The position numbers and the translations under genes are program-made. Of a DNA stretch of 64,000 nucleotides, positions 1 to 64,000 are shown one piece after another. The notes under the pieces were generated by a model. That model saw nothing but the letters and a program-made list of their open reading frames with translations, had not been told where the DNA came from and did no database searches. The first letter of the stretch is position 1. Each line of letters starts with the position of its first letter. Origin of the DNA: Tepidibacillus decaturensis (GTDB taxonomy: Bacteria > Bacillota > Bacilli > Tepidibacillales > Tepidibacillaceae); contig NZ_LSKU01000001.1 of NCBI RefSeq assembly GCF_001561915.1, forward strand, positions 814,628-878,627. Direction: 5' to 3'.

Positions 1-1
1 G

Positions 2-1453
2 AGAAAAGAAAAAGCCCTCATATTTGAATTGAGCAAACCAGGTAGAGTTGCTTATAGCTTGCCTGAATTAGATATACCAGAGATTCCAATTGATGAATTA
101 CTTCCAAAAGAAGTGATCCGTGAGAATCCACCAGAATTCCCGGAATTGTCAGAATTGGATTTAATGCGCCATTATACAGAATTATCCCAGCGAAATCATG
201 GAGTTGATTCTGGTTTCTATCCTCTAGGGTCTTGTACGATGAAATATAATCCTAAAGTAAATGAAGATGTTGCAAGATATGCTGGATTTAGCCAGATTCA
301 TCCTTATCAAGCGGAGGAAACCGTTCAAGGTGCTTTAGAACTGATGTACAACCTACAAGAGGAACTTCAGGAAATTACAGGAATGGATAAGGTGACATTA
401 CAACCTGCAGCAGGGGCTCATGGTGAATGGACAGGACTTATGCTGATCCGTGCCTACCATGAAAACCGTGGTGATCATCAACGGAATAAAGTGATAGTTC
501 CTGACTCTGCTCATGGAACGAATCCAGCATCTGCAACAGTAGCAGGATTTGAAATCGTTACTGTAAAATCTAATCAATTTGGTAATGTAGACGTAGAAGC
601 TTTGAAACAAGCTGTTGGTAATGAGACTGCGGCGTTAATGCTTACAAACCCAAACACCCTTGGCTTATTTGAAAAAGATATTGTGGAAATTGCTAGAATT
701 GTACATGAAGCAGGTGGATTGCTTTATTATGATGGAGCAAATGCGAATGCGATCTTAGGCATCACACGTCCAGGGGATATGGGATTTGATGTTGTACATT
801 TGAATCTTCATAAAACTTTCTCAACTCCCCATGGTGGTGGTGGCCCTGGTGCTGGACCAGTAGGAGTTAAAAAGATATTAGAACCATTCTTACCAAAACC
901 GATGGTTGCAAGGGATGGGGATCGATATTATTTAGATTATAATATTCCTCAATCTATTGGTCGCGTGAAATCATATTATGGTAATTTTGGAATTCTTGTT
1001 AGGGCGTATACCTATATCCGTACAATGGGACCAGATGGACTTAAAGCAGTAGCAGAGAACGCAGTATTAAATGCAAACTATATGCTTCGAAGATTACAGG
1101 ATTATTATGATGTACCATTCTCACAACATTGTAAGCATGAGTTTGTATTGTCTGGTAAGAAGCAAAAGAAACTAGGTGTTCGTACACTAGATATTGCAAA
1201 ACGATTATTAGATTTTGGGTTTCATCCACCAACCATCTATTTCCCACTTATCGTGGAAGAATGTTTAATGATTGAACCAACGGAGACCGAAAGTAAAGAG
1301 ACATTAGATTCTTTTATCGACGTACTCATCCAAATCGCAAAAGAAGCAGAAGTAGACCCAGAAAAGGTATTAGAAGCACCTCATACGACGGTTGTTGGCC
1401 GTTTAGATGAAGTCACAGCTGCTAGAAACCCAATCTTAAGATATACAAAATAA
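2..1453 (+). CDS. gcvPB: glycine dehydrogenase (decarboxylating) subunit 2, 5' end cut by the window
   Basis: This is the P-protein subunit 2 of the glycine cleavage system. It decarboxylates glycine with PLP and passes the aminomethyl group to lipoyl GcvH. The reading frame is open from base 2 ([15 protein letters not shown]), and subunit 2 proteins normally begin with an equivalent stretch, so the true start lies upstream of the window. The TTG at base 29 is internal. The PLP lysine sits in [18 protein letters not shown], with its codon at 812-814. GCTM and AHGTNPAS blocks typical of the family are also present. gcvT and gcvPA should lie just upstream, outside the window. A strong terminator follows. 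Confidence 0.95.
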
Positions 1454-1470
1454 AAAATAATCGAAAAAAA

Positions 1471-1506
1471 CAAAGGACCTTGTAAGATACAGGGTCCTTT
1501 GTTTAT
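1471..1506 (+). terminator. rho-independent terminator after gcvPB
   Basis: A 13-bp stem (CAAAGGACCTTGT pairing with ACAGGGTCCTTTG, one G-U pair) with a 5-nt loop is followed by a T-rich tail. It has an A-rich 5' flank and lies between convergent genes, so it may also serve the minus-strand gene that ends at 1522. Confidence 0.85.
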
Positions 1507-1521
1507 TTGTATGTCACTCTG

Positions 1522-2352
1522 TCAATTCAACTTGATTAATTTTTCAAATTCTTCTTGTAATGCTTTAGTAATAGATCCTGGAGAATTGGTGATCGTTTTA
1601 TCGTTGATCTGGTTAATTGGCATGATTTCCATTGTTGTACTACTTACAAAGGCCTCATCAGCTTGGTAGACTTGTTTGAGATTAAATTCTTTTTCTACAA
1701 AGGGGATACCAATTTTATCAGCAATTTTTTCAATCACTAATCTTGTAATTCCTTTTAGAATAAAGTTATTAGCCGGATGTGTGAGGATTTTACCGTCCTT
1801 TACGATAAAGAAATTAGATGAACTTCCTTCAGTCACAATATTATCCCTAATTTGTACTGCTTCATAGGCCTGATGATCAACGGCATATTGTTTTGCCATA
1901 ATGTTACCTAATAGGTTAAGACTTTTTATATCACAACGTAGCCAACGAATGTCTTCAATTGTGACAATTTTAATCCCTTTTTGCAATTTTTCGTAAGGTC
2001 TATTCATTTCTTTTGTATATGCAGTTAGTACCGATGTCGAATCAGTAGGAAATGCATGGTTTCTAGTCGCTACACCTCTAGTTGTCTGAAAATAAACAAT
2101 ACCGTTTTGAAGGTTGTTCATTTCAATTAATTGTGTTATCTTTAACTTAATTTCTTCTGAAGAGAGTGGTAAAGAAAGACTTAATTCTTTTGCGCTTCTT
2201 TCAAATCGAATTAAATGATCATCAAAACGAAATGGTTTGCCATCATAAACTCGAACCACTTCATAAATTCCATCCCCAAATTGATACCCACGATCCTCTA
2301 TATCGATGTGAGCCTCCCCTCTTGTAATAAATTGATCATTCATAAGAATCAT
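1522..2352 (-). CDS. dat: D-amino acid aminotransferase
   Basis: This is a class IV PLP aminotransferase of the D-alanine transaminase type, about 276 aa. It interconverts D-alanine and 2-oxoglutarate with pyruvate and D-glutamate, supplying D-glutamate for peptidoglycan. The PLP lysine lies in DIKSLNLLGN near the middle of the protein, and the N-terminal RGYQFGDGIYEVVRVY block is typical of the family. A GTG at 2361 would extend the frame, but it directly abuts the GGAG Shine-Dalgarno sequence. The ATG at 2352, 8 nt from that GGAG, is the better start. The gene runs divergently from nrdJ. A branched-chain aminotransferase or an ADC lyase-like activity is less likely. Confidence 0.9.
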   Translation of the reverse strand: MILMNDQFITRGEAHIDIEDRGYQFGDGIYEVVRVYDGKPFRFDDHLIRFERSAKELSLSLPLSSEEIKLKITQLIEMNNLQNGIVYFQTTRGVATRNHAFPTDSTSVLTAYTKEMNRPYEKLQKGIKIVTIEDIRWLRCDIKSLNLLGNIMAKQYAVDHQAYEAVQIRDNIVTEGSSSNFFIVKDGKILTHPANNFILKGITRLVIEKIADKIGIPFVEKEFNLKQVYQADEAFVSSTTMEIMPINQINDKTITNSPGSITKALQEEFEKLIKLN

Positions 2353-2568
2353 TGAAGTCACTCCAATTCTAAAAGTGTATTTTTCTATAACTAAGATGGA
2401 GCTTCAAGTTGTTAATACTCTTATTGTAACATGAACTCAGAAGAATGGGATTTAGTATTTATTGATTTTTTTAGATTTTTTTAATACCTAAGAATAAGGA
2501 AGCAAATTAAAATTAGGCCATGTTATTCATTTGATATTCTTACTTTTTAGGACTTTTGATTCCTAGAA

Positions 2569-2614
2569 ATACTAGATATAGTGTTGTATAATGAAAAAAC
2601 CTCATATATATTGA
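2569..2614 (+). promoter_or_regulatory. nrdJ promoter with tandem NrdR-like boxes
   Basis: The sequence at 2569-2584 (ATACTAGATATAGTGT) matches the NrdR box consensus acaCwAtATaTwGtgt at 14 of 16 positions. A weaker AT-rich copy at about 2599-2614 matches roughly 11 of 16. The two are 30-31 bp apart centre to centre, the three-turn spacing usual for paired NrdR boxes. A TATAAT -10 hexamer at 2587-2592 lies between them, so a bound repressor would block the promoter. No good -35 was seen. The rest of the 2362-2677 gap is AT-rich with no gene. Confidence 0.6.
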
Positions 2615-2677
2615 TATTTCAGCAAAGAGATCATACATAATGAGATGTATAAGGAGAAATATTAGGAAAGATGGAGA

Positions 2678-5223
2678 GTGAAACAATCAATGGAAAATGA
2701 TAAGAAAACACGCTTAGAAGGATTAAGCGAAAAAATCTTCCTGGATCGCTATGCATTAAAGGACGTCACTGATCAACAAGTAAATGTAGGGGATACTGTA
2801 TTAGTTTTAACAAAAGATGATCCAAAGTTCCCACAAAAAGAAGTAGGTGAAGTCCTTTCGATTGATGGTTTGACGATTACGGTTGGTTTAAGAAGTGGAC
2901 AAGTTATAGAAACCGAACAAAGCAAAATTACAAAACCATTGGAGTTAACACCTGAAAAAATGTGGGACCGTTTAGCAAAAGCGATTGCTTCTGTTGAAAA
3001 ACCTAAAAAACAACAAGAATGGACAGAAAAGTTTCGCCATGTATTAGATGATTGGAAATTAGTTCCCGGTGGCAGGATCGCTGCAGGGGCTGGAGCGAGT
3101 GATGAATTAACTTTATTCAACTGTTATGTTATTCCTTCACCCAAGGATAGTCGTGGTGGAATTATGGAAACGCTAAGCCAGATGACAGAAATTATGTCAC
3201 GAGGTGGTGGAGTTGGTATTAACCTATCTTCTTTAAGACCACGTCGAGCAGTTGTAAAAGGGGTGAATGGTTCATCCAGTGGAGCTGTTTCCTGGGGTGG
3301 ATTGTTTAGCTATACTACTGGTTTAATTGAACAAGGTGGCTCGCGTCGTGGAGCTTTAATGCTCATGTTAAATGATTGGCATCCTGATCTATTAGAATTT
3401 ATTACCGTAAAACAAGAAATGGATCTAATCACAAATGCTAACCTTTCTGTAGCTGTAAGTAACGATTTTATGAAGGCAGTAAAAGAAGATTTAGATTGGG
3501 AATTAGTTTTCCCTGATACAAGTGATCCTGAATATGATGAAGTTTGGGATGGTAATCTCCAAAAATGGAAAGAACTCGGTAAATCCGTGAAAGTATATAA
3601 AACATTAAAGGCTAGAGAAATCTGGCATACCATTATTGAGTCTGCTTGGCGATCGGCAGAACCTGGTATTGTTTTTATGGAGTACTATAATCAAATGTCT
3701 AATAGTTGGTATTTTAATCCAATCATTAGTACGAATCCTTGTGCGGAACAAGGTTTACCAGCTTGGGGTGTATGTAATCTATCTTCGATCAATTTAGCCA
3801 AATTTGTAAAAGATGGAGAAGTGGATTGGGATGCTCTCGGAGAAACTGTTGAAATCTCTGTCCGTTTCTTAGATAACGTAATTGATGCTACACCTTACCA
3901 TTTTGAAGAAAATAAAAAAATCAGTTAAATGAACGTCGTGTTGGATTAGGTAGTATGGGCTTAGCTGAAATGCTCATCAAATTAAAGATTCGTTATGGTA
4001 GTGAAGAATCCTTAGCATTCTTAGATAAACTATACAACTTTATTGCAAAACGAGCCTATCTAGCTTCAGCGGAAATTGCGGCGGAAAAGGGATCATTCCC
4101 AATGTTTGATAAAGAAAAATTCCTACAAAGTCTTTTTGTCCAACAATTTGATGACGAAGTTAAAGATGCGATCCTAGAAAAAGGGATGAGAAACGTTACT
4201 GTTCTTACTCAAGCACCTACAGGTAGTACAGGTACCATGGTTGGAACATCTACTGGGATTGAACCCTTCTTTGCTTTTGAATATGTTCGTCAAAGTCGAT
4301 TAGGTTTGGACAAGCAATATGTACCGATTGCAAAAGAATGGTTAGACCAGCATCCTGGTGAAGATCTTCCTGACTATTTTGTAAGTGCAATGGAACTTTC
4401 TGCTGAAGACCATATCCGTGTACAAGCTGTTATTCAAAAATGGGTAGATTCTTCCATTAGTAAAACCGCAAATGCACCAGCAGATTTTACGGTGGAGGAT
4501 ACTAAGAAACTTTATGAATATGCCTTTGAATTAGGTTGTAAAGGAGTAACCATCTATCGTGATGGAAGCCGTGATGTGCAAGTACTTTCAACTGAGAAAA
4601 AGGAAGAAAAAGATGCAGTAAAACCAGAAGTTGAACAACAATTAGATCATAAACCTGAAAAAGAATATCGTCGTAGACCAAAAAAATTAACAGGTGCAAC
4701 CTATAAAATGAATACGCCGTTAGGTAAAGCCTATATCACCATCAATGATGTGGAAGGTAAACCTTTTGAAGTGATTGTTAATGTAGGAAAAGCAGGTAGT
4801 GATGTCTTCGCCATGTCTGAAGCTTTGGGAAGAGTGTCAACACTATTTTTACGCTTCGGGGAAATTCCAGATGGTAATAAGGCACGTTTATTGATCAAAC
4901 ATCTAAAAGGCATTGGTGGTTCAGGGGCAGTTGGATTTGGACCAAATCGAGTTGAATCAATTGCTGATGCAGTAGCAAAAGCGTTAGAGATGCATATTGA
5001 TGGAGAAGAATCCGACGATTCTATAGCTGCTTCATCAGAGCAACAAGTCTTAAATAGACATCTTGATCATGAAGGAATTGGTTCGTTTGATCATGACCAT
5101 GATTTTACTGATGATGCAGTGCCTGATGGATTAGATTTATGCCCAACTTGTGGATCAGCTTCTTTAGTCAACGAAGAAGGCTGTAAGCATTGTATTACTT
5201 GTGGATATACCCGTTGTTCATAA
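2678..5223 (+). CDS. nrdJ: adenosylcobalamin-dependent (class II) ribonucleotide reductase, frameshifted in this sequence
   Basis: This enzyme reduces ribonucleotides to deoxyribonucleotides using a B12-derived thiyl radical, so it needs neither oxygen nor an NrdF partner. Visible blocks are LFNCYVIPS, GGGVGINLSSLRPR, NPCAEQGLPAWGVCNLSSINL and the PTGSTGTMVGTSTGIEP loop. The C-terminus has a TSCPD-like domain and a Cys-rich tail (CPTCGS...CKHCITCGYTRCS). The frame breaks at an A7 run (3914-3920). One extra A gives ENKKNQLNERRVGLGSMG and joins 2678-3928 to the part ending at 5223, for about 848 aa. The start is the GTG at 2678 behind AGGAAAG; the ATG at 2690 is possible. A real pseudogene is unlikely because both halves are well conserved. 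Confidence 0.92.
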
Positions 5224-5272
5224 TAGAACATCTTCTTTTGCAGGAGAATTCACAAAAAAAATCACAGAAAGA

Positions 5273-5304
5273 AACGAGCTTGTAAATAATCAAGCTCGTT
5301 TTGT
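5273..5304 (+). terminator. terminator after nrdJ
   Basis: A perfect 10-bp stem (AACGAGCTTG / CAAGCTCGTT) with an 8-nt loop is followed by TTGT. It has an A-rich 5' flank. Confidence 0.8.
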
Positions 5305-5344
5305 ACTTTAATGATACCAATTATAATATTTGAATCGAAAATTG

Positions 5345-5374
5345 TTGCATCATAAAGGTATTTTATGCTAAGAT
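5345..5374 (+). promoter_or_regulatory. probable sigma-A promoter for psuK-psuG
   Basis: TTGCAT at 5345-5350 and TAAGAT at 5369-5374 are separated by 18 bp, upstream of the psuK start. Confidence 0.45.
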
Positions 5375-5415
5375 AAAACAAAAGTTATATCATAAAACTT
5401 AAGTTTGGTGATGTG

Positions 5416-6522
5416 ATGATCAATCAACTAACTTCAAAGGAAAAAGAAATTATTGAAATTCTGCGTAAAAATCCCTTTATAGAGCAAGAGGAAATTGCAA
5501 ATCAACTTGGACTAGCAAGATCTTCTGTTGCAGGCCATCTTGCGAGGTTGAGCAAAAAAGGAATCTTGCAAAGGGGATATATTCTTAATGAGAGAATGAA
5601 TGAAATTGCTGTAATTGGTGGGGCAAATGTGGATATTAAAGGAATTGCTGATGGGTCATTCAGACAAGGAAGTAGTAATCCGGGAAAAGTCTATCGTACA
5701 GCAGGTGGTGTTGCAAGGAATGTAGCAGAGAATCTTGCAAAGCTTCAGTTGTCTACATTTCTTTTTACCGTTGTTGGACGTGATGAAGAAGGGGATTGGC
5801 TATTGGATGTAACACAAAAAGCGGGTGTCAACATTCAATATATTGAACGATTAGCTAATGAGAGAACAGGGAAATACCTATCCATTCTGGATGAAAATAG
5901 GGAACAAGTTGGTTCCATCTCAGATATGCAAATTATGGAGAGAATGGACGAACTGTTTCTACAAAACCTTTATCCAAAATTGATTACAGCAAAGATCGTA
6001 TTTCTAGATACGAATCTTCCTCAGTCTACATTAGTACCTCTTATTCATTGGCTCAAAGACAAGGAAACGATGATCGTTATCGACCCAGTATCTGCTAAGA
6101 AAGCCGAAAAATTAAAAGGATATTTAGAGGACTTAGATTTAATTACTCCAAATAAGGAAGAAGCAGAAATCCTAACTGGCATTACAATAAAAAGTAAAAC
6201 GGATCTTAACCGAGTAGTATACGAGTTTTTTTCTCAAGGAGTAAAGCAAGTCGTAATTACTTTAGGTGCTGAAGGGGTATTTGTGGCCACACCTGAAATT
6301 CAGGAATTCCTTCCTAGTCCTAAGGTTGATGTGAAAGATACGACAGGAGCTGGCGATGCTTTTGTTTCCGGGATTATCTATGGTTTAGTAAATGATAAAG
6401 AGCTTATCGAGGCATGTAAATATGGCCATACTATGGCAGCAATCACTCTTAAACGGGAAGAAACCGTTGTCCATGATCTAAACATACACATTTTAGAACA
6501 GTTAAAAAAGGAGATTTTCTAG
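5416..6522 (+). CDS. psuK: pseudouridine kinase with N-terminal helix-turn-helix
   Basis: This is a PfkB-family sugar kinase that should phosphorylate pseudouridine to pseudouridine 5'-phosphate. The function is inferred from the adjacent psuG. Residues 1-60 form a winged-helix DNA-binding domain (SKEKEIIEILRKNPF, then EEIANQLGLARSSVAGHLARL). The kinase domain follows, with VIGGANVDIKG at its start and the anion-hole/catalytic-base motif DTTGAGDAFVSG near the end. The HTH may let the kinase regulate its own operon. A GTG three bases upstream is an alternative start; GGTGAT serves as the ribosome binding site. It overlaps psuG by one base (TAGTG), indicating translational coupling. Confidence 0.87.
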   Translation: MINQLTSKEKEIIEILRKNPFIEQEEIANQLGLARSSVAGHLARLSKKGILQRGYILNERMNEIAVIGGANVDIKGIADGSFRQGSSNPGKVYRTAGGVARNVAENLAKLQLSTFLFTVVGRDEEGDWLLDVTQKAGVNIQYIERLANERTGKYLSILDENREQVGSISDMQIMERMDELFLQNLYPKLITAKIVFLDTNLPQSTLVPLIHWLKDKETMIVIDPVSAKKAEKLKGYLEDLDLITPNKEEAEILTGITIKSKTDLNRVVYEFFSQGVKQVVITLGAEGVFVATPEIQEFLPSPKVDVKDTTGAGDAFVSGIIYGLVNDKELIEACKYGHTMAAITLKREETVVHDLNIHILEQLKKEIF

Positions 6523-7463
6523 TGGAGACTAAAATTGATTTTTTAAAGAAACAAATACACATCAAAGAGGAAGTGAAGGATGCATTAGCTTCGGGAAGAC
6601 CAGTTGTGGCATTAGAATCAACTATTATTACGCATGGAATGCCTTATCCAGCTAATGTAGAGACAGCCTTAGAAGTAGAACGGATAATTCGAGAGCAAGG
6701 TGTAATTCCAGCAACGATCGCAATTATCAATGGAGTGATCAAAGTTGGGTTAACGGAAGAAGAAATTAAGGATTTAGCAAAAGAAAAATATGTAGTGAAA
6801 GCGAGTAGGCGTGATTTACCAGTCATCCTTGCTAAAAAATTATCTGGAGCGACTACAGTAGCAGGTACGATGTTGGTGGCTAGGATGGCAGGAATTAAAG
6901 TTTTTGTCACAGGAGGGATTGGTGGAGTTCATCGTGGTGCAACTGAGACGATGGATATCTCTGCAGATCTGCAAGAACTAGCCAAAACCAATGTAGCAGT
7001 TGTTTGTGCAGGGGCAAAATCGATTCTTGATATTGGCTTAACTTTAGAATATTTAGAGACCCAAGGGGTTCCTGTTTTAGGATATCAAACAAAGCAATTC
7101 CCTGCATTTTATACCCGTGATAGTGGGTTTAATGTAGATTATCAGGTGGAAAGTGCGGAGGAAATGGCAAATATCATGAACATAAAATGGAATATGGGTT
7201 TAGATGGCGGTATTGTGATCGCTAATCCCATCCCTGCCGAACATGCACTAGATGAAAACTATATTAACCAAAAAATAAGGGATGCTTTAAAGGAAAGTGT
7301 AGAAAATAAGATTATTGGTAAAGAAATTACACCATTCCTATTATCAAAATTAGAAGAAATCACAGAGGGTAAAAGCTTAGCAGCTAATATTGAATTGGTA
7401 AAACATAATGCAAAAGTAGGAGCACTTATCGCTACTGAGTACGCAAAATTAAATAAAGCTTGA
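6522..7463 (+). CDS. psuG: pseudouridine-5'-phosphate glycosidase
   Basis: This enzyme cleaves pseudouridine 5'-phosphate to uracil and ribose 5-phosphate, completing C-nucleoside catabolism begun by PsuK. The 313-aa length and the blocks ALESTIITHGMPYP, KASRRDLP and FVTGGIGGVHRGA are typical of the family. A GTG start at 6522 overlaps the psuK stop, with an AGGAG ribosome binding site inside the end of psuK. The two genes form a closed operon. The next promoter begins only a few bases after the stop. Confidence 0.93.
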   Translation: METKIDFLKKQIHIKEEVKDALASGRPVVALESTIITHGMPYPANVETALEVERIIREQGVIPATIAIINGVIKVGLTEEEIKDLAKEKYVVKASRRDLPVILAKKLSGATTVAGTMLVARMAGIKVFVTGGIGGVHRGATETMDISADLQELAKTNVAVVCAGAKSILDIGLTLEYLETQGVPVLGYQTKQFPAFYTRDSGFNVDYQVESAEEMANIMNIKWNMGLDGGIVIANPIPAEHALDENYINQKIRDALKESVENKIIGKEITPFLLSKLEEITEGKSLAANIELVKHNAKVGALIATEYAKLNKA

Positions 7464-7466
7464 AAT

Positions 7467-7494
7467 TTGACTTTTGTTTTTAGTTTGTTAAAAT
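7467..7494 (+). promoter_or_regulatory. sigma-A promoter for the zwf leader RNA
   Basis: TTGACT at 7467-7472 and TAAAAT at 7489-7494 have a 16-bp spacer. Transcription would start near 7501, immediately before a structured segment and about 217 bases before zwf. Confidence 0.65.
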
Positions 7495-7500
7495 GTTAGT

Positions 7501-7595
7501 TGGATGAGAACCAAGGATTGTAGCTGCTTAGCAGTAAGACCTAAAACGATGCAAGGGGGCAATATGGTTTCCTTTTTCGTTTTGGGTCTTTTGCA
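7501..7595 (+). ncRNA. unidentified structured leader RNA or small RNA upstream of zwf
   Basis: The region contains three pairings. A CTGC-TTA-GCAG hairpin lies at about 7524-7534. A 13-bp stem pairs 7536-7548 with 7578-7590 (AAGACCTAAAACG / CGTTTTGGGTCTT, one G-U) and ends in a short T stretch. A further helix pairs 7508-7513 and 7517-7520 with 7560-7563 and 7565-7570 (GAACCA..ATTG with CAAT.TGGTTT). This third helix pairs into the loop of the long stem, so it forms a pseudoknot or competes with it. No known riboswitch class was recognised. The position before zwf suggests a cis-regulator or attenuator, and a separate small RNA is equally possible. The gap 7596-7717 shows nothing else. Confidence 0.5.
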
Positions 7596-7717
7596 CTTAT
7601 TATATGGAAAAAATGGCTAGTTTGGTATATAAAATAGGATGTGTTTAAAAAATAAGTAAGAAGTTTTCTTTTTATTGGTAAATAAAGGTGCTTATTATTA
7701 ATTTGGAGGGTATACCG

Positions 7718-9213
7718 TTGAATAATAATAATGAAAATCTGTCAAATATTTTTGTCATATTCGGTGGTACTGGGGACCTAACCTATCGGAAATTAATCCC
7801 AGCTTTATATCATTTGCAATACGGAAAGATGTTACCAGAACATTTTGCAGTCGTTACGATCGGAAGACGTGGTAAAACGACCGAGGAATATAGGAACGAA
7901 CTATATGAAGCAATAAAAAAATTTTCTCGTTTCCAACTAGATGAATCTGAGTGGAATACATTACGTGAACGGATTTACTATCAACAGATGGATTTTACCG
8001 ATGACCAAGGATATCCCCTATTAAAAAGTTGGTTAGAAGAACTTGACCAAATACATCAAACCATGGGGAATCGGATTTATTATTTAGCTGTTGCCCCTGA
8101 ATATTTTGGCCTGATTGTTGAAAAATTACATGATCATGGCATGGCTAACAATGAAGATTCATGGCAGAGAGTGATGATTGAAAAACCATTTGGAAGAGAT
8201 TTGCAATCAGCAAAATATTTAAACCAAAAAATAACGTCTGTATTTAAAGAAGAACATACCTATCGGATTGATCATTATCTTGGCAAAGAAATGCTTCAAA
8301 ATATCATGGTTATTCGTTTTGCTAATGCTTTATTTGAACCGATTTGGAATAATAAATACATTGACCATATCCAAATCTCTTCAAGTGAAATAGTTGGAGT
8401 GGAAAATAGAGGCGGCTATTATGAAAAAGCAGGTGCATTAAGGGATATGGTTCAAAACCATATGCTGCAGCTCCTTACATTAACAGCAATGGAACCACCC
8501 ATAAGTCTTGAAACTGAAACAATCAGAGATGAGAAAGTGAAAGTTCTTCGTTCTATTCAGGAATTTACACCTGATTTGGTCGCAAAGAATGTAGTTCGGG
8601 GACAATATGGTGAGGGAATTGTTCAACAAAAAAAGTGGTTCGTTATCGCGAGGAAGAAAGAGTTTCACCAATCTCTGAAACAGAGACATTTGTTGCATTA
8701 AAAGTAAATATCAATAATTTCAGGTGGGCAGGAGTTCCGTTTTATATTAGAACAGGAAAGAGAATGCCGGTCAAGTCGACAGAAGTGGTTGTTCAATTTA
8801 AACCGTTAGACCATATTTTATATTTTAAAGAATATGGTAATCTATTGCCTAATCTATTGGTTATTCGTATTCAACCCGAAGAAGGAGTTTTTCTACAATT
8901 TAATGCAAAGCAACCGGGTACAAAGAATATGATTATCCCCGTTAAAATGGATTTTTGCCAAAATTGCCAGATTGGTAGTAACTCTCCTGAAGCATACGAA
9001 AGATTGCTCTATGATGTGATGAGAGGAGATTCAACTCTTTTTACAAGGTGGGATGAAGTAGAATATTCTTGGAAACTTGTTGATATGATTGCTGAAGCAT
9101 GGACAACGCAAAAGATAGAATTACCTAATTATGAAGCAGGTAGTTGGGGTCCAAAGGAAGCAGATGAACTTTTACATAGAGACCAACGAAAATGGTGGAA
9201 TATAGGAGTGTAA
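7718..9213 (+). CDS. zwf: glucose-6-phosphate dehydrogenase, frameshifted in this sequence
   Basis: This enzyme oxidises glucose 6-phosphate to 6-phosphogluconolactone and makes NADPH (oxidative pentose phosphate pathway). The N-terminal dinucleotide motif is IFGGTGDLTYRKL. The active-site block is YRIDHYLGKEMLQN, and GVPFYIRTGKRM lies in the C-terminal half. The frame breaks at an A7 run (8628-8634). With one more A the sequence reads VQQKKVVRYREEERVSP and gives about 498 aa, the usual length. The best start is the TTG at 7718, 7 nt after GGAGGG; an upstream in-frame GTG at 7688 lacks a good site. The cyclase gene follows 6 bp downstream. Confidence 0.92.
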
Positions 9214-9219
9214 TGTTAA

Positions 9220-9861
9220 ATGGAGATATATGATATTTCAATGATGATTCATCAAGAGATGCCAGTATATAAAAACAAAGAAGAGAAAAGACCGGTTCTC
9301 AAAACGATGCAGGATTTTGCTACTGGTCATGTTTTTGAGTCTCGAATACAAATGGATATGCATACAGGAACTCATGTTGATGCACCTCTTCATATGATTG
9401 AAAATGGAAATACGATAGATACCCTTGATTTAAGAAAAGTTGTCACTCCTTGCAAGGTGATTGATCTGACTGCAATAAAAGAGAAGATAACAAAAGAAGA
9501 TCTTCAATCAATAAATCTCCAAAAGAATGACTTTGTTTTATTCAAAACAAAAAATTCCTACGATGATCAGTTTAACCAAGAGTTTGTTTATTTGGATCGG
9601 AGTGGTGCACAGTATTTAACTACAAAAGGAATTAAAGGTGTCGGAATCGACGCACTTGGCATAGAACGAAGCCAGCCTGGCCATGAAACGCATATAAGCT
9701 TAATGGAAGCAGGTATTGTTATTCTGGAAGGACTAAGGCTTAAAGATATTGACGAAGGTGAATATTTTCTATATGCTGCTCCCCTATTTATTAAAGGAGC
9801 AGAAGCAGCCCCAACAAGAGCAATTTTAGTTAAGATGAATTATGAGAATGTAAAGGTTTAA
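9220..9861 (+). CDS. cyclase/arylformamidase-family metal-dependent hydrolase
   Basis: This is a 213-aa member of the cyclase family (Pfam Cyclase), which includes kynurenine formamidase KynB and isatin hydrolase. The metal-binding signature HTGTHVDAPLHM is present at about residues 47-58, and a second conserved His/Glu region follows near GHETHISLMEAGI. The substrate cannot be assigned. No kynureninase or tryptophan dioxygenase gene is nearby, so the kynurenine pathway is not supported. It begins 6 bp after zwf and is probably cotranscribed with it. Confidence 0.82.
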   Translation: MEIYDISMMIHQEMPVYKNKEEKRPVLKTMQDFATGHVFESRIQMDMHTGTHVDAPLHMIENGNTIDTLDLRKVVTPCKVIDLTAIKEKITKEDLQSINLQKNDFVLFKTKNSYDDQFNQEFVYLDRSGAQYLTTKGIKGVGIDALGIERSQPGHETHISLMEAGIVILEGLRLKDIDEGEYFLYAAPLFIKGAEAAPTRAILVKMNYENVKV

Positions 9862-9870
9862 TCCCATTTA

Positions 9871-9900
9871 AAAAAAGGATACAATGGTATCCTTTTTTTT
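9871..9900 (+). terminator. bidirectional terminator between convergent genes
   Basis: AAAAAAGGATAC pairs with GTATCCTTTTTT around a 4-nt loop. There is an A-run on the left and T8 on the right, so it can terminate both the zwf-cyclase transcript and the niaR transcript. Confidence 0.85.
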
Positions 9901-9905
9901 AATAT

Positions 9906-10466
9906 TCATGGGTTTACTTCACTTTCATTTTCTTTTTCAAGTAAGAATCCCGCTTTTTTAAAAGCTAGGCAAACCTCATCTAGTTGTTCAATTGTGTCTG
10001 CCTCAAGGGTGTGAAGATGGGTACCTTCTGTTAAGTCTGAAAGATAGGAAGCTTTGGAGTCTTCCATTTTTTGAATGAATTGTTTTACATCTCTCCTATT
10101 TTTTATGACAAGGGAGGCAGTCATTTCTCCATATATTGGATGTTCTATGATCACATCTCTGATAAATACACCATGATCAACAATTAGATTAAGCTCTGCC
10201 TCAGTCTGAGCAGGGGTATGATTACAAGCTATGATTCTCTTAAAGGAATGAGCTGATTCCTTTTCACGCAAATATACATAACCTTGAGCAGTTGCAATAA
10301 TAGGTTCATTTTTTGCTTTTAATAAGGAAATATCTTGGACAATGACTTGTCTACTAACATTTAGTTTCTCAGCTAGTATTTGCCCCGTCAATGGTTCTTC
10401 ACTTTCTTTTAGCCATTGTAAAAGAATTCTTCTTCTTTCTTCACCAGAACGCTTTCTTTCATCCAC
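9906..10466 (-). CDS. niaR: niacin-responsive transcriptional repressor, HTH plus 3H domain
   Basis: This protein resembles NiaR (YrxA), which represses NAD biosynthesis or niacin uptake genes when nicotinic acid is bound. It has an N-terminal HTH_11-type domain (RRRILLQWLKESEEPLTGQ, then LAEKLNVSRQVIVQDISLLK). A 3H domain follows, with conserved histidines in CNHTPAQ, EHPIYGEM and GTHLHTLEA, expected to bind metal and ligand. The GTG at 10466 is preferred over an upstream ATG at 10496 because GAGGTGAT lies just before it. It is a single gene whose target operons were not seen in this window. Confidence 0.87.
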   Translation of the reverse strand: MDERKRSGEERRRILLQWLKESEEPLTGQILAEKLNVSRQVIVQDISLLKAKNEPIIATAQGYVYLREKESAHSFKRIIACNHTPAQTEAELNLIVDHGVFIRDVIIEHPIYGEMTASLVIKNRRDVKQFIQKMEDSKASYLSDLTEGTHLHTLEADTIEQLDEVCLAFKKAGFLLEKENESEVNP

Positions 10467-10586
10467 CTTAATCACCTCTAGAAAAAGCACTTTCACTCAA
10501 CTCTATTATAACGTAAAAATAGACATTTCCCTAGCACTTTGCTTATTTTTCAATCATAGGATGTCATTGGAAAGGAAGTGATTGAA

Positions 10587-11018
10587 ATGAATGAAATAGA
10601 AAAATTAATATTTGATATCGAACGGGTTTTTGCCAATCATCTGAATAAGTGGCTGAATACCAGTTCTATGATCTCAGGATTATTAGATGATTCACAGGTT
10701 AAAATAAGAGAGAAGGAAAATAAAATACATGTGTCTCTTGATATTCCTGGCCTAACAAAAGAGCATCAATTAGATCTAAATGTTCACAATGATCACCTTA
10801 TCGTTCAAGGTACAATAGAAAAAATTAATGATGTAAGGTCAGATCATGGAAAAAGAATAAAAAATCATTATTCTGAGTATTTTTATAGAACCGTTCCATT
10901 ACCTGCTAAAGTTACAACCAAAGGTGCTATTGCTAAATATGAAGATGGGGTATTAAAAGTAGAACTCAAAAAGATTGCAGAATTAGAAGATGGAAGAATC
11001 GATATTCTATTTAAATAA
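10587..11018 (+). CDS. Hsp20/alpha-crystallin family small heat shock protein
   Basis: This is a chaperone of the small heat shock family that holds unfolding proteins in an ATP-independent way. The alpha-crystallin domain occupies about residues 45-143 and includes VSLDIPGLTKEH, the EYFYRTVPLP strand and the end motif AKYEDGVLKVELKK. It lacks an obvious C-terminal IXI motif beyond IDILFK. The ATG at 10587, 8 nt after AAGGAAG, is preferred to the GTG at 10578. It stands alone, followed by a terminator. Confidence 0.85.
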   Translation: MNEIEKLIFDIERVFANHLNKWLNTSSMISGLLDDSQVKIREKENKIHVSLDIPGLTKEHQLDLNVHNDHLIVQGTIEKINDVRSDHGKRIKNHYSEYFYRTVPLPAKVTTKGAIAKYEDGVLKVELKKIAELEDGRIDILFK

Positions 11019-11051
11019 AAAGCATGGAGTAACTGCCACCATGCTTTTTTT
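11017..11051 (+). terminator. terminator after the Hsp20 gene
   Basis: AAAAGCATGG pairs with CCATGCTTTT around an 11-nt loop and is followed by T7. The A-rich 5' side also allows use by the convergent gene. Confidence 0.8.
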
Positions 11052-11062
11052 GTTGAGTTTAT

Positions 11063-11410
11063 TTAAGAAAAACTAAAAATTTGGCTGGTATGTTCTTTTT
11101 GGTTTCGGATCAAAACCCATTTATGATTTACTGTGATTTCATAATATTCATCAGATCCGAAACGATGGGCAAGGAAGAGGCCGGATGATTTGGGCTTAAT
11201 CAGATAATATTGGCTTGTTTTATACAGATAAACGGTAATATTCAAATGTTCACGTGTGATTTTGGCATAGGACTGGTTCGTATAATCATAAATTTGGTCA
11301 CCATAAGAATAACTAAATTGTTCACCTGTTGAACTATTTGTTAATGTCGTAATTTTTTTCCCAGTAATCTGTCTTGCAACAATATAGGATAAGAGAGGTT
11401 CAATGTTCAA
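11063..11410 (-). CDS. hypothetical protein
   Basis: This is an unrecognised protein of about 116 aa that looks mostly beta-stranded (KITTLTNSSTGEQFSYSYGD, YYLIKPKSSGLFLAHRF). It has no signal peptide and no catalytic motif. The TTG at 11410 directly follows a strong GGAGGTGATTGAA site. The longer frame to 11509 runs through the likely promoter region, so it is not favoured. It is transcribed away from ccdA and convergent with the Hsp20 gene. Confidence 0.6.
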   Translation of the reverse strand: MNIEPLLSYIVARQITGKKITTLTNSSTGEQFSYSYGDQIYDYTNQSYAKITREHLNITVYLYKTSQYYLIKPKSSGLFLAHRFGSDEYYEITVNHKWVLIRNQKEHTSQIFSFS

Positions 11411-11499
11411 TTCAATCACCTCCAGAAATAAAAACCAATTATCTAAGATTATTCTATTATATGAATGGGATAGAGATGAGGTGTCTTGATTTCTAGTAG

Positions 11500-11527
11500 T
11501 TGACATCAAAATATGGTAAGCTTAAAT
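11500..11527 (+). promoter_or_regulatory. sigma-A promoter of ccdA
   Basis: TTGACA at 11500-11505 and TTAAAT at 11522-11527 have a 16-bp spacer, about 40 bp before the ccdA start. Confidence 0.6.
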
Positions 11528-11566
11528 TAAATAAATGAACCATTTCCTTAAGGAGGTTTTGTCATA

Positions 11567-12283
11567 GTGGATGGAGCTAGTATTAATATCTGGATTGCTT
11601 TTGGGGCAGGAATCTTATCCTTTTTATCACCTTGTGTTTTACCGTTGTATCCATCATATCTTTCTTATATTACAGGAATATCTGTAGACCAATTAAAAAA
11701 TGATTTTAGTAAAAAAGAGATAAGAAACCGTGCGCTCATGCACACTTTATTTTTTGTTATAGGTTTTTCTATTATCTTTATTTCCTTAGGGTTTGGAGCA
11801 AGTTTTGTGGGCAATCTATTTTATGAATTTCAGGATATTGTGAGGAAATTAGGTGCTGTTCTCATTATTTTAATGGGATTAGTCATTACAGGTTGGGTTA
11901 AATGGAATTGGTTAATGAAGGAGAAACGATTTGAGTTAAAAAATAAACCGACTGGTTATCTTGGCTCAACGTTAATAGGAGTCAGTTTTGCAGCAGGATG
12001 GACGCCTTGTGTCGGGCCAATTTTAGCGATGATACTTACTTTAGCTGCTTCCGACCCATCACAAGGAATCATTCTACTTATTGCTTATAGTTTTGGTTTT
12101 GCCATTCCCTTTTTTATTATGGCTTTCTTTATTAGCCAAACCAGGTGGATTCTACGTTACTCCGATAAAATCATGAAAATCGGGGGAGTGATTCTGATTT
12201 TAATTGGTCTTTTACTATTTACAGATCAATTAAGTAAGATTACTGTCTATCTCACAAAGTGGTTTGGTGTCAGCTGGTTTTAA
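11567..12283 (+). CDS. ccdA: cytochrome c biogenesis protein CcdA
   Basis: This is a polytopic membrane protein with six predicted helices. It carries reducing equivalents from thioredoxin to extracytoplasmic thiol-disulfide proteins for cytochrome c maturation and spore assembly. The redox cysteines are in FLSPCVLPLYPSYLSYI (helix 1) and GWTPCVGPILA (helix 4). The GTG start at 11567 follows AAGGAGG. It is monocistronic between its own promoter and a terminator. In Bacillus, CcdA is also needed for StoA-dependent cortex synthesis, which fits this sporulation-rich region. Confidence 0.92.
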   Translation: MDGASINIWIAFGAGILSFLSPCVLPLYPSYLSYITGISVDQLKNDFSKKEIRNRALMHTLFFVIGFSIIFISLGFGASFVGNLFYEFQDIVRKLGAVLIILMGLVITGWVKWNWLMKEKRFELKNKPTGYLGSTLIGVSFAAGWTPCVGPILAMILTLAASDPSQGIILLIAYSFGFAIPFFIMAFFISQTRWILRYSDKIMKIGGVILILIGLLLFTDQLSKITVYLTKWFGVSWF

Positions 12284-12299
12284 ATACAAATTTTTATTT

Positions 12300-12330
12300 A
12301 AAGACTGATCTTATTTTCAGTCTTTTTTTT
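12300..12330 (+). terminator. terminator after ccdA
   Basis: AAAGACTGA pairs with TCAGTCTTT around a short loop and is followed by a T8 run at 12323-12330. Confidence 0.85.
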
Positions 12331-12369
12331 GTTTTCTGATCATATGTAAGTAGAAAAGGGGGGATGGAG

Positions 12370-13292
12370 ATGTTAGTTGATGCGGTGATTGAAGGTGGAG
12401 GTATAAAAGCAATCGGACTGGTTGGTGCAATCTTTGAGGCTGAGAAAAGAGGATACCAGTGGAATCGTTTGGCTGGAACTTCCGCTGGATCAATGATTGC
12501 TGCAATGCTAGCAGCTGGTTATACGGCTTCTGAATTAAAGGATGAACTGATGAATTTAGACTATAAAAAATTTATTCAAAAAAAGGAATCGAAATCCCCT
12601 TTCTTGGAGCAGCATTTAACCTGATATTTAAACTTGGTATTCATTCTGGTGATTATATTGAACAATGGTTAAGTGAAAAATTACGAGTAAAAGGGGTAAG
12701 AGCATTTGGTGATTTAGAGAAGACATTATATATTATCGCCTCAGATATTACGAGTGGGGAAATGTTAGTTCTCCCTCAAGACTTAACTCGTTATGGTGTA
12801 GACCCTTTAACCTTTGATATTGCAAGAGCAGTAAGGATGAGCTCAAGTTTGCCATTTTACTTTCAACCTGTAAAATTTAAAGGTTTATATAACAAAAAAC
12901 TGGATCATTATATTGTTGATGGTGGACTTTTAAGCAACTTTCCAGTTTGGATTTTTGATGATGATGGATCCTCAAAGTGGCCCACTTTTGGTTTTCGACT
13001 TGTTTCAGAAAAAACAGGGCAACCCAATAAGATAAATGGACCAATATCTTTAGGATATTCACTGATTAGTACAATGGTAGAAGCTCACGACACCCGCCAT
13101 ATTAAAGAAAAAGATTATGTTCGATCAATCTTAGTCCCAACACTTGGGGTCAATACCACAGATTTTGATCTAAATAAAGAAAAAAGGGATGAATTATTTG
13201 AGTCAGGAGTGAAAGCTGCGAAGAACTTTTTTGACCAATGGAACTATATTAGATATACATTCCAATATCGTCAATCAAAAAAGACACCCTAA
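12370..13292 (+). CDS. yqhO: patatin-like phospholipase (YqhO type), frameshifted in this sequence
   Basis: This is a patatin-family Ser-Asp acyl hydrolase. The oxyanion glycines are EGGGIKAIG at the N-terminus. The nucleophile serine is in GTSAGSM, and the catalytic Asp is in the VDGGLLSNFPVW block. The frame breaks at an A7 run (12578-12584). One extra A reads FIQKKGIEIPFLGAAFNLIF and rejoins the downstream frame, giving about 307 aa. The ATG at 12370 is chosen because the upstream ATG at 12364 abuts the G-rich ribosome binding site. Its position before yqhP and yqhQ matches B. subtilis yqhO. The physiological substrate is unknown. Confidence 0.87.
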
Positions 13293-13334
13293 TCGAAAGA
13301 TTAAGATGTCAATATTTATACTTTTGTGGATTTT

Positions 13335-13598
13335 TTATTTATCTTGATCCTTTTTTCCTGGTATTACTTTAAATGGATTCTCTTTATGCTTCCGATATTT
13401 TTTTGGCTTGGGAGTTGCTTTATTGGGCCTATATCCTCGCTTTTTTAGCTGCTTTTCGGGATGTTTAAGGAAATAAAAGATTAGAACAAAAATCACAATG
13501 GGAATAAGGACCCCAATAGGATTACTAACAAAGGTTTTTGCTATTCCAATGATGAAAAGAAAAATAAAAACCCAAGTAATGGCACCTAATCGCTTCAT
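13335..13598 (-). CDS. yqhP: SA1362/YqhP-family small membrane protein
   Basis: This is a protein of about 87 aa with two adjacent hydrophobic segments (residues 5-40) and a very basic tail (KHPEKQLKKRGYRPNKA). Synteny with yqhO and yqhQ identifies it as YqhP/SA1362-like, whose function is unknown. The ATG at 13598 follows GAGGGAG; the longer frame to 13619 is less likely. It starts 20 nt after the yqhQ stop and is probably cotranscribed with it. Confidence 0.75.
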   Translation of the reverse strand: MKRLGAITWVFIFLFIIGIAKTFVSNPIGVLIPIVIFVLIFYFLKHPEKQLKKRGYRPNKATPKPKKYRKHKENPFKVIPGKKDQDK

Positions 13599-13618
13599 TA
13601 AACTCCCTCTTTCTATCA

Positions 13619-14556
13619 TTACATAACTAACATTTTTTCTTTTGTATCTAATTCTCTCATTCGATTAAAAGCAGCAATCGATACTTCAATTTGATCATCT
13701 TCTGGTTCCTTTGTAGTCAATGTTTGTAACCAAATCCCTGGAAGGCCAAACCACTTAAGAACAGGAATTTCCCTTACTGAATTCGTTAAACGTAATACTT
13801 CATAGGAAACACCAATAACAAGTGGAATCAATGCAATACGTTGTATAATTCGATCCCAAATTGAATCGTAAGGAGAAATAAATTGGTTATAGAGTGAATA
13901 GATAATGACACCGATGATGACAGACAAGATAATAAAGCTACTTCCACAACGATAGTGAAAACGAGAATACTTTTTGACGTTTTCTACTGTTAGTGGGGAA
14001 CCGGCTTCAAATGCATTTATTACTTTATGTTCAGCACCATGATACTGAAATAATCGTTTAATAAATGGGGTTTGCGATATCGCAATAATATAGGCGAATA
14101 ATAAGACAATCTTAATTCCACCTTCAATAAGGTTATTAAAAAATTGGTTAGGAACCAAACGGCCAAATAAGAGATCGGCAAGGAATGCAGGTAAAACAGT
14201 AAATAATAATTTGCCGAAAATCAAGGAAAGGACACCAACAATGGCTACACCAAAGATCATGGTTAATTTAGAAGTGTCTTCTTTGATTTCCTCTCCAGGA
14301 TTGACATCGAATCGTTCGGTAGAAAAATTTAAATGTTTAGATCCATTTGCACTCGATTGAATCAAAGCGACAATTCCCCGAAGAAAAGGAATTTTTTTAG
14401 TTTTTTTATAATTTGGTTTTCATGATTGTTTATTTGAAAAAAATCTATACTTTGATCTTTTCTTCGAATAGCAGTCACTGTTACATTTTTACCACCAAAC
14501 ATAACACCTTCAACCACTGCTTGACCACCGTACATTGGACAGGTTTTATTGGACAA
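13619..14556 (-). CDS. yqhQ: DUF1385 membrane protein YqhQ, frameshifted in this sequence
   Basis: This is a DUF1385 protein of about 312 aa. The N-terminal signature is MYGGQAVVEGVMFGG. Several membrane helices follow, along with the conserved block FQYHGAEHKVINAFEAG. Its function is unknown; related genes often sit beside prmC/prfA or in the yqh cluster. The frame breaks at T7 on the plus strand (14392-14398; the neighbouring T7 at 14401-14407 is an alternative). One more base gives LKKIPFLRGIVALIQSS, the family consensus. The start is the TTG at 14556 behind GAGGTGATT. Confidence 0.87.
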
Positions 14557-14726
14557 AAAAATCACCTCAACTATGAACATCTACGTTTGATATTTGTACC
14601 TTTTATTTTACACGATTTATTCTTTGGTACCAAGAAGTAAAAATTTTTGTACAGTATAGATTTTTCCAATCTTCAAATAATATTTCATAGATTTACTCAA
14701 ATTTTTTACTAAAAGGGAGGATCGGT

Positions 14727-15194
14727 ATGGAACTTTTTATTAAACGTTTCATTGATTTATTGGATGAGATGATACCTGTCTCAATGGTTCATACTTTAAT
14801 TGAACAACCTTTAGGAGCTGTTATCCATGATAGTTATGTAAGAATTCATGCGAGAATAGACTTAGCAGATGAGGATAGTCCATATGTTGAAATAGAATTG
14901 TATCCCTATCATCCAAATCAAATGGATTGTTTATATGCTTTTACATTTCCCCAAAAAGGGATACTAGTAAATGAAAATGATTTTGTCAATAAACTTAAAG
15001 AACAAGAGGAATTAAAAATACAAAAAGTTACTTCTATTGAGGAAAATGAAGATTACTTTTATGAAGTGTTTTATGAGGAACAGATGAAGATTCCGGAAAA
15101 CAATGCAAAAAAAGATGAACTTATCGATCAGATGATTTCAAAAATAAAAGATTGGTTGTATATCAGTGGATTTCATAGTACTGAAGAGGAGTAA
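14727..15194 (+). CDS. hypothetical protein
   Basis: This is an acidic 155-aa protein with no recognised domain. The N-terminal half is probably amphipathic alpha/beta (FIKRFIDLLDEMIPVSM). The middle carries many aromatic and acidic residues (YVEIELYPYHPNQMDCLY), and the C-terminal helix ends in GFHSTEEE. It has a good AAGGGAGG ribosome binding site and lies 9 bp before yqhR, so the pair is likely cotranscribed. No membrane segment or signal peptide is visible. Confidence 0.7.
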   Translation: MELFIKRFIDLLDEMIPVSMVHTLIEQPLGAVIHDSYVRIHARIDLADEDSPYVEIELYPYHPNQMDCLYAFTFPQKGILVNENDFVNKLKEQEELKIQKVTSIEENEDYFYEVFYEEQMKIPENNAKKDELIDQMISKIKDWLYISGFHSTEEE

Positions 15195-15203
15195 TTTAAG
15201 TAG

Positions 15204-15680
15204 ATGAAGAATCAAGAACAGAACCAATCAACACGAGTGAGAAAGAAAAAATTTCATATGGCCATTTCGATCGGTATATCAGCAGGCATTTTATGGGGGC
15301 TTATGTCACTAGTGATGTATTATCTACAATTCACAGATGTAGGGCCATCGATCTTCGCAAAGCCATTTTTAAATCCCGATTATGATTTGAAATGGCAAGG
15401 TCATTTTGTCGGTCTGGGTTTCTTTATTTTTTATGCGCTCATTGCTGCTTTTCTTTATGCGAAATTTTTAGCAAAATATAAAAGTCCATGGGTTGGGATT
15501 GCTTATGGCCTAGCATTATGGGCTTTTGTTTTTATAGTACTTAATCCATTACTTAATCTGACAAAACCTTTAAAAGAGTTAGGGTGGAATACCAATTCCG
15601 TTATGTTTTCCTTATTTATTTTAATTGGCCTTTTTATTGGTTACTCTTTATCTGCTGAATTTAACAATCAAGAGGAATAA
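15204..15680 (+). CDS. yqhR: YqhR-family membrane protein
   Basis: This is a 158-aa protein with a charged N-terminus (KNQEQNQSTRVRKKKFH) and four predicted membrane helices. YqhR-like proteins occur in sporulating Bacillales between yqhQ and aroQ (yqhS), exactly as here; their function is unknown. A WGLMSLVMYYLQFTDVGPSI segment between helices is typical. The next gene, aroQ, has a possible promoter of its own. Confidence 0.8.
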   Translation: MKNQEQNQSTRVRKKKFHMAISIGISAGILWGLMSLVMYYLQFTDVGPSIFAKPFLNPDYDLKWQGHFVGLGFFIFYALIAAFLYAKFLAKYKSPWVGIAYGLALWAFVFIVLNPLLNLTKPLKELGWNTNSVMFSLFILIGLFIGYSLSAEFNNQEE

Positions 15681-15704
15681 AGAAATGAATAATGGAACAC
15701 TCTG

Positions 15705-15732
15705 TTCAAATACTCATCATTTGTGATAAAAT
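15705..15732 (+). promoter_or_regulatory. possible promoter of aroQ
   Basis: TTCAAA at 15705-15710 and TAAAAT at 15727-15732 have a 16-bp spacer in the yqhR-aroQ gap. This is a weak match. Confidence 0.3.
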
Positions 15733-15768
15733 ATTTTGGAAAAATGGCAAATTAAAATGGTGAGTAAA

Positions 15769-16224
15769 ATGAAAAAAATTTTTGTAGTTAACGGACCCAA
15801 TCTTAATATGTTAGGAAAAAGAGAACCAACGATCTATGGAACAGCATCATTAGAACAATTAACTCATTTAATGGAGGAAAAGGCTCAAGAATTAGGAATG
15901 GATGTTGCCTTTTACCAGTCAAATCATGAAGGGGAAATCATTGATCAGATTCAAGGAACTTTAGGGAAATATGATGGAATGATTATTAATCCTGGAGCGT
16001 TTACCCATTATAGTTATGCAATTTCTGATGCGATATCTGCTGTACAAATTCCAACCGTTGAAGTACATATTTCTAACATCTATAGGCGTGAATCTTTTCG
16101 TCATCACTCTGTGATAGCACCTGTTTCGGTTGGACAAATCTCGGGATTAGGAATGTATGGTTATTTTGCTGCACTGCAATTTTTCGCGGACTTTTTTAAG
16201 TTCCATAAAAGTAGTGGGAATTAA
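15769..16224 (+). CDS. aroQ: type II 3-dehydroquinate dehydratase
   Basis: This enzyme dehydrates 3-dehydroquinate to 3-dehydroshikimate in the shikimate pathway. The family motif FVVNGPNLNMLGKREPTIYG begins the protein. The catalytic tyrosine is in that block, and the histidine region is INPGAFTHYSYAI and VEVHISNIYRRESFRH. The length from the ATG at 15769 is 151 aa, as expected. Longer starts at 15736 or 15757 are possible but add a non-conserved tail. It is the YqhS orthologue by position, before the Xaa-Pro peptidase. Confidence 0.92.
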   Translation: MKKIFVVNGPNLNMLGKREPTIYGTASLEQLTHLMEEKAQELGMDVAFYQSNHEGEIIDQIQGTLGKYDGMIINPGAFTHYSYAISDAISAVQIPTVEVHISNIYRRESFRHHSVIAPVSVGQISGLGMYGYFAALQFFADFFKFHKSSGN

Positions 16225-16293
16225 TCTCGAAGTTAATAGTTACTTTTGAAGCTGAATGACTGGGTGTTGCCAATTAGGGAAGGAGGGAATGGA

Positions 16294-17364
16294 ATGGAGA
16301 AACGAATAGAAAGACTTAGAAAAACGTTTAAAGACCTTCAAATTGAAGGTATGTTAATCACAAGTGCGAGTAATAGAAAATATATCAGTGGGTTTACAGG
16401 AAGTGCTGGCTATGTTCTAATAACTCAAAAGGATGCCATTTTTATAACAGATTTCCGTTATGTAGACCAAGCCAAAAATCAAGCTGTTTCTTATGAAGTC
16501 ATTCAACATCAAGGATCCATAGTTGAAACAGTAAATGAACAATTAAAACGATTAAGTATTCAAGTTTTGGGTTTTGAACAAGATTTTGTTACATATTCTC
16601 TTTATAAACAGTTTGAAGAAACATTTGTAAATATTGAACTCAAACCAATTTCACAAGTGATAGAAAAATTACGCATGATAAAAGATCCTAACGAAGTCTC
16701 TTTGATTCGTAAAGCAGCAGAGATTGCTGATCAAGCCTTTTCTTATATTCTGACAGCAATAAAGCCCGGGATGAAAGAAACTGATGTGGCTTTTCAATTA
16801 GAATGTAAGATGAGGGAATTGGGTGCAGAAGGTGCATCTTTTGATACGATTATAGCTTCAGGTTACCGCTCTGCAATGCCGCATGGGGTTGCAAGTGATA
16901 AAGTGATTCAATCTGGTGACTTGGTCACCATGGATTTCGGTGCTATCTATCAAGGATATGTATCTGACATTACAAGAACGATTATAATGGGTACGCCAAA
17001 CCAGAAGCAGAAAGAAATCTATCAGATTGTTCTTGAGGCCCAATTGAATGGTGTACAACATGTAAAGGCAGGTATGTCAGGAAAAGAAGCTGATGCACTA
17101 ACAAGAGATATTATCAGTAAATTTGGATATGGAGAATATTTTGGCCATAGCACAGGTCATGGAATTGGACTTGACGTACATGAGGGGCCGGGTTTATCCT
17201 TTAAAAGTGATATCATTTTGCAACCAGGAATGGTTGTTACCGTTGAACCGGGGATCTATATCACAGACTTCGGTGGTGTTCGAATAGAAGATGATGTATT
17301 GATCACGGATCATGGAAGAGAGATTATTACACAATCCACAAAAGAATTATTGATTATTGATTAG
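16294..17364 (+). CDS. yqhT: Xaa-Pro aminopeptidase-type M24 peptidase (YqhT)
   Basis: This is a 356-aa pita-bread metallopeptidase with an N-terminal creatinase domain (residues 1-125) and an M24 catalytic domain. The five metal ligands are visible: the two Asp in TMDFGAIYQGYVSDITRT, the His in GHSTGHGIGLDVHEGP, the Glu in VTVEPGIYI and the Glu in GVRIEDDVLIT. It is expected to remove N-terminal residues preceding proline. The ATG at 16294 follows AGGAGGG at 6 nt, so the longer frame from 16246 is rejected. It lies directly upstream of efp, the usual Bacillota pairing, possibly related to polyproline handling. Confidence 0.92.
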   Translation: MEKRIERLRKTFKDLQIEGMLITSASNRKYISGFTGSAGYVLITQKDAIFITDFRYVDQAKNQAVSYEVIQHQGSIVETVNEQLKRLSIQVLGFEQDFVTYSLYKQFEETFVNIELKPISQVIEKLRMIKDPNEVSLIRKAAEIADQAFSYILTAIKPGMKETDVAFQLECKMRELGAEGASFDTIIASGYRSAMPHGVASDKVIQSGDLVTMDFGAIYQGYVSDITRTIIMGTPNQKQKEIYQIVLEAQLNGVQHVKAGMSGKEADALTRDIISKFGYGEYFGHSTGHGIGLDVHEGPGLSFKSDIILQPGMVVTVEPGIYITDFGGVRIEDDVLITDHGREIITQSTKELLIID

Positions 17365-17392
17365 TATTCAATCATGATAGGAGGTTTTATTT

Positions 17393-17950
17393 TTGATTTC
17401 ATCAAATGATTTTCGTACAGGTTTAACGATTGAAGTAGATGGTGGTATTTGGACAGTTATTGAATTTCAACATGTAAAACCAGGTAAAGGGGCTGCATTT
17501 GTTCGTTCAAAATTAAAAAATATTAGAACAGGTGCAGTACAAGAAAAAACTTTCCGCGCCGGTGAAAAAATTGCTCGTGCACGAATTGAAACGAAGGAAA
17601 TGCAGTATTTATACAATAGCGGTGATGAGTATACCTTCATGGATACAGAGACATATGACCAAATTAACTTACCTGCATCACGTTTAGAACGTGAAATTAA
17701 TTTCCTTAAAGAAAACATGAATGTGTATATTATAAGTTATCAAGGTGAAGTAATTGGTGTTGATTTACCCAATACCGTTATCTTAGAAGTAGTTGACACA
17801 GAACCAGGAATAAAAGGTGATACCGCAACAGGTGGTTCCAAATCAGCAACTTTAGAAACTGGTTTAACGATTCAGGTTCCATTATTTATTAATGTTGGCG
17901 ATAAGTTAATTATTGATACACGAAGTGAAGCATACGTTTCTAGAGCGTAA
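17393..17950 (+). CDS. efp: translation elongation factor P
   Basis: EF-P is a 185-aa three-domain protein that binds between the P and E sites and rescues ribosomes stalled on polyproline. The N-terminal KOW-like domain carries the loop [14 protein letters not shown], whose tip lysine is the position modified in Bacillota. The TTG start at 17393 lies 8 nt after GGAGG. It follows the peptidase gene and ends at a terminator. Confidence 0.96.
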
Positions 17951-17986
17951 GTTAAAGATAAAACAAGAAAAGTTTCTTACATCAAC

Positions 17987-18019
17987 AAGCCCCCAATTTC
18001 AAAGGAAAAGGGGGCTTTT
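17987..18019 (+). terminator. terminator after efp
   Basis: AAGCCCCC pairs with GGGGGCTT around a 17-nt loop and is followed by TTTT. It lies between convergent efp and comB. Confidence 0.75.
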
Positions 18020-18032
18020 CAATATTCACCCT

Positions 18033-18755
18033 TTATATAATGATTGTAATGTCCTCGTGGGTAGCTACACAAGGGCAAATAGGATATAGATTGATTTGAC
18101 TACAAAAATGAATATCCTCCCCTAAACCTAATTGAATGAGTTTTCTTGCTGTTTCTGTTGTTTTTATCGTTTCAAATAAACCATTTTTATGAAATTTATA
18201 TACGGCGTACATCGCTTTAGCAAAATCATTTAATTCAAAGGTAATCGTATAATGCTTCATTAAGCGATCAATAAGAAAACCGGCAGCTAAACCGTCTTCA
18301 AGCGCAAATTCATTTCGCTCACCCACACATAGTAAGACTAAATCTTTTTTAAAATGCAAAGCTTGCTCGATACATTTATCACCATTTAAAAAACTTCCTA
18401 TTAATACTTCTTCTCCTTTTAATGCTTTATTGATTGCTCGAGTGCCATTTGTCGTGGTTAAGATGATACTTTTACCATTTAATTGTTGTTTAACAAAATC
18501 TAAAGGAGAATTTCCTAAATGAAAGTTAGAAATTTTCTTGAAAAATCGATCACCAGCTAATAAATACTCTTGTTTTTGACTTTGCAAATTTTTTGCCTGA
18601 CCTATTGTTTCAACGGGAACAATCATCTGAACACCATTAGCGATTGCAGTAATAATGGTGCTGGAGGTTCGAAGGGCATCGATAATGATAACTGTTTTAT
18701 TGAATAATTCTTCTGTTTTTATTTCATCTACATGAGAAACCACATCAATTCGCAT
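18033..18755 (-). CDS. comB: 2-phosphosulfolactate phosphatase
   Basis: This is a 240-aa ComB-family protein, Mg-dependent, that hydrolyses 2-phosphosulfolactate to sulfolactate. In Bacillus the homologue YitC serves sulfolactate accumulation in spores; in methanogens it serves coenzyme M synthesis. The metal and phosphate region IIDALRTSSTI is near the N-terminus and LTTTNGTRAI is in the middle. GAGFL-type conservation appears as EDGLAAGFLIDRL. It has a GGAAGGAG ribosome binding site. It sits alone between efp and yqhV with no ComA partner, so a spore sulfolactate role is inference. Confidence 0.88.
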   Translation of the reverse strand: MRIDVVSHVDEIKTEELFNKTVIIIDALRTSSTIITAIANGVQMIVPVETIGQAKNLQSQKQEYLLAGDRFFKKISNFHLGNSPLDFVKQQLNGKSIILTTTNGTRAINKALKGEEVLIGSFLNGDKCIEQALHFKKDLVLLCVGERNEFALEDGLAAGFLIDRLMKHYTITFELNDFAKAMYAVYKFHKNGLFETIKTTETARKLIQLGLGEDIHFCSQINLYPICPCVATHEDITIII

Positions 18756-18992
18756 TTTTCTTCTCCTTCCCTAAGGATTCCAGCACAAAAACGAACTTCT
18801 TTGCTTTCCTATACCTATTCCTTATGTCACAATATATGCATAAATTCTATAGATGAGCCAATTAAATTTAGCTTTTTATAAAATAATTTGATGTTTAGTG
18901 CCATTTTGGCACTCATTTTTTTTATAAAAAATAATAGAAATAATAGGAAGAGAGCTTTTCCATATTTCAAAAAAAATCTTGGGGGGCGGAAA

Positions 18993-19261
18993 ATGGAATT
19001 ATTAAATAAGTTTGTTCTAAGTATGGCCTTATTACGTTTTATCTCGGGGAGCCTTGAAATTTTAGCAGGTTTATCGATGTTAAAGTTAAATGATTTAAAT
19101 AAAGCCTTAGTAGTCAATTCACTTCTTGCATTAGTAGGACCAACTGTGCTTATTCTGACTACCTCCATTGGATTGTTTGGAATAAGTGATAAAATCTCTT
19201 TTTCAAAATTTTTTTGGATTTTTTCGGTATAGGATTTATTTTAATTGGTGTTAGAAAATAG
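18993..19261 (+). CDS. yqhV: DUF2619 membrane protein YqhV, frameshifted in this sequence
   Basis: This is a small membrane protein of about 89 aa with three hydrophobic segments (LSMALLRFISGSLEILAGL, SLLALVGPTVLILTTSIGL and the C-terminus). It matches YqhV, found just upstream of spoIIIAA in Bacillus; its function is unknown. The frame breaks at T7 (19209-19215). One more T gives KFFLDFFGIGFILIGVRK and then a stop, an end characteristic of the family. The ATG at 18993 follows a G6 ribosome binding site; the open frame further upstream to 18888 is not coding-like. Confidence 0.78.
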
Positions 19262-19323
19262 AATGGGATAAATCCCCTAAAAAAGTACATACTACTGATG
19301 AAAAAAAATGAGGGGGATTTTTG

Positions 19324-19788
19324 ATGAGTAACATTCAAGAAAGAATTGCCTATTTAGAAGGATTAGCTGAAGGATTAGAGATGTATCAAAATAAAAAAGA
19401 AGGTAAATTTTTTGAAGAAATTGTAGGTATTATGACAGAAATGAATCAAACCTTACAACATTTCATGGATCGACTAAGCGAATTAGAAGAGTATGTGGAA
19501 GCAATTGATGAAGACCTTAATGATTTAGAATGGGACTTTTATGAAGATGATGAAGACCTAGAAGACGATGAGCTCGAGGAGGGGATAGATGATGAATTAT
19601 TGGTGATGGAAGACGACCAAAATGAAGGTTATTACCAAGTGGAATGTCCAACATGTCATGAAACGGTCATGATCGATCATCATTTACTTGAACATGACGA
19701 ACCAACTGAGGTTGTTTGTCCGAATTGTAATGAAGTATTAATTATTGATGATGAGGATCAATATATTGGGACGAATACCACTTTATAA
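19324..19788 (+). CDS. CD1247-type acidic protein with C-terminal zinc ribbon
   Basis: This is a 154-aa protein. Residues 1-55 are helical (IQERIAYLEGLAEGLEMYQN), like the CD1247 N-terminal domain found beside spoIIIA operons in other spore formers. A very acidic linker follows, and the C-terminal zinc ribbon is formed by CPTC and CPNC. No enzymatic function is known; a sporulation or protein-protein role is inferred from context only. The ATG at 19324 follows GAGGGGG; a TTG sits immediately before it. Confidence 0.72.
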   Translation: MSNIQERIAYLEGLAEGLEMYQNKKEGKFFEEIVGIMTEMNQTLQHFMDRLSELEEYVEAIDEDLNDLEWDFYEDDEDLEDDELEEGIDDELLVMEDDQNEGYYQVECPTCHETVMIDHHLLEHDEPTEVVCPNCNEVLIIDDEDQYIGTNTTL

Positions 19789-19810
19789 GTAATAATTCTT
19801 TTTATTTTAC

Positions 19811-19835
19811 GGGACCCTTTTTAAGGGTCTCTTTT
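19811..19835 (+). terminator. terminator before spoIIIAA
   Basis: GGACCCTT pairs with AAGGGTCT around a short T-rich loop and is followed by T5. It separates the CD1247-like gene from the spoIIIA operon. Confidence 0.7.
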
Positions 19836-19846
19836 TCATTCTTTTA

Positions 19847-19875
19847 GCATAATTTGGTCAAGCAGGCATATGTAT
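19847..19875 (+). promoter_or_regulatory. candidate sigma-E promoter of the spoIIIA operon
   Basis: GCATAAT at 19847-19853 and CATATGTA at 19867-19874, 13 bp apart, resemble the SigE consensus (GHATANT and CATACANT). In B. subtilis this operon is SigE-dependent. Confidence 0.45.
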
Positions 19876-19916
19876 TAGTGAAGATTCTTAGTGGACAGGT
19901 TTAAGGGGGCAATGTG

Positions 19917-20891
19917 GTGAAAGAGGAGATCTTAAACGTTTTGCCAACAGAGATTCGGAAAATCATCCAGCAGATTGAGCAAAAACTCAGTGAACAAATT
20001 GAAGAAATAAGAATACGGGAAAATCGTCCTCTCGAGATTGTTTACAGTGGTCATCATGCATTTCTCACTATAAAGGGAGAACTTACTTTAGATGTTAAAA
20101 AATCCTATCTACCTACAAATGAAGATACAATGAAAATGTTAAATTTAATTAGTAACCATTCGCTTTATCGTTTAGAAGAAGAATTAAAAAGAGGTTATAT
20201 TACTGTCCATGGTGGACATAGAGTAGGAATATCAGGAAAAGTAATCATGGAAAAGGGAGAGGTTAAGACCATTAAAGATGTGACAAGCTTTAATATTAGA
20301 ATTGCAAAGCAGAAGCTCGGAATGGCAGATCCCCTTATTCCATTTCTCATCAATTTAAGAGAAATGAAGGTGCACAATACTCTAATCATTTCACCCCCTC
20401 AATGTGGAAAAACAACGATATTAAGAGATTTGGCAAGACAATTAGGAACAGGGATTTCAAAATTTGCTTTTTTAGCTAAAAAAATAGGGATTGTGGATGA
20501 ACGATCTGAAATAGCAGGAAGTGTAAGGGGAGTTCCACAAAATGATGTTGGATTAAGAACCGATGTATTAGATGCATGTCCTAAAGCTGAAGGAATGATG
20601 ATGATGATTCGTTCCATGTCACCAGACATTTTGATTGTTGACGAAATAGGTCGGCAGGAGGACACATTAGCCATATTGGAAGCTAGAAATGCTGGTGTTC
20701 AAGTGATTGCAACTGCTCATGGAAGTGATATCCATGAAATCATAAAAAGGCCTTCCCTTTCTTCTCTCATCCAACAAGAGATCTTTACTAGATACGTCAT
20801 ATTAAGCAGGGAACGGGGAATAGGGACGATTGAAACGATTCTTAATGAACAGCTAAGGCCAATCACGGGAAAGGTGAAAAACTATGTTTAA
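19917..20891 (+). CDS. spoIIIAA: stage III sporulation protein AA (AAA+ ATPase)
   Basis: This is the secretion-type ATPase of the SpoIIIA-SpoIIQ channel between mother cell and forespore. The Walker A is SPPQCGKTT and the Walker B is DILIVDEIG, with family blocks KKIGIVDERSEIAG and VLDACPKAEGMMMMIRSMS. The length is about 324 aa. Two adjacent GTG codons (19914, 19917) follow AAGGGGG; the second has better spacing. The first P-loop position is Ser rather than the usual Gly. It overlaps spoIIIAB by 8 bases. Confidence 0.96.
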   Translation: MKEEILNVLPTEIRKIIQQIEQKLSEQIEEIRIRENRPLEIVYSGHHAFLTIKGELTLDVKKSYLPTNEDTMKMLNLISNHSLYRLEEELKRGYITVHGGHRVGISGKVIMEKGEVKTIKDVTSFNIRIAKQKLGMADPLIPFLINLREMKVHNTLIISPPQCGKTTILRDLARQLGTGISKFAFLAKKIGIVDERSEIAGSVRGVPQNDVGLRTDVLDACPKAEGMMMMIRSMSPDILIVDEIGRQEDTLAILEARNAGVQVIATAHGSDIHEIIKRPSLSSLIQQEIFTRYVILSRERGIGTIETILNEQLRPITGKVKNYV

Positions 20892-21402
20892 GTTAATTGG
20901 TGCCACACTGATTATAGGTGCTTCTACTATAGCTGGATTTCAAATTGCAAGAAATTACCATGAAAGAACGAAACAACTAAGAATTCTTCAACAAGCTTTA
21001 CAAATGCTTGAAACAGAGATCGTTTATGGGGCAGTACCCCTCCATTTAGCAATGGAGCATATTGGTCAGCGAATTACTAATGTTGTTAAAACATTTTTTC
21101 TTGAGATGAGTGAGAATTTAAAAATGCTGGACGGAGCTTCAACCTATGAATGTTGGCGGTTAAGTATAGAAAAACATTATCAAAAGACGGCATTAAAAAC
21201 CCAGGACAAAGCAATCTTAATTCAATTTGGCCATACACTTGGCATCTCTGATCGAGAAGACCAGATGAAGCATATTCGTTTAACAATGCAAAATTTAGCT
21301 ACGGAGGAACAGCTAGCAAGAGACGAACAAAAAATAAATGAAAAATTAAGCAAAAATTTAGGCGTATTATTAGGAATCTTAATCGTAATTTTGATGTATT
21401 AG
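20884..21402 (+). CDS. spoIIIAB: stage III sporulation protein AB
   Basis: This is a 172-aa protein with an N-terminal membrane anchor (LIGATLIIGASTIAGFQIARNY), a helical GspF-like domain (RILQQALQMLETEIVYGAVPL) and a C-terminal hydrophobic helix (LGVLLGILIVILMY). It belongs to the mother-cell side of the feeding-tube complex. It overlaps the end of spoIIIAA and is followed 11 bases later by spoIIIAC, so it is clearly part of one operon. Confidence 0.95.
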   Translation: MFKLIGATLIIGASTIAGFQIARNYHERTKQLRILQQALQMLETEIVYGAVPLHLAMEHIGQRITNVVKTFFLEMSENLKMLDGASTYECWRLSIEKHYQKTALKTQDKAILIQFGHTLGISDREDQMKHIRLTMQNLATEEQLARDEQKINEKLSKNLGVLLGILIVILMY

Positions 21403-21413
21403 AGGTGGGGAAT

Positions 21414-21617
21414 ATGACATTTGACGTAAATACTCTTTTTACAATTGCAGGAATCGGAATCGTTATCGCCATGATGCACACGATATTTAAACAAATGGGA
21501 AAAGAAGATATTGCTCACTGGATCACAGTGATTGGGTTTATCATTATCCTTTATATGGTTGCTACGTTCTTGAACGATCTTTTTCAAGAAATCAAAAGAG
21601 TTTTTTTATTTCAATAA
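21414..21617 (+). CDS. spoIIIAC: stage III sporulation protein AC
   Basis: This is a 67-aa membrane protein with two helices (TLFTIAGIGIVIAMMHTIFKQ and ITVIGFIIILYMVATFL), the usual size and layout of SpoIIIAC. The ATG at 21414 follows AGAGGTGGGG. The track-like extension upstream of it would lie within the ribosome binding site. Confidence 0.93.
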   Translation: MTFDVNTLFTIAGIGIVIAMMHTIFKQMGKEDIAHWITVIGFIIILYMVATFLNDLFQEIKRVFLFQ

Positions 21618-21638
21618 CGATACTTAGAGGGTGAAATG

Positions 21639-22034
21639 ATGGAAATCATCCAAATTGTAGGACTGGCTTTTATAGCAACCATACTTTCCGTTTTATTAAA
21701 AGATCAAAAACCTCAATTTTCTTTTTTAATTACTGTTTTTACTGGAGTTGCTATCTTCTTATTCTTAATTGGGAAAATATCATCTGTAATCAATGTATTA
21801 GAAAGATTAGCTGTTCAAAGCAACGTCAATATAATTTACCTTGAAACCATATTAAAAATTATAGGTATTGCCTACATTGCAGAGTTTGGAGCACAAATGA
21901 CAAAGGATGCGGGGCAGGGTGCAATTGCAGCGAAAATTGAATTAGCAGGGAAAATTTTGATTATGGTTATGGCAATCCCTATTATTAGTGTAATTATTGA
22001 AACGGTTATTCAATTGCTTCCCACTAAAGGATGA
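21639..22034 (+). CDS. spoIIIAD: stage III sporulation protein AD
   Basis: This is a 131-aa polytopic membrane protein of the SpoIIIA complex with four helices and the block IGIAYIAEFGAQMTKDAGQG. It starts at the second of two adjacent ATG codons (21636, 21639) behind GAGGGTG. Its stop overlaps the region before spoIIIAE. Confidence 0.94.
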   Translation: MEIIQIVGLAFIATILSVLLKDQKPQFSFLITVFTGVAIFLFLIGKISSVINVLERLAVQSNVNIIYLETILKIIGIAYIAEFGAQMTKDAGQGAIAAKIELAGKILIMVMAIPIISVIIETVIQLLPTKG

Positions 22035-22039
22035 TGAAT

Positions 22040-23215
22040 ATGAGAAGAAAACATGCTTTAATAATATTCTTAATTGCATTTATTTTTCTTGGGTTAAATC
22101 ACCTTTCAGTAAAAGCAGCAATAAATCCTTCTGAAGAGATGATAAAAGAGCAACTAAAGGGAGTGGAAACCCAAAAAATAGAGCAATACTGGGATAAGCT
22201 CATGAATGAATATGGTGGTTTTTTTCCTGAAAATAAAAAGAGTTTGTTTGATATGGTTCTTCCTAGTCGTGATTTCAAATTACAGTCATTTTTTGTAGGA
22301 CTTTTAAAATACTTTTTTTATGAAATTTTATACAACGCCAAACTAATTGGAACTATTATTCTTTTAACCGTATTTAGTACTGTTCTTCAACATATTCAAA
22401 CCGCATTTGAAAAAAATACAGTGAGTAAAGTCGCATTTGCCATCTCTTACATGGTTCTTATCATCATTGCCATCAATAGTTTTACTGTAGCTATTAATTC
22501 AGCTAGAGATGCTATTCAAGAAATGATAAACTTTATGGTCGCCCTTATTCCTTTGGTATTAACCCTATTAGCCTCGATGGGAAATGCAATCTCTGCGGCC
22601 ATGTTTCATCCGTTAATTATTTTCCTTATCAACGTGATCGGGACTGTAGTGTATAAGGTGATCTTTCCGTTAATCTTCTTTTCTGCTGTCCTATCCATTG
22701 TAAGCTCGATCTCAGATAAATTTCAGGTATCGCAATTGGCCAAGCTTCTAAGAAATATAAGTGTCGGGGCTTTGGGTGTTTTTTTAACCATCTTTTTAGG
22801 AGTGATCTCTGTTCAAGGGATGTCGGCTTCAGTGGCTGATGGAGTTACTCTTCGAACCGCTAAGTATATCACTGGAAATTTTGTACCTGTCGTTGGAAAA
22901 ATGTTCTCCGATGCAGCAGATACGGTAATCGGAGCTTCATTGCTAGTTAAAAATGCAGTAGGAATGGCAGGTGTCTTAATCCTTTTATTGATTGTTATCT
23001 TTCCAGCGGTTAAAATTTTAACTTTAGCATTTATTTACAATTTGTCTGCTGCAATCATGCAGCCTTTAGGAAACAGTCCTATTATAGGAACACTTAATAT
23101 GATTGGGAAAAATTTAATTTTTGTCTTCGCAGCTCTTGCCGCAATTGGTCTTATGTTTTTCCTTGCACTAACCATAATTATTACAGCTGGAAATATTTCT
23201 GTCATGATGCGATAG
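22040..23215 (+). CDS. spoIIIAE: stage III sporulation protein AE
   Basis: This is a protein of about 391 aa with an N-terminal signal-like helix (ALIIFLIAFIFLGLNHLSVKA), a short extracytoplasmic region and then about seven membrane helices. The family blocks ISYMVLIIIAINSFTVAINS and GNISVMMR-like C-terminus are present. It is thought to form the inner-membrane core of the channel. The ATG at 22040, 9 nt after AAAGG, is preferred over ATG codons at 22031 and 22034. Confidence 0.94.
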   Translation: MRRKHALIIFLIAFIFLGLNHLSVKAAINPSEEMIKEQLKGVETQKIEQYWDKLMNEYGGFFPENKKSLFDMVLPSRDFKLQSFFVGLLKYFFYEILYNAKLIGTIILLTVFSTVLQHIQTAFEKNTVSKVAFAISYMVLIIIAINSFTVAINSARDAIQEMINFMVALIPLVLTLLASMGNAISAAMFHPLIIFLINVIGTVVYKVIFPLIFFSAVLSIVSSISDKFQVSQLAKLLRNISVGALGVFLTIFLGVISVQGMSASVADGVTLRTAKYITGNFVPVVGKMFSDAADTVIGASLLVKNAVGMAGVLILLLIVIFPAVKILTLAFIYNLSAAIMQPLGNSPIIGTLNMIGKNLIFVFAALAAIGLMFFLALTIIITAGNISVMMR

Positions 23216-23226
23216 GATGTGAGCAT

Positions 23227-23916
23227 ATGATTGAGTGGATAAGCTCTTGGTTACAAAATATTATCTTAATCGTATTGTTAGCAACCTTTGTCGATCTTTT
23301 ACTACCAAATTCCGACTTGCAAAAGTATTCTAAGATGGTTTTGGGGTTGTTGATTATGTTAACAATTCTTTCACCTTTATTAGATCTTTTCTCTAACCAA
23401 TTTTCAGTCACAACGCTACTTCAACAACTGGATCAAAAGGCTTATTCAAAGGAAGATAGCGTTATTACGATGGAGGGATTTAATCAAAGCAATCAAATAC
23501 CAGATACCTACCAAAAAAACTTAGTTGATAATGTAGAGAAAATTATGAAGGAGTATTTAAAAGAACAGCTAGAAAAACGTTTTAATATCACGGTCTTTGA
23601 TGTCAATCTTGAAGCATCGATTGTTAATGAAGTATGGACGATCCAACAAGTTCGACTTAGCATAGTTGAAGGGCAAGGAAAAAGTGAACAAAACAACAAA
23701 AGTAATCAAAACGATGCACCCAATGAAATTGAAAATGTAAAGGCTGTATCGATTGAGATAGAACCATCTAAGAATCTTACGCAGTCTGGATTATTAGAAT
23801 CTGAAAAAAGTATACATTCGATAGAAAATAAGCAAGTAAATGAGATTATAGCATTTATTCAAAAAGAATGGGGCTTACAAAAGGAACAAATTTTGATTAA
23901 CTTTAATTCTGATTAG
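23227..23916 (+). CDS. spoIIIAF: stage III sporulation protein AF
   Basis: This is a 229-aa protein with two N-terminal membrane helices (WLQNIILIVLLATFVDLLL and MVLGLLIMLTILSPLLDLF), followed by a soluble domain with the ring-building fold. The middle region (KSEQNNKSNQNDAPNE) is low complexity. It lies 11 bp after spoIIIAE in the operon. Confidence 0.92.
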   Translation: MIEWISSWLQNIILIVLLATFVDLLLPNSDLQKYSKMVLGLLIMLTILSPLLDLFSNQFSVTTLLQQLDQKAYSKEDSVITMEGFNQSNQIPDTYQKNLVDNVEKIMKEYLKEQLEKRFNITVFDVNLEASIVNEVWTIQQVRLSIVEGQGKSEQNNKSNQNDAPNEIENVKAVSIEIEPSKNLTQSGLLESEKSIHSIENKQVNEIIAFIQKEWGLQKEQILINFNSD

Positions 23917-23932
23917 AGTGAGGGGGAAAGCA

Positions 23933-24568
23933 ATGGACAAAGAAAAGCAGCAACATTGGTTACTGAAATGGCTTGGAGGTGAATCTGGAGAAAAAAAGCG
24001 TACGAATAAGTTGTTTGGGCTCGTCCTTTTGATCTTACTTGGCATGGCGATTATGCTTTTATCCCCAATTTTTGGGATTACTGAACAAGTGAAGCCCTAT
24101 GATGCACCACCATTAACTGTACAAGAAACAGCTGGAGTGATTGATAAGACCCCATCTCCGAAAACCATGCAAGACTATGAAAAAATTTTCGAAAATCAAT
24201 TAACAGATATACTTACAGATATGATTGGTGTTGAAGAGGTAACAGTTAAGGTAAATCTTGATTCAACTGAAGAGATTGTGATTGAAAAAAACAGGAATTA
24301 TACAGAACAGCAAACAAAAGAAAGAGATAAACAAGGTGGAACTCGTGATATTACAGATATAAAAAAAGATGAACAAGTCGTACTTTATCAAACAGATAAC
24401 CAAGAACAACCAGTCGTTCTTAAAACCCTAAAACCAAAAGTAAGGGGGGTTGTTGTCATAGCGAAGGGGGCTGAGAAAGTACAAGTTAAAGCGATGATTG
24501 CTGAAGCAGTCCAACGTCTTTTGGATGTCCCGCCATATAAAATTGCTATTCTACCGAGGAAAGGTTAG
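23933..24568 (+). CDS. spoIIIAG: stage III sporulation protein AG
   Basis: This is a 211-aa protein with one membrane helix (LFGLVLLILLGMAIMLLSP) and an extracytoplasmic ring-building domain of the EscJ/PrgK type. SpoIIIAG forms a large ring in the intermembrane space. The conserved VEEVTVKVNLDSTEEIVI strand region and the end KIAILPRKG are visible. The start is the ATG at 23933, 6 nt after AGGGGG; a GTG at 23918 lies before that site. Confidence 0.94.
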   Translation: MDKEKQQHWLLKWLGGESGEKKRTNKLFGLVLLILLGMAIMLLSPIFGITEQVKPYDAPPLTVQETAGVIDKTPSPKTMQDYEKIFENQLTDILTDMIGVEEVTVKVNLDSTEEIVIEKNRNYTEQQTKERDKQGGTRDITDIKKDEQVVLYQTDNQEQPVVLKTLKPKVRGVVVIAKGAEKVQVKAMIAEAVQRLLDVPPYKIAILPRKG

Positions 24569-24579
24569 GAGGAATGAAA

Positions 24580-25155
24580 ATGAAAAAAACAGTTGAAAAA
24601 TCTAAACAAACTGTGTGGGTATTGACAATGTTAACCGTAATGGTGGTCCTATCTGCTTACTATTTAGTGACAGATCCAATTACTCCCACACAAATGGCAA
24701 CTACTAAAGAAATAACATCACCTGAGAAAACAACAATAGATGTAAATACAGAGGAGGTTAGTAAAGCTACAGATTTAACTGACGAAATCGGCTCAAATGA
24801 GAGTGATTACTTTGTTAGTTTAAAAATGGATCGTAATACGATGAGAACCAAACAATTAGATGATTATTACATGATGATGAAATCAGATTTATCTGAAGAA
24901 GCAATCGCCAATATTCAAGATAAAATCGATTACCTTCAATCGATCGAAGAGTCTGAGTTGGTATTGGAAAATCTAATCATTGCTGAAGGATATGATGATG
25001 CAGTTGTTTTAACAAAAGAAAATGGCGTTGATATCATGATACAGACCAATTCGATGAAAAAGGAAGACGCTGTAAAGATTATAAAGTTGGTTAGTGATCG
25101 ACTTAATATTCCAGCAGTGAACGTTCATATTAAGCCAGTCGCATTCAATAAATAG
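24580..25155 (+). CDS. spoIIIAH: stage III sporulation protein AH
   Basis: This is a protein of about 191 aa with an N-terminal membrane anchor (TVWVLTMLTVMVVLSAYYLV), a Thr/Glu-rich linker and a C-terminal EscJ-like domain. That domain should interlock with SpoIIQ from the forespore side. The ATG at 24580 is placed 6 nt after AGGAGGA; the ATG at 24574 abuts it. It is the last gene of the operon. Confidence 0.94.
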   Translation: MKKTVEKSKQTVWVLTMLTVMVVLSAYYLVTDPITPTQMATTKEITSPEKTTIDVNTEEVSKATDLTDEIGSNESDYFVSLKMDRNTMRTKQLDDYYMMMKSDLSEEAIANIQDKIDYLQSIEESELVLENLIIAEGYDDAVVLTKENGVDIMIQTNSMKKEDAVKIIKLVSDRLNIPAVNVHIKPVAFNK

Positions 25156-25196
25156 GAATAAATAATAAAAATATTCGTAAAATTTTTAAAAATACG

Positions 25197-25224
25197 CCCG
25201 GTCAGCAGGAGATCGGGTTTGTTT
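25197..25224 (+). terminator. weak terminator after spoIIIAH
   Basis: CCCGGTC pairs with GATCGGG (one G-U) around a 7-nt loop and is followed by TTTGTTT. Confidence 0.5.
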
Positions 25225-25262
25225 GTATAATAATCTAATGTAGAATAAAAACAACTAGTGGC

Positions 25263-25291
25263 TTACCACTGGAATAAACCTATGGTATAAT
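25263..25291 (+). promoter_or_regulatory. sigma-A promoter of accB-accC
   Basis: An extended -10, TGGTATAAT, ends at 25291, with TTACCA 17 bp upstream at 25263-25268. No clear FapR site was seen. Confidence 0.6.
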
Positions 25292-25326
25292 GTCGATTAT
25301 GATTAAAGGAAACGGAGGTTAACAAA

Positions 25327-25839
25327 ATGTTTAAAATTCATGAATTAAGAGAACTAATCAAACTGATTGATCAATCAAGTATCCAAGAATTTGAACTCGA
25401 GGTTGAAGGATCAAAATTGTCGATGAAAAAAAGAGGTGAGGAGCCGGTATTTATCACCGCACAACCACAAGTTCAGGCTCCAGTTGCTCTTCAACAACCT
25501 ACTCCGACACCACAAGTGGTAAAAGAAAAAGTAGAACCTGAAACGAAGGCGAATGCATCGGTAGTTGAAACTGTCCCAGCAAAAGTAGAGGATAAAAATC
25601 TTCATAAGATTAATTCGCCAATGGTGGGAACCTTTTATAAAGCACCTGCTCCAGATGCAGACCCATATGTAAAAGTTGGGGATAAAGTAAATGAAAAGAC
25701 CATTGTTTGTATTGTTGAAGCAATGAAATTAATGAATGAAATTGAAGCAGAAGTAAAAGGAGAGATTGTTGAGGTTCTTGTAGAGAATGGGCAATTGGTT
25801 GAGTATGGCCAACCATTGTTTTTAGTCAAGGTTGAGTAG
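25327..25839 (+). CDS. accB: acetyl-CoA carboxylase biotin carboxyl carrier protein
   Basis: BCCP carries the biotin that is carboxylated by AccC and passed to acetyl-CoA by AccAD, the first step of fatty acid synthesis. The C-terminal biotinyl domain contains EAMKLMNEI, with the biotinylated lysine at residue 134. A Pro/Val/Glu-rich flexible linker spans residues 40-90. The length is 170 aa, with a GGAGG ribosome binding site. accC follows 19 bp downstream. Confidence 0.96.
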
Positions 25840-25858
25840 AGGTGGGAAGGAGATTATC

Positions 25859-27205
25859 ATGTTTCATAAAGTATTGATCGCAAATCGTGGCGAAATTGCA
25901 GTAAGAATCATTAGAGCATGTCGTGAAATGGGTATTTTTACGGTAGCAGTTTATTCAGAAGCAGACCGTGATTCTTTACACGTAAAAATGGCCGATGAAG
26001 CCTATTGCATAGGGCCAACTGCTTCAAGGGATTCATATTTAAACTTCGCAAATATTATAAGCGTTGCTAAACTAACTGAGGCAGATGCAATCCATCCTGG
26101 GTATGGTTTTTTAGCCGAAAATGCCGATTTTGCTGAAGTATGCTCCTCTTTTCAAATTGAATTTATTGGACCAACACCTGATGCGATACAGAAGATGGGA
26201 GAAAAAGCTGTTGCAAAGGACACAATGAAAAAAGCAGGTGTACCTGTTGTACCAGGATCTGATGGTTTGATTGAGGATGTAGAAGAAGCCATTCAGTTAG
26301 CAAAGAAAATTGGTTATCCAGTGATTATCAAGGCGACAGCTGGTGGTGGCGGCAAAGGAATGAGGGTCGCCTATAATGATGAAGAATTGCGAAAATCCAT
26401 TCGTATGGCACAACAAGAAGCAAAATCAGCATTTGGTAATTCAGGGGTTTACCTTGAAAAATACTTAGAAGAACCTAGACATATAGAAATACAAATTATT
26501 GGAGACAAGTATGGAAATGTGGTACATTTAGGCGAAAGAGATTGCTCTATTCAAAGACGACACCAAAAATTGATAGAAGAAGCACCTTCACCTGCCTTAA
26601 CAAAAGAACTAAGGGAAAAAATGGGGGAAGCTGCTGTTCGTGCAGCAAAAGCAGTCAATTACCATGGAGCCGGTACCATTGAGTTTTTATTAGATAAAGA
26701 CCAATTTTATTTTATGGAGATGAATACAAGAATTCAGGTTGAACATCCTGTGACTGAACTTGTTACAGGAGTGGATCTGATAAAAGAACAAATTCGTGTA
26801 GCAGCAGGGGAGCCCTTATCGTTTAATCAAGAAGATATCCAATTTAATGGATGGGCGATAGAATGCAGAATCAATGCAGAAGATCCTTTTAAAAATTTCA
26901 TGCCATCGCCTGGGAAAATCGACTTTTATTTACCACCAGGAGGGCTTGGAGTCCGATTGGACAGTGCCGCTTATCCAGGTTATACAATATCTCCTTTTTA
27001 CGATTCTATGATTGCAAAATTGATCGTTTGGGGAAGAGATCGTGATGAGGCGATCTCAAGAATGAAGCGTGCTTTAGATGAATTTACAGTCGAAGGGGTT
27101 AAAACGACGATTCCTTTTCACTTAAAACTCTTAAATCATGAGTTATTTATAAAGGGTGATTTTGATACCAAATTTTTAGAAAAACACCCCATTCATAAAA
27201 CATAA
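25859..27205 (+). CDS. accC: acetyl-CoA carboxylase biotin carboxylase subunit
   Basis: This is an ATP-grasp enzyme that carboxylates the biotin on AccB with bicarbonate. The length is 448 aa. The N-terminal block is [20 protein letters not shown], the glycine-rich ATP loop is [13 protein letters not shown], and the catalytic region is [16 protein letters not shown]. The ATG at 25859 behind AAGGAG is the start; the upstream in-frame GTG at 25832 overlaps accB and is not conserved. Confidence 0.97.
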
Positions 27206-27212
27206 TGTAAAC

Positions 27213-27269
27213 TTGTCTTTTTTTACCTCCCATTGGTATAATAAACCCAAAGGACATTGGGAGGTAAAA
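27213..27269 (+). promoter_or_regulatory. yqhY promoter overlapping a hairpin that masks the yqhY ribosome binding site
   Basis: TTGTCT at 27213-27218 and an extended TGGTATAAT ending at 27242 form a promoter with an 18-bp spacer. A perfect 12-bp inverted repeat pairs 27221-27232 (TTTTACCTCCCA) with 27258-27269 (TGGGAGGTAAAA), which contains the GGAGGT of yqhY. The left arm lies inside the promoter spacer. It is therefore present only in readthrough transcripts from accBC and absent from transcripts made at the yqhY promoter. Confidence 0.6.
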
Positions 27270-27271
27270 TC

Positions 27272-27652
27272 ATGATGGAAAATGAGATCAAGGATTATGA
27301 AGTAACTGAAATCGGAACGATTCAGATCTCTCCGCAAGTTATTGAGGTCATTACCAAATTAAGTACGATTGAAGTAGAAGGTGTTGCAGGTTTAAGTGGT
27401 GGATTTACAGAAGGAATTGTAGAATTCTTGGGTCGTAATAAAAATACCACAAAAGGTATTAAAGTAGAAGTTGGGCAAAAAGAAACAGCTGTTGATGTCT
27501 CCGTGATTATAAAATACGGATATCCTATTCCTAAAGTGGCTGAGGAGATTCAGCAAAGTGTAAAAAATGCGATTGAGAGTATGACTGAATTAACCGTAGT
27601 TGAAGTGAATGTACATATTGATGCCATTCAAATTGAAGAAAAGGATGAATAA
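27272..27652 (+). CDS. yqhY: Asp23/Gls24 family protein YqhY
   Basis: This is a 126-aa Asp23/DUF322 protein (EIGTIQISPQVIEVITKLS, then VEVGQKETAVDVSVIIKYG). In B. subtilis the accBC-linked YqhY affects acetyl-CoA carboxylase activity and lipid homeostasis. The start is the ATG at 27272 behind GGGAGGT. amaP and a DUF2273 gene follow, completing the usual membrane-anchored Asp23 module. Confidence 0.9.
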   Translation: MMENEIKDYEVTEIGTIQISPQVIEVITKLSTIEVEGVAGLSGGFTEGIVEFLGRNKNTTKGIKVEVGQKETAVDVSVIIKYGYPIPKVAEEIQQSVKNAIESMTELTVVEVNVHIDAIQIEEKDE

Positions 27653-27711
27653 TGAATGGAATAGTCCCCCTGTGCACAAACAGGGGGGTTCATAGGTTGG
27701 GAGGACGTCAA

Positions 27712-28260
27712 ATGAAAAGTTTCGATCGTTTTTTCCTATTCCTTTACAGTATTACTTTCTTAATTGTATCGTTGGTTGCACTACTGGTAGGAGTGGGATT
27801 TCTACAATATAACTTGCTTATTGAACTTATTGAAAAGATCTATTTTGATTATCCACTTGTTTTATTAGGGATAAGCATAGTTACTTTGTTTTTTAGCATT
27901 TATTTCTTGGCTAGAAGTTTACAATCTAAAAAGGGAATCTCCACATTTCGTAAACGTTTAGAAATCGGAGAGGTTCAAATTTCAATGGAATCATTAGAAA
28001 CTCTTGTAACTAGAGTTTCTTCTAAAGTCAAAGGTGTAAGAGAATTAAAAGCAAGGGTAAAACCGGAAGAAAACGGGACGATTACGATTCTAGTGAAAGT
28101 ATTTGTTGATGGAGAAACGCCTATGCCTTTAATTACAGAAGAAATTCAACAACAGGTTAAAGAAAATATAGAACATATTTCTGGTATTACAGTTGGACAA
28201 GTGCATGTAATGATCTCCAATATTAGCCAAAATACTGTGAGAAAGCCTCGTGTAGAATAG
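27712..28260 (+). CDS. amaP: alkaline shock response membrane anchor protein AmaP
   Basis: This is a 182-aa protein with two N-terminal membrane helices (SITFLIVSLVALLVGVGFL and YPLVLLGISIVTLFFSIYF), followed by an Asp23-like cytoplasmic domain. AmaP anchors Asp23 proteins to the membrane. The start is the ATG at 27712 behind GGGAGG; the longer frame from 27652 lacks a site. A GC-rich hairpin (CCCCCTGT / ACAGGGGG, 27666-27687) lies in the gap from yqhY, possibly protecting the upstream mRNA. Confidence 0.85.
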   Translation: MKSFDRFFLFLYSITFLIVSLVALLVGVGFLQYNLLIELIEKIYFDYPLVLLGISIVTLFFSIYFLARSLQSKKGISTFRKRLEIGEVQISMESLETLVTRVSSKVKGVRELKARVKPEENGTITILVKVFVDGETPMPLITEEIQQQVKENIEHISGITVGQVHVMISNISQNTVRKPRVE

Positions 28261-28273
28261 GGGGGCTAATAGA

Positions 28274-28489
28274 GTGTTCTTAAAACTTTGGGAAGAGCAT
28301 CCAGGTACTATAGTTGGGCTGATTAGTGGTTTATTTGTTGGATTTATCTTTTTATTCGTTGGGTTTTGGAAAACAATTATTTTTCTAGGATTTGTTGGTA
28401 TGGGGTTGTACATCGGGAAAAAAATAGATGCTAGAGAAGACTTGCATGATGTCTTAGCGGAAATCCTTCCAGAAAAATTCTTAAAATAA
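28274..28489 (+). CDS. DUF2273 small membrane protein
   Basis: This is a 71-aa protein with two close membrane helices (GTIVGLISGLFVGFIFLFVG and TIIFLGFVGMGLYIG) and a short cytoplasmic tail (KKIDAREDLHDVLAEILP). DUF2273 genes regularly sit beside amaP and asp23-type genes. The GTG start at 28274 lies 8 nt after a G6 site. It is the last gene of the accB-to-DUF2273 group before a terminator. Confidence 0.85.
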   Translation: MFLKLWEEHPGTIVGLISGLFVGFIFLFVGFWKTIIFLGFVGMGLYIGKKIDAREDLHDVLAEILPEKFLK

Positions 28490-28532
28490 GATAGTCAACT
28501 AAGTAGAAACCTATCATTCTTTTACACGTATT

Positions 28533-28562
28533 AAGCCACCTAGTATGGTGGTTTTTCTTTTT
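28533..28562 (+). terminator. terminator before nusB
   Basis: AAGCCACC pairs with GGTGGTTT (one G-U) around a 6-nt loop, followed by TTTCTTTTTT. Confidence 0.75.
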
Positions 28563-28609
28563 TGGTATGATAAGATAAAAGAGGAAATTTTTAAGAAGGA
28601 GAAATGACT

Positions 28610-29044
28610 GTGAAACGTAGTGTCTTAAGAGAAAAAGTATTACAAATTTTATTTCAAATGGATCTAGCTGATATTGAAATAGAGAATGCCATAGATTCAG
28701 TAACAGAAGACGAAAATTTTAGCGAGGAAGATCTCTCATTTATCAAAAATCGAGTAAATGGATCGTATCATCATCTTAAGGAAATTGATGAGGAAATTAG
28801 TCAATTTTTAAAAGGATGGCAACTAGATCGACTTGCAAAGGTTGACAGAGCGATTTTAAGGATGTCAACATTTGAACTGATGAATATTGAAGATGTACCA
28901 GTTAAGGTAACCCTTAATGAAGCAGTAGAATTAGCTAAAAGATTTGGTTCAGATCAATCTCCAAAATTTATAAATGGTGTATTAGGTTCAATGGTTAAAG
29001 CCAACCCACAGTGGGATTCAAAGGGACAGACGGTTACAGAATAG
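28610..29044 (+). CDS. nusB: transcription antitermination factor NusB
   Basis: NusB binds boxA RNA with NusE (S10) and promotes rRNA antitermination. The length is 144 aa, with the family ends KRSVLREKVLQILFQMDL and EAVELAKRFGSDQSPKFINGVLGS. The GTG at 28610, 8 nt after AAGGAG, gives the canonical N-terminus; the ATG at 28604 sits too close to the site. It heads a run through folD, xseAB and ispA. Confidence 0.93.
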   Translation: MKRSVLREKVLQILFQMDLADIEIENAIDSVTEDENFSEEDLSFIKNRVNGSYHHLKEIDEEISQFLKGWQLDRLAKVDRAILRMSTFELMNIEDVPVKVTLNEAVELAKRFGSDQSPKFINGVLGSMVKANPQWDSKGQTVTE

Positions 29045-29052
29045 GAGTTAAA

Positions 29053-30012
29053 ATGAGGAAAAAAAGTTTTTTGGGAATAGATACCAGCAATTATATGACA
29101 TCAATCTGTTTTATTGATAAAAATAGGGAAGTACTCTATGAAGCAAAAAAGCTCCTTCAGGTTGGACATGGGAAAAGAGGACTTCAACAGTCGGAAGCCT
29201 TATTTCAACATGTCAGGAATTTACCTGAACTATTTAAAAATTGGTATGGAACAGAGGAGTTTGAACTAAGTGGAATTGCAGTTAGTCGTGCACCTAGGCC
29301 TGATAAAGATTCTTATATGCCCGTATTTTTAGCAGGGTTAAGTGTTGCTGAAAGTATGTCAGCAACGTTTCATGTTCCAATCTATTTTACAACGCATCAA
29401 GAAGGCCATATCGCTGCAGGGTTATATAGTGCAGAAAAACGACCAAAAAATAAGCATTTTCTTACAGTTCATTTATCTGGTGGAACAAGCGAGATTTTAT
29501 TTGTAGATCAGATGGATTCAGGTTTTCAAATCATAAAGCTTGGGGGAACCCTTGATCTTCATGCTGGTCAACTCATTGATCGTATTGGTGTGCTACTCGG
29601 ATTTTCATTTCCAGCTGGACGTTTTGTCGAGGAACTCGCCTTGTCAAGTCACACTGAGTTCAAAAGAATTCCTTCTTCAATCAAAGAGCTTTCTTTTCAT
29701 TTTTCAGGTGCAGAGAATGAAGCAATGAAAAGAATTAAGAATGGTGAGCCTAAAGAAGAAGTAGCTAGGGCAATAGAGCACAATATTGCAACAACGATAA
29801 GTAAGGTATTAAGAAAAGCTATTGAACAAGGCTATCCAAAAGAAATTTTAATTGTTGGTGGGGTTGCTCAAAACCAATATATTCGAGAATATTTAATCAA
29901 ACGTTTAGAACATAGAAGTGTTGGAGCAGCTCTGTTTTTTGCAAAAAAGGAATACTCTGGGGACAATGCTTTTGGAGTAGCAAACATCGGACTTAATCAA
30001 TGGAATGTTTAG
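29053..30012 (+). CDS. TsaD/Kae1-like (Gcp family) paralogue
   Basis: This is a 319-aa actin-fold protein of the TsaD/Kae1 family, first annotated as an O-sialoglycoprotein endopeptidase. The metal-binding HxxxH is in TTHQEGHIAAG. SGGTS replaces the usual SGGHT, and GGVAQNQYIRE and SGDNAFG match the C-terminal ligand region. TsaD itself makes t6A on tRNA with TsaB and TsaE, neither of which is nearby, and the sequence diverges from housekeeping TsaD. A paralogue of unknown function is therefore the better call. The ATG at 29053 follows AGGAG, 8 bp after nusB. Confidence 0.75.
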   Translation: MRKKSFLGIDTSNYMTSICFIDKNREVLYEAKKLLQVGHGKRGLQQSEALFQHVRNLPELFKNWYGTEEFELSGIAVSRAPRPDKDSYMPVFLAGLSVAESMSATFHVPIYFTTHQEGHIAAGLYSAEKRPKNKHFLTVHLSGGTSEILFVDQMDSGFQIIKLGGTLDLHAGQLIDRIGVLLGFSFPAGRFVEELALSSHTEFKRIPSSIKELSFHFSGAENEAMKRIKNGEPKEEVARAIEHNIATTISKVLRKAIEQGYPKEILIVGGVAQNQYIREYLIKRLEHRSVGAALFFAKKEYSGDNAFGVANIGLNQWNV

Positions 30013-30099
30013 AATATTATTATGTTTTGCCTTTACAAAATCTTTCCTATCCATATACACTAGATGATAATGATGAAATAATTTTTAGGAGGTCTATTT

Positions 30100-30942
30100 A
30101 TGTCCGCGCAAATCATTAGTGGTAAAGAGGTAGCAAAAAGTATAAGAGAAGAATTAAAATTAGAAGTTGAAACGTTAAAAGAGCAAGGAATTACTCCTGG
30201 ATTATCGGTTATTTTAGTAGGAAATGATCCTGCTTCCCACTCCTATGTCAAGGGGAAGGCAAAGGGGTGTGAAGAAGTTGGAATTAAATCTGAAGTGATT
30301 TACTTGGAAGAAACAATTTCTCAAGAGACCCTTTTGGCAGAAATAGAAAGATTAAATCTAGATTCAAATGTTCATGGTATATTAGTTCAGTTACCTCTAC
30401 CGAAACATATTGAAGAAGACGCGATCATTAATGCGATTGACCCTAAAAAGGATGTAGATGGTTTTCATCCAATCAATGTTGGGAAAATGATGATTGGTGA
30501 AGATGCTTATCTACCTTGTACACCACATGGGATCATTGAGTTAATTAAACGTACGGGCACTGAAATCAAAGGTAAGCATGCAGTTGTGATTGGCAGAAGT
30601 AATATTGTAGGTAAACCCGTTTCAATTCTTTTATTAAAAGAACATGCCACTGTCACCATTGCCCATTCTAGAACACAAAATCTTAAGGAAATTACGAGAC
30701 AAGCAGATATTCTGGTGGTAGCAATCGGAAAGCCTCAAATTATCACAAAAGATTTTGTATCACCAGGAACACTCGTGATTGATGTTGGGGTTAATCGTTT
30801 AGAAACTGGGAAATTGGTTGGAGATGTTGATTTTGAAGGAGTCTCTAACGTCGCTAGTTATATCACGCCAGTACCAGGTGGAGTAGGGCCAATGACCATC
30901 ACCATGTTATTAAAAAATACGATTGAAGCTGCAAAAAAATAA
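30100..30942 (+). CDS. folD: bifunctional methylenetetrahydrofolate dehydrogenase/cyclohydrolase
   Basis: FolD interconverts 5,10-methylene-THF and 10-formyl-THF. The length is 280 aa. The catalytic lysine is in HSYVKGKAKG, with ILVQLPLPKHI and DVDGFHPINVGKM blocks and the Rossmann motif VVIGRSNIVGKP. The ribosome binding site is AGGAGG. It begins the conserved folD-xseA-xseB-ispA-dxs-tlyA-argR-recN string. Confidence 0.97.
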   Translation: MSAQIISGKEVAKSIREELKLEVETLKEQGITPGLSVILVGNDPASHSYVKGKAKGCEEVGIKSEVIYLEETISQETLLAEIERLNLDSNVHGILVQLPLPKHIEEDAIINAIDPKKDVDGFHPINVGKMMIGEDAYLPCTPHGIIELIKRTGTEIKGKHAVVIGRSNIVGKPVSILLLKEHATVTIAHSRTQNLKEITRQADILVVAIGKPQIITKDFVSPGTLVIDVGVNRLETGKLVGDVDFEGVSNVASYITPVPGGVGPMTITMLLKNTIEAAKK

Positions 30943-30966
30943 ACAAACTGAAGTAGGAGGATTTTT

Positions 30967-32330
30967 TTGATAATTGATCAAAATAAAGTATATAGTATTA
31001 AAGAATTAACCTTATATCTTAAGACTTTATTGGATCATGACCCAATCCTTTCAAATGTATGGTTGCAAGGAGAAATCTCTAACTATACCCACCATTCTAG
31101 CGGGCATATGTATTTTACGTTAAAGGATGAAGAAAGCCGATTACGTTGTATTATGTTTGCTGGAAATAACCGTTTTCTAAAGTTTATTCCGAAAAACGGA
31201 ATGAAAGTGATGGCAAGAGGGTATATATCTATTTTTGAACGAGATGGTCAATATCAATTCTATATTCAGGAAATGCAACCTGATGGGATTGGTCAACTTT
31301 ATTTGGCTTATGAACAATTAAAAGAAAAATTAGAAAAAGAAGGATTATTTGATCCGCTAAATAAAAAATTATTACCCCCCTACCCACAAACAATCGGGAT
31401 TATTACATCTCCGACTGGCGCAGCAATTCGGGATATGATTATAACCATGAAGAGGAGATATCCTCTGGTAAACATCTTGCTTTTTCCTGTCTTGGTACAA
31501 GGACAAGGAGCTGCTGAATCAATCGCAGAGGCCATACAGAAGTTGAATCAATACGCTGGGATCGATATCCTAATTGTAGGGCGTGGTGGGGGATCGATAG
31601 AAGAATTGTGGGCTTTTAATGAAGAGATTGTTGCTAGGAGTATTTATCAATCAAAGATACCGGTGATTAGTGCAGTAGGGCATGAAACAGATTTCACCAT
31701 TGCTGACTTTGTCGCAGATATCAGAGCAGCAACACCAACTGCAGCAGCTGAAATTGCTGTACCTCATATTGACGAATTAAAGGTAAGCTTAGCTTATTTA
31801 GTAAAGAGATTAGAAAAACGATTATTACAAAATGTAGAACATTCAAAAAACTTGTTATCCAATGTTCTACGCTCTATTATTTTTCGGCGCCCTGAACAAC
31901 TGTGGTCTAACCAGATACAACAATTGGATCGATTGGAAGAAAGGTTAAACCACTCCCTACAACGTTATGTGTCGATTCACAAGGAAAAGGTTCAAAATGT
32001 TTATCAGCAGTTATTATTAGAAAAACCTGATCAAAAACTGAAAAGGGAAAGAGAAAAACTAAACTTTTTAAAAACACAGCTCATTCGCGAACTTAAAGTG
32101 ATTAAAGATCAATCCGAAAAAAATTAGCAGTAAAAATGGGACAATTAGATGCTTTAAGCCCTTTAAAAGTAATGCAAAGAGGATTTTCAATCGCATATAA
32201 TGAGGAAGGCACCCAATTATTAAAATCTATCCAACAAGTGAACTTAGGTGATATTATTCGACTTCGCTTGCAAGATGGACAGTTACACTGTCAGGTGTGG
32301 AGTTTGGAGGAAGAAAAAAATGAAAAATGA
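30967..32330 (+). CDS. xseA: exodeoxyribonuclease VII large subunit, frameshifted in this sequence
   Basis: This is the catalytic subunit of exonuclease VII, a processive single-strand DNA nuclease. The N-terminal OB fold contains WLQGEISNYTHHSSGHMYF. The core has GIITSPTGAAIRDM, IVGRGGGSIEELWAFN and SAVGHETDFTIADFVAD. The frame breaks at an A7 run (32117-32123). One extra A gives QSEKKLAVKMGQLDALSPLKV and continues to the stop at 32330, for about 454 aa. The TTG start follows AGGAGG. It overlaps xseB by 11 bases. Confidence 0.92.
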
Positions 32331-32586
32331 AGAGTTATTAACTGATGATCAAATCAATGAACTTTCTTTTGAACAATCATTAGAACGGTTGGAAATCATC
32401 GTGGAGAAGCTGGAGTCTGGGAATGTACCTCTAGAAAAAGCAATCGATCTATTCCAAGAGGGAATGAAATTAGCAAAACGTTGTCATTCAAAATTAGAAA
32501 ATATCGAGCATAAAGTTGAAGTTTTGTTAGAAAAAGATGGCGAATGGCTTAAAAAACCATTTGAATATGATGAGGGAGCGGAATAA
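32320..32586 (+). CDS. xseB: exodeoxyribonuclease VII small subunit
   Basis: This is an 88-aa helical protein with the family core FEQSLERLEIIVEKLESGNV and PLEKAIDLFQEGMKLAKRCH, which binds the XseA coiled-coil arms. The ATG at 32320 follows GGAGG inside the end of xseA. A longer frame from 32248 would be out of keeping with the family length. Confidence 0.94.
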   Translation: MKNEELLTDDQINELSFEQSLERLEIIVEKLESGNVPLEKAIDLFQEGMKLAKRCHSKLENIEHKVEVLLEKDGEWLKKPFEYDEGAE

Positions 32587-32594
32587 ATACCAAG

Positions 32595-33484
32595 ATGACA
32601 GTCATTAGTAATTACATCACTGAAAAAGCCTATCTGATTAACCAAGCAATTACTAAATTTTTACCATCAGATGGGGTGCCTTCCATTTTAAAAGAAGCTA
32701 TGGAATACTCTTTAACCGCTGGAGGAAAACGGATTCGACCTGTTTTAGCACTCGCAACTTACGAAGCTTTTAATAAAAATGGTAATGACATTCTACCCCT
32801 AGCAATTAATCTTGAATATCTTCATACCTATTCGTTAATTCATGATGATTTGCCTTGCATGGATAATGATGATTTTCGAAGAGGAAAACCAACGAATCAT
32901 AAAGTGTATGGCGAAGCAATAGCCGTTTTAGCTGGTGATGCGTTACTAACTCATGCCTTTGGTAATATGGCTAAATTTCTAAAAAAATGTCTGTATCTAT
33001 TGAAACGGCTTTACAAATAATTGAAGAGTTTGCTAACTACACTGGTGCAAGTGGAGTGGTTGGTGGCCAAGTCCTAGACATGCTAGGTGAGCAAGGTACC
33101 ACCACATTAGAAAATTTACTTCAAATACATACACATAAAACAGGTGATTTATTGGTTTTCTCTGTTCGCTTGGGAGCCTTAGCAGCTGGTGCATCAGAAT
33201 TTCAATTACAAAAACTAACAGAATTTGCGCGGAAAATAGGATTAGCTTTTCAAATCCAAGATGATATTCTTGATATCATTGGGGATTCGAATAAATTAGG
33301 GAAGAAAGTTGGAAGTGACCAAATCAATCAAAAAGTTACTTATCCATACTTTAAAGGGATCGAACAATCGAAAAAAGAAGTAGACGAACTAATTACATCA
33401 GCAAAAAAATCGATTCAGGATATTGGTATTGAGACCAATCATTTATATGAAATTGCTAATTTCCTCATATACCGGGAAAATTAA
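32595..33484 (+). CDS. ispA: farnesyl diphosphate synthase (polyprenyl synthetase), frameshifted in this sequence
   Basis: This enzyme condenses IPP with DMAPP and GPP to make farnesyl diphosphate for undecaprenyl, menaquinone and heme side chains. Both aspartate-rich motifs are present: DDLPCMDNDDFRRGKP and FQIQDDILDI. GGKRIRPVL is in the N-terminal part. The frame breaks at an A7 run (32981-32987). One more A gives KFLKKMSVSIETALQIIEEF and joins the two halves into about 296 aa, the normal length. The ATG at 32595 lies shortly after xseB. The OLE RNA promoter starts 14 bp after the stop. Confidence 0.92.
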
Positions 33485-33497
33485 GATGAAATGGCTT

Positions 33498-33526
33498 TTG
33501 TTAATTTAATAGATTTATGGTATAAT
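33498..33526 (+). promoter_or_regulatory. sigma-A promoter of the OLE RNA
   Basis: TTGTTA at 33498-33503 is followed by a 17-bp spacer and TATAAT at 33521-33526 with an extended -10 (TGG). The start point would be near 33533, at the 5' edge of the OLE RNA. Confidence 0.75.
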
Positions 33527-33532
33527 TATTGC

Positions 33533-34142
33533 TGTTTATTGGAGTGGTGCAGTATTTCTAGTCAATCTACCTATCTTGAAGACGGGCCTAAAAATCCGTC
33601 AAAGGGCACATCGATGAAGTTCTTGGTGTTGGCTTCTGACGCCCAGTCGGGGGTCGATGCTGGGAGTTAAGGTTGAAGGGCGATCCACAATGGCATGTGG
33701 GCGTAGACCCTTCTTCCGCGGAGGCCCAAGTTCGTAGTAAGGAGGTTCCTACCAAATTATTATGGCTTGGGGTATGAACCTGCAATGCGAGGTTTCACTT
33801 GTATGCAGCGTAGCCTGCCTTGAGTGATATAGTGTGGGATTATAGGCTAACAATAAATCATCTTCGGCCAAGATGATTTATTCGTTCTATATGAAATCTA
33901 TATTGCAAAAGAGGCTAGGGATAGGTTAAAGGTTGTTGAGGAAAACTCCTAGACTGCTCATAATGAGGCTCTTTGAGGATTGTAGTGTGGACTAAGTGGT
34001 AATCTAGTCCAATGTTTGGTGACAACATTGAGGAGAGCGTAAAGGGAAACCGCCTTTTTGGCGACGAAAAGGTGTCTCTCTTGGGAAAACCTACTGGACC
34101 TAAGCCACAGTGTTTACTCAAAGAGTTACCACTCCAATATTG
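33533..34142 (+). ncRNA. ole: OLE RNA (ornate, large, extremophilic RNA)
   Basis: This is a structured noncoding RNA of about 610 nt that forms a membrane-associated ribonucleoprotein with OapA (and, elsewhere in the genome, OapB and OapC). It is linked to stress tolerance and metal homeostasis in some extremophilic Bacillota. The ends form a perfect 12-bp helix: 33537-33548 (TATTGGAGTGGT) with 34128-34139 (ACCACTCCAATA). Internal hairpins include AATAAATCATCTT / AAGATGATTTATT around 33850-33880. Size, position between ispA and dxs, and the oapA gene 34 bp downstream all match the known class. It has its own promoter. Open frames on the minus strand here are chance. Confidence 0.93.
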
Positions 34143-34175
34143 GCTTAAAAGATTAATATTAGGAGATTTACATAA

Positions 34176-34799
34176 ATGAAATTTTCCTTTAAGGACTCTA
34201 TAAAATGGAGTCTATTGATTAGTTTGGTTACCTTACTACTTTCCGCAACATTTACAATTGTTTCTACTATTGTATTAGCGGGTGTTGGTTGGGGAATAGG
34301 TATGGTCGTTGTCTTGATTATTGTGATCATAGGAGTCTTTTTTGATATGTTAGGGCTAGCTGCGGCCTCTGCACAAGAAAAACCTTATCATTCTATGGCT
34401 GCGGAAAAATTACATGGTGCTAAGCAAGCGATTAAGATTGTAAGAAATGCGGATAAGTTTTCTAATTTTTGCAATGATGTAATTGGAGATATTAGTGGAA
34501 TTGTAAGTGGTACGGCTAGTGCAGCGGTGGTTTTACAGTTAGTATATACCTTTGGCGAAACGGAACAGTCTATGTTGTTTAAAGCGCTTTCTGTGCTGTT
34601 CACTGCTACTGTGGCGGCACTTACCGTGGGTGGTAAAGCATTGGGGAAAGCATTTGCCATTCAAAACTCGATAAGAATCGTTTTAAAAGTAGGTCAATTT
34701 TTTTATTTACTCGAAAAAAATTTTAACATAGAAATATTTAATGGAGATAAAAAGAGTAAAAAGAAAGTGAGGGGGAAAAATGGAGTTAAATCAAATTAA
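34176..34799 (+). CDS. oapA: OLE-associated membrane protein OapA
   Basis: This is a 207-aa integral membrane protein that binds OLE RNA and brings it to the membrane. Predicted helices lie at about 12-34, 37-58, 108-127 and 134-155, and a very basic tail ([17 protein letters not shown]) follows. A DxxxD motif, D101-VIG-D105, lies just before the third helix, as described for OapA. It has an AGGAG ribosome binding site. It overlaps dxs by 20 bases, which ties the OLE system into the isoprenoid operon. No frameshift is present. Confidence 0.92.
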
Positions 34800-36666
34800 A
34801 GATCCAAAGCAAATTAAACCCCTTTCAGTACAGGAATTACAAGTTCTTGCAGAAGAAATCAGATATTTTTTAATTGAAAAGTTGTCCTTAACAGGTGGTC
34901 ATCTTGCTCCAAACTTAGGGGTTGTTGAATTAACATTGGCTCTACACTATTTATATGATAGCCCAAAGGATAAGATTTTATGGGATGTTGGTCACCAAGC
35001 TTATGTTCATAAAATTTTGACAGGGAGATCAGATCAGTTTGATAGTTTGCGACAGTTTAAGGGGTTAAGTGGTTTCCCTAAACGGTCTGAAAGTGAACAT
35101 GATGTTTGGGAAACCGGACACAGCAGTACATCTCTATCTGCAGCAATGGGATTAGCCATTGCTAGAGATTTAAAAAAAGAAAACCATCGAGTGATTGCTG
35201 TGATTGGCGATGGAGCAATGACTGGTGGGATGGCTTTAGAGGCTTTAAATCATATTGGACATGAGCAAAGAAATATTATGATCGTATTAAATGACAACGA
35301 GATGTCCATTGCGCCTAACGTAGGGGCTATCCATAATTATTTAGGTAAGCTACGAACGAATGTCCATTATGTCAAAGCAAAAGATGAATTAGAGGCATTA
35401 TTAAATAAAATCCCAGCAATCGGTGGGAAACTGGCCAAAACTGCTGAACGGATTAAAGATAGTTTAAAATATTTGGTATTAAACGGAGTTTTGTTTGAAG
35501 AATTAGGTTTAACTTATTTAGGGCCAATTGATGGGCATAATATAGAAGAGCTAATCACAACTTTTAAGCAAGCTAACAAAACGGAAGGGCCTGTACTCGT
35601 TCATGTTGTCACCAAAAAGGGTAAGGGATATAAACCTGCAGAACTAGATTCTGATAAATTCCATGGGATTAGCCCATATAAAATTGAATCTGGAGAAGTT
35701 ATGAAAAAAGATGGTCCACCAAGCTATACAGAGGTTTTTGGAAGCTCAATTGTAAAGATTGCAGAGAATAATACCAAAGTAGTTGCGATTACAGCTGCCA
35801 TGCCAAGTGGTACAGGATTGAAAAAGTTCCAAGAAACGTTTCCAGATCGTTTTTATGATGTCGGTATCGCTGAACAACACGCTACTACAATGGCTGCTGG
35901 ATTAGCGGTTGCTGGAATGAGTCCTGTTTTGGCTATTTATTCAACTTTTTTACAGAGAGCATATGATCAATTGATTCACGATGTTGCAAGGCAAAATTTA
36001 CATGTAACCTTTGCGATTGATCGTGCAGGATTTGTTGGAGCTGATGGTGAAACACATCACGGCGTTTTTGATATTGCTTATCTACGTAGTTTGCCTAACA
36101 TGATAATTATGGCTCCAAAGGATGAAAATGAATTACAACATATGCTTTATACGGCTATTGAAGAATGTGAAGGACCAGTTGCTATTCGCTATCCAAGAGG
36201 GAATGGAGTCGGGGTAGCGTTAGAAGATGCCTTTAAAAGAATACCTATAGGTAAATACGAAATTCTTAGATCAGGTCAAGATATTGCTATTCTTGCAGTG
36301 GGATCTATGGTACAGATTGCTGAACAAGCTGCTGATCAACTGATGGAACTGGATATTTATCCAATGATTATTAATGCTCGATTTGTAAAACCATTAGATG
36401 AAGATTTACTGATGCAATTAGCTGAACAGCGATATAAAATCATCACGATTGAAGAAGGTGTTGAAAAAGGTGGTTTCGGTAGCGCAATTTTAGAATTTTA
36501 TTCGAAACACCTTCAAAACGAAATGGAAGTAACAATCATGGGTATACCAGATGAATTTGTGGAACAAGGTAGTATGGCACAACTTCGAAATCTTGTAGGG
36601 TTGTCTGTTGGAAATTTAGTCAATCAAGTAAAAAACTTGGGAACTCAAATAAAGCAAAGGGCATAA
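34780..36666 (+). CDS. dxs: 1-deoxy-D-xylulose-5-phosphate synthase
   Basis: This TPP enzyme condenses pyruvate and glyceraldehyde 3-phosphate, the first step of the MEP isoprenoid pathway. The length is 628 aa. The TPP-binding block is [20 protein letters not shown], with [16 protein letters not shown] upstream and [17 protein letters not shown] in the pyrimidine domain. The ATG lies within the end of oapA behind GAGGGGG. It pairs metabolically with ispA upstream. Confidence 0.97.
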
Positions 36667-36668
36667 TG

Positions 36669-37481
36669 ATGGCAAATAAAGAAAGACTTGATATTATTGT
36701 AACTCAAAAAGGTTTTTTTCAGTCGAGAGAACAGGCCAGAAGAGCGATTATGGCTGGTCTAGTCAAAGTAAATGAAGAAGTGATCGATAAACCAGGTATG
36801 AAGATAGCAAATGATGCTAAAGTGACCATTAAAGGGGAGATACATCCTTTTGTTTCTAGGGGAGGGCTTAAGCTTTTAAAAGCGATAGAAACCTTTAAGA
36901 TCAATCTGACAAATAAAATTGTGATTGATATTGGTGCTTCAACAGGTGGATTTACGGATTGTTCTTTACAACATGGTGCAAAAGAAGTGTACGCTGTGGA
37001 TGTAGGATATGGACAATTGGCATGGTCTTTGAGACAAGATGAAAGGGTACATGTAATGGAAAGGACTAACTTCCGTTACTTAAAAAAAGAGGATCTTGTT
37101 TCCTTGCCACCAAACTTTGCAACCATTGATGTTTCATTTATTTCATTGAAAACCATTTTAGCCCATTTAACTTCTATTCTACAACCTAATGGTGAAATTG
37201 TGGCATTAGTAAAACCACAATTTGAAGCTGGTAAGTATCTAGTAGGGAAAAATGGAATTGTTAAGGACCCCAAAATTCATCTAGATGTTCTTAAAACAAT
37301 GATAACTTTTGCCATAGATCATGGTTACAAAATACTAGGAGTTACCTATTCGCCAATAAAAGGTGGAGAAGGAAATATTGAATTCCTCTTATACCTTCGT
37401 TATCAAACTAGTGAACAGTCGATAGAAGATCTTGAGGATTTAATTTTTCAAACAGTGAACCTCGCTCATCGTGAGTTATAA
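36669..37481 (+). CDS. tlyA: TlyA-family rRNA 2'-O-methyltransferase
   Basis: This is a 270-aa protein with an N-terminal S4 RNA-binding domain (RLDIIVTQKGFFQSREQAR) and an FtsJ-like SAM-dependent methyltransferase domain. Family blocks are IDIGASTGGFTDCSLQHGA, AVDVGYGQLAW and VALVKPQFEAG. TlyA methylates 16S and/or 23S rRNA at conserved cytidines. Two adjacent ATG codons (36666, 36669) overlap the dxs stop. It is the YqxC orthologue by position. Confidence 0.93.
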   Translation: MANKERLDIIVTQKGFFQSREQARRAIMAGLVKVNEEVIDKPGMKIANDAKVTIKGEIHPFVSRGGLKLLKAIETFKINLTNKIVIDIGASTGGFTDCSLQHGAKEVYAVDVGYGQLAWSLRQDERVHVMERTNFRYLKKEDLVSLPPNFATIDVSFISLKTILAHLTSILQPNGEIVALVKPQFEAGKYLVGKNGIVKDPKIHLDVLKTMITFAIDHGYKILGVTYSPIKGGEGNIEFLLYLRYQTSEQSIEDLEDLIFQTVNLAHREL

Positions 37482-37509
37482 CAACCCTTCAAGGGTTGTT
37501 TCTTTTTTA
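37480..37509 (+). terminator. terminator after tlyA
   Basis: AACAACCCTT pairs with AAGGGTTGTT, with a very short loop, followed by TCTTTTTT. The stem begins at the tlyA stop codon. Confidence 0.75.
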
Positions 37510-37520
37510 AAATAGATGGT

Positions 37521-37556
37521 TTGCTTTATTTTAAAATTAACGTATAATTATTCATA
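37521..37556 (+). promoter_or_regulatory. argR promoter with overlapping ARG box
   Basis: TTGCTT at 37521-37526 and TATAAT at 37543-37548 have a 16-bp spacer. The sequence at 37541-37554 (CGTATAATTATTCA) matches the palindromic ARG box core TGAATAATTATTCA at 12 of 14 positions and covers the -10. This suggests autorepression by ArgR. Confidence 0.55.
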
Positions 37557-37587
37557 AGAATACATTGTTTCTTCCTGGAGGGAAATC

Positions 37588-38034
37588 ATGAAAGGAAAAA
37601 GACATCTTAAAATCCGTGAACTAATAGCTAATAAGGATATAGAGACCCAAGATGAATTAGTTGATGAGTTAAGAAATGCTGGGTTTCAAGTTACCCAAGC
37701 AACGATTTCTAGGGACATAAAAGAACTTCATTTAGTAAAAGTTCCTATAGAAGATGGGAGATATAAATACTCCTTACCTGCTGATCAACGATTTAATCCA
37801 TTACATAAGTTAAAGCGAACTCTTAGTGACAGCTTTGTTGGGATTGATTCCACTGAAAACCTGATCATATTGAAAACGCTTCCTGGTAATGCTAATGCAC
37901 TAGGAGCGTTAATTGACCATTTACAATGGAATGAAATCATGGGAACAATTTGTGGAGATGATACCTGTCTAATTATTTGTCGCACTAAAGAAAATGCAAA
38001 GGAAATTTCAAAAAAATTCTTAGAAATGTTATAA
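37588..38034 (+). CDS. argR: arginine repressor
   Basis: This is a 148-aa ArgR/AhrC protein. The N-terminal winged helix is [20 protein letters not shown], then [18 protein letters not shown]. The C-terminal oligomerisation and arginine-binding domain has [18 protein letters not shown] and [14 protein letters not shown]. It represses arginine synthesis and activates catabolism when arginine is bound. It is placed before recN as in B. subtilis. Confidence 0.96.
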
Positions 38035-38070
38035 AGCCAATATCAGATTAAGACAAAGTGGTGAAATGAA

Positions 38071-39801
38071 ATGTTAGTAGAATTAGCGATTCGCCAATTT
38101 GCAATTATTAAAGAGTTGAGAATTAATTTTAAAAAGGGACTCAACATTTTAACTGGGGAAACAGGTGCAGGTAAATCAATCATTATCGATGCGATACAAC
38201 TTATAATTGGGGGAAGAGGATCCGTTGATTTTATTCGTAATCAAGCTGAAAAAGCTGAAATAGAAGCTTTATTCGATTTACCTGATCAACATCCTGTATT
38301 TCAGATTCTAAGTTCTTTAGGTATTGAACTACCTCAAGATGGTATGCTTTTGATTAGAAGAGAACTGTTACAAAATGGAAAAAGTATATGTCGAATCAAT
38401 GGGCAGTTAGTGACATTGGGTATGTTAAAAGAAGTTGGGCAGTGGTTAATCCAACTTCATTCACAACATCAAAACCAGAGCTTATTTTTTCAGGATAAAC
38501 AATTGGCTTTGTTGGATGCATACGGTGAATTAAGTCTAGACAAGACTAAAAAAGAATTTAGGCATTTATTTGATCAATATGATACCCTAAGGAAAGAGGA
38601 AAAACTCTTACTTGAAAATGAAAAGGAATTAGTTCAACGTTACGATTTATTAAAATACCAATTGAATGAAATTATTACTGCTGAATTACAACCTGGAGAG
38701 GATCAAGAACTCATTCAGAAAAGGGATCAAATTAGATATTCAGAAAAAATCGTAAAGGGGATTGGTCATTCTTATAAAATTCTTTCCAAAGAAAATGGTG
38801 TTATTGATTTATTATCACATACACTTAGCATACTTGATCAAATTACGCAGTACGATACAAAGATTAAAGAATACTATAATCAGCTTATGAACTCTTATTA
38901 TCAAATTGATGATATAAGTGCTCAACTTAATCAAATGTTATATCAGATGGATTTTGAACCGAACCAGCTTAACCAAATTGAAGAACGTTTATCGGTTATT
39001 CACCATTTAAGACGGAAATACGGTGAATCTGTTGATGCTATCTTAGAATATGCCGCCTCTATTGAGGATGAAATCGACGTGATTGAAAATAGGGATCAAC
39101 ACCTTCAACATATACAACAAAAATTAAAAGATATTACACATGATTTAATTCTTGAGGCTACTGAGTTATCTAATCAAAGGAAAAAATTAGCTAAAGAACT
39201 AAGTCAAAAAATTGAATACGAATTGCGTGATCTTGAAATGAAAAATGCAATTTTTAATATTGACATTTATTATAAAGAAGATACAGATGGTATTGATATA
39301 AATGGAAAAAAGCTACATATAAACCATTTAGGTATTGATAAAGTTAATTTTCTTATCGCTACTAACCCAGGAGAACCATTAAAAGCCATTCAAAAAATTG
39401 CCTCTGGTGGGGAATTATCTAGAATCATGCTAGCGATTCAAACCATTTTGGCAAATAATGATGAAGTAGAAACCATTATCTATGATGAAATTGACGCTGG
39501 TGTAAGTGGTCGTGCAGCACAAGCGATTGCAGAAAAATTAGCGTTAGTTGCAAAGAATAAGCAAATTTTTGTTATTACCCATTTACCACAAGTTGCTTCT
39601 ATGGCTGACCATCATTATTTGATTCGAAAACATATAAAGGATCAGACTACTACTACAGAAGTAACAGTTCTTAACCATCAACAAAAAGTGGATGAAATTT
39701 CTCGTATGCTTAGTGGTGTAGAAATGACAGAATTAACAAAGAAACATGCTACAGAAATGCTTGAAAAAGCTTCATCCTTTAAAAAAACAAAAATAAATTG
39801 A
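38071..39801 (+). CDS. recN: DNA repair protein RecN
   Basis: This is a 576-aa SMC-like ATPase acting early at double-strand breaks. The Walker A is NILTGETGAGKSIIIDAI. A long coiled-coil region spans about residues 160-370. The C-terminal signature and Walker B are IASGGELSRIMLAIQ and TIIYDEIDAGVSGRAA. It follows argR closely and ends at a terminator. Confidence 0.97.
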   Translation: MLVELAIRQFAIIKELRINFKKGLNILTGETGAGKSIIIDAIQLIIGGRGSVDFIRNQAEKAEIEALFDLPDQHPVFQILSSLGIELPQDGMLLIRRELLQNGKSICRINGQLVTLGMLKEVGQWLIQLHSQHQNQSLFFQDKQLALLDAYGELSLDKTKKEFRHLFDQYDTLRKEEKLLLENEKELVQRYDLLKYQLNEIITAELQPGEDQELIQKRDQIRYSEKIVKGIGHSYKILSKENGVIDLLSHTLSILDQITQYDTKIKEYYNQLMNSYYQIDDISAQLNQMLYQMDFEPNQLNQIEERLSVIHHLRRKYGESVDAILEYAASIEDEIDVIENRDQHLQHIQQKLKDITHDLILEATELSNQRKKLAKELSQKIEYELRDLEMKNAIFNIDIYYKEDTDGIDINGKKLHINHLGIDKVNFLIATNPGEPLKAIQKIASGGELSRIMLAIQTILANNDEVETIIYDEIDAGVSGRAAQAIAEKLALVAKNKQIFVITHLPQVASMADHHYLIRKHIKDQTTTTEVTVLNHQQKVDEISRMLSGVEMTELTKKHATEMLEKASSFKKTKIN

Positions 39802-39808
39802 GCTAGGG

Positions 39809-39842
39809 GAAAGCTGTCTTTTATGGTGGCTTTCTTTTTTTT
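39809..39842 (+). terminator. terminator after recN
   Basis: GAAAGC pairs with GCTTTC around a 14-nt loop and is followed by T8 at 39835-39842. Confidence 0.65.
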
Positions 39843-39857
39843 CATTATTAATTGTGA

Positions 39858-39908
39858 CCCCACAAAGTAATCGGAATACGCTTCGAAGGAGATCGTCACT
39901 TTTGTGGG
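39858..39908. repeat. inverted repeat in the recN-spoIVB gap
   Basis: CCCACAAAGT at the left pairs with ACTTTTGTGGG at the right (one bulged base), flanking the 8-bp palindrome CTTCGAAG. There is no T tail, so it is not a standard terminator. The rest of the 226-bp gap holds two copies of GTGTACAG about 18 bp apart (near 39975 and 39993), and GGAATA / GGAATGATT at 39907 and 39930, which is a poor SigF/SigG-like promoter match. Confidence 0.45.
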
Positions 39909-40027
39909 AATAATATCTTTACCGCTAAAGGAATGATTTAGATGTTTAAATCAATTTGAGAAAGGATACCTTAAGTGTACAGAGAAATTGGAGGTGTACA
40001 GGTAGGTGGCCTAGGAGAGTGATGTGA

Positions 40028-41341
40028 TTGTCCCTTAATAAGCGCAAATGGTTTGGGTTATTTGTTGCAACATTGATTGTTGTTTTCTCTTTTACTTCAT
40101 CCTTTCAGTCCTTTGTCAATTTTCCTAAAGAAATTCGCATGTTTGAATCTGCAATTAAACAATTAAAATTAGCTTTTCCTCTTTCAGTAATAGTAAGTTC
40201 AAGTAATCCTGAGATTTTAGAAGTAAATGGTCATCAAGATGAATTTAAGGCAAATTTAAGTTATCCTTTAACAGTAAAGCCAAAGAAAGACGGAAACACA
40301 AAAGTTTCAGTTAAATTATTTGGGGTTATTCCTTTTAAATCACTTGATGTAAATGTGATGAAGGATATTAAAGTAATACCTGGTGGACAAACCATTGGCG
40401 TCAAATTAAAATCCGCTGGTATTATGGTTGTTGGGCACCATGTTATTCAACAAGAGAATGGTGTCACTGTGTCTCCTGCAGAAAAGGCAGGTATTCGAGC
40501 AGGGGATTTAATTATTAAAATCGGAAATAAAAAGATAAAAGATGTCACAGAAGTGGCTGAAATCGTAAACAAAATGGGGAAAAAGAAAGAAGAAATTGTA
40601 CTGGATATCGTGAGAAATAGGGAGAAAATAAAAGTAAAAGTAAACCCATTATATGACAAAAAGGCTCAGCTTTATCGTCTAGGTTTATATATACGTGATT
40701 CAGCTGCCGGAGTTGGTACATTAACTTTTTATGACCCTGTAAACCATAATTATGGCGCACTGGGGCATGTGATCACGGATATGGATACTCAAGAACCAAT
40801 CATTGTTGGCGATGGTCAAATTTTATATTCAAACGTAACTTCGATTGATAAGGGGATAAGTGGAAAACCTGGCGAAAAAAGAGCCATATTTGTAGATGAA
40901 GATCATGTAATTGGAAACATTAGTAAAAATACGCCATTCGGTATTTTTGGGAAGATGGATCAACAGCCGATCAATGGTGTTATCAACCAATCAATTCCAA
41001 TTGCATTTCCTGAAGAGGTAAAAGAAGGACCAGCTGAAATCTTAACGGTGATTGAAGGCCAGAAAGTAGAAAAATTTAAGATTGAGATAGTTAATGTAGT
41101 TCCCCAAAAATATCCCGCAACTAAAGGGATGATTATCAAAGTCACGGATCCAAAATTATTAGAAAAAACAGGTGGTATTGTCCAAGGAATGAGTGGAAGT
41201 CCAATCATTCAAGATGGCAAACTTGTTGGGGCAGTTACTCACGTCTTTGTTAATGACCCAACATCTGGGTATGGTTCCTTTATCGAATGGATGATTAGAG
41301 ATGCAGGGATGTTAGATGATGAAAAACTCAAGGCAAGCTAA
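40028..41341 (+). CDS. spoIVB: SpoIVB peptidase
   Basis: This is a forespore-secreted serine peptidase (family S55) that triggers pro-sigma-K processing by cleaving SpoIVFA. The 437 aa comprise an N-terminal membrane anchor (GLFVATLIVVFSFTSSFQSF), a PDZ domain (about 145-200; AGIRAGDLIIKIGNKKIKDV) and a catalytic domain. The catalytic His is in NHNYGALGHVITD and the nucleophile Ser is in GIVQGMSGSPIIQDGKLVGA. The TTG start at 40028 follows AGGAGAG. It lies between recN and spo0A as in Bacillus. Confidence 0.95.
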   Translation: MSLNKRKWFGLFVATLIVVFSFTSSFQSFVNFPKEIRMFESAIKQLKLAFPLSVIVSSSNPEILEVNGHQDEFKANLSYPLTVKPKKDGNTKVSVKLFGVIPFKSLDVNVMKDIKVIPGGQTIGVKLKSAGIMVVGHHVIQQENGVTVSPAEKAGIRAGDLIIKIGNKKIKDVTEVAEIVNKMGKKKEEIVLDIVRNREKIKVKVNPLYDKKAQLYRLGLYIRDSAAGVGTLTFYDPVNHNYGALGHVITDMDTQEPIIVGDGQILYSNVTSIDKGISGKPGEKRAIFVDEDHVIGNISKNTPFGIFGKMDQQPINGVINQSIPIAFPEEVKEGPAEILTVIEGQKVEKFKIEIVNVVPQKYPATKGMIIKVTDPKLLEKTGGIVQGMSGSPIIQDGKLVGAVTHVFVNDPTSGYGSFIEWMIRDAGMLDDEKLKAS

Positions 41342-41426
41342 GCCTTGGGTTTTTCTCCGTTAATAAAAAATAAGTGAAAAGTGGAGAATACGGGCGTAAT
41401 ACGGAAAAAAATGCTGAAAAAGTTTT

Positions 41427-41461
41427 TTCGACAAGAAGGAAAAAAGTTCTAGATGTCGAAT
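41427..41461 (+). promoter_or_regulatory. spo0A SigH promoter with two 0A boxes
   Basis: A consensus 0A box, TGTCGAA, lies at 41454-41460, and its exact inverse, TTCGACA, at 41427-41433. Between and over them is a SigH-type promoter: GAAGGAAAA at 41435-41443 and GTCGAAT at 41455-41461 with 11 bp between. The downstream 0A box overlaps the -10 element. This matches feedback control of spo0A by phosphorylated Spo0A. Confidence 0.75.
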
Positions 41462-41520
41462 AATTTTTAACAGAAATAAAAAATGGAAAAGTTTAGGGCG
41501 AGGCTGAAGGAGGAAAAAAC

Positions 41521-42312
41521 TTGTCAAAAATTAAAATTTTAATTGCAGATGATAACAAAGAATTTGTAGATTTGTTAAAAGAATTTATGCTAGCCCAGTC
41601 AGATATTGAAGTGATAGGGGTAGCATATAATGGGAATGAGGTTTTAAAAATATTAGAACGTGAAACCCCCGATGTTATGATTTTAGACATTATTATGCCT
41701 CATTTGGACGGACTTGGGGTTTTAGAAAAAATGAAAGAAATTCATTTTTCAAAGCCGCCAAAAATCATTATGCTCACCGCTTTTGGCCAAGAAAATATTA
41801 CACAGCGAGCTGTTGAATTGGGAGCATCTTATTACATACTAAAACCATTTGATATGGATGTATTAACAAATCGTATTAGGCAGGTTGTTAGTAACAAAAT
41901 TGTCACTCCTCCAACTAAATTAACAACTAATCAAATGATTACTGTTCCTGTAAAAACCAAAAATTTGGATGCCAATATTACGAATATAATCCATGAAATT
42001 GGGGTGCCTGCCCATATTAAAGGCTATATGTATTTACGTGAAGCAATTACTATGGTTTATAACGATGTTGAAATTCTTGGCTCGATAACAAAAGTCTTAT
42101 ATCCAAAAATTGCAGAAAAGTTTAACACAACACCTAGTCGTGTCGAGCGTGCCATTCGCCATGCTATTGAAGTGGCTTGGAGTAGAGGAAATGTAGATGC
42201 TATTAAGAACTTATTTGGTTATACCGTGAATATTAGTAAAGCAAAGCCGACGAACTCAGAGTTCATCGCCATGGTGGCAGACAAGTTAAGAATTGAAAGT
42301 AAAGTAGGATAA
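41521..42312 (+). CDS. spo0A: sporulation master regulator Spo0A
   Basis: This is a 263-aa response regulator that receives phosphate from Spo0B and commits the cell to sporulation. The receiver domain has the acidic pocket IADDNK and the phosphorylated Asp56 in [12 protein letters not shown]. The effector domain contains [18 protein letters not shown], the conserved DNA-recognition region that reads TGTCGAA. The TTG start follows GGAGGAAAAAAC. It is monocistronic, with a SigH promoter upstream and a terminator downstream. Confidence 0.98.
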
Positions 42313-42332
42313 AATAACAATATCTAAATTAT

Positions 42333-42360
42333 GCAAAACCCTTGTGGTTTTGCTTTTTTT
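42333..42360 (+). terminator. terminator after spo0A
   Basis: GCAAAACC pairs with GGTTTTGC around a 5-nt loop and is followed by T7. Confidence 0.85.
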
Positions 42361-42430
42361 GTTTCCATAGAATGGCATTTAATATTATGCAAATACTATA
42401 AAAGAGCTAAAAAGTAAGGGAATGATTTTG

Positions 42431-43590
42431 ATGATATTTACTAAAACTAATAAAACAATGAAAAGTACCTATATTGTGGATAAAAAAACAAAACACTTAT
42501 TAACTCGTATCAAACCCAATCAAATTGCAGTCGTTCGTCATTCGGATATTGATGAGATTGCGGCATCTGGTTTTATTGAAAAAAAGTAAAAGCAATTATT
42601 AATTTTTCTCAAACGATGACAGGTAGATATCCTACATTAGGGTTAAAAACATTATTAGAAGCAAAAATACCTGTTTTTGATGTTTTAAAAGGTTATCATA
42701 TATTTGAACAATTACATGATGAAAATGAAGTTGAAATTAATTTTGATGAAAATATAGCATTTTTTTATTCAATTTGGAAATCGCAAATGGAAGTAGCAAT
42801 TCAAGAGTGGACTTTTGATAAGTGGAAACAGATTTATAGAGTCGCGACAGAGAATATTGAACAAGAATTGAACAATTTCATCGATAATACCTTAGAATAC
42901 GCATCAAGAGAAAAAGATTTTGTTTTAAAACCGTTAAAAATTCCACCTCTAAAAACAAAATTTAAAGGTAAACATGCTGTTGTTGTTGTAAGAGGAAAAC
43001 ATTACCGAGAAGATTTGGCAGCCATTCGCTCCTATATTGAAGATTATCATCCGATTTTAGTTGGTGTAGATGGTGGTGCAGATGCTTTAATGGAGCATGG
43101 TTTAATCCCTCAGGTGATTCTAGGGGATATGGATAGTGTGTCGGATGAAGCTCTAAAATCAGGCGCTGAAATTATAGTCCACGCTTACCCAGATGGCAGG
43201 GCGCCAGGGATAACAAGGGTTAAAGAATTGGGGCTTGAGGCTAAGGTGATTCCCTCATTAGGGACCAGTGAAGATGTGGCGATGTTATTAGCATATGAAC
43301 AACAAGCGGAAATCATTGTGGCACTAGGCGCCCATTCCCATATGATTGATTTCTTAGAAAAAGGAAGAAAGGGAATGGCTAGCACAGTATTGGTTCGAAT
43401 GAAAATTGGCACCAAGTTGGTGGATGCAAAAGGTGTTAGTCAGCTGTATCATCCAAGTACACAATGGAAATCAATTAGTTTAATCGGAATTGCGGCAATT
43501 ACCCCAATCTTAGCGATTAGCTTAATCAATCAAGATATGGTAAGACTTTTAGAAATGATGTGGCTCAATATAAAAATGCTTTTTACGTAG
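42431..43590 (+). CDS. steA: SteA-like cytokinetic protein, frameshifted in this sequence
   Basis: This is a protein of about 386 aa resembling SteA, a division-linked protein with a thiamin pyrophosphokinase-like fold and a C-terminal membrane helix (ISLIGIAAITPILAISLI). Recognisable blocks are LVGVDGGADALMEHGLIPQV, ILGDMDSVSD and LGTSEDVAMLLAY. The 5' part (42431-42589) is short. It breaks at an A7 run (42579-42585), and one more A gives IEKKVKAIINFSQTMTGRYP. The next gene encodes the SteB/MctB-type partner, as in actinobacteria, where steA also follows recN. Confidence 0.82.
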
Positions 43591-43599
43591 GTGAAACTA

Positions 43600-44250
43600 T
43601 TGATTACCAACAAATATTACATTACAACGATCATTGCAATTTTTTTATCTTTAAGTTTGGGAATTTTAATTGGAGGAACATTAGGCCAACAATGGATTAA
43701 TAACAACCAACAAAAACTGGTTTCCTATTTTAAAGCAAAGTCAGAAGAACTACAAAAAACCAATCAAGATTTAGAGAAAAAAAATGATGAATTACTGTCC
43801 TCATATCAGTCCTTAAAAGATGATTTTCAAATTCTTTTCACCAAAAGCATTACTCATACAATTGATGGTCGCAAACTCTTATGGATTAACTCAACGAATG
43901 AAGATTTTGAACCGATAAAACGATCAATTAAAATCGCTGGGGGAATTATTTATGAATTAGATCATGAGATTAGTACTGTTGTGATGAAGGGGTCATCTTT
44001 TTCAATGAATGCCTCTAAACAGTACGACGCGATTATATTTGTTCCAGAGAATAATGAGCAATTAAAGGAAAGCCAACAACTAGCTCAATATGGAATTCCA
44101 GTCATTTATATGGCCAATCAATCAAATGAGTGGATTGAAAAATTGGATTTAGAAGCAGAAGTTTATGAACAGAAGATCAATATCGAATCATTTAATGACC
44201 AGTATCAGTTTATTACTTTTCTTAAAAACTTGTTTGAGGAGAAATCTTAA
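43600..44250 (+). CDS. steB: SteB/MctB-type (DUF3186) membrane-anchored protein
   Basis: This is a protein of about 216 aa with one N-terminal membrane helix (YITTIIAIFLSLSLGILIGG), a coiled coil at about 35-75 (KSEELQKTNQDLEKKNDELL) and an extracytoplasmic domain. The family is often annotated as a copper transporter from mycobacterial MctB, but beside steA the SteB role in cell division or wall assembly is more likely. A TTG at 43600 follows AGGTGA. The GTG at 43591 directly follows the steA stop and is the alternative. It overlaps the next gene by one base. Confidence 0.78.
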   Translation: MITNKYYITTIIAIFLSLSLGILIGGTLGQQWINNNQQKLVSYFKAKSEELQKTNQDLEKKNDELLSSYQSLKDDFQILFTKSITHTIDGRKLLWINSTNEDFEPIKRSIKIAGGIIYELDHEISTVVMKGSSFSMNASKQYDAIIFVPENNEQLKESQQLAQYGIPVIYMANQSNEWIEKLDLEAEVYEQKINIESFNDQYQFITFLKNLFEEKS

Positions 44251-44942
44251 TGACTCAACCCAAGATTTCGATTATTGTTCCAGCGTTTAATGAAGAAAAA
44301 TATATCGAAAGTACGATTCAGGCGATTCGTAAGTGGACCTATGATAAAGAAATTATTATAGTTGATGATGGAAGTACTGATAAGACGAAAGAGATTTTAA
44401 TGAAAATAGCTTCAGATTCAGTGATAAAGCCAATTTTTCTTAAACTAAACCAAGGAAAAGGACAGGCTCTAAAGGCAGGTATTAAACAAGCTGAAGGAGA
44501 AGTGATTATGTTTTTAGATGCTGACCTTGGTGATTCCGCAAAGGATGCTGATCGTTTGCTTGATCCAATTTTTAAGAATGATGCAGATATGACCATTGCT
44601 ATTCTTCCGCGATCAAGTATGAAGGCAGGTTTTGGTCTAGTTAAAAAATTAGCTAGGAGTGGAATCTATTTCATGACAGGTTATCAACCTATTGCCCCAT
44701 TATCTGGTCAAAGGGCAATGAAAAGAAAAGTAATCGATCAAATCACAGAATTAGTTAGTGGTTTTGGAATAGAAGTAGGTTTAACCATTGATGTACTTAG
44801 AATGGGGTTTAAAATAAAAGAAGTTGAAGTAGCTCTTTACCATCGAGAAACGGGCAGGGATTTAAAAGGGTTTATTCATAGGGGGAAAGAATTTATTGCG
44901 GTGGCAAAAGCTTTATTTATTAAGTGGAGGCAGCAACGATGA
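44250..44942 (+). CDS. family 2 glycosyltransferase
   Basis: This is a 230-aa GT2 enzyme with the GT-A fold: ISIIVPAFNEEKYIESTIQA, IIIVDDGSTDKTKEIL and the metal-binding DADLGD (FLDADLGDSAKDADR). It lacks membrane helices. It resembles polyprenyl-phosphate hexosyltransferases or glucosyl-phosphoglycerate-type enzymes, but the donor and acceptor cannot be read from the sequence. It is translationally coupled to steB (one-base overlap) and to the next membrane transferase. Confidence 0.82.
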   Translation: MTQPKISIIVPAFNEEKYIESTIQAIRKWTYDKEIIIVDDGSTDKTKEILMKIASDSVIKPIFLKLNQGKGQALKAGIKQAEGEVIMFLDADLGDSAKDADRLLDPIFKNDADMTIAILPRSSMKAGFGLVKKLARSGIYFMTGYQPIAPLSGQRAMKRKVIDQITELVSGFGIEVGLTIDVLRMGFKIKEVEVALYHRETGRDLKGFIHRGKEFIAVAKALFIKWRQQR

Positions 44943-45730
44943 TTATAATATTTGTTACTTTTTTTGTGACGTTCGTATTCTTTCCGTTTTATCAAAGATT
45001 TTTAATAAGGTTTGGTAGCTTAAGATTTAATTTTCAAAAACAAATAATTCCTGTTAGTTTTGGAGGCTTTATTTTTTTGATCGAGTCGATCATCATTTAT
45101 TTATTTCAATTAAACGAAAATAGGTATATATGGATTTCATTGTTAATTATAACTCTTATAGGTACATATGATGATTTATTTGGTGATACTAAAGTAAAAG
45201 GACTACGAGGACATATAAAGGCTTTCTTTCATGGGAAGATCACTTCTGGATTTTTAAAAGCAGCTATAGGAGGGCTGATCGCTTTATTTCTAGCTATCTA
45301 TATCGGTGATTCAAACTTAGTTAAAGTAACGAACTTTTTACTTATATTATTTATGATCAATACGATTAATTTGTTTGACCTTCGCCCAGGGAGAGCGCTT
45401 AAGGTTTTTTTATTTTATTTTTTTGTTAAGCATATCTAGCACTTTTTTATCTAAAAATCAGTTAGGTTTAGTGGTTTTTACAATATTAACAATAGTGTTC
45501 TTTCAAGATGTTCATGCTAAAATAATGTTAGGTGATAGTGGAGCCAATCTAATCGGTTTACACCTTGGGATTTGGTATAGTATGTATTTCTCAATGAGTG
45601 GAAAATGGATAATGATTCTTTTTTAATTGGCTTACATATCTACACAGAACGCTATTCGCTTTCTCGATTAATAGAAAATAATAAAATCTTAAAAAGGATA
45701 GATTTATGGGGCCGTCGGGGTACGGTATAG
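44939..45730 (+). CDS. MraY/WecA-like membrane glycosyltransferase, three frameshifts in this sequence
   Basis: This is a polyprenyl-phosphate N-acetylhexosamine-1-phosphate transferase-like membrane protein of about 264 aa. Signature blocks are [19 protein letters not shown] (the DD pair), [15 protein letters not shown] and [13 protein letters not shown]. Frame is lost at T7 (45405-45411), T7 (45418-45424) and T6 (45619-45624). Adding one T to each gives a continuous product ending [20 protein letters not shown] and GRRGTV. The ATG at 44939 follows GGAGG. It may transfer a sugar phosphate to a lipid carrier for the adjacent GT2. Three lesions make true loss possible. Confidence 0.7.
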
Positions 45731-45743
45731 AGGATGTGGGGAA

Positions 45744-47807
45744 ATGAAGGTAAGAAAAGTTTTAATTATAGGTGCTGGTAATGGTGGGAGCTCCCTGCTT
45801 AAGGCTTTACAAGGAATGGAAAAACTTAAAATTGTGGCTATCGTTGATCAGAATCTTTTAGCACCAGGGATTCAATTAGCAAAAGAATTAGGAATTGAGG
45901 TTTCATTAGAATTTTATTCTTTTTTAAATGAGAATATAGATGTCATTTTTGATGCGACAGGAGATGTACGTGTATTTGAGGAGCTTCAGAATCATAAACC
46001 AGAGCACACTGTTATCATTCCTGGAACCATCGCTAATATTATTATGAGCTTAATTGAAGAGAAGGAAAGTTTAATACAGGAATTAACGCGGCAACAAAGG
46101 GAACTAGATGTGATTCTTAATTCAACCCATGACGCCATGATTGCAGTCAATAAAGACGGAAGAATTACACTATTTAATCGAGCGGCTGAACTTCTATTAG
46201 ACAAAAAATCTTCGTCTATTTTGGGTACGTTAGCACAAGTCTCTATTCCAAATACTAGGCTACACTTGGTTTTACAAACAGGGAAACCAGAATTAAATCA
46301 AGAACAACAATTGGATAATAATAAAAAAATTGTGACCAACCGAGTGCCGATGATTAATGCAGATGGAGAGATTATAGGTGCTGTAGCAGTATTTAGAGAT
46401 ATAAGTGAAGTATCTAACTTATCAGAACAAGTCTCCGATTTAAAATCGATACAAAGCATGCTTGAAGCGATTATCAATTCTTCTGAGGATGCCATATCTG
46501 TTGTCGATCATGAGGGAAAAGGATTGATGATTAATCCGGCATACACAAGACTAACAGGTCTAACAGCAGAAGAAGTGATCAATAAACCAGCTGATGTGGA
46601 TATTTCTGAAGGAGAAAGCATGCATATGCAAGTATTGCGTACGAAAAAACCAGTGCGTGGCGTTCATTTAAAAGTTGGTCCCAAACGTAGAGATGTTGTT
46701 GTCAATGTTGCACCTATTCTTGTGGATGGACAATTAAAAGGTAGTGTAGGAATCATTCATGACACGTCAGAAATCAAAAAGCTAACAGAAGAACTTGAAA
46801 AGGCAAGAAGAATTATTCGTACGTTAGAAGCTAAATATACCTTTGATGACATTGTAGGCAGTAGTGAAGAAATGAGATTAGCTATAGAGACAGCTAAAAA
46901 AGCAGCGTTAACCCATGCAACAGTATTAGTTAGAGGAGAATCAGGAACTGGAAAAGAACTCTTTGCCCATGCAATTCATAATGCCAGTGATCGTAAATAT
47001 AACCAATTTGTAAGAGTGAATTGTGCAGCCATTTCTGATTCATTGCTAGAGAGTGAATTATTCGGCTACGAAGAAGGAGCCTTTACTGGTGCTCGAAAAG
47101 GTGGAAAAAAAGGTTTTTTTGAAGTAGCTAGCGGTGGAACGATTTTTCTTGATGAGATTGGTGAATTAGAATTAAACACCCAAGCCAAATTACTGCGAGT
47201 CCTACAAGAAAAGGAAATTGTTAGAGTAGGTGGCACAAAGCCAATACCTATTGATGTTAGAGTGATTGCAGCGACAAATGTAAATTTGGAAAAAGCAATA
47301 CGGAATGGGAAATTCCGTGAAGATTTATATTATCGTCTAAATGTTCTTCCGATTATGATTCCATCTCTAAGGGATCGGAAGTCGGACATTCCTTTATTAG
47401 TAAGTTATTTAATTAAAAAGTTAAATATTGAATACGGGAGAAAAGTGGAAGGGATAGCAGAAGAAGTCCAGCATATTTTCCTTGAATATGCTTGGCCAGG
47501 AAATGTTCGGGAACTAGAGAATGTTATTGGCCGTGCGATTATGAATATGACTTTTAACGAAACGTTTATTCAAATAGAACACTTACCTTCTTTAGGAAAG
47601 AGTATTGTTCCTTCCAATTACGAAAAGGTCACAACCGTTCCTTTGGAAGATCATATTCTTCCATTAAGTGACATGATTTCTAAGATGGAAAAAATGTATT
47701 TAAAACATGTTCTTAAGAAAGTAGATGGAAATAAGACGAAAGCAGCCCATTTTCTAGGAATCTCGATCAGAAACTTATATTATAAATTGGAAAAATACGG
47801 ATTATAA
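45744..47807 (+). CDS. bkdR: sigma-54-dependent activator BkdR
   Basis: This is a 687-aa enhancer-binding protein that activates sigma-54 transcription of the branched-chain keto-acid operon downstream. Domains: Rossmann-like N-terminus ([17 protein letters not shown], 4-110), PAS (about 115-220), PAS (about 235-345), an AAA+ core with [15 protein letters not shown] and [11 protein letters not shown], the sigma-54 contact GAFTGA, and a Fis-type HTH ([20 protein letters not shown]). The Rossmann domain and PAS domains are candidate metabolite sensors. It is followed by a long inverted repeat, a cre site and a sigma-54 promoter. Confidence 0.92.
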
Positions 47808-47820
47808 CGAATAATCATGA

Positions 47821-47875
47821 AAAATACTGCTTGCAAAAATTTGCGCATGTGCAATTTTTTTGCAGGCAGTATTTT
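47821..47875. repeat. long inverted repeat after bkdR, terminator and/or BkdR enhancer site
   Basis: AAAATACTGCTTGCAAAAAT at the left is almost the exact inverse of the right arm ending GCAGGCAGTATTTT. The arms are about 24 bp with one mismatch and a slip in the A/T run. The centre is GCGCATGT. It could terminate bkdR. Its centre also lies about 80 bp upstream of the sigma-54 -24 element, where BkdR would bind. Confidence 0.6.
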
Positions 47876-47902
47876 AATATAAACTTATTTAAACCTGAAA
47901 AA

Positions 47903-47917
47903 GTAAAGCGCTTTCAT
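47903..47917 (-). promoter_or_regulatory. cre site (CcpA operator)
   Basis: Read on the minus strand, ATGAAAGCGCTTTAC matches the cre consensus WTGAAARCGYTTWC very closely. It lies 11 bp upstream of the sigma-54 promoter, suggesting carbon catabolite repression of the keto-acid genes. Confidence 0.65.
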
Positions 47918-47927
47918 AAAGAAAATC

Positions 47928-47945
47928 TTGGCATGGTTTTTGCTA
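47928..47945 (+). promoter_or_regulatory. sigma-54 (SigL) promoter of the ptb operon
   Basis: TTGGCATGGTTTTTGCTA has the invariant GG (47930-47931) and GC (47942-47943) exactly 10 bp apart and matches TGGCAC-N5-TTGCW at nearly all positions. It lies directly downstream of bkdR. Confidence 0.85.
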
Positions 47946-47995
47946 TTTGTTATATTGAAAAGATAAAATGTGTTGTTGAATGAAGGTGGTTTTAA

Positions 47996-48904
47996 ATGAA
48001 TTCTTTTAAAAAAATCATCTCGAAGATAAAAAGGGATGCCCTACCTCAAGTTGCGGTTGCCGTTGCTGAAGATGAGGAGGTTTTAATTGCTGTACAAAAC
48101 GCGTTAGAGAAAGGATTTGCTCGCTTTCATTTGTTTGGAGATGAAAGCAAAATAAGGCAGCTAGCTGAAAAAAGTATGATCCCACTAGATCAAGTGAAGA
48201 TTACAGATGAGAGAGATCATGTTAAGGCGAGTCTTAAAGCGGTAAATTCGGTGAATACTGGAGAGTCGCAAATTTTGATGAAGGGATTAGTACCAACTCC
48301 AATTATTTTAAAAGCGGTTCTAGATAAGGAGATAGGTCTTAGAACCCATCGAATTTTGAGTCATATTGCGTTATTTGAAGTAGAAGGACTTGATCGTTTG
48401 ATCTTTTTAACAGACGCGGCAATGAATATATCTCCGTCGTTAGAACAAAAAGTACAAATTACTCAAAATGCGATTGACTTTGCTCGTATTATAGGACTCA
48501 CAGAACCAAAAGTTGCTGTTCTTACTGCATTAGAAACTGTAAATCCTAATATGATCGCTACATTGGATGCTGCACTTTTATCAAAAATGGCTGAACGAGG
48601 ACAAATTTCTGGTGGGATTGTTGATGGGCCATTAGCACTTGATAATGCAATTTCCTTGGAGGCTGCAATGCATAAAGGAATTAAAAGTAAAATAGCTGGC
48701 CAAGCAGATATTTTATTAGTTCCTAATATTGAAGTGGGAAATACTTTATACAAATCCCTTGTTTATTTTGGAAAGGTCAAGGTTGGTGCAGTGATTACCG
48801 GAGCAAAATCACCCATTGTATTAACTTCAAGGGCTGATTCTTTTGAAACAAAGTTAAATTCTATTGCATTAGCGGTTCTTTTATCACAACAAGCAAATAT
48901 TTAG
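47996..48904 (+). CDS. ptb: phosphate butyryltransferase
   Basis: This enzyme exchanges CoA for phosphate on butyryl-CoA and branched-chain acyl-CoAs; with Buk it yields ATP from keto-acid oxidation. The 302-aa PTA/PTB-family protein shows NTGESQILMKGLVPTPIIL, RILSHIALFEVEGLDR, ISGGIVDGPLALDNAISLEA and ADILLVPNIEVGNTLYKSLV. It is the first gene behind the sigma-54 promoter. Confidence 0.95.
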   Translation: MNSFKKIISKIKRDALPQVAVAVAEDEEVLIAVQNALEKGFARFHLFGDESKIRQLAEKSMIPLDQVKITDERDHVKASLKAVNSVNTGESQILMKGLVPTPIILKAVLDKEIGLRTHRILSHIALFEVEGLDRLIFLTDAAMNISPSLEQKVQITQNAIDFARIIGLTEPKVAVLTALETVNPNMIATLDAALLSKMAERGQISGGIVDGPLALDNAISLEAAMHKGIKSKIAGQADILLVPNIEVGNTLYKSLVYFGKVKVGAVITGAKSPIVLTSRADSFETKLNSIALAVLLSQQANI

Positions 48905-48955
48905 TTTTTATTTTTCTATTAAGATATAAATTTATTTAAATGGGAGGAAGAAAGA

Positions 48956-50047
48956 ATGAAAATTTTTGATTACATGGAGAAATTTGATTATGAACAACTG
49001 GTATTTGCTCACGATGAGGCTTCAGGGCTAAAAGCAATTATCGCTATTCACGATACTACGTTAGGCCCTGCATTAGGTGGGACAAGGATGTGGACATATG
49101 CTTCTGAAGAAGAAGCGATTATTGATGCCTTGCGTTTAGCAAGGGGAATGACCTACAAAAATGCTGCTGCTGGATTAGATCTAGGCGGTGGGAAAACGGT
49201 AATTATAGGTGATCCAAGAAAAGATAAAAGTGAGGCATTATTCCGAGCGTTGGGACGATATGTACAAAGTCTTAATGGACGTTATATTACGGCTGAGGAT
49301 GTAGGGACTACGGTTCAAGATATGGATTATATTCATTTAGAAACTGATTATGTAACTGGTATATCCCCAGCATTTGGTAGTAGCGGTAATCCATCACCAG
49401 TCACAGCATATGGAGTTTACCGTGGGATGAAAGCTGCTGCTAAAGTAGCTTTTGGTAGCGATAATTTATCTGGTAAAACAATAGCTGTTCAAGGTGTAGG
49501 AAATGTTTCTTACAATCTTCTCAAACATTTACATGAAGAAGGAGCAAATTTCATTGTTACCGATATCAATGAAGATAATGTAAATAAAGCAGTAAAAGAA
49601 TTTGGGGCCAAGGCTGTAGGTATCAATGAAATATATGGTGTTGAATGTGATATCTTTTCACCGAATGCATTAGGTGCAGTGATTAATGATGATACTATCC
49701 CACAACTTAAGGCAAAATTGATCGCAGGATCAGCAAATAACCAATTAAAAGAGGAAAGACATGGAGATATTCTTCAGGAAAAAGGGATTATTTATGCACC
49801 TGATTTTGTGATCAATGCTGGTGGTGTGATTAACGTAGCTGATGAGTTAAACGGGTATAATCGTGATCGGGCAATGAAAAAGGTAGAGACCATCTATGAT
49901 AATATTTTAAAAGTGTTTGAGATTGCTGAAAGAGATGGAATTCCATCCTATAAAGCGGCTAATAAAATGGCTGAGGAAAGAATTGAACAAATGCGTAAGA
50001 TCCGCAGTAATTTTATTAGGCAAGAAAAAAGTATTCTAGGCCGTTAG
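48956..50047 (+). CDS. bcd: leucine (branched-chain amino acid) dehydrogenase
   Basis: This is an NAD-dependent oxidative deaminase of leucine, valine and isoleucine that makes the 2-oxo acids used by the downstream dehydrogenases. The length is 363 aa. The catalytic lysine region is GGTRMWTY...[18 protein letters not shown], the Rossmann motif is [15 protein letters not shown], and [17 protein letters not shown] is conserved. The ribosome binding site is GGGAGGA. A hairpin separates it from buk. Confidence 0.95.
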
Positions 50048-50057
50048 ACCTTATTGA

Positions 50058-50086
50058 GTGAAAAGCACTTATCAAGTGCTTTTCAC
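50058..50086 (+). terminator. intercistronic hairpin between bcd and buk
   Basis: A perfect 13-bp stem (GTGAAAAGCACTT / AAGTGCTTTTCAC) encloses a 3-nt loop. The tail is not T-rich (CTTCTC), so it probably attenuates or stabilises mRNA rather than ending the operon. Confidence 0.55.
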
Positions 50087-50112
50087 CTTCTCTAAGAAAT
50101 GGAGTGGAAGTG

Positions 50113-51213
50113 ATGGAGCAAATTTTTCGTTTATTGGTAATCAATCCTGGGTCAACATCCACTAAAATAGCGTTATATGATAATGAAAAATCGGTTTTTG
50201 AAGAAACATTAAGACACGACCTCGATGAGTTGAAGCAATTTAATAAAGTAATCGATCAATATGATTTTCGTAAAAATATGATCTTAGAAACCCTTCACAA
50301 CCAAGGTATCAATTTAACCAAATTAAATGCGGTTGTTGGCAGGGGGGGGTTGTTAAAACCTATTCCGGGTGGAACATATCTAGTGAACGAACATATGGTC
50401 AAAGATTTGAAGGATGCTCGATATGGAGAACATGCCTCTAATTTAGGAGCGATGATTGCATACGAAATCTCAAAACAATTAAATATTGCTGCTTATATTG
50501 TAGATCCAGTTGTAGTAGACGAATTACAAGCGATTGCTAGAATCAGTGGTATGCCAGAAATTAAACGCAGGTCAATTTTCCATGCTCTCAATCAAAAAGC
50601 AGTTGCGCGTAAAGTAGCAACTGAACTTAACCTCACTTATGAATCAGCAAATTTTGTTGTATGTCATATGGGCGGTGGAATCACGGTAGGTGCTCATCAT
50701 CATGGGAAAGTAATCGATGTTAATAATGGTTTAGATGGAGAGGGTCCATTTTCTCCAGAACGTACAGGAAGTTTACCTGTTGGAGATTTACTTTCATTAG
50801 GTTTTTCAGGACAATTTACCCAAGAAGAATTAAAGAAAAAGATAAGTGGCCAGGGTGGAGTTGTTGCCTATTTAGGCACAAATAGCATGGTTGATGTTGA
50901 GAAGATGATTACAAACGCCAATGAGAAAGCAAAACTGGTTTGGGATGCGATGATCTATCAAATCGCAAAGGAAATTGGGGCTAGTAGTGCAGCACTTAAA
51001 GGAAAGGTTGATGCAATTATATTAACAGGGGGGATTGCATACAGTAAAACCTTTATTGACCAATTGGTAGAGTATATTGCATGGATCGCACCTGTGAAAA
51101 TACTTCCTGGGGAAAATGAATTACAGGCATTGGCTGAAGGTGGTTTAAGGGTACTCCGTGGGCATGAACAAGTAAAAGAATACGCTCTGGAGGAAGTTTA
51201 TGTTGAATCATAA
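50113..51213 (+). CDS. buk: butyrate kinase
   Basis: This ASKHA-fold kinase converts butyryl- or branched acyl-phosphate plus ADP to the acid plus ATP. The length is 366 aa, with [17 protein letters not shown] at the N-terminus, [17 protein letters not shown] in the centre and [19 protein letters not shown] towards the C-terminus. The ATG at 50113 is preferred; a GTG at 50104 overlaps the GGAG site. The 3' end overlaps the next gene by 14 bases. Confidence 0.95.
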
Positions 51214-51877
51214 TGCTAGAATAACCATTATCACTGGTCACTTTGGCAGCGGGAAAACGGAGATTTCTATCAATTTAAGTTTGAAGGAGAAAGAACAATT
51301 TCCAAAAGTTGCAATTAGTGATTTAGATGTCATCAATCCTTACTTTCGTTCTAGGGAGGCCCATTCTCTTTTTGAACAAAAAGGGATAGAACTGATTGCT
51401 CCAAAGGGGCAACTCGCTACTGCTGATCTACCAATTGTTTCAGGGGAAATTTATCGTGTACTTCATGATCCTAATTATCATGTAATCATCGATGTAGGTG
51501 GGGATAAGGATGGAGCTACTGCTTTAGGACAATATTACAATGATCTAAAGCGAATGGATGTACAAATGATTTTTGTTGTCAATATCAATCGTCCTTATGT
51601 GAGTACAGTAGATGGTATCATCGAAACCATACAGCAAATCGAAAGGGTCTCCCGTCTTAAAGTTTCTGCTTTAATCAACAATACAAACTTAGGTAGAGAG
51701 ACGACGATTGCGGATATTCAAAAAGGGTTAGAAATGACAAAAATAGTTAGTGAAAATTTGGGGATTCCATTTTTATATACAACGATCTCTAGCGACCGAA
51801 TGGAAGAAACAGCTGATTTTTCAAGCAATCATGATGTTGTTTATATAGAACGTTTTATGAAATTACCTTGGGAGTAG
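51200..51877 (+). CDS. P-loop ATP-binding protein of unknown function
   Basis: This is a 225-aa SIMIBI-type NTPase (MinD/CooC-like). The P-loop is [15 protein letters not shown], followed by a switch-like [13 protein letters not shown] and [14 protein letters not shown]. It has no DNA-binding or membrane segment. Genes of this kind recur beside ferredoxin-type 2-oxoacid oxidoreductases, so a role in cofactor or Fe-S insertion or enzyme activation is possible but not shown. It overlaps the end of buk, with a GGAGGAAG ribosome binding site, and is followed by the ferredoxin subunit. Confidence 0.78.
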
Positions 51878-51907
51878 AAAAATAGAGTAAATTAGGGGGT
51901 GGGTTTT

Positions 51908-52138
51908 ATGGAAAAACGTGTTATTTTGAACGAAGATTTGTGCAAGGGTTGTAGTTTGTGTGTCTCAGTATGTCCAAAAGATATTATTTTCTTAGCTGAT
52001 CATTTAAACGGGAAAGGGTATCGCCCAGCAACTGTAGTAGACCAAGAAGCATGTATTAGTTGCGTAGCATGTGGGCGGATTTGTCCTGATGGGGTCATCA
52101 CCGTTTATCGTCCGGAAAGAAAAAAGACAGCATCTTAA
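51908..52138 (+). CDS. 4Fe-4S ferredoxin subunit of 2-oxoacid:ferredoxin oxidoreductase
   Basis: This is a 76-aa protein with two complete 4Fe-4S motifs: CKGCSLCVSVCP near the N-terminus and CISCVACGRICP in the second half. It is the delta (KorD/VorD-type) electron-carrying subunit of the enzyme encoded by the next three genes. The ATG at 51908 lies behind AGGGGGTGGG. Confidence 0.9.
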   Translation: MEKRVILNEDLCKGCSLCVSVCPKDIIFLADHLNGKGYRPATVVDQEACISCVACGRICPDGVITVYRPERKKTAS

Positions 52139-52163
52139 ATGATCAGTTAAAGGGGGAAAAAAC

Positions 52164-53225
52164 ATGGGGAAAGTGTTAATGAAAGGGAATGAAGTGATCG
52201 CAGAAGCAGCTGTGCATGCAAATTGTAAATATTTCTTTGGATATCCAATTACACCTCAAAGTGAACTTGTTGCATATATGGCAAAACGATTGCCTGAGGT
52301 AGGTGGATTATTTTTACAAGCAGAAAGTGAAGTTGCAGCGATCAATATGGTGTATGGTGCTGCAAGTGCAGGAGTTAGGGTGATGACTTCCTCATCAAGT
52401 CCTGGGGTAAGTCTAAAGCAAGAAGGAATTTCTTATTTGGTTGGTTCAGAACTACCTGCGGTCATTGTGAATGTCATGCGTGGTGGGCCTGGCTTAGGAA
52501 GCATTCAGCCTTCTCAATCTGACTATTTTCAAGCTACAAAAGGAGGCGGTCATGGCGACTATCGTATCCCTGTTTTAGCACCGGCAACATTACAAGAAAT
52601 CGTTGATTTAATGCAAGATGCCTTTGACATTGCAGATCGTTACCGTACGCCTGTTATTCTGATGGGAGATGGAATGTTAGGGCAAATGATGGAACCGGTT
52701 GAATTTATAGAAAGACAGCCAGTGGAGCTACCGGCAAAAGATTGGGCTACAACTGGCACACGTGGGGATGGGGGACCGAAAATCGTCAACTCTCTTCGTC
52801 TTGATCCAGAGGAATTAGAAAAGCATAATCAACATCTTCAATTGAAATATTCAGAGATCAAAGAGAAAGAAGTTAGGTTTGAAAAATATTTAACTGATGA
52901 TGCAGAGCATATTGTTGTTGCCTATGGTACCGTTTCAAGGATTGCAAAAAATGCGATTCAAAAGGCTAGAAATAAAGGAGTTAAGGTAGGAATGATTCGT
53001 CCTATTTCCTTATGGCCATTCCCTGAACAACCTTTTATAGAGACAAGAGAAAAAGTAAAATCCTATTTAACGGTAGAGATGAGTGCAGGGCAGATGGTAG
53101 AAGATGTTCGCCTAGCAGTCAATGGATATCGACCTGTTCATTTCTACGGAAGAACAGGTGGAATGGTACCAAGTCAAGACGAAATCTTCCAAAAGATCAT
53201 TGAAATAGCTGGGGGTGAGCAATAA
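52164..53225 (+). CDS. vorB: 3-methyl-2-oxobutanoate (2-oxoacid):ferredoxin oxidoreductase alpha subunit, VorB type
   Basis: This is the 353-aa pyrimidine-binding/alpha subunit of a CoA-dependent keto-acid oxidoreductase. Blocks are [40 protein letters not shown] and [17 protein letters not shown]. It should oxidise 2-oxoisovalerate and related acids to acyl-CoA with ferredoxin as acceptor. Whether valine-derived acids or 2-oxoglutarate are preferred cannot be read with certainty, but the surrounding ptb-bcd-buk and bkd genes favour branched-chain acids. It overlaps the next gene by one base. Confidence 0.87.
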
Positions 53226-53974
53226 TGGAATTAATTTTTGAAAAAACAAAAGGTTTAACAGATAAACCAACCCATTATTGTCCAGGTTGTACTCATGGGG
53301 TGATTCATCGACTCGTTGGTGAAGTACTTGAAGAAATGGAGATCTTAGAAGATTCTGTAGGTGTGGCCTCTGTTGGCTGTTCTGTTCTTTCTTATGAGTA
53401 CTTTAACTGCGACATGACTCAAGCAGCTCATGGTCGTGCTCCAGCAGTTGCTACAGGATTGAAACGAGTTTTGCCAAAAGATCGTATTGTCTTTACCTAT
53501 CAGGGCGATGGTGACCTTGCTTCAATCGGTATGGCGGAGATCGTTCATGCTGCAGCACGGGGAGAAAATATTACCGTCATTTTTGTGAATAATGCAATCT
53601 ATGGTATGACTGGTGGACAGATGGCACCCACCTCATTGGTTGGTCAAAAGACAGCCACTTCACCATTTGGAAGAGATGTAAGTTTACAAGGTGCTCCTAT
53701 TCGTGTTTCCGAATTATTGGCCACTTTGGATGGCGCAGCCTATATTGAACGAGTTTCTACCCATGATGTTCCACATATCATAAAAGCAAAAAAAGCTATT
53801 CGTAAAGCATTTGAAACACAGAAAAAAGGACTAGGCTTTTCCATGGTTGAAGTTCTATCAACCTGCCCAACAAACTGGGGGTTAGATCCAGAAGAATCTT
53901 TAAATTGGGTAAAAGAACAAATGGTACCTGTATACCCTCTTGGCATTTATAAAAATATTGAGGGAGGGAAATAA
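53225..53974 (+). CDS. vorA: 2-oxoacid:ferredoxin oxidoreductase beta (TPP-binding) subunit
   Basis: This is a 249-aa subunit binding thiamine diphosphate. The motif is [21 protein letters not shown] followed by [18 protein letters not shown]-terminal cysteines CPGCTHG and the later STCPTNWG are typical of KorB/VorA proteins. It is coupled to vorB (TAATG overlap). Confidence 0.88.
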
Positions 53975-53975
53975 G

Positions 53976-54515
53976 ATGTTACACGAAATCATTATCGCTG
54001 GATTTGGTGGGCAAGGTGTGATGTCGATGGGGCAACTTTTGGCTTATGCCGGAATGATTGAAAATAAGCATGTTTCTTGGTTACCTTCCTATGGACCTGA
54101 GCAACGTGGTGGTACAGCGAATGTTTCGGTCATTATTAGTGATGAGCCTGTTGGTTCTCCAGTTATTTCCCACCCAACAACAGCAATTGTTCTAAACAAA
54201 CCGTCTTTTGATAAATTTGAACCGCTTGTGATCCCAGGTGGAGTCTTAATTGTAAACAGCTCGTTAATCGATGTTAAATCAACTAGACAAGATATAACGA
54301 TCATCGAAGTATCTGCATCGGAAATAGCCAATGAATTGGGAGAACCTAAGGTTGCTAACTCTATCATACTAGGGGCCTTTTTAGAAATTTCAAAAGCTGT
54401 TAGTCCTGAGTCGGTCATTGAATCTCTAAAAAAGGTTCTTCCCGAAAGAAGACACAATTTAATTCCAGTGAATCAATTAGCTCTACAAAAAGGAGCACAA
54501 ATCGTAAATAACTAA
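53976..54515 (+). CDS. vorC: 2-oxoacid:ferredoxin oxidoreductase gamma subunit
   Basis: This is a 179-aa gamma-domain protein with the family N-terminus EIIIAGFGGQGVMSMGQLLA and WLPSYGPEQRGGTANVSVII. It completes the four-subunit oxidoreductase. The ATG at 53976 follows GAGGGAGGG; the longer frame overlapping the upstream gene is rejected. A terminator follows. Confidence 0.9.
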   Translation: MLHEIIIAGFGGQGVMSMGQLLAYAGMIENKHVSWLPSYGPEQRGGTANVSVIISDEPVGSPVISHPTTAIVLNKPSFDKFEPLVIPGGVLIVNSSLIDVKSTRQDITIIEVSASEIANELGEPKVANSIILGAFLEISKAVSPESVIESLKKVLPERRHNLIPVNQLALQKGAQIVNN

Positions 54516-54553
54516 ATCATCAATTTTGATAAACGTTTTTGAGATGCCTTAGC

Positions 54554-54589
54554 TACTAGTCTATCATTTTGTAGGCTAGTAATTTTTTT
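54554..54589 (+). terminator. terminator after vorC
   Basis: TACTAGTCTA pairs with TAGGCTAGTA (one G-U) around an 8-nt loop and is followed by T7. It separates the vor group from lpdV. The remaining AT-rich gap to lpdV has only weak promoter-like hexamers (TTGCTT 54617, TATAAA 54642, 19-bp spacer). Confidence 0.75.
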
Positions 54590-54717
54590 ATAAAAATTAA
54601 ATTTTGTTTACACTTTTTGCTTGTGTACTTTTAAGAGCTTTTATAAAATGATACTGAATCTAAATAAAATATATAAATAAAGAATTTAAAGGGCAAATGG
54701 GAAGGAAGATGAAAGAA

Positions 54718-56145
54718 ATGTCAGAGCAAAAACAATTTGATGTAGTATTCTTGGGAGCAGGTCCTGGCGGATATGTTGCAGCGATTCGTGCCGCACAGCT
54801 AGGTTTAAATGTCGCTGTTGTGGAAAAAGATAAAGTAGGGGGGACCTGTTTACATCGGGGCTGTATACCAAGTAAATCCTTTTTACGTAGTGCGGAAATC
54901 TATCGAAATGCTAAAGAGGGAGAAGAATTTGGTGTTGTAGTAGAGCATGTTACACTTAACTTTGAACAAGTGCAAGCAAGAAAACGTAAAGTAGTAGAGC
55001 AACTAACAAAAGGAATCGAGCATCTTTTCAAGAAAAATAATGTTACTTTGGTAGAAGGGTTCGGCCGTATTATGGGACCTTCGATCTTTTCACCACTAAG
55101 TGGAACAATTTCGGTAGAAAAAGCCAATGGGGAAAACGAATTGCTAGCAACAAAACATGTCATTATCGCTACTGGCTCTCGTCCGAGAACATTACCTGGT
55201 TTACATATTGATGGAAAGTTTATTATGACGAGTGATGAGGCATTAGAGATGACAGAACTTCCAAAATCGATGATTATCGTTGGTGGCGGAGTCATTGGTA
55301 TGGAATGGGCATCCCTTTTAACTGATTTTGGCGTAGAAGTGACGGTAGTTGAGTTTTTACCACGTATTTTACCTCTTGAAGATGGCGAAATTAGTAAAGA
55401 TATGACTCGTGTCATGAAAAAGCGTAAGGTCAAAATCCATACAGATACAAGGGTTTTACCTGAAACAGTAAAAATTGTTGATGGACATGTAGAATTAGAG
55501 GCTCAAAAGGGAGATAAGACGATCCAGCTTTCTGCTGACAAAGTACTTGTTTCTGTTGGACGACAAGCAAATGTTGAAGGAATTGGACTAGAAAATACTG
55601 AAATAAAAGTTGAAAGAGGAGTTATTCAAGTAAATGAATATTTCCAAACTGCGGAATCACATATTTACGCAATTGGTGATGTTATTGGTGGTTTACAGCT
55701 AGCTCATGTTGCATCACATGAGGGGATTATAGCTGTTGAACATATAGCGGGCAAGAATCCTAAACCATTAGATTATTTGGCTGTTTCCAAATGTACCTTT
55801 ACCTCTCCTGAAGTTGCTAGTGTAGGGATGACAGAGGAAGAGGCGATAGAAAAAGGTTATGAAGTAAAAGTGGGTAAATTCCAATTTAGAGGAATTGGGA
55901 AAGCATTAGTTCATGGAGAAGTAGATGGTTTCGTAAAATTAGTTGCGGATAAAAATACAGGGGATCTTCTAGGGGTTCATATGATTGGGCCACATGTAAC
56001 AGACATGATCTCTGAAGCTGGATTAGCAAAAGTATTAGATGCAACTCCATGGGAGATTGCACATACCATTCATCCACATCCAACCTTATCTGAAGCTGTA
56101 ATGGAAGCTGCTCTAGATGTTGATGGCAAAGCGATTCATGCCTAG
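54718..56145 (+). CDS. lpdV: dihydrolipoyl dehydrogenase of the branched-chain complex
   Basis: This FAD-dependent E3 component re-oxidises dihydrolipoamide with NAD. The length is 475 aa. The FAD motif is VVFLGAGPGGYVAAIRAAQL, the redox-active disulfide is GGTCLHRGCIPSK, the second dinucleotide fold is IIVGGGVIGMEWASLL, and the C-terminal His-Glu pair is HTIHPHPTLSEA. Two ATG codons are possible; 54718 has better spacing from AAGGAAG than 54709. Confidence 0.95.
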   Translation: MSEQKQFDVVFLGAGPGGYVAAIRAAQLGLNVAVVEKDKVGGTCLHRGCIPSKSFLRSAEIYRNAKEGEEFGVVVEHVTLNFEQVQARKRKVVEQLTKGIEHLFKKNNVTLVEGFGRIMGPSIFSPLSGTISVEKANGENELLATKHVIIATGSRPRTLPGLHIDGKFIMTSDEALEMTELPKSMIIVGGGVIGMEWASLLTDFGVEVTVVEFLPRILPLEDGEISKDMTRVMKKRKVKIHTDTRVLPETVKIVDGHVELEAQKGDKTIQLSADKVLVSVGRQANVEGIGLENTEIKVERGVIQVNEYFQTAESHIYAIGDVIGGLQLAHVASHEGIIAVEHIAGKNPKPLDYLAVSKCTFTSPEVASVGMTEEEAIEKGYEVKVGKFQFRGIGKALVHGEVDGFVKLVADKNTGDLLGVHMIGPHVTDMISEAGLAKVLDATPWEIAHTIHPHPTLSEAVMEAALDVDGKAIHA

Positions 56146-56169
56146 AACATAATAAAGGGGCTGTTTGAT

Positions 56170-57165
56170 TTGATTCATCCAAACTCCCATCAGCATTTGG
56201 GATTAAGTCAACAAAATGTTCTAGATATGTATTATTACATGCTTTTAACTAGAAAAATTGATGAAAGAATGTGGCTATTAAATCGGGCTGGGAAAATTCC
56301 TTTCGTCATTTCATGTCAGGGACAAGAGGCGGCGCAGGTGGGGGCTGCGTTCGCCTTAAACAAACAAAAGGATTATACTTTACCTTACTACCGAGATATG
56401 GGTGTTGTCCTAGTGCTAGGTATGACCGCAAAGGATTTGATGTTGTCTGCATTTGCCAAAGCAGAAGATCCGAATAGTGGTGGTCGTCAAATGCCTGGAC
56501 ATTTTAGTAGCAAACCACTCAATATCGTGACTGGATCTAGTCCAGTTACTACTCAATTGCCACATGCTGTTGGTATCGCCTTAGCAGCTAAAATGAATCA
56601 AGAAGAATTGGTAGCGTTTACAACGCTAGGGGAAGGCTCAACAAATCAAGGTGATTTTCATGAAGCCCTCAACTTTGCTGGAGTTCATCAATTACCCGTT
56701 ATTTTCATGGTTGAAAATAATAAATATGCAATAAGTGTACCTCTAAAAAAACAGATCCCGACTGAGAATGTTGCTGTTCGGGGAGCTGGTTATGGCATGC
56801 CAGGTTTCACTGTAGATGGCAATAATCCTTTAGAGGTTTATCAAGTGGTTCATGAAGCTAGACAGAGAGCTATTCGGGGGGAAGGACCAACACTGATTGA
56901 AGCTGTAACATATCGCCTTGTTCCACATTCTAGTGATGACGATGATCGAAGCTATCGTTCAAGAGAAGAAGTGGAAGAGGCGAAAAAAAATGATCCGATT
57001 CTACTATTTCAACAGTATTTATATGATTCGGGTTTGTTAAACGATCAGTTACATCAAGAAATCATGGAACGTGTCAACAAAGAGGTCAATGAGGCGACGG
57101 ATTGTGCCGAGAAAGCTGCATATCCAGATCCAGAGACTATTCTTTTACACGTTTATGAAGAGTAG
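56170..57165 (+). CDS. bkdAA: branched-chain 2-oxoacid dehydrogenase E1 alpha
   Basis: This is the 331-aa TPP-binding alpha subunit that decarboxylates branched 2-oxo acids. Blocks are ISCQGQEAAQVGAAFAL, YYRDMGVVLVLG, FTTLGEGSTNQGDFHEALNF and the phosphorylation-loop-like HSSDDDDRSYR. The TTG start lies 9 nt after AAAGGGG. It contains an A8 run (56983-56990) read correctly in frame, a useful contrast with the A7 lesions elsewhere. Confidence 0.95.
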   Translation: MIHPNSHQHLGLSQQNVLDMYYYMLLTRKIDERMWLLNRAGKIPFVISCQGQEAAQVGAAFALNKQKDYTLPYYRDMGVVLVLGMTAKDLMLSAFAKAEDPNSGGRQMPGHFSSKPLNIVTGSSPVTTQLPHAVGIALAAKMNQEELVAFTTLGEGSTNQGDFHEALNFAGVHQLPVIFMVENNKYAISVPLKKQIPTENVAVRGAGYGMPGFTVDGNNPLEVYQVVHEARQRAIRGEGPTLIEAVTYRLVPHSSDDDDRSYRSREEVEEAKKNDPILLFQQYLYDSGLLNDQLHQEIMERVNKEVNEATDCAEKAAYPDPETILLHVYEE

Positions 57166-57179
57166 GGGGTTGGATCCTG

Positions 57180-58163
57180 ATGGCTATGTTAACCTATATA
57201 GAAGCAGTAACTCAAGCATTACGTGAAGAAATGAAGAGAGATCAAAAAGTTTTTGTTTTAGGTGAAGATGTAGGAGTACGTGGTGGTGTATTTCGTGCAA
57301 CAAATGGATTATATGAGGAATTTGGGGAACAACGGGTATTAGATACACCTTTGGCTGAGTCAGCAATCGTTGGTGTGGCTATTGGGGCTGCATTGTATGG
57401 AATGAGACCTGTTGCAGAAATTCAATTTGCTGATTTTATCTTTCCTGCGGCAAACCAAATTATTAGTGAAGCGGCAAAAATCCGGTACCGTTCCAATAAT
57501 GACTGGCATGTTCCTTTAGTGATCCGTGCCCCTTATGGAGGAGGAGTTCATGGGGCCTTATACCACTCACAAAGTGTTGAGGCAGTATTTAGTAATGTAC
57601 CTGGTCTAAAAATAGTCGCTCCATCTACACCATATGATGTCAAAGGACTTTTAAAATCCGCTATTCGAGATAACGACCCTGTACTATTCTTTGAGCATAA
57701 ACGTTTATATCGTCTGATTAAAGGAGAAGTACCTGAAGAAGATTATACTTTGCCAATTGGGAAAGCAGAACTGAAGCGAGAAGGTCATGATGTCACAGTC
57801 ATTACCTATGGTTTAATGGTTCAATATGCCCTTCAAGCTGCTGAAAGTCTTGAGAAAGAAGGTATCAGCATTCATCTTCTAGACTTACGTACTCTTCAAC
57901 CATTAGATAAAGAAGCAATCATTGAAGCGACAAAACGGACAGGAAAAGTATTAATTATTCATGAAGATAACAAGACTGGTGGAATTGGTGGAGAAGTTTC
58001 GGCGATCATTGCTGAAGAAGCTTTATTTGAACTTGATGCACCAATAAAACGTCTGACTGGAATTGATATTCCTGCCATGCCGTATAGTCCACCTTTAGAA
58101 AAAGCATTTATGCTGACCCCAGAAAAGATTGCAAAATCAATCAAAGAATTAGCTGAATTTTAA
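57180..58163 (+). CDS. bkdAB: branched-chain 2-oxoacid dehydrogenase E1 beta
   Basis: This is the 327-aa beta subunit pairing with BkdAA. Blocks are VFVLGEDVGVRGGVFRAT, DTPLAESAIVGVAIGAALYG, VIRAPYGGGVHGALYHSQ and DLRTLQPLDKEAI. It is separated from bkdAA by 14 bp with AGGGGG upstream. A second in-frame ATG at 57186 is possible. Confidence 0.96.
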   Translation: MAMLTYIEAVTQALREEMKRDQKVFVLGEDVGVRGGVFRATNGLYEEFGEQRVLDTPLAESAIVGVAIGAALYGMRPVAEIQFADFIFPAANQIISEAAKIRYRSNNDWHVPLVIRAPYGGGVHGALYHSQSVEAVFSNVPGLKIVAPSTPYDVKGLLKSAIRDNDPVLFFEHKRLYRLIKGEVPEEDYTLPIGKAELKREGHDVTVITYGLMVQYALQAAESLEKEGISIHLLDLRTLQPLDKEAIIEATKRTGKVLIIHEDNKTGGIGGEVSAIIAEEALFELDAPIKRLTGIDIPAMPYSPPLEKAFMLTPEKIAKSIKELAEF

Positions 58164-58177
58164 AGGAGGTGGAATAG

Positions 58178-59488
58178 ATGGCAACTAAAGTATTAATGCC
58201 TCAGTTAGGCGAAAGTGTCACAGAAGGAACGATCACTAAATGGCTAAAAAAGGTTGGCGAGCAAGTTGCTCTTTATGAGCCTTTATGCGAGGTAGAAACA
58301 GATAAAGTTAATGCAGAAGTTCCAGCGACTGTAGCTGGTATAGTGACCGAAATCGCCGTTGAAGAAGGAACAACTATTGCGGTTGGCCATTTAATTTGCT
58401 ATATCCAAGAAGATGAAGCTATTTCACCTGAATCAATAGATGGTATTGAACAAACTTTAGAAAACCCTGTTCAATCCGAAATAGTCCAGTCTAAAGCCCA
58501 GCCAAATGAAAATCAAGGGATAAAACATGCAGGAAAAATTCGCTATTCTCCAGCAGTGATGAGGCTTGCACAAGAAAACAATATTGACTTTACCAGAATA
58601 AAAGGAACAGGTTTGGAAGGACGTATTACTAGAAAAGATGTCCTACAATATATTGAAAATAACAATAAGCAGGAAGTATTAAATGATTCACCATCAATGA
58701 TTGAGTCAGCTGAGTTAACAACTGGATCAAATGTTGATTTTACTTCTCCTATTATACAAACAACTCCTATTTCAAACGGAATTGATCATGGAGATCAGGT
58801 AATGAAGGTTAACACTGTAAGGAGAACCATTGCGAAACGAATGGTGCAAAGTAAACATGAGGCTCCTCACGCTTGGTTAACTGTAGAAGCTGATGTAACA
58901 GAACTAGTAAATTACCGAAATAGCATCAAGAAAGAACTTATACAAAAAGAAGGATTCAACCTTACCTTTCTACCATTTTTTATTAAAGCGGTCGTTGAAT
59001 CGATCAAAGAATATCCCATTTTAAATTCAGTATGGGACGAAGATCAAATTATTTTAAAGAAAAATATTAATATCTCGATTGCAGTGGCTACAGAGGATGC
59101 TTTATTTGTTCCAGTTATCCATGATGCCGATCAAAAAAGTATTTATGGGCTGGCTAAGCAAATTGATCAATTAGTTAAAAAGACCAAAGCTGGAAAATTA
59201 ACGATGGATGATATGCAAGGTGGAACCTTTACAGTGAATAATACTGGAGCGATAGGATCTGTTTTATCAGCACCGATTATTAATCATCCCCAAGCAGGGA
59301 TTATTACGATGGAATCTATTGTAAAAAGGCCAGTAGTGATTGAGGATATGCTTGCAATTCGTTCTATGGTAAATCTTTGTATGTCGTTCGATCATCGAAT
59401 TATAGATGGGTTCATTGCAGGTCGCTTCATTCAGAATGTAAAATCAAAGCTAGAATCGTTAGGGAAAAATAAGGTTTCCATTTATTAG
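58178..59488 (+). CDS. bkdB: branched-chain 2-oxoacid dehydrogenase E2 (dihydrolipoyl acyltransferase)
   Basis: This is the 436-aa core of the complex. An N-terminal lipoyl domain carries the lipoylated Lys43 in EVETDKVNAEV. A peripheral-subunit-binding domain lies at about 125-165 (RYSPAVMRLAQENNIDFTRI). The C-terminal acyltransferase domain has the catalytic SFDHRIIDGFIAGRF. It has a strong AAAGGAGGTGG ribosome binding site. It is the last gene of the cluster, followed by a terminator. Confidence 0.96.
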   Translation: MATKVLMPQLGESVTEGTITKWLKKVGEQVALYEPLCEVETDKVNAEVPATVAGIVTEIAVEEGTTIAVGHLICYIQEDEAISPESIDGIEQTLENPVQSEIVQSKAQPNENQGIKHAGKIRYSPAVMRLAQENNIDFTRIKGTGLEGRITRKDVLQYIENNNKQEVLNDSPSMIESAELTTGSNVDFTSPIIQTTPISNGIDHGDQVMKVNTVRRTIAKRMVQSKHEAPHAWLTVEADVTELVNYRNSIKKELIQKEGFNLTFLPFFIKAVVESIKEYPILNSVWDEDQIILKKNINISIAVATEDALFVPVIHDADQKSIYGLAKQIDQLVKKTKAGKLTMDDMQGGTFTVNNTGAIGSVLSAPIINHPQAGIITMESIVKRPVVIEDMLAIRSMVNLCMSFDHRIIDGFIAGRFIQNVKSKLESLGKNKVSIY

Positions 59489-59505
59489 TAGGATTGGTTA
59501 TATGC

Positions 59506-59537
59506 AAAAGGATAGCAATTTGTCTGCTATCCTTTTT
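59506..59537 (+). terminator. bidirectional terminator after bkdB
   Basis: AAAAGGATAGCA pairs with TGCTATCCTTTT around a 7-nt loop. It serves bkdB and probably the convergent MFS gene. Confidence 0.85.
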
Positions 59538-59545
59538 GTTGTGTC

Positions 59546-61093
59546 TTAAGCTTTACTTAAATTCTCACTAACTGGTGATTTTTCCTCAACAGATAAAGAT
59601 TGAGCACTACCTCGTGGAATGATGAACCATGCCGTGATAAGTGCCAAAAAGGAGAGGACAAAGGCTGTCCACATCGTGTTATGAATCGAATTTGCTAAGA
59701 AAGTAGCCATCCGATCTAAGATATCTGGAGGAATCAAAGCGGCTTGGTCTCCTTCAAAAACACCTTGAGATTGTTCAATTTGCTGTAGTAATTCTGTAGG
59801 TAGCTTACCCTGATTTTGTAGAATAAAGAATTCTACTTGTGGCTTCATATTCATCGTTAAAACAGATCCGAGAATGGTCACACCAAGCGTTGCACCAATA
59901 CTTCTTGCAAACATTTGGCTTGATGTTGCTAGTCCACGCTGTTCAAAAGTAACAGCACTCTGGACGGCAACAGCAAATGTAGTCATCGCTAATCCAAGTC
60001 CACCACCTAAGATGAACATCGAAACAAGAACATAAACATAAGATGTATTGACACCTACTTGTGCAAGCATGAAACCAGAAATTGTCATTAAAGAGGCGCC
60101 AAACAAAATCGGTAATCGATAACCATTCTTAAGAATCAGGCGACTAGCAACAATGGAGAAAAGACTCCAACCAATCACTTGGGGAGTGATACTAAGTCCA
60201 GCTTGTGTAGCACTTGTTCCGAGAACACCTTGAACATATAACGGAACGAACTGGATAGAGCCAAACATTCCAATCCCCATTAAGAAAGCTGTGAGATTGC
60301 TTGAACCAATGATTTTAATCTTAAAAAGGGATAATGGAATAAAAGGTTCTTTTGCTTTTTGTTCCACATAGATAAATAGAACAAGTAAGATAAGTGATAA
60401 CCCAAAGAATGAATCCGTGATGATATGAAACCAACCGTAACGGCTAACAAGCAATGTACCATAAAGGAACATTACAATACTTGTGGAAAGCAAGGTTACG
60501 CCAAGAATATCAATTTTATGGGTATGTTTAGTCGTCTTCTGTTTGGGGAGAAAAATCGCAACTAATGTAATGACCAATATTCCAATCGGAAGATTTAAAT
60601 AAAAAAGCCATCTCCAGGAGAAGTGATCTACAATAAAACCACCAATAAAAGGACCTATAATAGCAGATAATCCCCATATGCTTGAAAACAATCCTTGAAC
60701 CTTTGCTCTTTGTTCTAGTGTGAACATGTCTCCAGCAATTGTCAATGCAAGGGGGAGAACACCACCAGCGCCTAATCCTTGGATTCCTCTAAATAAAACC
60801 AATTGAACCATTGTATTTGCTTGTCCACTTAATGCGGAACCTAGCACAAACAATGTCACTGCAATAATAAACATCACCTTACGTCCATACATATCTGCCA
60901 ATTTACCATAAATCGGCACAGTTGTTGTATTGGTCAACATAAAGGCTGAAAATACCCAGCTATATAATGAAAAACCACCTAAAGCACCAACAATCGTCGG
61001 CATTGCTGCATTGACAATGGTGGCCTCCATTGCTGCAAGGAACATGCCAATCATGATTGCAAATGTTAGAATCTTACGCTGATAAGAAGACAT
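59546..61093 (-). CDS. MFS drug exporter, DHA2 (EmrB/QacA) type
   Basis: This is a 515-aa proton-coupled exporter with 14 predicted helices. Motif A is GKLADMYGRKVMF after helix 2, and the family blocks FRGIQGLGAGGVLPLALTI and GPFIGGFIVDHFSWRWLFYLN are present. An extracellular loop between the last two helices (VEFFILQNQGKLPTELL) is typical of DHA2 members. The substrate is unknown. It has a GGAGG-like ribosome binding site. It has no linked regulator in the window. Confidence 0.9.
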   Translation of the reverse strand: MSSYQRKILTFAIMIGMFLAAMEATIVNAAMPTIVGALGGFSLYSWVFSAFMLTNTTTVPIYGKLADMYGRKVMFIIAVTLFVLGSALSGQANTMVQLVLFRGIQGLGAGGVLPLALTIAGDMFTLEQRAKVQGLFSSIWGLSAIIGPFIGGFIVDHFSWRWLFYLNLPIGILVITLVAIFLPKQKTTKHTHKIDILGVTLLSTSIVMFLYGTLLVSRYGWFHIITDSFFGLSLILLVLFIYVEQKAKEPFIPLSLFKIKIIGSSNLTAFLMGIGMFGSIQFVPLYVQGVLGTSATQAGLSITPQVIGWSLFSIVASRLILKNGYRLPILFGASLMTISGFMLAQVGVNTSYVYVLVSMFILGGGLGLAMTTFAVAVQSAVTFEQRGLATSSQMFARSIGATLGVTILGSVLTMNMKPQVEFFILQNQGKLPTELLQQIEQSQGVFEGDQAALIPPDILDRMATFLANSIHNTMWTAFVLSFLALITAWFIIPRGSAQSLSVEEKSPVSENLSKA

Positions 61094-61216
61094 AGATAAC
61101 CTCCATTTCTAAAAGTAAAAATACAATATATTATTATGTGCTTTTTCTGGCTAAACATCAATAATCAAAGGTTTTTAAAACAGCATATCCCATCGTAATA
61201 AATTTTATAGATAAAA

Positions 61217-61246
61217 AAGAAGATTTCCCAAGTAACTGGAAAATCT
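61217..61246 (-). terminator. possible terminator after the lipoprotein gene
   Basis: On the minus strand, AGATTTTCCA pairs imperfectly with TGGGAAATCT (one mismatch) and is followed by TCTTTTTTAT. The remaining gap to the MFS gene shows nothing else. Confidence 0.45.
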
Positions 61247-61255
61247 TTAAACCCA

Positions 61256-61893
61256 CTATGATTCATTAACGAATCGTATATGTTTGATGACTTCAAGAAA
61301 TGTTGGGAGTACTTTATCTACGTTTCTTTGGAAGTATCGGAACTTAACAATCGTTCCTTGGTTCTTATCGTGTTGATAAAAAAAGAAATCGTTCCTGACC
61401 CCATTCTCATTAATTGTTGAAAATAGATATTCATCGAATATCATGAGATTTTTATCTTTTGTGAGAGGTGATCTAACTAATTCCTCTATAGCAAATTCTT
61501 CGGCTATTTCTCTATTGACTATGTTAGAATCAATGGGACGTATAGAAATAAATTCAGCAATACTAAACCCAAATTCATTACCATCTTCAAACATATTTTC
61601 TTTTAGTATTTTCGGAACATATAAACCATATGAAGTAAATTTAACTTTTTTAAATTCGGCAGGTTCTATTTTTCCCTCAATGGTGATATTAATACTTTTT
61701 TCTCCATTGTATGCCGCATAATCAAATAGTTTTTGTTTCATCATTTCATTTTCTATGTTTTTTTCTTCTATTTTTACTTTCTTTGTTTCTTCTATTGATT
61801 CTTTAGGTTTTTGATTTATCTCTTTTTGTTCAAAACTACCATTTTGACAACCAACTAAAAAATGAAAAATAGAATAAATACTAACTTTTTCAC
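61256..61893 (-). CDS. putative lipoprotein, frameshifted in its signal peptide
   Basis: The open frame ending at 61256 can be read upstream of its ATG (61744) through NGSFEQKEINQKPKESIEE back to a lipobox, LVGC. The signal peptide start (GTG 61893, MKKLVFILFFIF) has a strong AGGAGG site but is out of frame by one base. A T6 run (61857-61862) restored to T7 gives MKKLVFILFFIFLVGCQNG, a textbook lipoprotein signal, and a product of about 212 aa. The mature domain (IRPIDSNIVNREIAEEF, HDKNQGTIVKFRYF) is not recognised. It should be anchored to the outer face of the membrane. Confidence 0.62.
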
Positions 61894-61922
61894 ATAAATA
61901 CCTCCTCTAGAATAATTTACAT

Positions 61923-61961
61923 GAAAGAAGACCAAGTGTAAAGTAACACTGGTCTTCTTTC
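61923..61961 (-). terminator. strong hairpin downstream of the murein peptidase-like gene
   Basis: AAAGAAGACCAAGTGT pairs with ACACTGGTCTTCTTT with one bulged base and a 6-nt loop. It lies between the minus-strand peptidase gene and the lipoprotein ribosome binding site. Confidence 0.7.
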
Positions 61962-61976
61962 GTTATGATTATTAAA

Positions 61977-62735
61977 TTAATTATATGTTTCTACGTGAAA
62001 ATGATCATCGTGAACACCACTAGTATCCACTACAATTTTTGAACTACTTACTCCATGATTTGTTTTGAAAATAACCTTTTGTACATTTGAATGTGCTACG
62101 GCAACTTCAAGAAACGTCTTTTCCTCAGTGGTTGTCATTGGCGCATTTCGAATATCAATGATTTTTCCGTTCATATGAGTTTGGTGTTCGGGTGTATCAG
62201 CCCCATCGATTAAGGAACAATCATTAACTTCAATTTTCTTGTTTGTTTTTTGGTAAAAACTGTAACCTAAGTCATAAAGAGTATCTCTCGTTGTACTTGT
62301 TACCCAACTATGATCAAGCATATATTTACTATCACTACTCAAACCGGTTGAGGTATCATTATAGTTAATATATGCTGAGGTTGAACGAAATACTCTAACC
62401 CATCCCTTAGGTGAAACCCCAATCACAGCATGCATTGCATTACGTGAACCAGCTCCATAGATCCCATCAGCAGTTAACCCTTCTCTTTTTTGAAAAACTT
62501 TTAGATTTTCTTCAGTCGCTGAATCAAAAATAGTTGAGGTATTGTTTTCTAGTGAAGGAGTACCCGTCCATAAATATGAAGGTGTTTTACTGCGATACTC
62601 CCTCAGATTTGCTTTTAAGATGGCGACTTGTTCATGATTATCTCCAAGCCGATAAGAACTTTTAAAATTTGTAGTATAGAATTGATTTGAGTAGGTAGTT
62701 CCAACTGCCGCAACGTTATTATGTCCATTATCCAT
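61977..62735 (-). CDS. peptidoglycan-binding protein with LAS-type metallopeptidase domain
   Basis: This is a 252-aa protein. Residues about 30-107 form a PG_binding_1 repeat (EENLKVFQKREGLTADGIYG). Residues about 120-252 carry zinc-site motifs of the M15/M74-like LAS peptidases: HMNGKIIDIRNAP (HxxG...D) and HDDHFHVE (HxH). It should cut peptide bonds in peptidoglycan or a related wall substrate. No signal peptide is visible, which suggests release by lysis, action in the mother cell or spore, or non-classical export. The ATG at 62735 follows GGGAAAGGATG. Confidence 0.75.
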   Translation of the reverse strand: MDNGHNNVAAVGTTYSNQFYTTNFKSSYRLGDNHEQVAILKANLREYRSKTPSYLWTGTPSLENNTSTIFDSATEENLKVFQKREGLTADGIYGAGSRNAMHAVIGVSPKGWVRVFRSTSAYINYNDTSTGLSSDSKYMLDHSWVTSTTRDTLYDLGYSFYQKTNKKIEVNDCSLIDGADTPEHQTHMNGKIIDIRNAPMTTTEEKTFLEVAVAHSNVQKVIFKTNHGVSSSKIVVDTSGVHDDHFHVETYN

Positions 62736-62890
62736 TTATAATCATCCTTTCCCTTTTTTAAATTAAACAGAAAGGGTGCAAAGAGTAATGGTTCACCCCT
62801 AACCATACTCTTTGTTCTGTCTACTATATAAAGGGGGTTGAATATCAAAAATAACAACTATAGTTTCAAAAAAGGTTGAAAAAAATAAAA

Positions 62891-62922
62891 AAATCTGATT
62901 CAGAAGTTTCTAAATCAGATTT
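62891..62922. terminator. hairpin in the 62736-63101 gap
   Basis: AAATCTGATT pairs with AATCAGATTT around a 12-nt loop, with A-rich flanks on one side and a T-poor tail on the other. The 62736-63101 gap between divergent genes otherwise holds only AT-rich sequence and the promoter listed at 62987. Confidence 0.45.
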
Positions 62923-62986
62923 AAATTATAATAAAGTAGGTCTTATCTGTGTGCAAATGTCTTTACATAATTCTATGGTGAAAGGT

Positions 62987-63015
62987 TTATCAACGTTTAC
63001 CAAAGGTATGATAAT
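62987..63015 (+). promoter_or_regulatory. probable promoter of the gene at 63102
   Basis: TTATCA at 62987-62992 and GATAAT at 63010-63015 have a 17-bp spacer. Confidence 0.4.
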
Positions 63016-63101
63016 TGCTAATTAAAGTTAAATATATAGAAGGATTTTATTTATTTTATAAGAATACATGAATATACTGGTAAAAGAGGTGATCTTAAAT
63101 A

Positions 63102-63842
63102 ATGAGAAATTTTATTGTTAAAGGTTTATTAGGATTTTTATGGAGTGCTTTGTTAAGTATCATCACAATGCTAGTCATATGGATTATTTTCAAAGATAAG
63201 AAGGACATTGGAACAATTGCCATGTACTTTTTTTATACTTCCTTTATTTATTTGGCTATTGGAATAGCAAATACAATAGGAACCTATAGAGCAAGAGGGG
63301 ATTTTAATTACCAACAAGCTAGAACGATTTCGAGCCAATCAGGCCTTGAACGGTCAAGAGAAGATATATTAGCAATAAGTAAATTCTATCGTTTATCTTC
63401 CATAATGTATACTGTTGGCTTAATTTTATTTTTAACTAGTTATTTTATCCTATCTGGGTATGAACCAAACTTGTCAAAACTAAAACCACCATTGCCAACA
63501 GTTACGGTTAATGAAAGGGAAATACCTGTGACACTAAGAGATTATTCAGTTCGCCAATATGGGATGGAATATCGTAATGTAGAACTTTCAACAGAAGAGA
63601 TAGCTAAAAGTATAATTCCAACGAAAGTTGATCCTCATTCCAAATTAGTTGTTAAATTCAATGAAGAACCAAAGCGGATTTTTATAGGTCAATTAAATCA
63701 ACCTTTTGGATTAGATAGAATGGTTGAAAATATGGTGTTTCTTTCAAAAGAAGAAGGAAAATATATTTACGAACTCCATGTAGAATGGGACGAAAAGAAT
63801 GCCAATTATGTTCTTGTTGTTCAAATAGATAGTAGTAAATAA
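63102..63842 (+). CDS. hypothetical membrane protein
   Basis: This is a 246-aa protein with three predicted membrane helices: about 8-30 (LLGFLWSALLSIITMLVIWI), 40-60 (AMYFFYTSFIYLAIGIANTI) and 98-116 (IMYTVGLILFLTSYFILSG). A charged cytoplasmic loop (ARTISSQSGLERSREDI) separates the second and third. The C-terminal half is a soluble domain (PPLPTVTVNEREIPVTLRDY to QIDSSK) probably outside the membrane. The family is not recognised. The ribosome binding site is AGAGGTGAT. Confidence 0.65.
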   Translation: MRNFIVKGLLGFLWSALLSIITMLVIWIIFKDKKDIGTIAMYFFYTSFIYLAIGIANTIGTYRARGDFNYQQARTISSQSGLERSREDILAISKFYRLSSIMYTVGLILFLTSYFILSGYEPNLSKLKPPLPTVTVNEREIPVTLRDYSVRQYGMEYRNVELSTEEIAKSIIPTKVDPHSKLVVKFNEEPKRIFIGQLNQPFGLDRMVENMVFLSKEEGKYIYELHVEWDEKNANYVLVVQIDSSK

Positions 63843-63844
63843 TA

Positions 63845-63867
63845 GGACTTGGAAAGGATCCAAGCCC
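63845..63867. terminator. hairpin between the last two genes
   Basis: GGACTTGG pairs with CCAAGCCC (mismatched near the base) around a 7-nt loop, between convergent reading frames. Confidence 0.45.
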
Positions 63868-63875
63868 TTGAAAAA

Positions 63876-64000
63876 TTAACCAGCTGCACGACAATTTCCA
63901 TCAGATGTACAGAATTGGTAGCCCGGTAAGGTTGAACTATCTGTGTAATAAATCAAATTTGAATCAACTTCAAATAGATAGAGACTACTAATGTTACCGT
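63876..64000 (-). CDS. C-terminal end of a gene running off the window
   Basis: On the minus strand a frame is open from the window edge to a TAA at 63876-63878. It gives 40 residues ending GYQFCTSDGNCRAAG, preceded by NISSLYLFEVDSNLIYYTD. Two cysteines near the end could form a disulfide. Too little is visible to name it. The hairpin just beyond the stop supports a real gene end. Confidence 0.45.
   Translation of the reverse strand, partial: GNISSLYLFEVDSNLIYYTDSSTLPGYQFCTSDGNCRAAG

Follow-up and report, generated by a model that had tools for sequence, protein, structure and literature searches.

The window analysed here, a stretch of 64,000 nucleotides from Tepidibacillus decaturensis, carries on its forward strand the gene psuG (pseudouridine-5'-phosphate glycosidase, 6522-7463; recognised from its sequence, with no NCBIfam match), followed by a leader region and by zwf (glucose-6-phosphate dehydrogenase according to NCBIfam, 7718-9213), which begins with a TTG start codon at 7718 and the Shine-Dalgarno sequence GGAGGG. 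Next come an arylformamidase-like gene, a 3H-domain regulator and then an Hsp20-like gene. In the relative G001, psuG adjoins the Hsp20-like gene directly, and the block of zwf, arylformamidase-like and regulator genes (7718-10496), together with the leader, thus looks as if it had been inserted behind psuG. A second relative, G002, has zwf directly after gnd and without a leader, and the arylformamidase-like gene is found there as well. Among the named genomes searched, the zwf of the window is nearest to that of Clostridia (Thermoanaerobacterium, 74% identity), which suggests that the gene was acquired by transfer.

Beginning 3 bp past the psuG stop codon lies a sigma-A type promoter (7467-7494, forward strand) with a -35 element TTGACT (7467-7472), a 16-bp spacer and a -10 element TAAAAT (7489-7494) preceded by TG. 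It was found just as the initial annotation had claimed and matches the consensus at 10 of 12 positions. Promoter-like sites at the leader are no commoner than in shuffled sequences; the promoter is plausible, not statistically special. Judging from its -10 element, transcription would start near 7501.

Between about 7501 and 7600, the RNA folds better than its shuffles (z = -3.45), and both the long terminator-like stem and the small hairpin reported before are present. The former belongs to an intrinsic terminator (7536-7592, forward strand), whose arms of 14 nt each (7536-7549 and 7577-7590) are 93% complementary with one G-U pair and whose stem ends in CTTTT (7588-7592), the U-tract. The minimum-energy fold also contains an inner 8-bp stem (7553-7560 with 7567-7574), which had been overlooked; it lies stacked on the terminator and competes with the split helix proposed earlier. 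The small hairpin (GCTGC-TTA-GCAGT, 7523-7535, forward strand) is seen in the predicted fold and in the alignment to a covariance model, R1, that was made from the window sequence alone. It forms the upper part of a putative ribonucleic antiterminator (RAT), GGATTGTAGCTGCTTAGCAGTAAGACC, at 7515-7541 of the same strand, delimited by R1 homology, by alignment with eight other RATs and a wider alignment, and by core comparison.

When R1 was run over 399 Bacilli genomes, matches were obtained with per-genome E values down to 2.4e-6. The best of them, besides the window, have AGGATTGTnACTGC..GCAGGCAAGACCTAAA in common, with a stem behind it that ends in TTTAGGTCTTTTTT, and in these relatives the motif overlaps a terminator. 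This motif is the RAT, the target of the BglG/SacY/LicT antiterminators. The motif of the window family also agrees with the published RAT consensus GGATTGTTACTG-N6/7-CAGGCGAGACC (PMC12628678). One further candidate, L110 (29.9 bits with R1), was dropped as a RAT because its core differs. Compared with the consensus GGATTGTnACTG-N-CAGGC(A/G)A(A/G)ACC, the window RAT agrees at both ends and in the upper stem, and it has diverged at two places: A9 is replaced by G, and the GC of the second internal loop is reduced to T. It can still be folded as a hairpin with two internal loops, at -7.4 kcal/mol, slightly weaker than two relatives, which reach -8.4 and -8.9 kcal/mol. Nucleotides 7536-7541 belong both to the 3' part of the RAT and to the 5' arm of the terminator, an overlap expected of leaders of this family, so that the two folds are mutually exclusive. 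Judged by these features, the leader is almost certainly a RAT-terminator of the BglG/SacY/LicT antitermination family, that is, a slightly worn copy of a known kind of RNA switch at an unusual gene. What had been presumed to be a new riboswitch is thereby replaced by a precise, testable identity.

A match to an already named RNA family had been put forward as evidence against novelty, and in substance such a match is at hand. The window element itself did not match RF03530 ('cis-regulatory element of the bglG/LicT operon') in Rfam up to E = 10, where only chance families appeared, while the relatives found through it, as well as the bgl leaders of the same genome, do match RF03530 below threshold. 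The cut-off of this family (bglG-cis-reg) is 80 bits, and undoubted RATs score only 21 to 28.5 bits; the model is thus narrow and passes over ordinary RATs. The leaders L131, L103, L105 and L106 are such ordinary RATs, more than 50 bits short of the cut-off.

Homologues upstream of zwf, by which the leader was to be checked, were not found: about 68 zwf loci of other genomes are without a convincing RAT, and the zwf of G002 is leaderless. A DNA search in four family relatives gave short chance matches only, two of them inside an ileS-like coding sequence, and the regions after psuG in three relatives contain no similar RNA. A 26-nt match (92%) of leader positions 7543-7568 to a Fonticella zwf coding sequence (L018:5863-5888) was set aside as probably due to chance, since it lies in sense orientation inside a coding sequence, and the likeness to the zwf of the window itself extends to only half of the match (GGACAATATGGT).

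The initial annotation had seen in the leader the layout of a ligand-sensing attenuator, unmatched to known riboswitches, T-boxes or 6S RNA, on account of a 10-bp split helix GAACCA..ATTG with CAAT.TGGTTT (7508-7513 and 7517-7520 with 7560-7563 and 7565-7570, forward strand) by which the 5' end would pair with the terminator loop, as a pseudoknot or in exclusion of the long stem. This helix can indeed be drawn, at -8.7 kcal/mol. However, an equally good pairing is reached by about 24% of shuffles made from these segments, and nearly all relatives pair at chance level, one outlier (L171) excepted; a conserved, covarying long-range helix, as expected of a riboswitch with a pseudoknot, is thus lacking. 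In addition, RAT homology explains the conserved parts, the small hairpin and its flanks being the RAT site of BglG/SacY/LicT antiterminator proteins. We consider a novel small-molecule riboswitch at this locus very improbable, and direct sensing of a pentose phosphate or of a redox signal is without support. The attenuator reading holds insofar as a promoter, a premature terminator and an alternative hairpin overlapping its 5' arm are in place, but the fold that competes with the terminator is that of the RAT hairpin and not the split helix. A peptide-coding role is more improbable still: a frame of 38 codons is open at 7504-7620, and an SD-like AAGGGGG precedes the ATG at 7564 of an internal hydrophobic peptide of 18 amino acids, so that a leader peptide or small toxin could be imagined. 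The frame crosses both RAT and terminator, though, no relative better than E = 0.035 was found in 300 Bacilli genomes, and the relatives of the leader keep the RNA, not the frame; the 38-aa ORF was therefore rejected as a functional feature.

Covariation had been proposed as a check of all three helices, and it bears out one of them. In an alignment of 34 distinct relatives, two-sided changes occur at 7 of the 13 pairs that make up the terminator stem. In both helices of the leader taken together 98.2% of the cells are paired, and double-changed cells number 57 versus 14 expected in shuffles, with far lower values in slid controls; the counts come from an alignment fitted to the model, in which a few rows are partial and one of these is an antisense hairpin. 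They are therefore biased in favour of structure, which with an effect of this size is unlikely to matter. The RAT stem, to which the small hairpin belongs, is nearly invariant across the relatives and thus uninformative in this respect, and the split helix received no such backing.

The position of the leader before zwf is exceptional. Among 92 RATs collected from Bacilli, 83 precede genes for PTS components, antiterminators, 6-phospho-beta-glucosidases or levansucrases: the downstream gene is BglP-like in 44 cases, SacP-like in 13, PtsG-like in three and LicT-like in eight, and it encodes a GH1 enzyme in seven and SacB in eight; eight others are of different kinds and a single one, that of the window, is zwf. 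Such targets are usual rather than defining, as the exception of hylA demonstrates. The search pattern is fitted by 86 RATs, and 85 of these keep A9 and the second-loop GC, the window RAT being the sole exception in both; by eye, the six RATs outside the pattern keep them too. Since the set was gathered with a second model (R2) that favours conserved cores and has the window among its training sequences, and with the pattern in addition, the invariance at positions 9, 22 and 23 is somewhat overstated. Among pattern-fitting RATs, the 21 sacP/sacB leaders all have G at position 26 and the 13 licT/GH1 leaders all have A. The window RAT has G (AAGACC) and would accordingly be assigned to the sucrose (SacT/SacY) class, a call that rests on this one base, G26. 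Its U-tract is the poorest of 32 compared, with the fewest T in the tail.

The proteins that could act on such an element are few in this genome. A domain search recovered two antiterminators with a CAT_RBD domain, LicT and GlcT; a SacT/SacY-like protein was not found among the CAT_RBD proteins of the genome, nor was a clear sucrose PTS, the best candidate being no better than trehalose. The bglA-licT-bglP cluster contains two textbook RATs, before licT and before bglP, and a glcT-ptsG operon is also present, in which the RAT before ptsG belongs to the distinct GlcT type (GTGTAACTGATTCGATCAGGCATGAGT). Of the family relatives, G002 encodes GlcT only, and neither a CAT_RBD domain nor a strong RAT match was detected in G001, G003 and G004. 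Before bglA of the T. decaturensis cluster we noted a third, divergent RAT-terminator, GGAATGTTACCGATAGGGCATAACC (L131:2533-2632).

In this protein family, the cognate enzyme II phosphorylates PRD1 when the sugar is absent, and dimerisation of the antiterminator is prevented; in the presence of the sugar the antiterminator dimerises and binds both bulges of the RAT, and the terminator is prevented (reviewed in PMC7430163; PMC9981650). For Streptococcus mutans bglP, a truncated transcript was mapped in the absence of inducer (PMC1489936). The zwf leader works, or once worked, presumably in the same manner as the sacB, sacP and bgl leaders, controlled by a protein and not by a small-molecule ligand. 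RNA polymerase would start near 7501, and the nascent RNA would fold either as the RAT hairpin (7515-7541) or as the terminator (7536-7592). An active antiterminator dimer, dephosphorylated at PRD1, would clamp the RAT and let transcription proceed into the next gene; without it, transcription would stop near 7592. We infer from G26 that the leader descends from one of the sucrose type (SacT/SacY) and was captured, with its own promoter on one side today and zwf on the other; the start site and the loss of switching are likewise inferred. At present it would be an orphan, acting as a fixed, leaky attenuator or as a nearly constitutive zwf promoter with weak switching or none. A sac-type RAT, the lack of SacT/SacY, an altered protein-contact loop and the poorest U-tract together make it most likely that the switch is uncoupled, although the terminator stem is still fully paired, with one G-U pair, unlike in DNA that has long decayed. 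Provided that the element is a RAT, an orphan state is probable, switching by LicT doubtful, and switching by GlcT or another protein unlikely. We therefore regard it as fairly probable, taking all parts of the statement together, that a captured and partly decayed sac-type RAT-terminator leader stands orphaned before zwf.

A RAT of altered specificity, by which a PTS-controlled antiterminator (LicT, or GlcT) still switches zwf and hence entry into the oxidative pentose phosphate pathway, is in our view somewhat unlikely. It would mean that a BglG-family switch has central metabolism, and not the uptake of sugars, under its control. With LicT, for which our estimate is equally reserved, uptake of beta-glucosides via BglP would leave LicT dephosphorylated and able to bind the zwf RAT in addition to its own, zwf would be transcribed, and PTS sugar supply would be coupled to pentose phosphate pathway entry. 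The RAT still folds as a two-internal-loop hairpin, which would permit LicT binding, the terminator stem is intact, and the licT-bglP-bglA cluster of the genome is complete, its three RAT-like leaders including one that is also divergent; moreover, with NagY and hylA in Enterococcus, a transferred gene has been put under such a regulator by gain of a RAT (PMC9981650). The changes at A9 and G22/C23, on the other hand, and G26 in place of the A26 of LicT leaders do not fit LicT, specificity determinants block cross-talk between SacT, SacY and LicT (reviewed in PMC7430163), and G002, the only family relative examined that has zwf, has no RAT there. Control by GlcT, activated by glucose uptake through PtsG, would be physiologically sensible and the glcT-ptsG operon is at hand, but the ptsG RAT of this genome is distinct whereas the window RAT has ends of the LicT/Sac type, and we consider this course quite improbable. 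Should the switch work, zwf of this lineage would be under the direct control of PTS sugar signalling; if the leader is an orphan, it is an example of a sugar-operon leader captured as promoter for a central metabolic gene.

Several known leaders resemble that of zwf. The sacB and sacP leaders of the SacY/SacT regulon in Bacilli share with it the AAGACCTAAA end and a long overlapping terminator, from which the zwf leader departs in its target gene, in A9G, in the reduction of GC to T, in its shorter U-tract and in the lack of a SacT/SacY protein found in the genome. The bgl leaders bound by LicT (RF03530), including the two that flank licT in the same genome, have the same architecture and belong to the same family; however, they have AAAACC and an unchanged core, neither of which is seen in the zwf leader, and the latter has no RF03530 match even at E = 10. 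The nagY/hylA leaders of Enterococcus (PMC9981650) also place a RAT before a transferred non-PTS gene, but they have a cognate antiterminator, NagY, that binds them, while no cognate protein was identified for the zwf leader. With the ptsG leader the zwf leader shares the protein family and the principle, not the RAT sequence. In the literature searched, no paper joins 'ribonucleic antiterminator' with zwf.

The reading frame of zwf is broken at a run of seven A (8628-8634, CAACAAAAAAAGTGG), more likely by an assembly indel than by -1 frameshifting, for which the site, A-AAA-AAG with AGGGA upstream, would also be suited. A gene for an adenosylcobalamin-type ribonucleotide reductase is likewise split into two frames at an A7 run (3914-3955), as is a patatin-like gene near homopolymers (12364-13292), and homopolymer indels in the assembly are thus likely. 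Given these frameshifts nearby, faulty assembly could also account for the G missing from CAGG in the RAT core and for the shortness of the T-run. Farther downstream, at 33528-34148, the window contains a full-length OLE RNA (RF01071, 537.9 bits).

Follow-up and report, generated by a model that had tools for sequence, protein, structure and literature searches.

In Bacillus subtilis, accB, accC and yqhY are described as forming a tricistronic operon that is expressed constitutively and in which yqhY is the distal gene, and YqhY is presented as a protein that possibly regulates acetyl-CoA carboxylase, its loss selecting for carboxylase mutations (PMC5437119). The order accB-accC-yqhY and the Asp23-family product are shared by Tepidibacillus decaturensis, in which we analyzed 64,000 nucleotides of contig NZ_LSKU01000001.1 (the window, meaning this whole stretch). 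The locus raises the question of whether yqhY is translated there from the accBC read-through transcript or from a transcript of its own. An earlier note on this DNA had proposed the latter, with an inverted repeat hiding the yqhY ribosome binding site in read-through transcripts. The features that bear on the question, in window coordinates, are the following:

25263 to 25291, plus strand: promoter-like site upstream of accB, TTACCA-17-TATAAT with TG before the second hexamer (consensus match only)
25327 to 25839, plus strand: accB, biotin carboxyl carrier protein (NCBIfam TIGR00531, open reading frame)
25832 to 27205, plus strand: accC, biotin carboxylase (NCBIfam TIGR00514; open reading frame from TTG, with an ATG-started form from 25859)
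27213 to 27218, plus strand: -35 element TTGTCT of the putative yqhY promoter (TTGT in the same place in 4/4 family genomes)
27221 to 27232, plus strand: left hairpin arm TTTTACCTCCCA, anti-Shine-Dalgarno, in the spacer between -35 and -10 (repeat scan)
27234 to 27242, plus strand: extended -10 element, TGG TATAAT (TGnTATAAT in 4/4 family genomes)
27249, plus strand: putative transcription start, placed from the -10 element and uncertain by a few bases
27258 to 27269, plus strand: right hairpin arm TGGGAGGTAAAA, containing the Shine-Dalgarno GGAGG at 27260 to 27264 (repeat scan)
27272 to 27652, plus strand: yqhY, Asp23-family protein, with a second ATG at 27275 (Pfam PF03780, E 2.6e-33; open reading frame)
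27712 to 28260, plus strand: amaP-like gene, start chosen (NCBIfam NF033218)

Promoter-like site and inverted repeat upstream of yqhY

The accC stop codon (TAA, 27203-27205) lies just 5′ of a promoter-like site at 27213-27242, which consists of TTGTCT, an 18-nt spacer (27219-27236) and TATAAT with a TG extension. The left arm falls entirely within this spacer, between -35 and -10 as the earlier note had placed it, and the repeat scan recovers the perfect inverted repeat described there, the two arms being complementary over 12/12 bp and extendable to 15 nt at 93% complementarity. The right arm contains GGAGGT (27260-27265), the Shine-Dalgarno (SD) sequence of yqhY, and the yqhY ATG follows at 27272. 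The complete gene order is accB, accC, yqhY, the amaP-like gene, a DUF2273 gene and nusB, and the assignment of yqhY to the Asp23 family agrees both with its PF03780 domain and with the presence of accC upstream.

Promoter-like matches are as common in this region as in shuffled sequence (21 in 6 kb, with 20.0 expected from shuffles), so the match upstream of yqhY proves little by itself; the support for this promoter comes from its conservation rather than from its consensus match. The site at 25263-25291 is presumed to be the source of the accBC read-through transcript. A plus-strand scan of the window, G003 and G001 (the latter two being relatives introduced below) lists no terminator-like site in forward orientation in the accC-yqhY interval. 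The hairpin itself was rejected as a transcription terminator, given its 19-nt loop and its absence from the same scan.

The pairing between spacer and SD is exceptional within the window. Among 41 SD-bearing genes, yqhY ranks first, with a duplex energy of -21.4 kcal/mol (the next gene reaches -13.5), and it also has the lowest predicted SD accessibility. When the spacer was shuffled, the observed duplex energy was matched in 0/1000 cases and the helix length in 6/1000. The 56-nt hairpin has a folding energy of -19.2 kcal/mol (z = -3.3; 2/200 shuffles as low); no notable structure is predicted for the short leader beginning at 27249 (z 0.7).

The amaP-like gene is presumably carried on the same transcripts as yqhY, and its SD is predicted to be poorly accessible too (0.067 unpaired). 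A GC-rich hairpin, CCCCCTGT-GCACAA-ACAGGGGGG, lies at 27666-27688 between the yqhY stop codon and amaP, and several other loci (e.g. L016, L017 and L028) have hairpins of a C run and a G run in a comparable position. The hairpin at 27666-27688 is possibly an attenuator, or a terminator with a weak T tract.

Conservation within the family and other yqhY loci

The family, and likewise the order, was sampled with five genomes, G000 to G004, of which G000 is that of the window. A yqhY ortholog follows accC in three of the others, G001 (L008), G002 (L007) and G003 (L004), at 56-68% protein identity. All three possess TTGT, a spacer of 17-18 nt, TGnTATAAT and a leader of 21-24 nt, and their spacers carry an arm containing CCTC or CTCCC. 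The combination of promoter and SD-complementary spacer arm is thus present in 4/4 yqhY-bearing family genomes, the window's included, an outcome in favour of the earlier note, which had named conservation of the repeat in relatives as a check. Identity at fourfold-degenerate sites of accC is 0.32-0.40 in all six pairs of these four genomes, which is near saturation, so that unselected sequence is nearly randomised among them. Shuffled spacers matched the observed duplex energy in 0/1000 cases for G002, 0/1000 for G001 and 5/1000 for G003; the G003 helix is weaker, and its length was matched by 57/1000 shuffles.

The fifth genome, G004, has no yqhY between accC and amaP (L076, 3430-3700) but keeps amaP, DUF2273 and nusB, and it appears to have lost yqhY. 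By eye, its accC-amaP region has neither a promoter of the yqhY type nor the hairpin.

Predicted access to the SD differs sharply between the two transcripts in each of the four genomes. In read-through transcripts with both arms, the earlier note had expected the SD to be masked, and its predicted unpaired probability is indeed 0.000 in G000, 0.016 in G002, 0.003 in G001 and 0.120 in G003. Transcripts from the yqhY promoter, expected to lack the left arm and leave the site freer, give 0.73, 0.77, 0.46 and 0.97 in the same order. In 4/4 genomes the left arm precedes the -10 element, so it is absent from every RNA that starts downstream of the -10, regardless of the exact position. Shuffled spacers gave occlusion as deep as observed in 0/300 (G000), 29/300 (G002), 10/300 (G001) and 25/300 (G003) cases; since other structures can also hide an SD, occlusion alone is a less specific measure than duplex strength.

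To place the family in context, 46 of 53 fetched yqhY loci were compared; one of the searches behind the 53 contributed loci for its best approximately 30 matches only. The loci set aside were two paralogs (L002 and L003), one incomplete locus (L048) and four distant clostridial loci (L050-L053); the 46 include L049 (Desulforadius), which we take to lie outside the Bacilli. A motif recognised accC upstream of yqhY in 36/46 loci, and TGnTATA occurs within 110 nt of the chosen yqhY start in 37/46, a distribution to be set against the tricistronic description of the B. subtilis operon (PMC5437119). The -35 is TTGTCA or TTGTAA in 23 of these 37. No TGnTATA promoter was called in the remaining nine, five of which (L028-L032) have accC gaps of 28-174 nt and presumably rely on accBC transcripts for yqhY expression.

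The masking arm has a much narrower distribution than the promoter. Pairing between spacer and SD reaches p <= 0.01 in only the four family genomes among the 46 loci. In the 33 promoter-bearing loci from outside the family, occlusion of the SD by upstream sequence does not differ from that in shuffles (mean fraction 0.486, KS p = 0.51), and 3/33 (L018, L019 and L041) have spacer-SD pairing at p < 0.05, with 1.65 expected. Folds of L018, L025, L027 and L041 contain no clean hairpin of the family type. The hairpin is therefore not required for yqhY in general. With the promoter found in 37/46 loci and no masking trend in the 33, the comparison suggests a widespread internal yqhY promoter to which the hairpin looks like a family-level addition.

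L019 (G005) deserves separate mention. About 60 nt upstream of its yqhY start at 1501, TCTTTTCAT just 5′ of the -10 element pairs with ATGAAAAGGA at the SD (p 0.034 for the spacer and 0.10 for the whole upstream region), and the predicted unpaired SD probability is 0.04 in the long transcript and 0.88 in the short one. This locus, from a single genome of its family, is a possible independent instance of the SD-masking layout. Two Paenibacillus loci, L044 and L047, have an inverted repeat upstream of yqhY (CTTAC..GTTA / TAAC..GTAAG, seen by eye), with one arm at the spacer and -10 and the other just past the presumed start, away from the SD. This repeat could serve as an operator or form a hairpin in read-through RNA.

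A pyrimidine-rich promoter spacer and a purine-rich SD may be complementary by chance, without any function, and the abundance of such arrangements must be weighed here. The pattern CCTCC-N(3-14)-TATAAT-N(8-38)-GGAGG has two matches in the window's own genome, yqhY and one other, a spoIIID-like gene, with none for the reversed control. Across the class, CCTCC-spacer, TATAAT and GGAGG occur together in 170/299 genomes compared with 109/299 for a CCACC control. Once the frequency of each 5-mer before TATAAT was corrected for, the excess was not significant in 61 of these genomes (63/1428 versus 32/1059, OR 1.48, p = 0.09), and such sites consequently do arise by chance. However, the yqhY pairing is longer than a 5-mer, ranks 1/41 in the window and is kept in 4/4 genomes despite near-saturated synonymous divergence, and the 33 other loci with the same promoter show no such trend. 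We consider coincidence unlikely for this site.

RNA pairing and DNA symmetry

An inverted repeat could equally act as DNA, as an operator at which a dimeric regulator binds half-sites flanking the -10 element and controls the yqhY promoter. The arms do lie on either side of the -10 and the start region, a position suited to a repressor, and the window dyad is perfect as DNA. This symmetry is not conserved in the relatives: the longest contiguous Watson-Crick pairing is 12 in the window and 6/6/6 in the relatives, while pairing that includes G-U stays at 14/14/11 in the relatives (12 in the window). The half-site sequence itself is altered in G003, and the right arm, being the SD, is conserved independently for its own reason. 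The contiguous Watson-Crick lengths (12/6/6/6) do not show the conserved symmetry that an operator dyad would have, and a DNA operator is improbable.

A comparison of nine pairs in the four sequences reveals how the pairing is retained. Three pairs are invariant, and four differ by a change in a single strand that creates or removes G-U. One has changed on both sides, being U-A in G003, G-U in another genome and A-U in the remaining two; the last pair is broken in G003. The compensatory change that the earlier note had anticipated in relatives is therefore found chiefly as G-U substitution, with one two-sided change. G001 and G002 lack the three outermost window pairs. The G003 arms pair with each other at -14.9 but poorly with the arms of the other three genomes (-6.7 to -10.4). 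With four sequences, the formal covariation statistics are weak: when the rows were shuffled, the observed percentage paired was reached in 26/500 cases and the covariation score in 122/500, and among permutations of the arms, own-arm pairing ranks only 4/24 by energy and 2/24 by length, a result carried by G003. Because G-U pairing survives where the Watson-Crick dyad shrinks, and because G003 pairs well only with its own arm, the comparison speaks for a hairpin in RNA rather than an operator in DNA.

An RNA hairpin at this position might instead act on the accBC mRNA, as a 3′-end stabiliser or processing site, with SD masking as a by-product. In the window, a strong hairpin does follow soon after the accC stop codon, within the 66-nt gap to the yqhY start, and it could block 3′ exonucleases. 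Against this, the accC-yqhY gap in G003 is 360 nt, yet hairpin and promoter still adjoin yqhY, so that some 300 nt separate the hairpin from the accC stop and it has stayed with yqhY rather than accC; moreover, by eye there is no hairpin in G004, where yqhY is absent. A role for accBC mRNA is thus very improbable.

Hairpins that mask an SD are often regulated switches, and the long-transcript hairpin might accordingly open in response to temperature or to a protein or small RNA. The predicted unpaired probability of the SD stays <= 0.0015 from 30 to 70 C, which disfavours an RNA thermometer, occlusion being predicted to hold up to 70 C. The loop differs among the family genomes, and Rfam covariance models run over 25000-29100 with E up to 1 gave no match at the hairpin, the sole match (25478-25603) falling below the gathering score. 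A switch of any of these kinds seems a very slim prospect.

A proposed insulator and its counterparts

The reading that the yqhY promoter contains a translational insulator, by which translation of yqhY would be shielded from accBC read-through and depend on the gene's own promoter, is the one best supported, and it is the mechanism that the earlier note had put forward; from sequence comparison and folding models, we give it a probability of about three in four. RNA polymerase arriving from accBC would transcribe both hairpin arms, and the nascent long RNA would fold into a hairpin of 11-14 bp that buries the yqhY SD. This long mRNA would yield AccB and AccC and little YqhY. Polymerase starting at the yqhY promoter would begin past the left arm and produce a leader of approximately 23 nt in which the SD is free. 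The yqhY promoter would then determine YqhY output, independently of accBC transcription. The two transcripts, the activity of the yqhY promoter and the block of initiation by the hairpin are all elements that we infer.

Translational coupling to accC could in principle undo the masking. It was disfavoured, since the accC-yqhY gaps in the four genomes are 66, 68, 106 and 360 nt, distances judged against the size of a ribosome footprint.

The purpose of the arrangement may be to keep a suspected acetyl-CoA carboxylase regulator independent of the mRNA level of the enzyme, with the link between YqhY and carboxylase control borrowed by analogy from B. subtilis (PMC5437119). The accessible part of the B. 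subtilis account describes the operon without mention of an internal promoter or a hairpin (PMC5437119). Genes of an operon are usually assumed to be co-expressed; here the distal gene is predicted to be co-transcribed but untranslated from that transcript. If this is true, the level of YqhY in these bacteria would be independent of accBC mRNA, which bears on the balance of the suspected regulator against its target, and a promoter with an anti-SD in its spacer would constitute a compact insulator part.

A precedent for this logic exists in phage T4, where the genes e, soc, 49 and I-TevI have their SD and/or start codon tied up in an RNA helix (PMC3014915, PMC2988022). For e and I-TevI, the available portions of these papers assign the sequestering to long early transcripts, while transcripts from the adjoining late promoters lack the 5′ part; the reported reduction for gene e is 100-fold (PMC3014915, PMC2988022). 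By analogy, the yqhY layout appears to share the logic of e and I-TevI: a long RNA initiated upstream hides the ribosome binding site, and a short RNA from a close promoter lacks the 5′ strand, here by prediction. The principal difference is the setting, as the T4 cases are phage genes in early/late switching under late promoters, whereas yqhY belongs to a chromosomal housekeeping operon with an ordinary extended -10 promoter. Unlike in e and I-TevI, as far as those papers describe them, the 5′ strand of the yqhY hairpin lies in the spacer between -35 and -10. The short RNAs of e and I-TevI are translated according to the papers, whereas for yqhY the corresponding difference in translation is predicted from sequence and folding.

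Among the matches listed in the open-licence literature, judged by titles and the beginnings of abstracts, no cellular operon with such a layout was recognised. PMC10601692 and PMC5094136, judged on passages of their text, are not precedents.

In a similar way, the transposase genes of IS10/Tn10 and IS50 are protected from external promoters by fold-back of the mRNA: read-through RNA pairs over the ribosome binding site, which stays unpaired in RNA started at the promoter of the element itself. That device shields a mobile element from accidental external transcription, whereas the transcript arriving at yqhY is that of a regular operon.

More generally, some bacteria may store an anti-SD in freely variable promoter spacers as a built-in insulator for an internal promoter, allowing a gene to sit in an operon and yet be translated solely from transcripts of its own promoter. 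In this generalization, which we regard as speculative and rather doubtful, the family would uncouple YqhY from accBC mRNA in this way, and spoIIID of these genomes may be served by a comparable arrangement. The spoIIID layout is only a lead, since the promoter region of that gene is conserved anyway. At G000:C1:2508543-2508591 (minus strand; L078/L111), upstream of what we take to be a spoIIID-like gene with a presumably sigma-E-like promoter, the promoter spacer contains CCTCCTC, complementary to the SD GGGGAGG. In folds inspected by eye (L112-L115), this pairing is broken in G002 and present in 4/5 family genomes, namely G000, G001, G003 (with a bulge) and G004.
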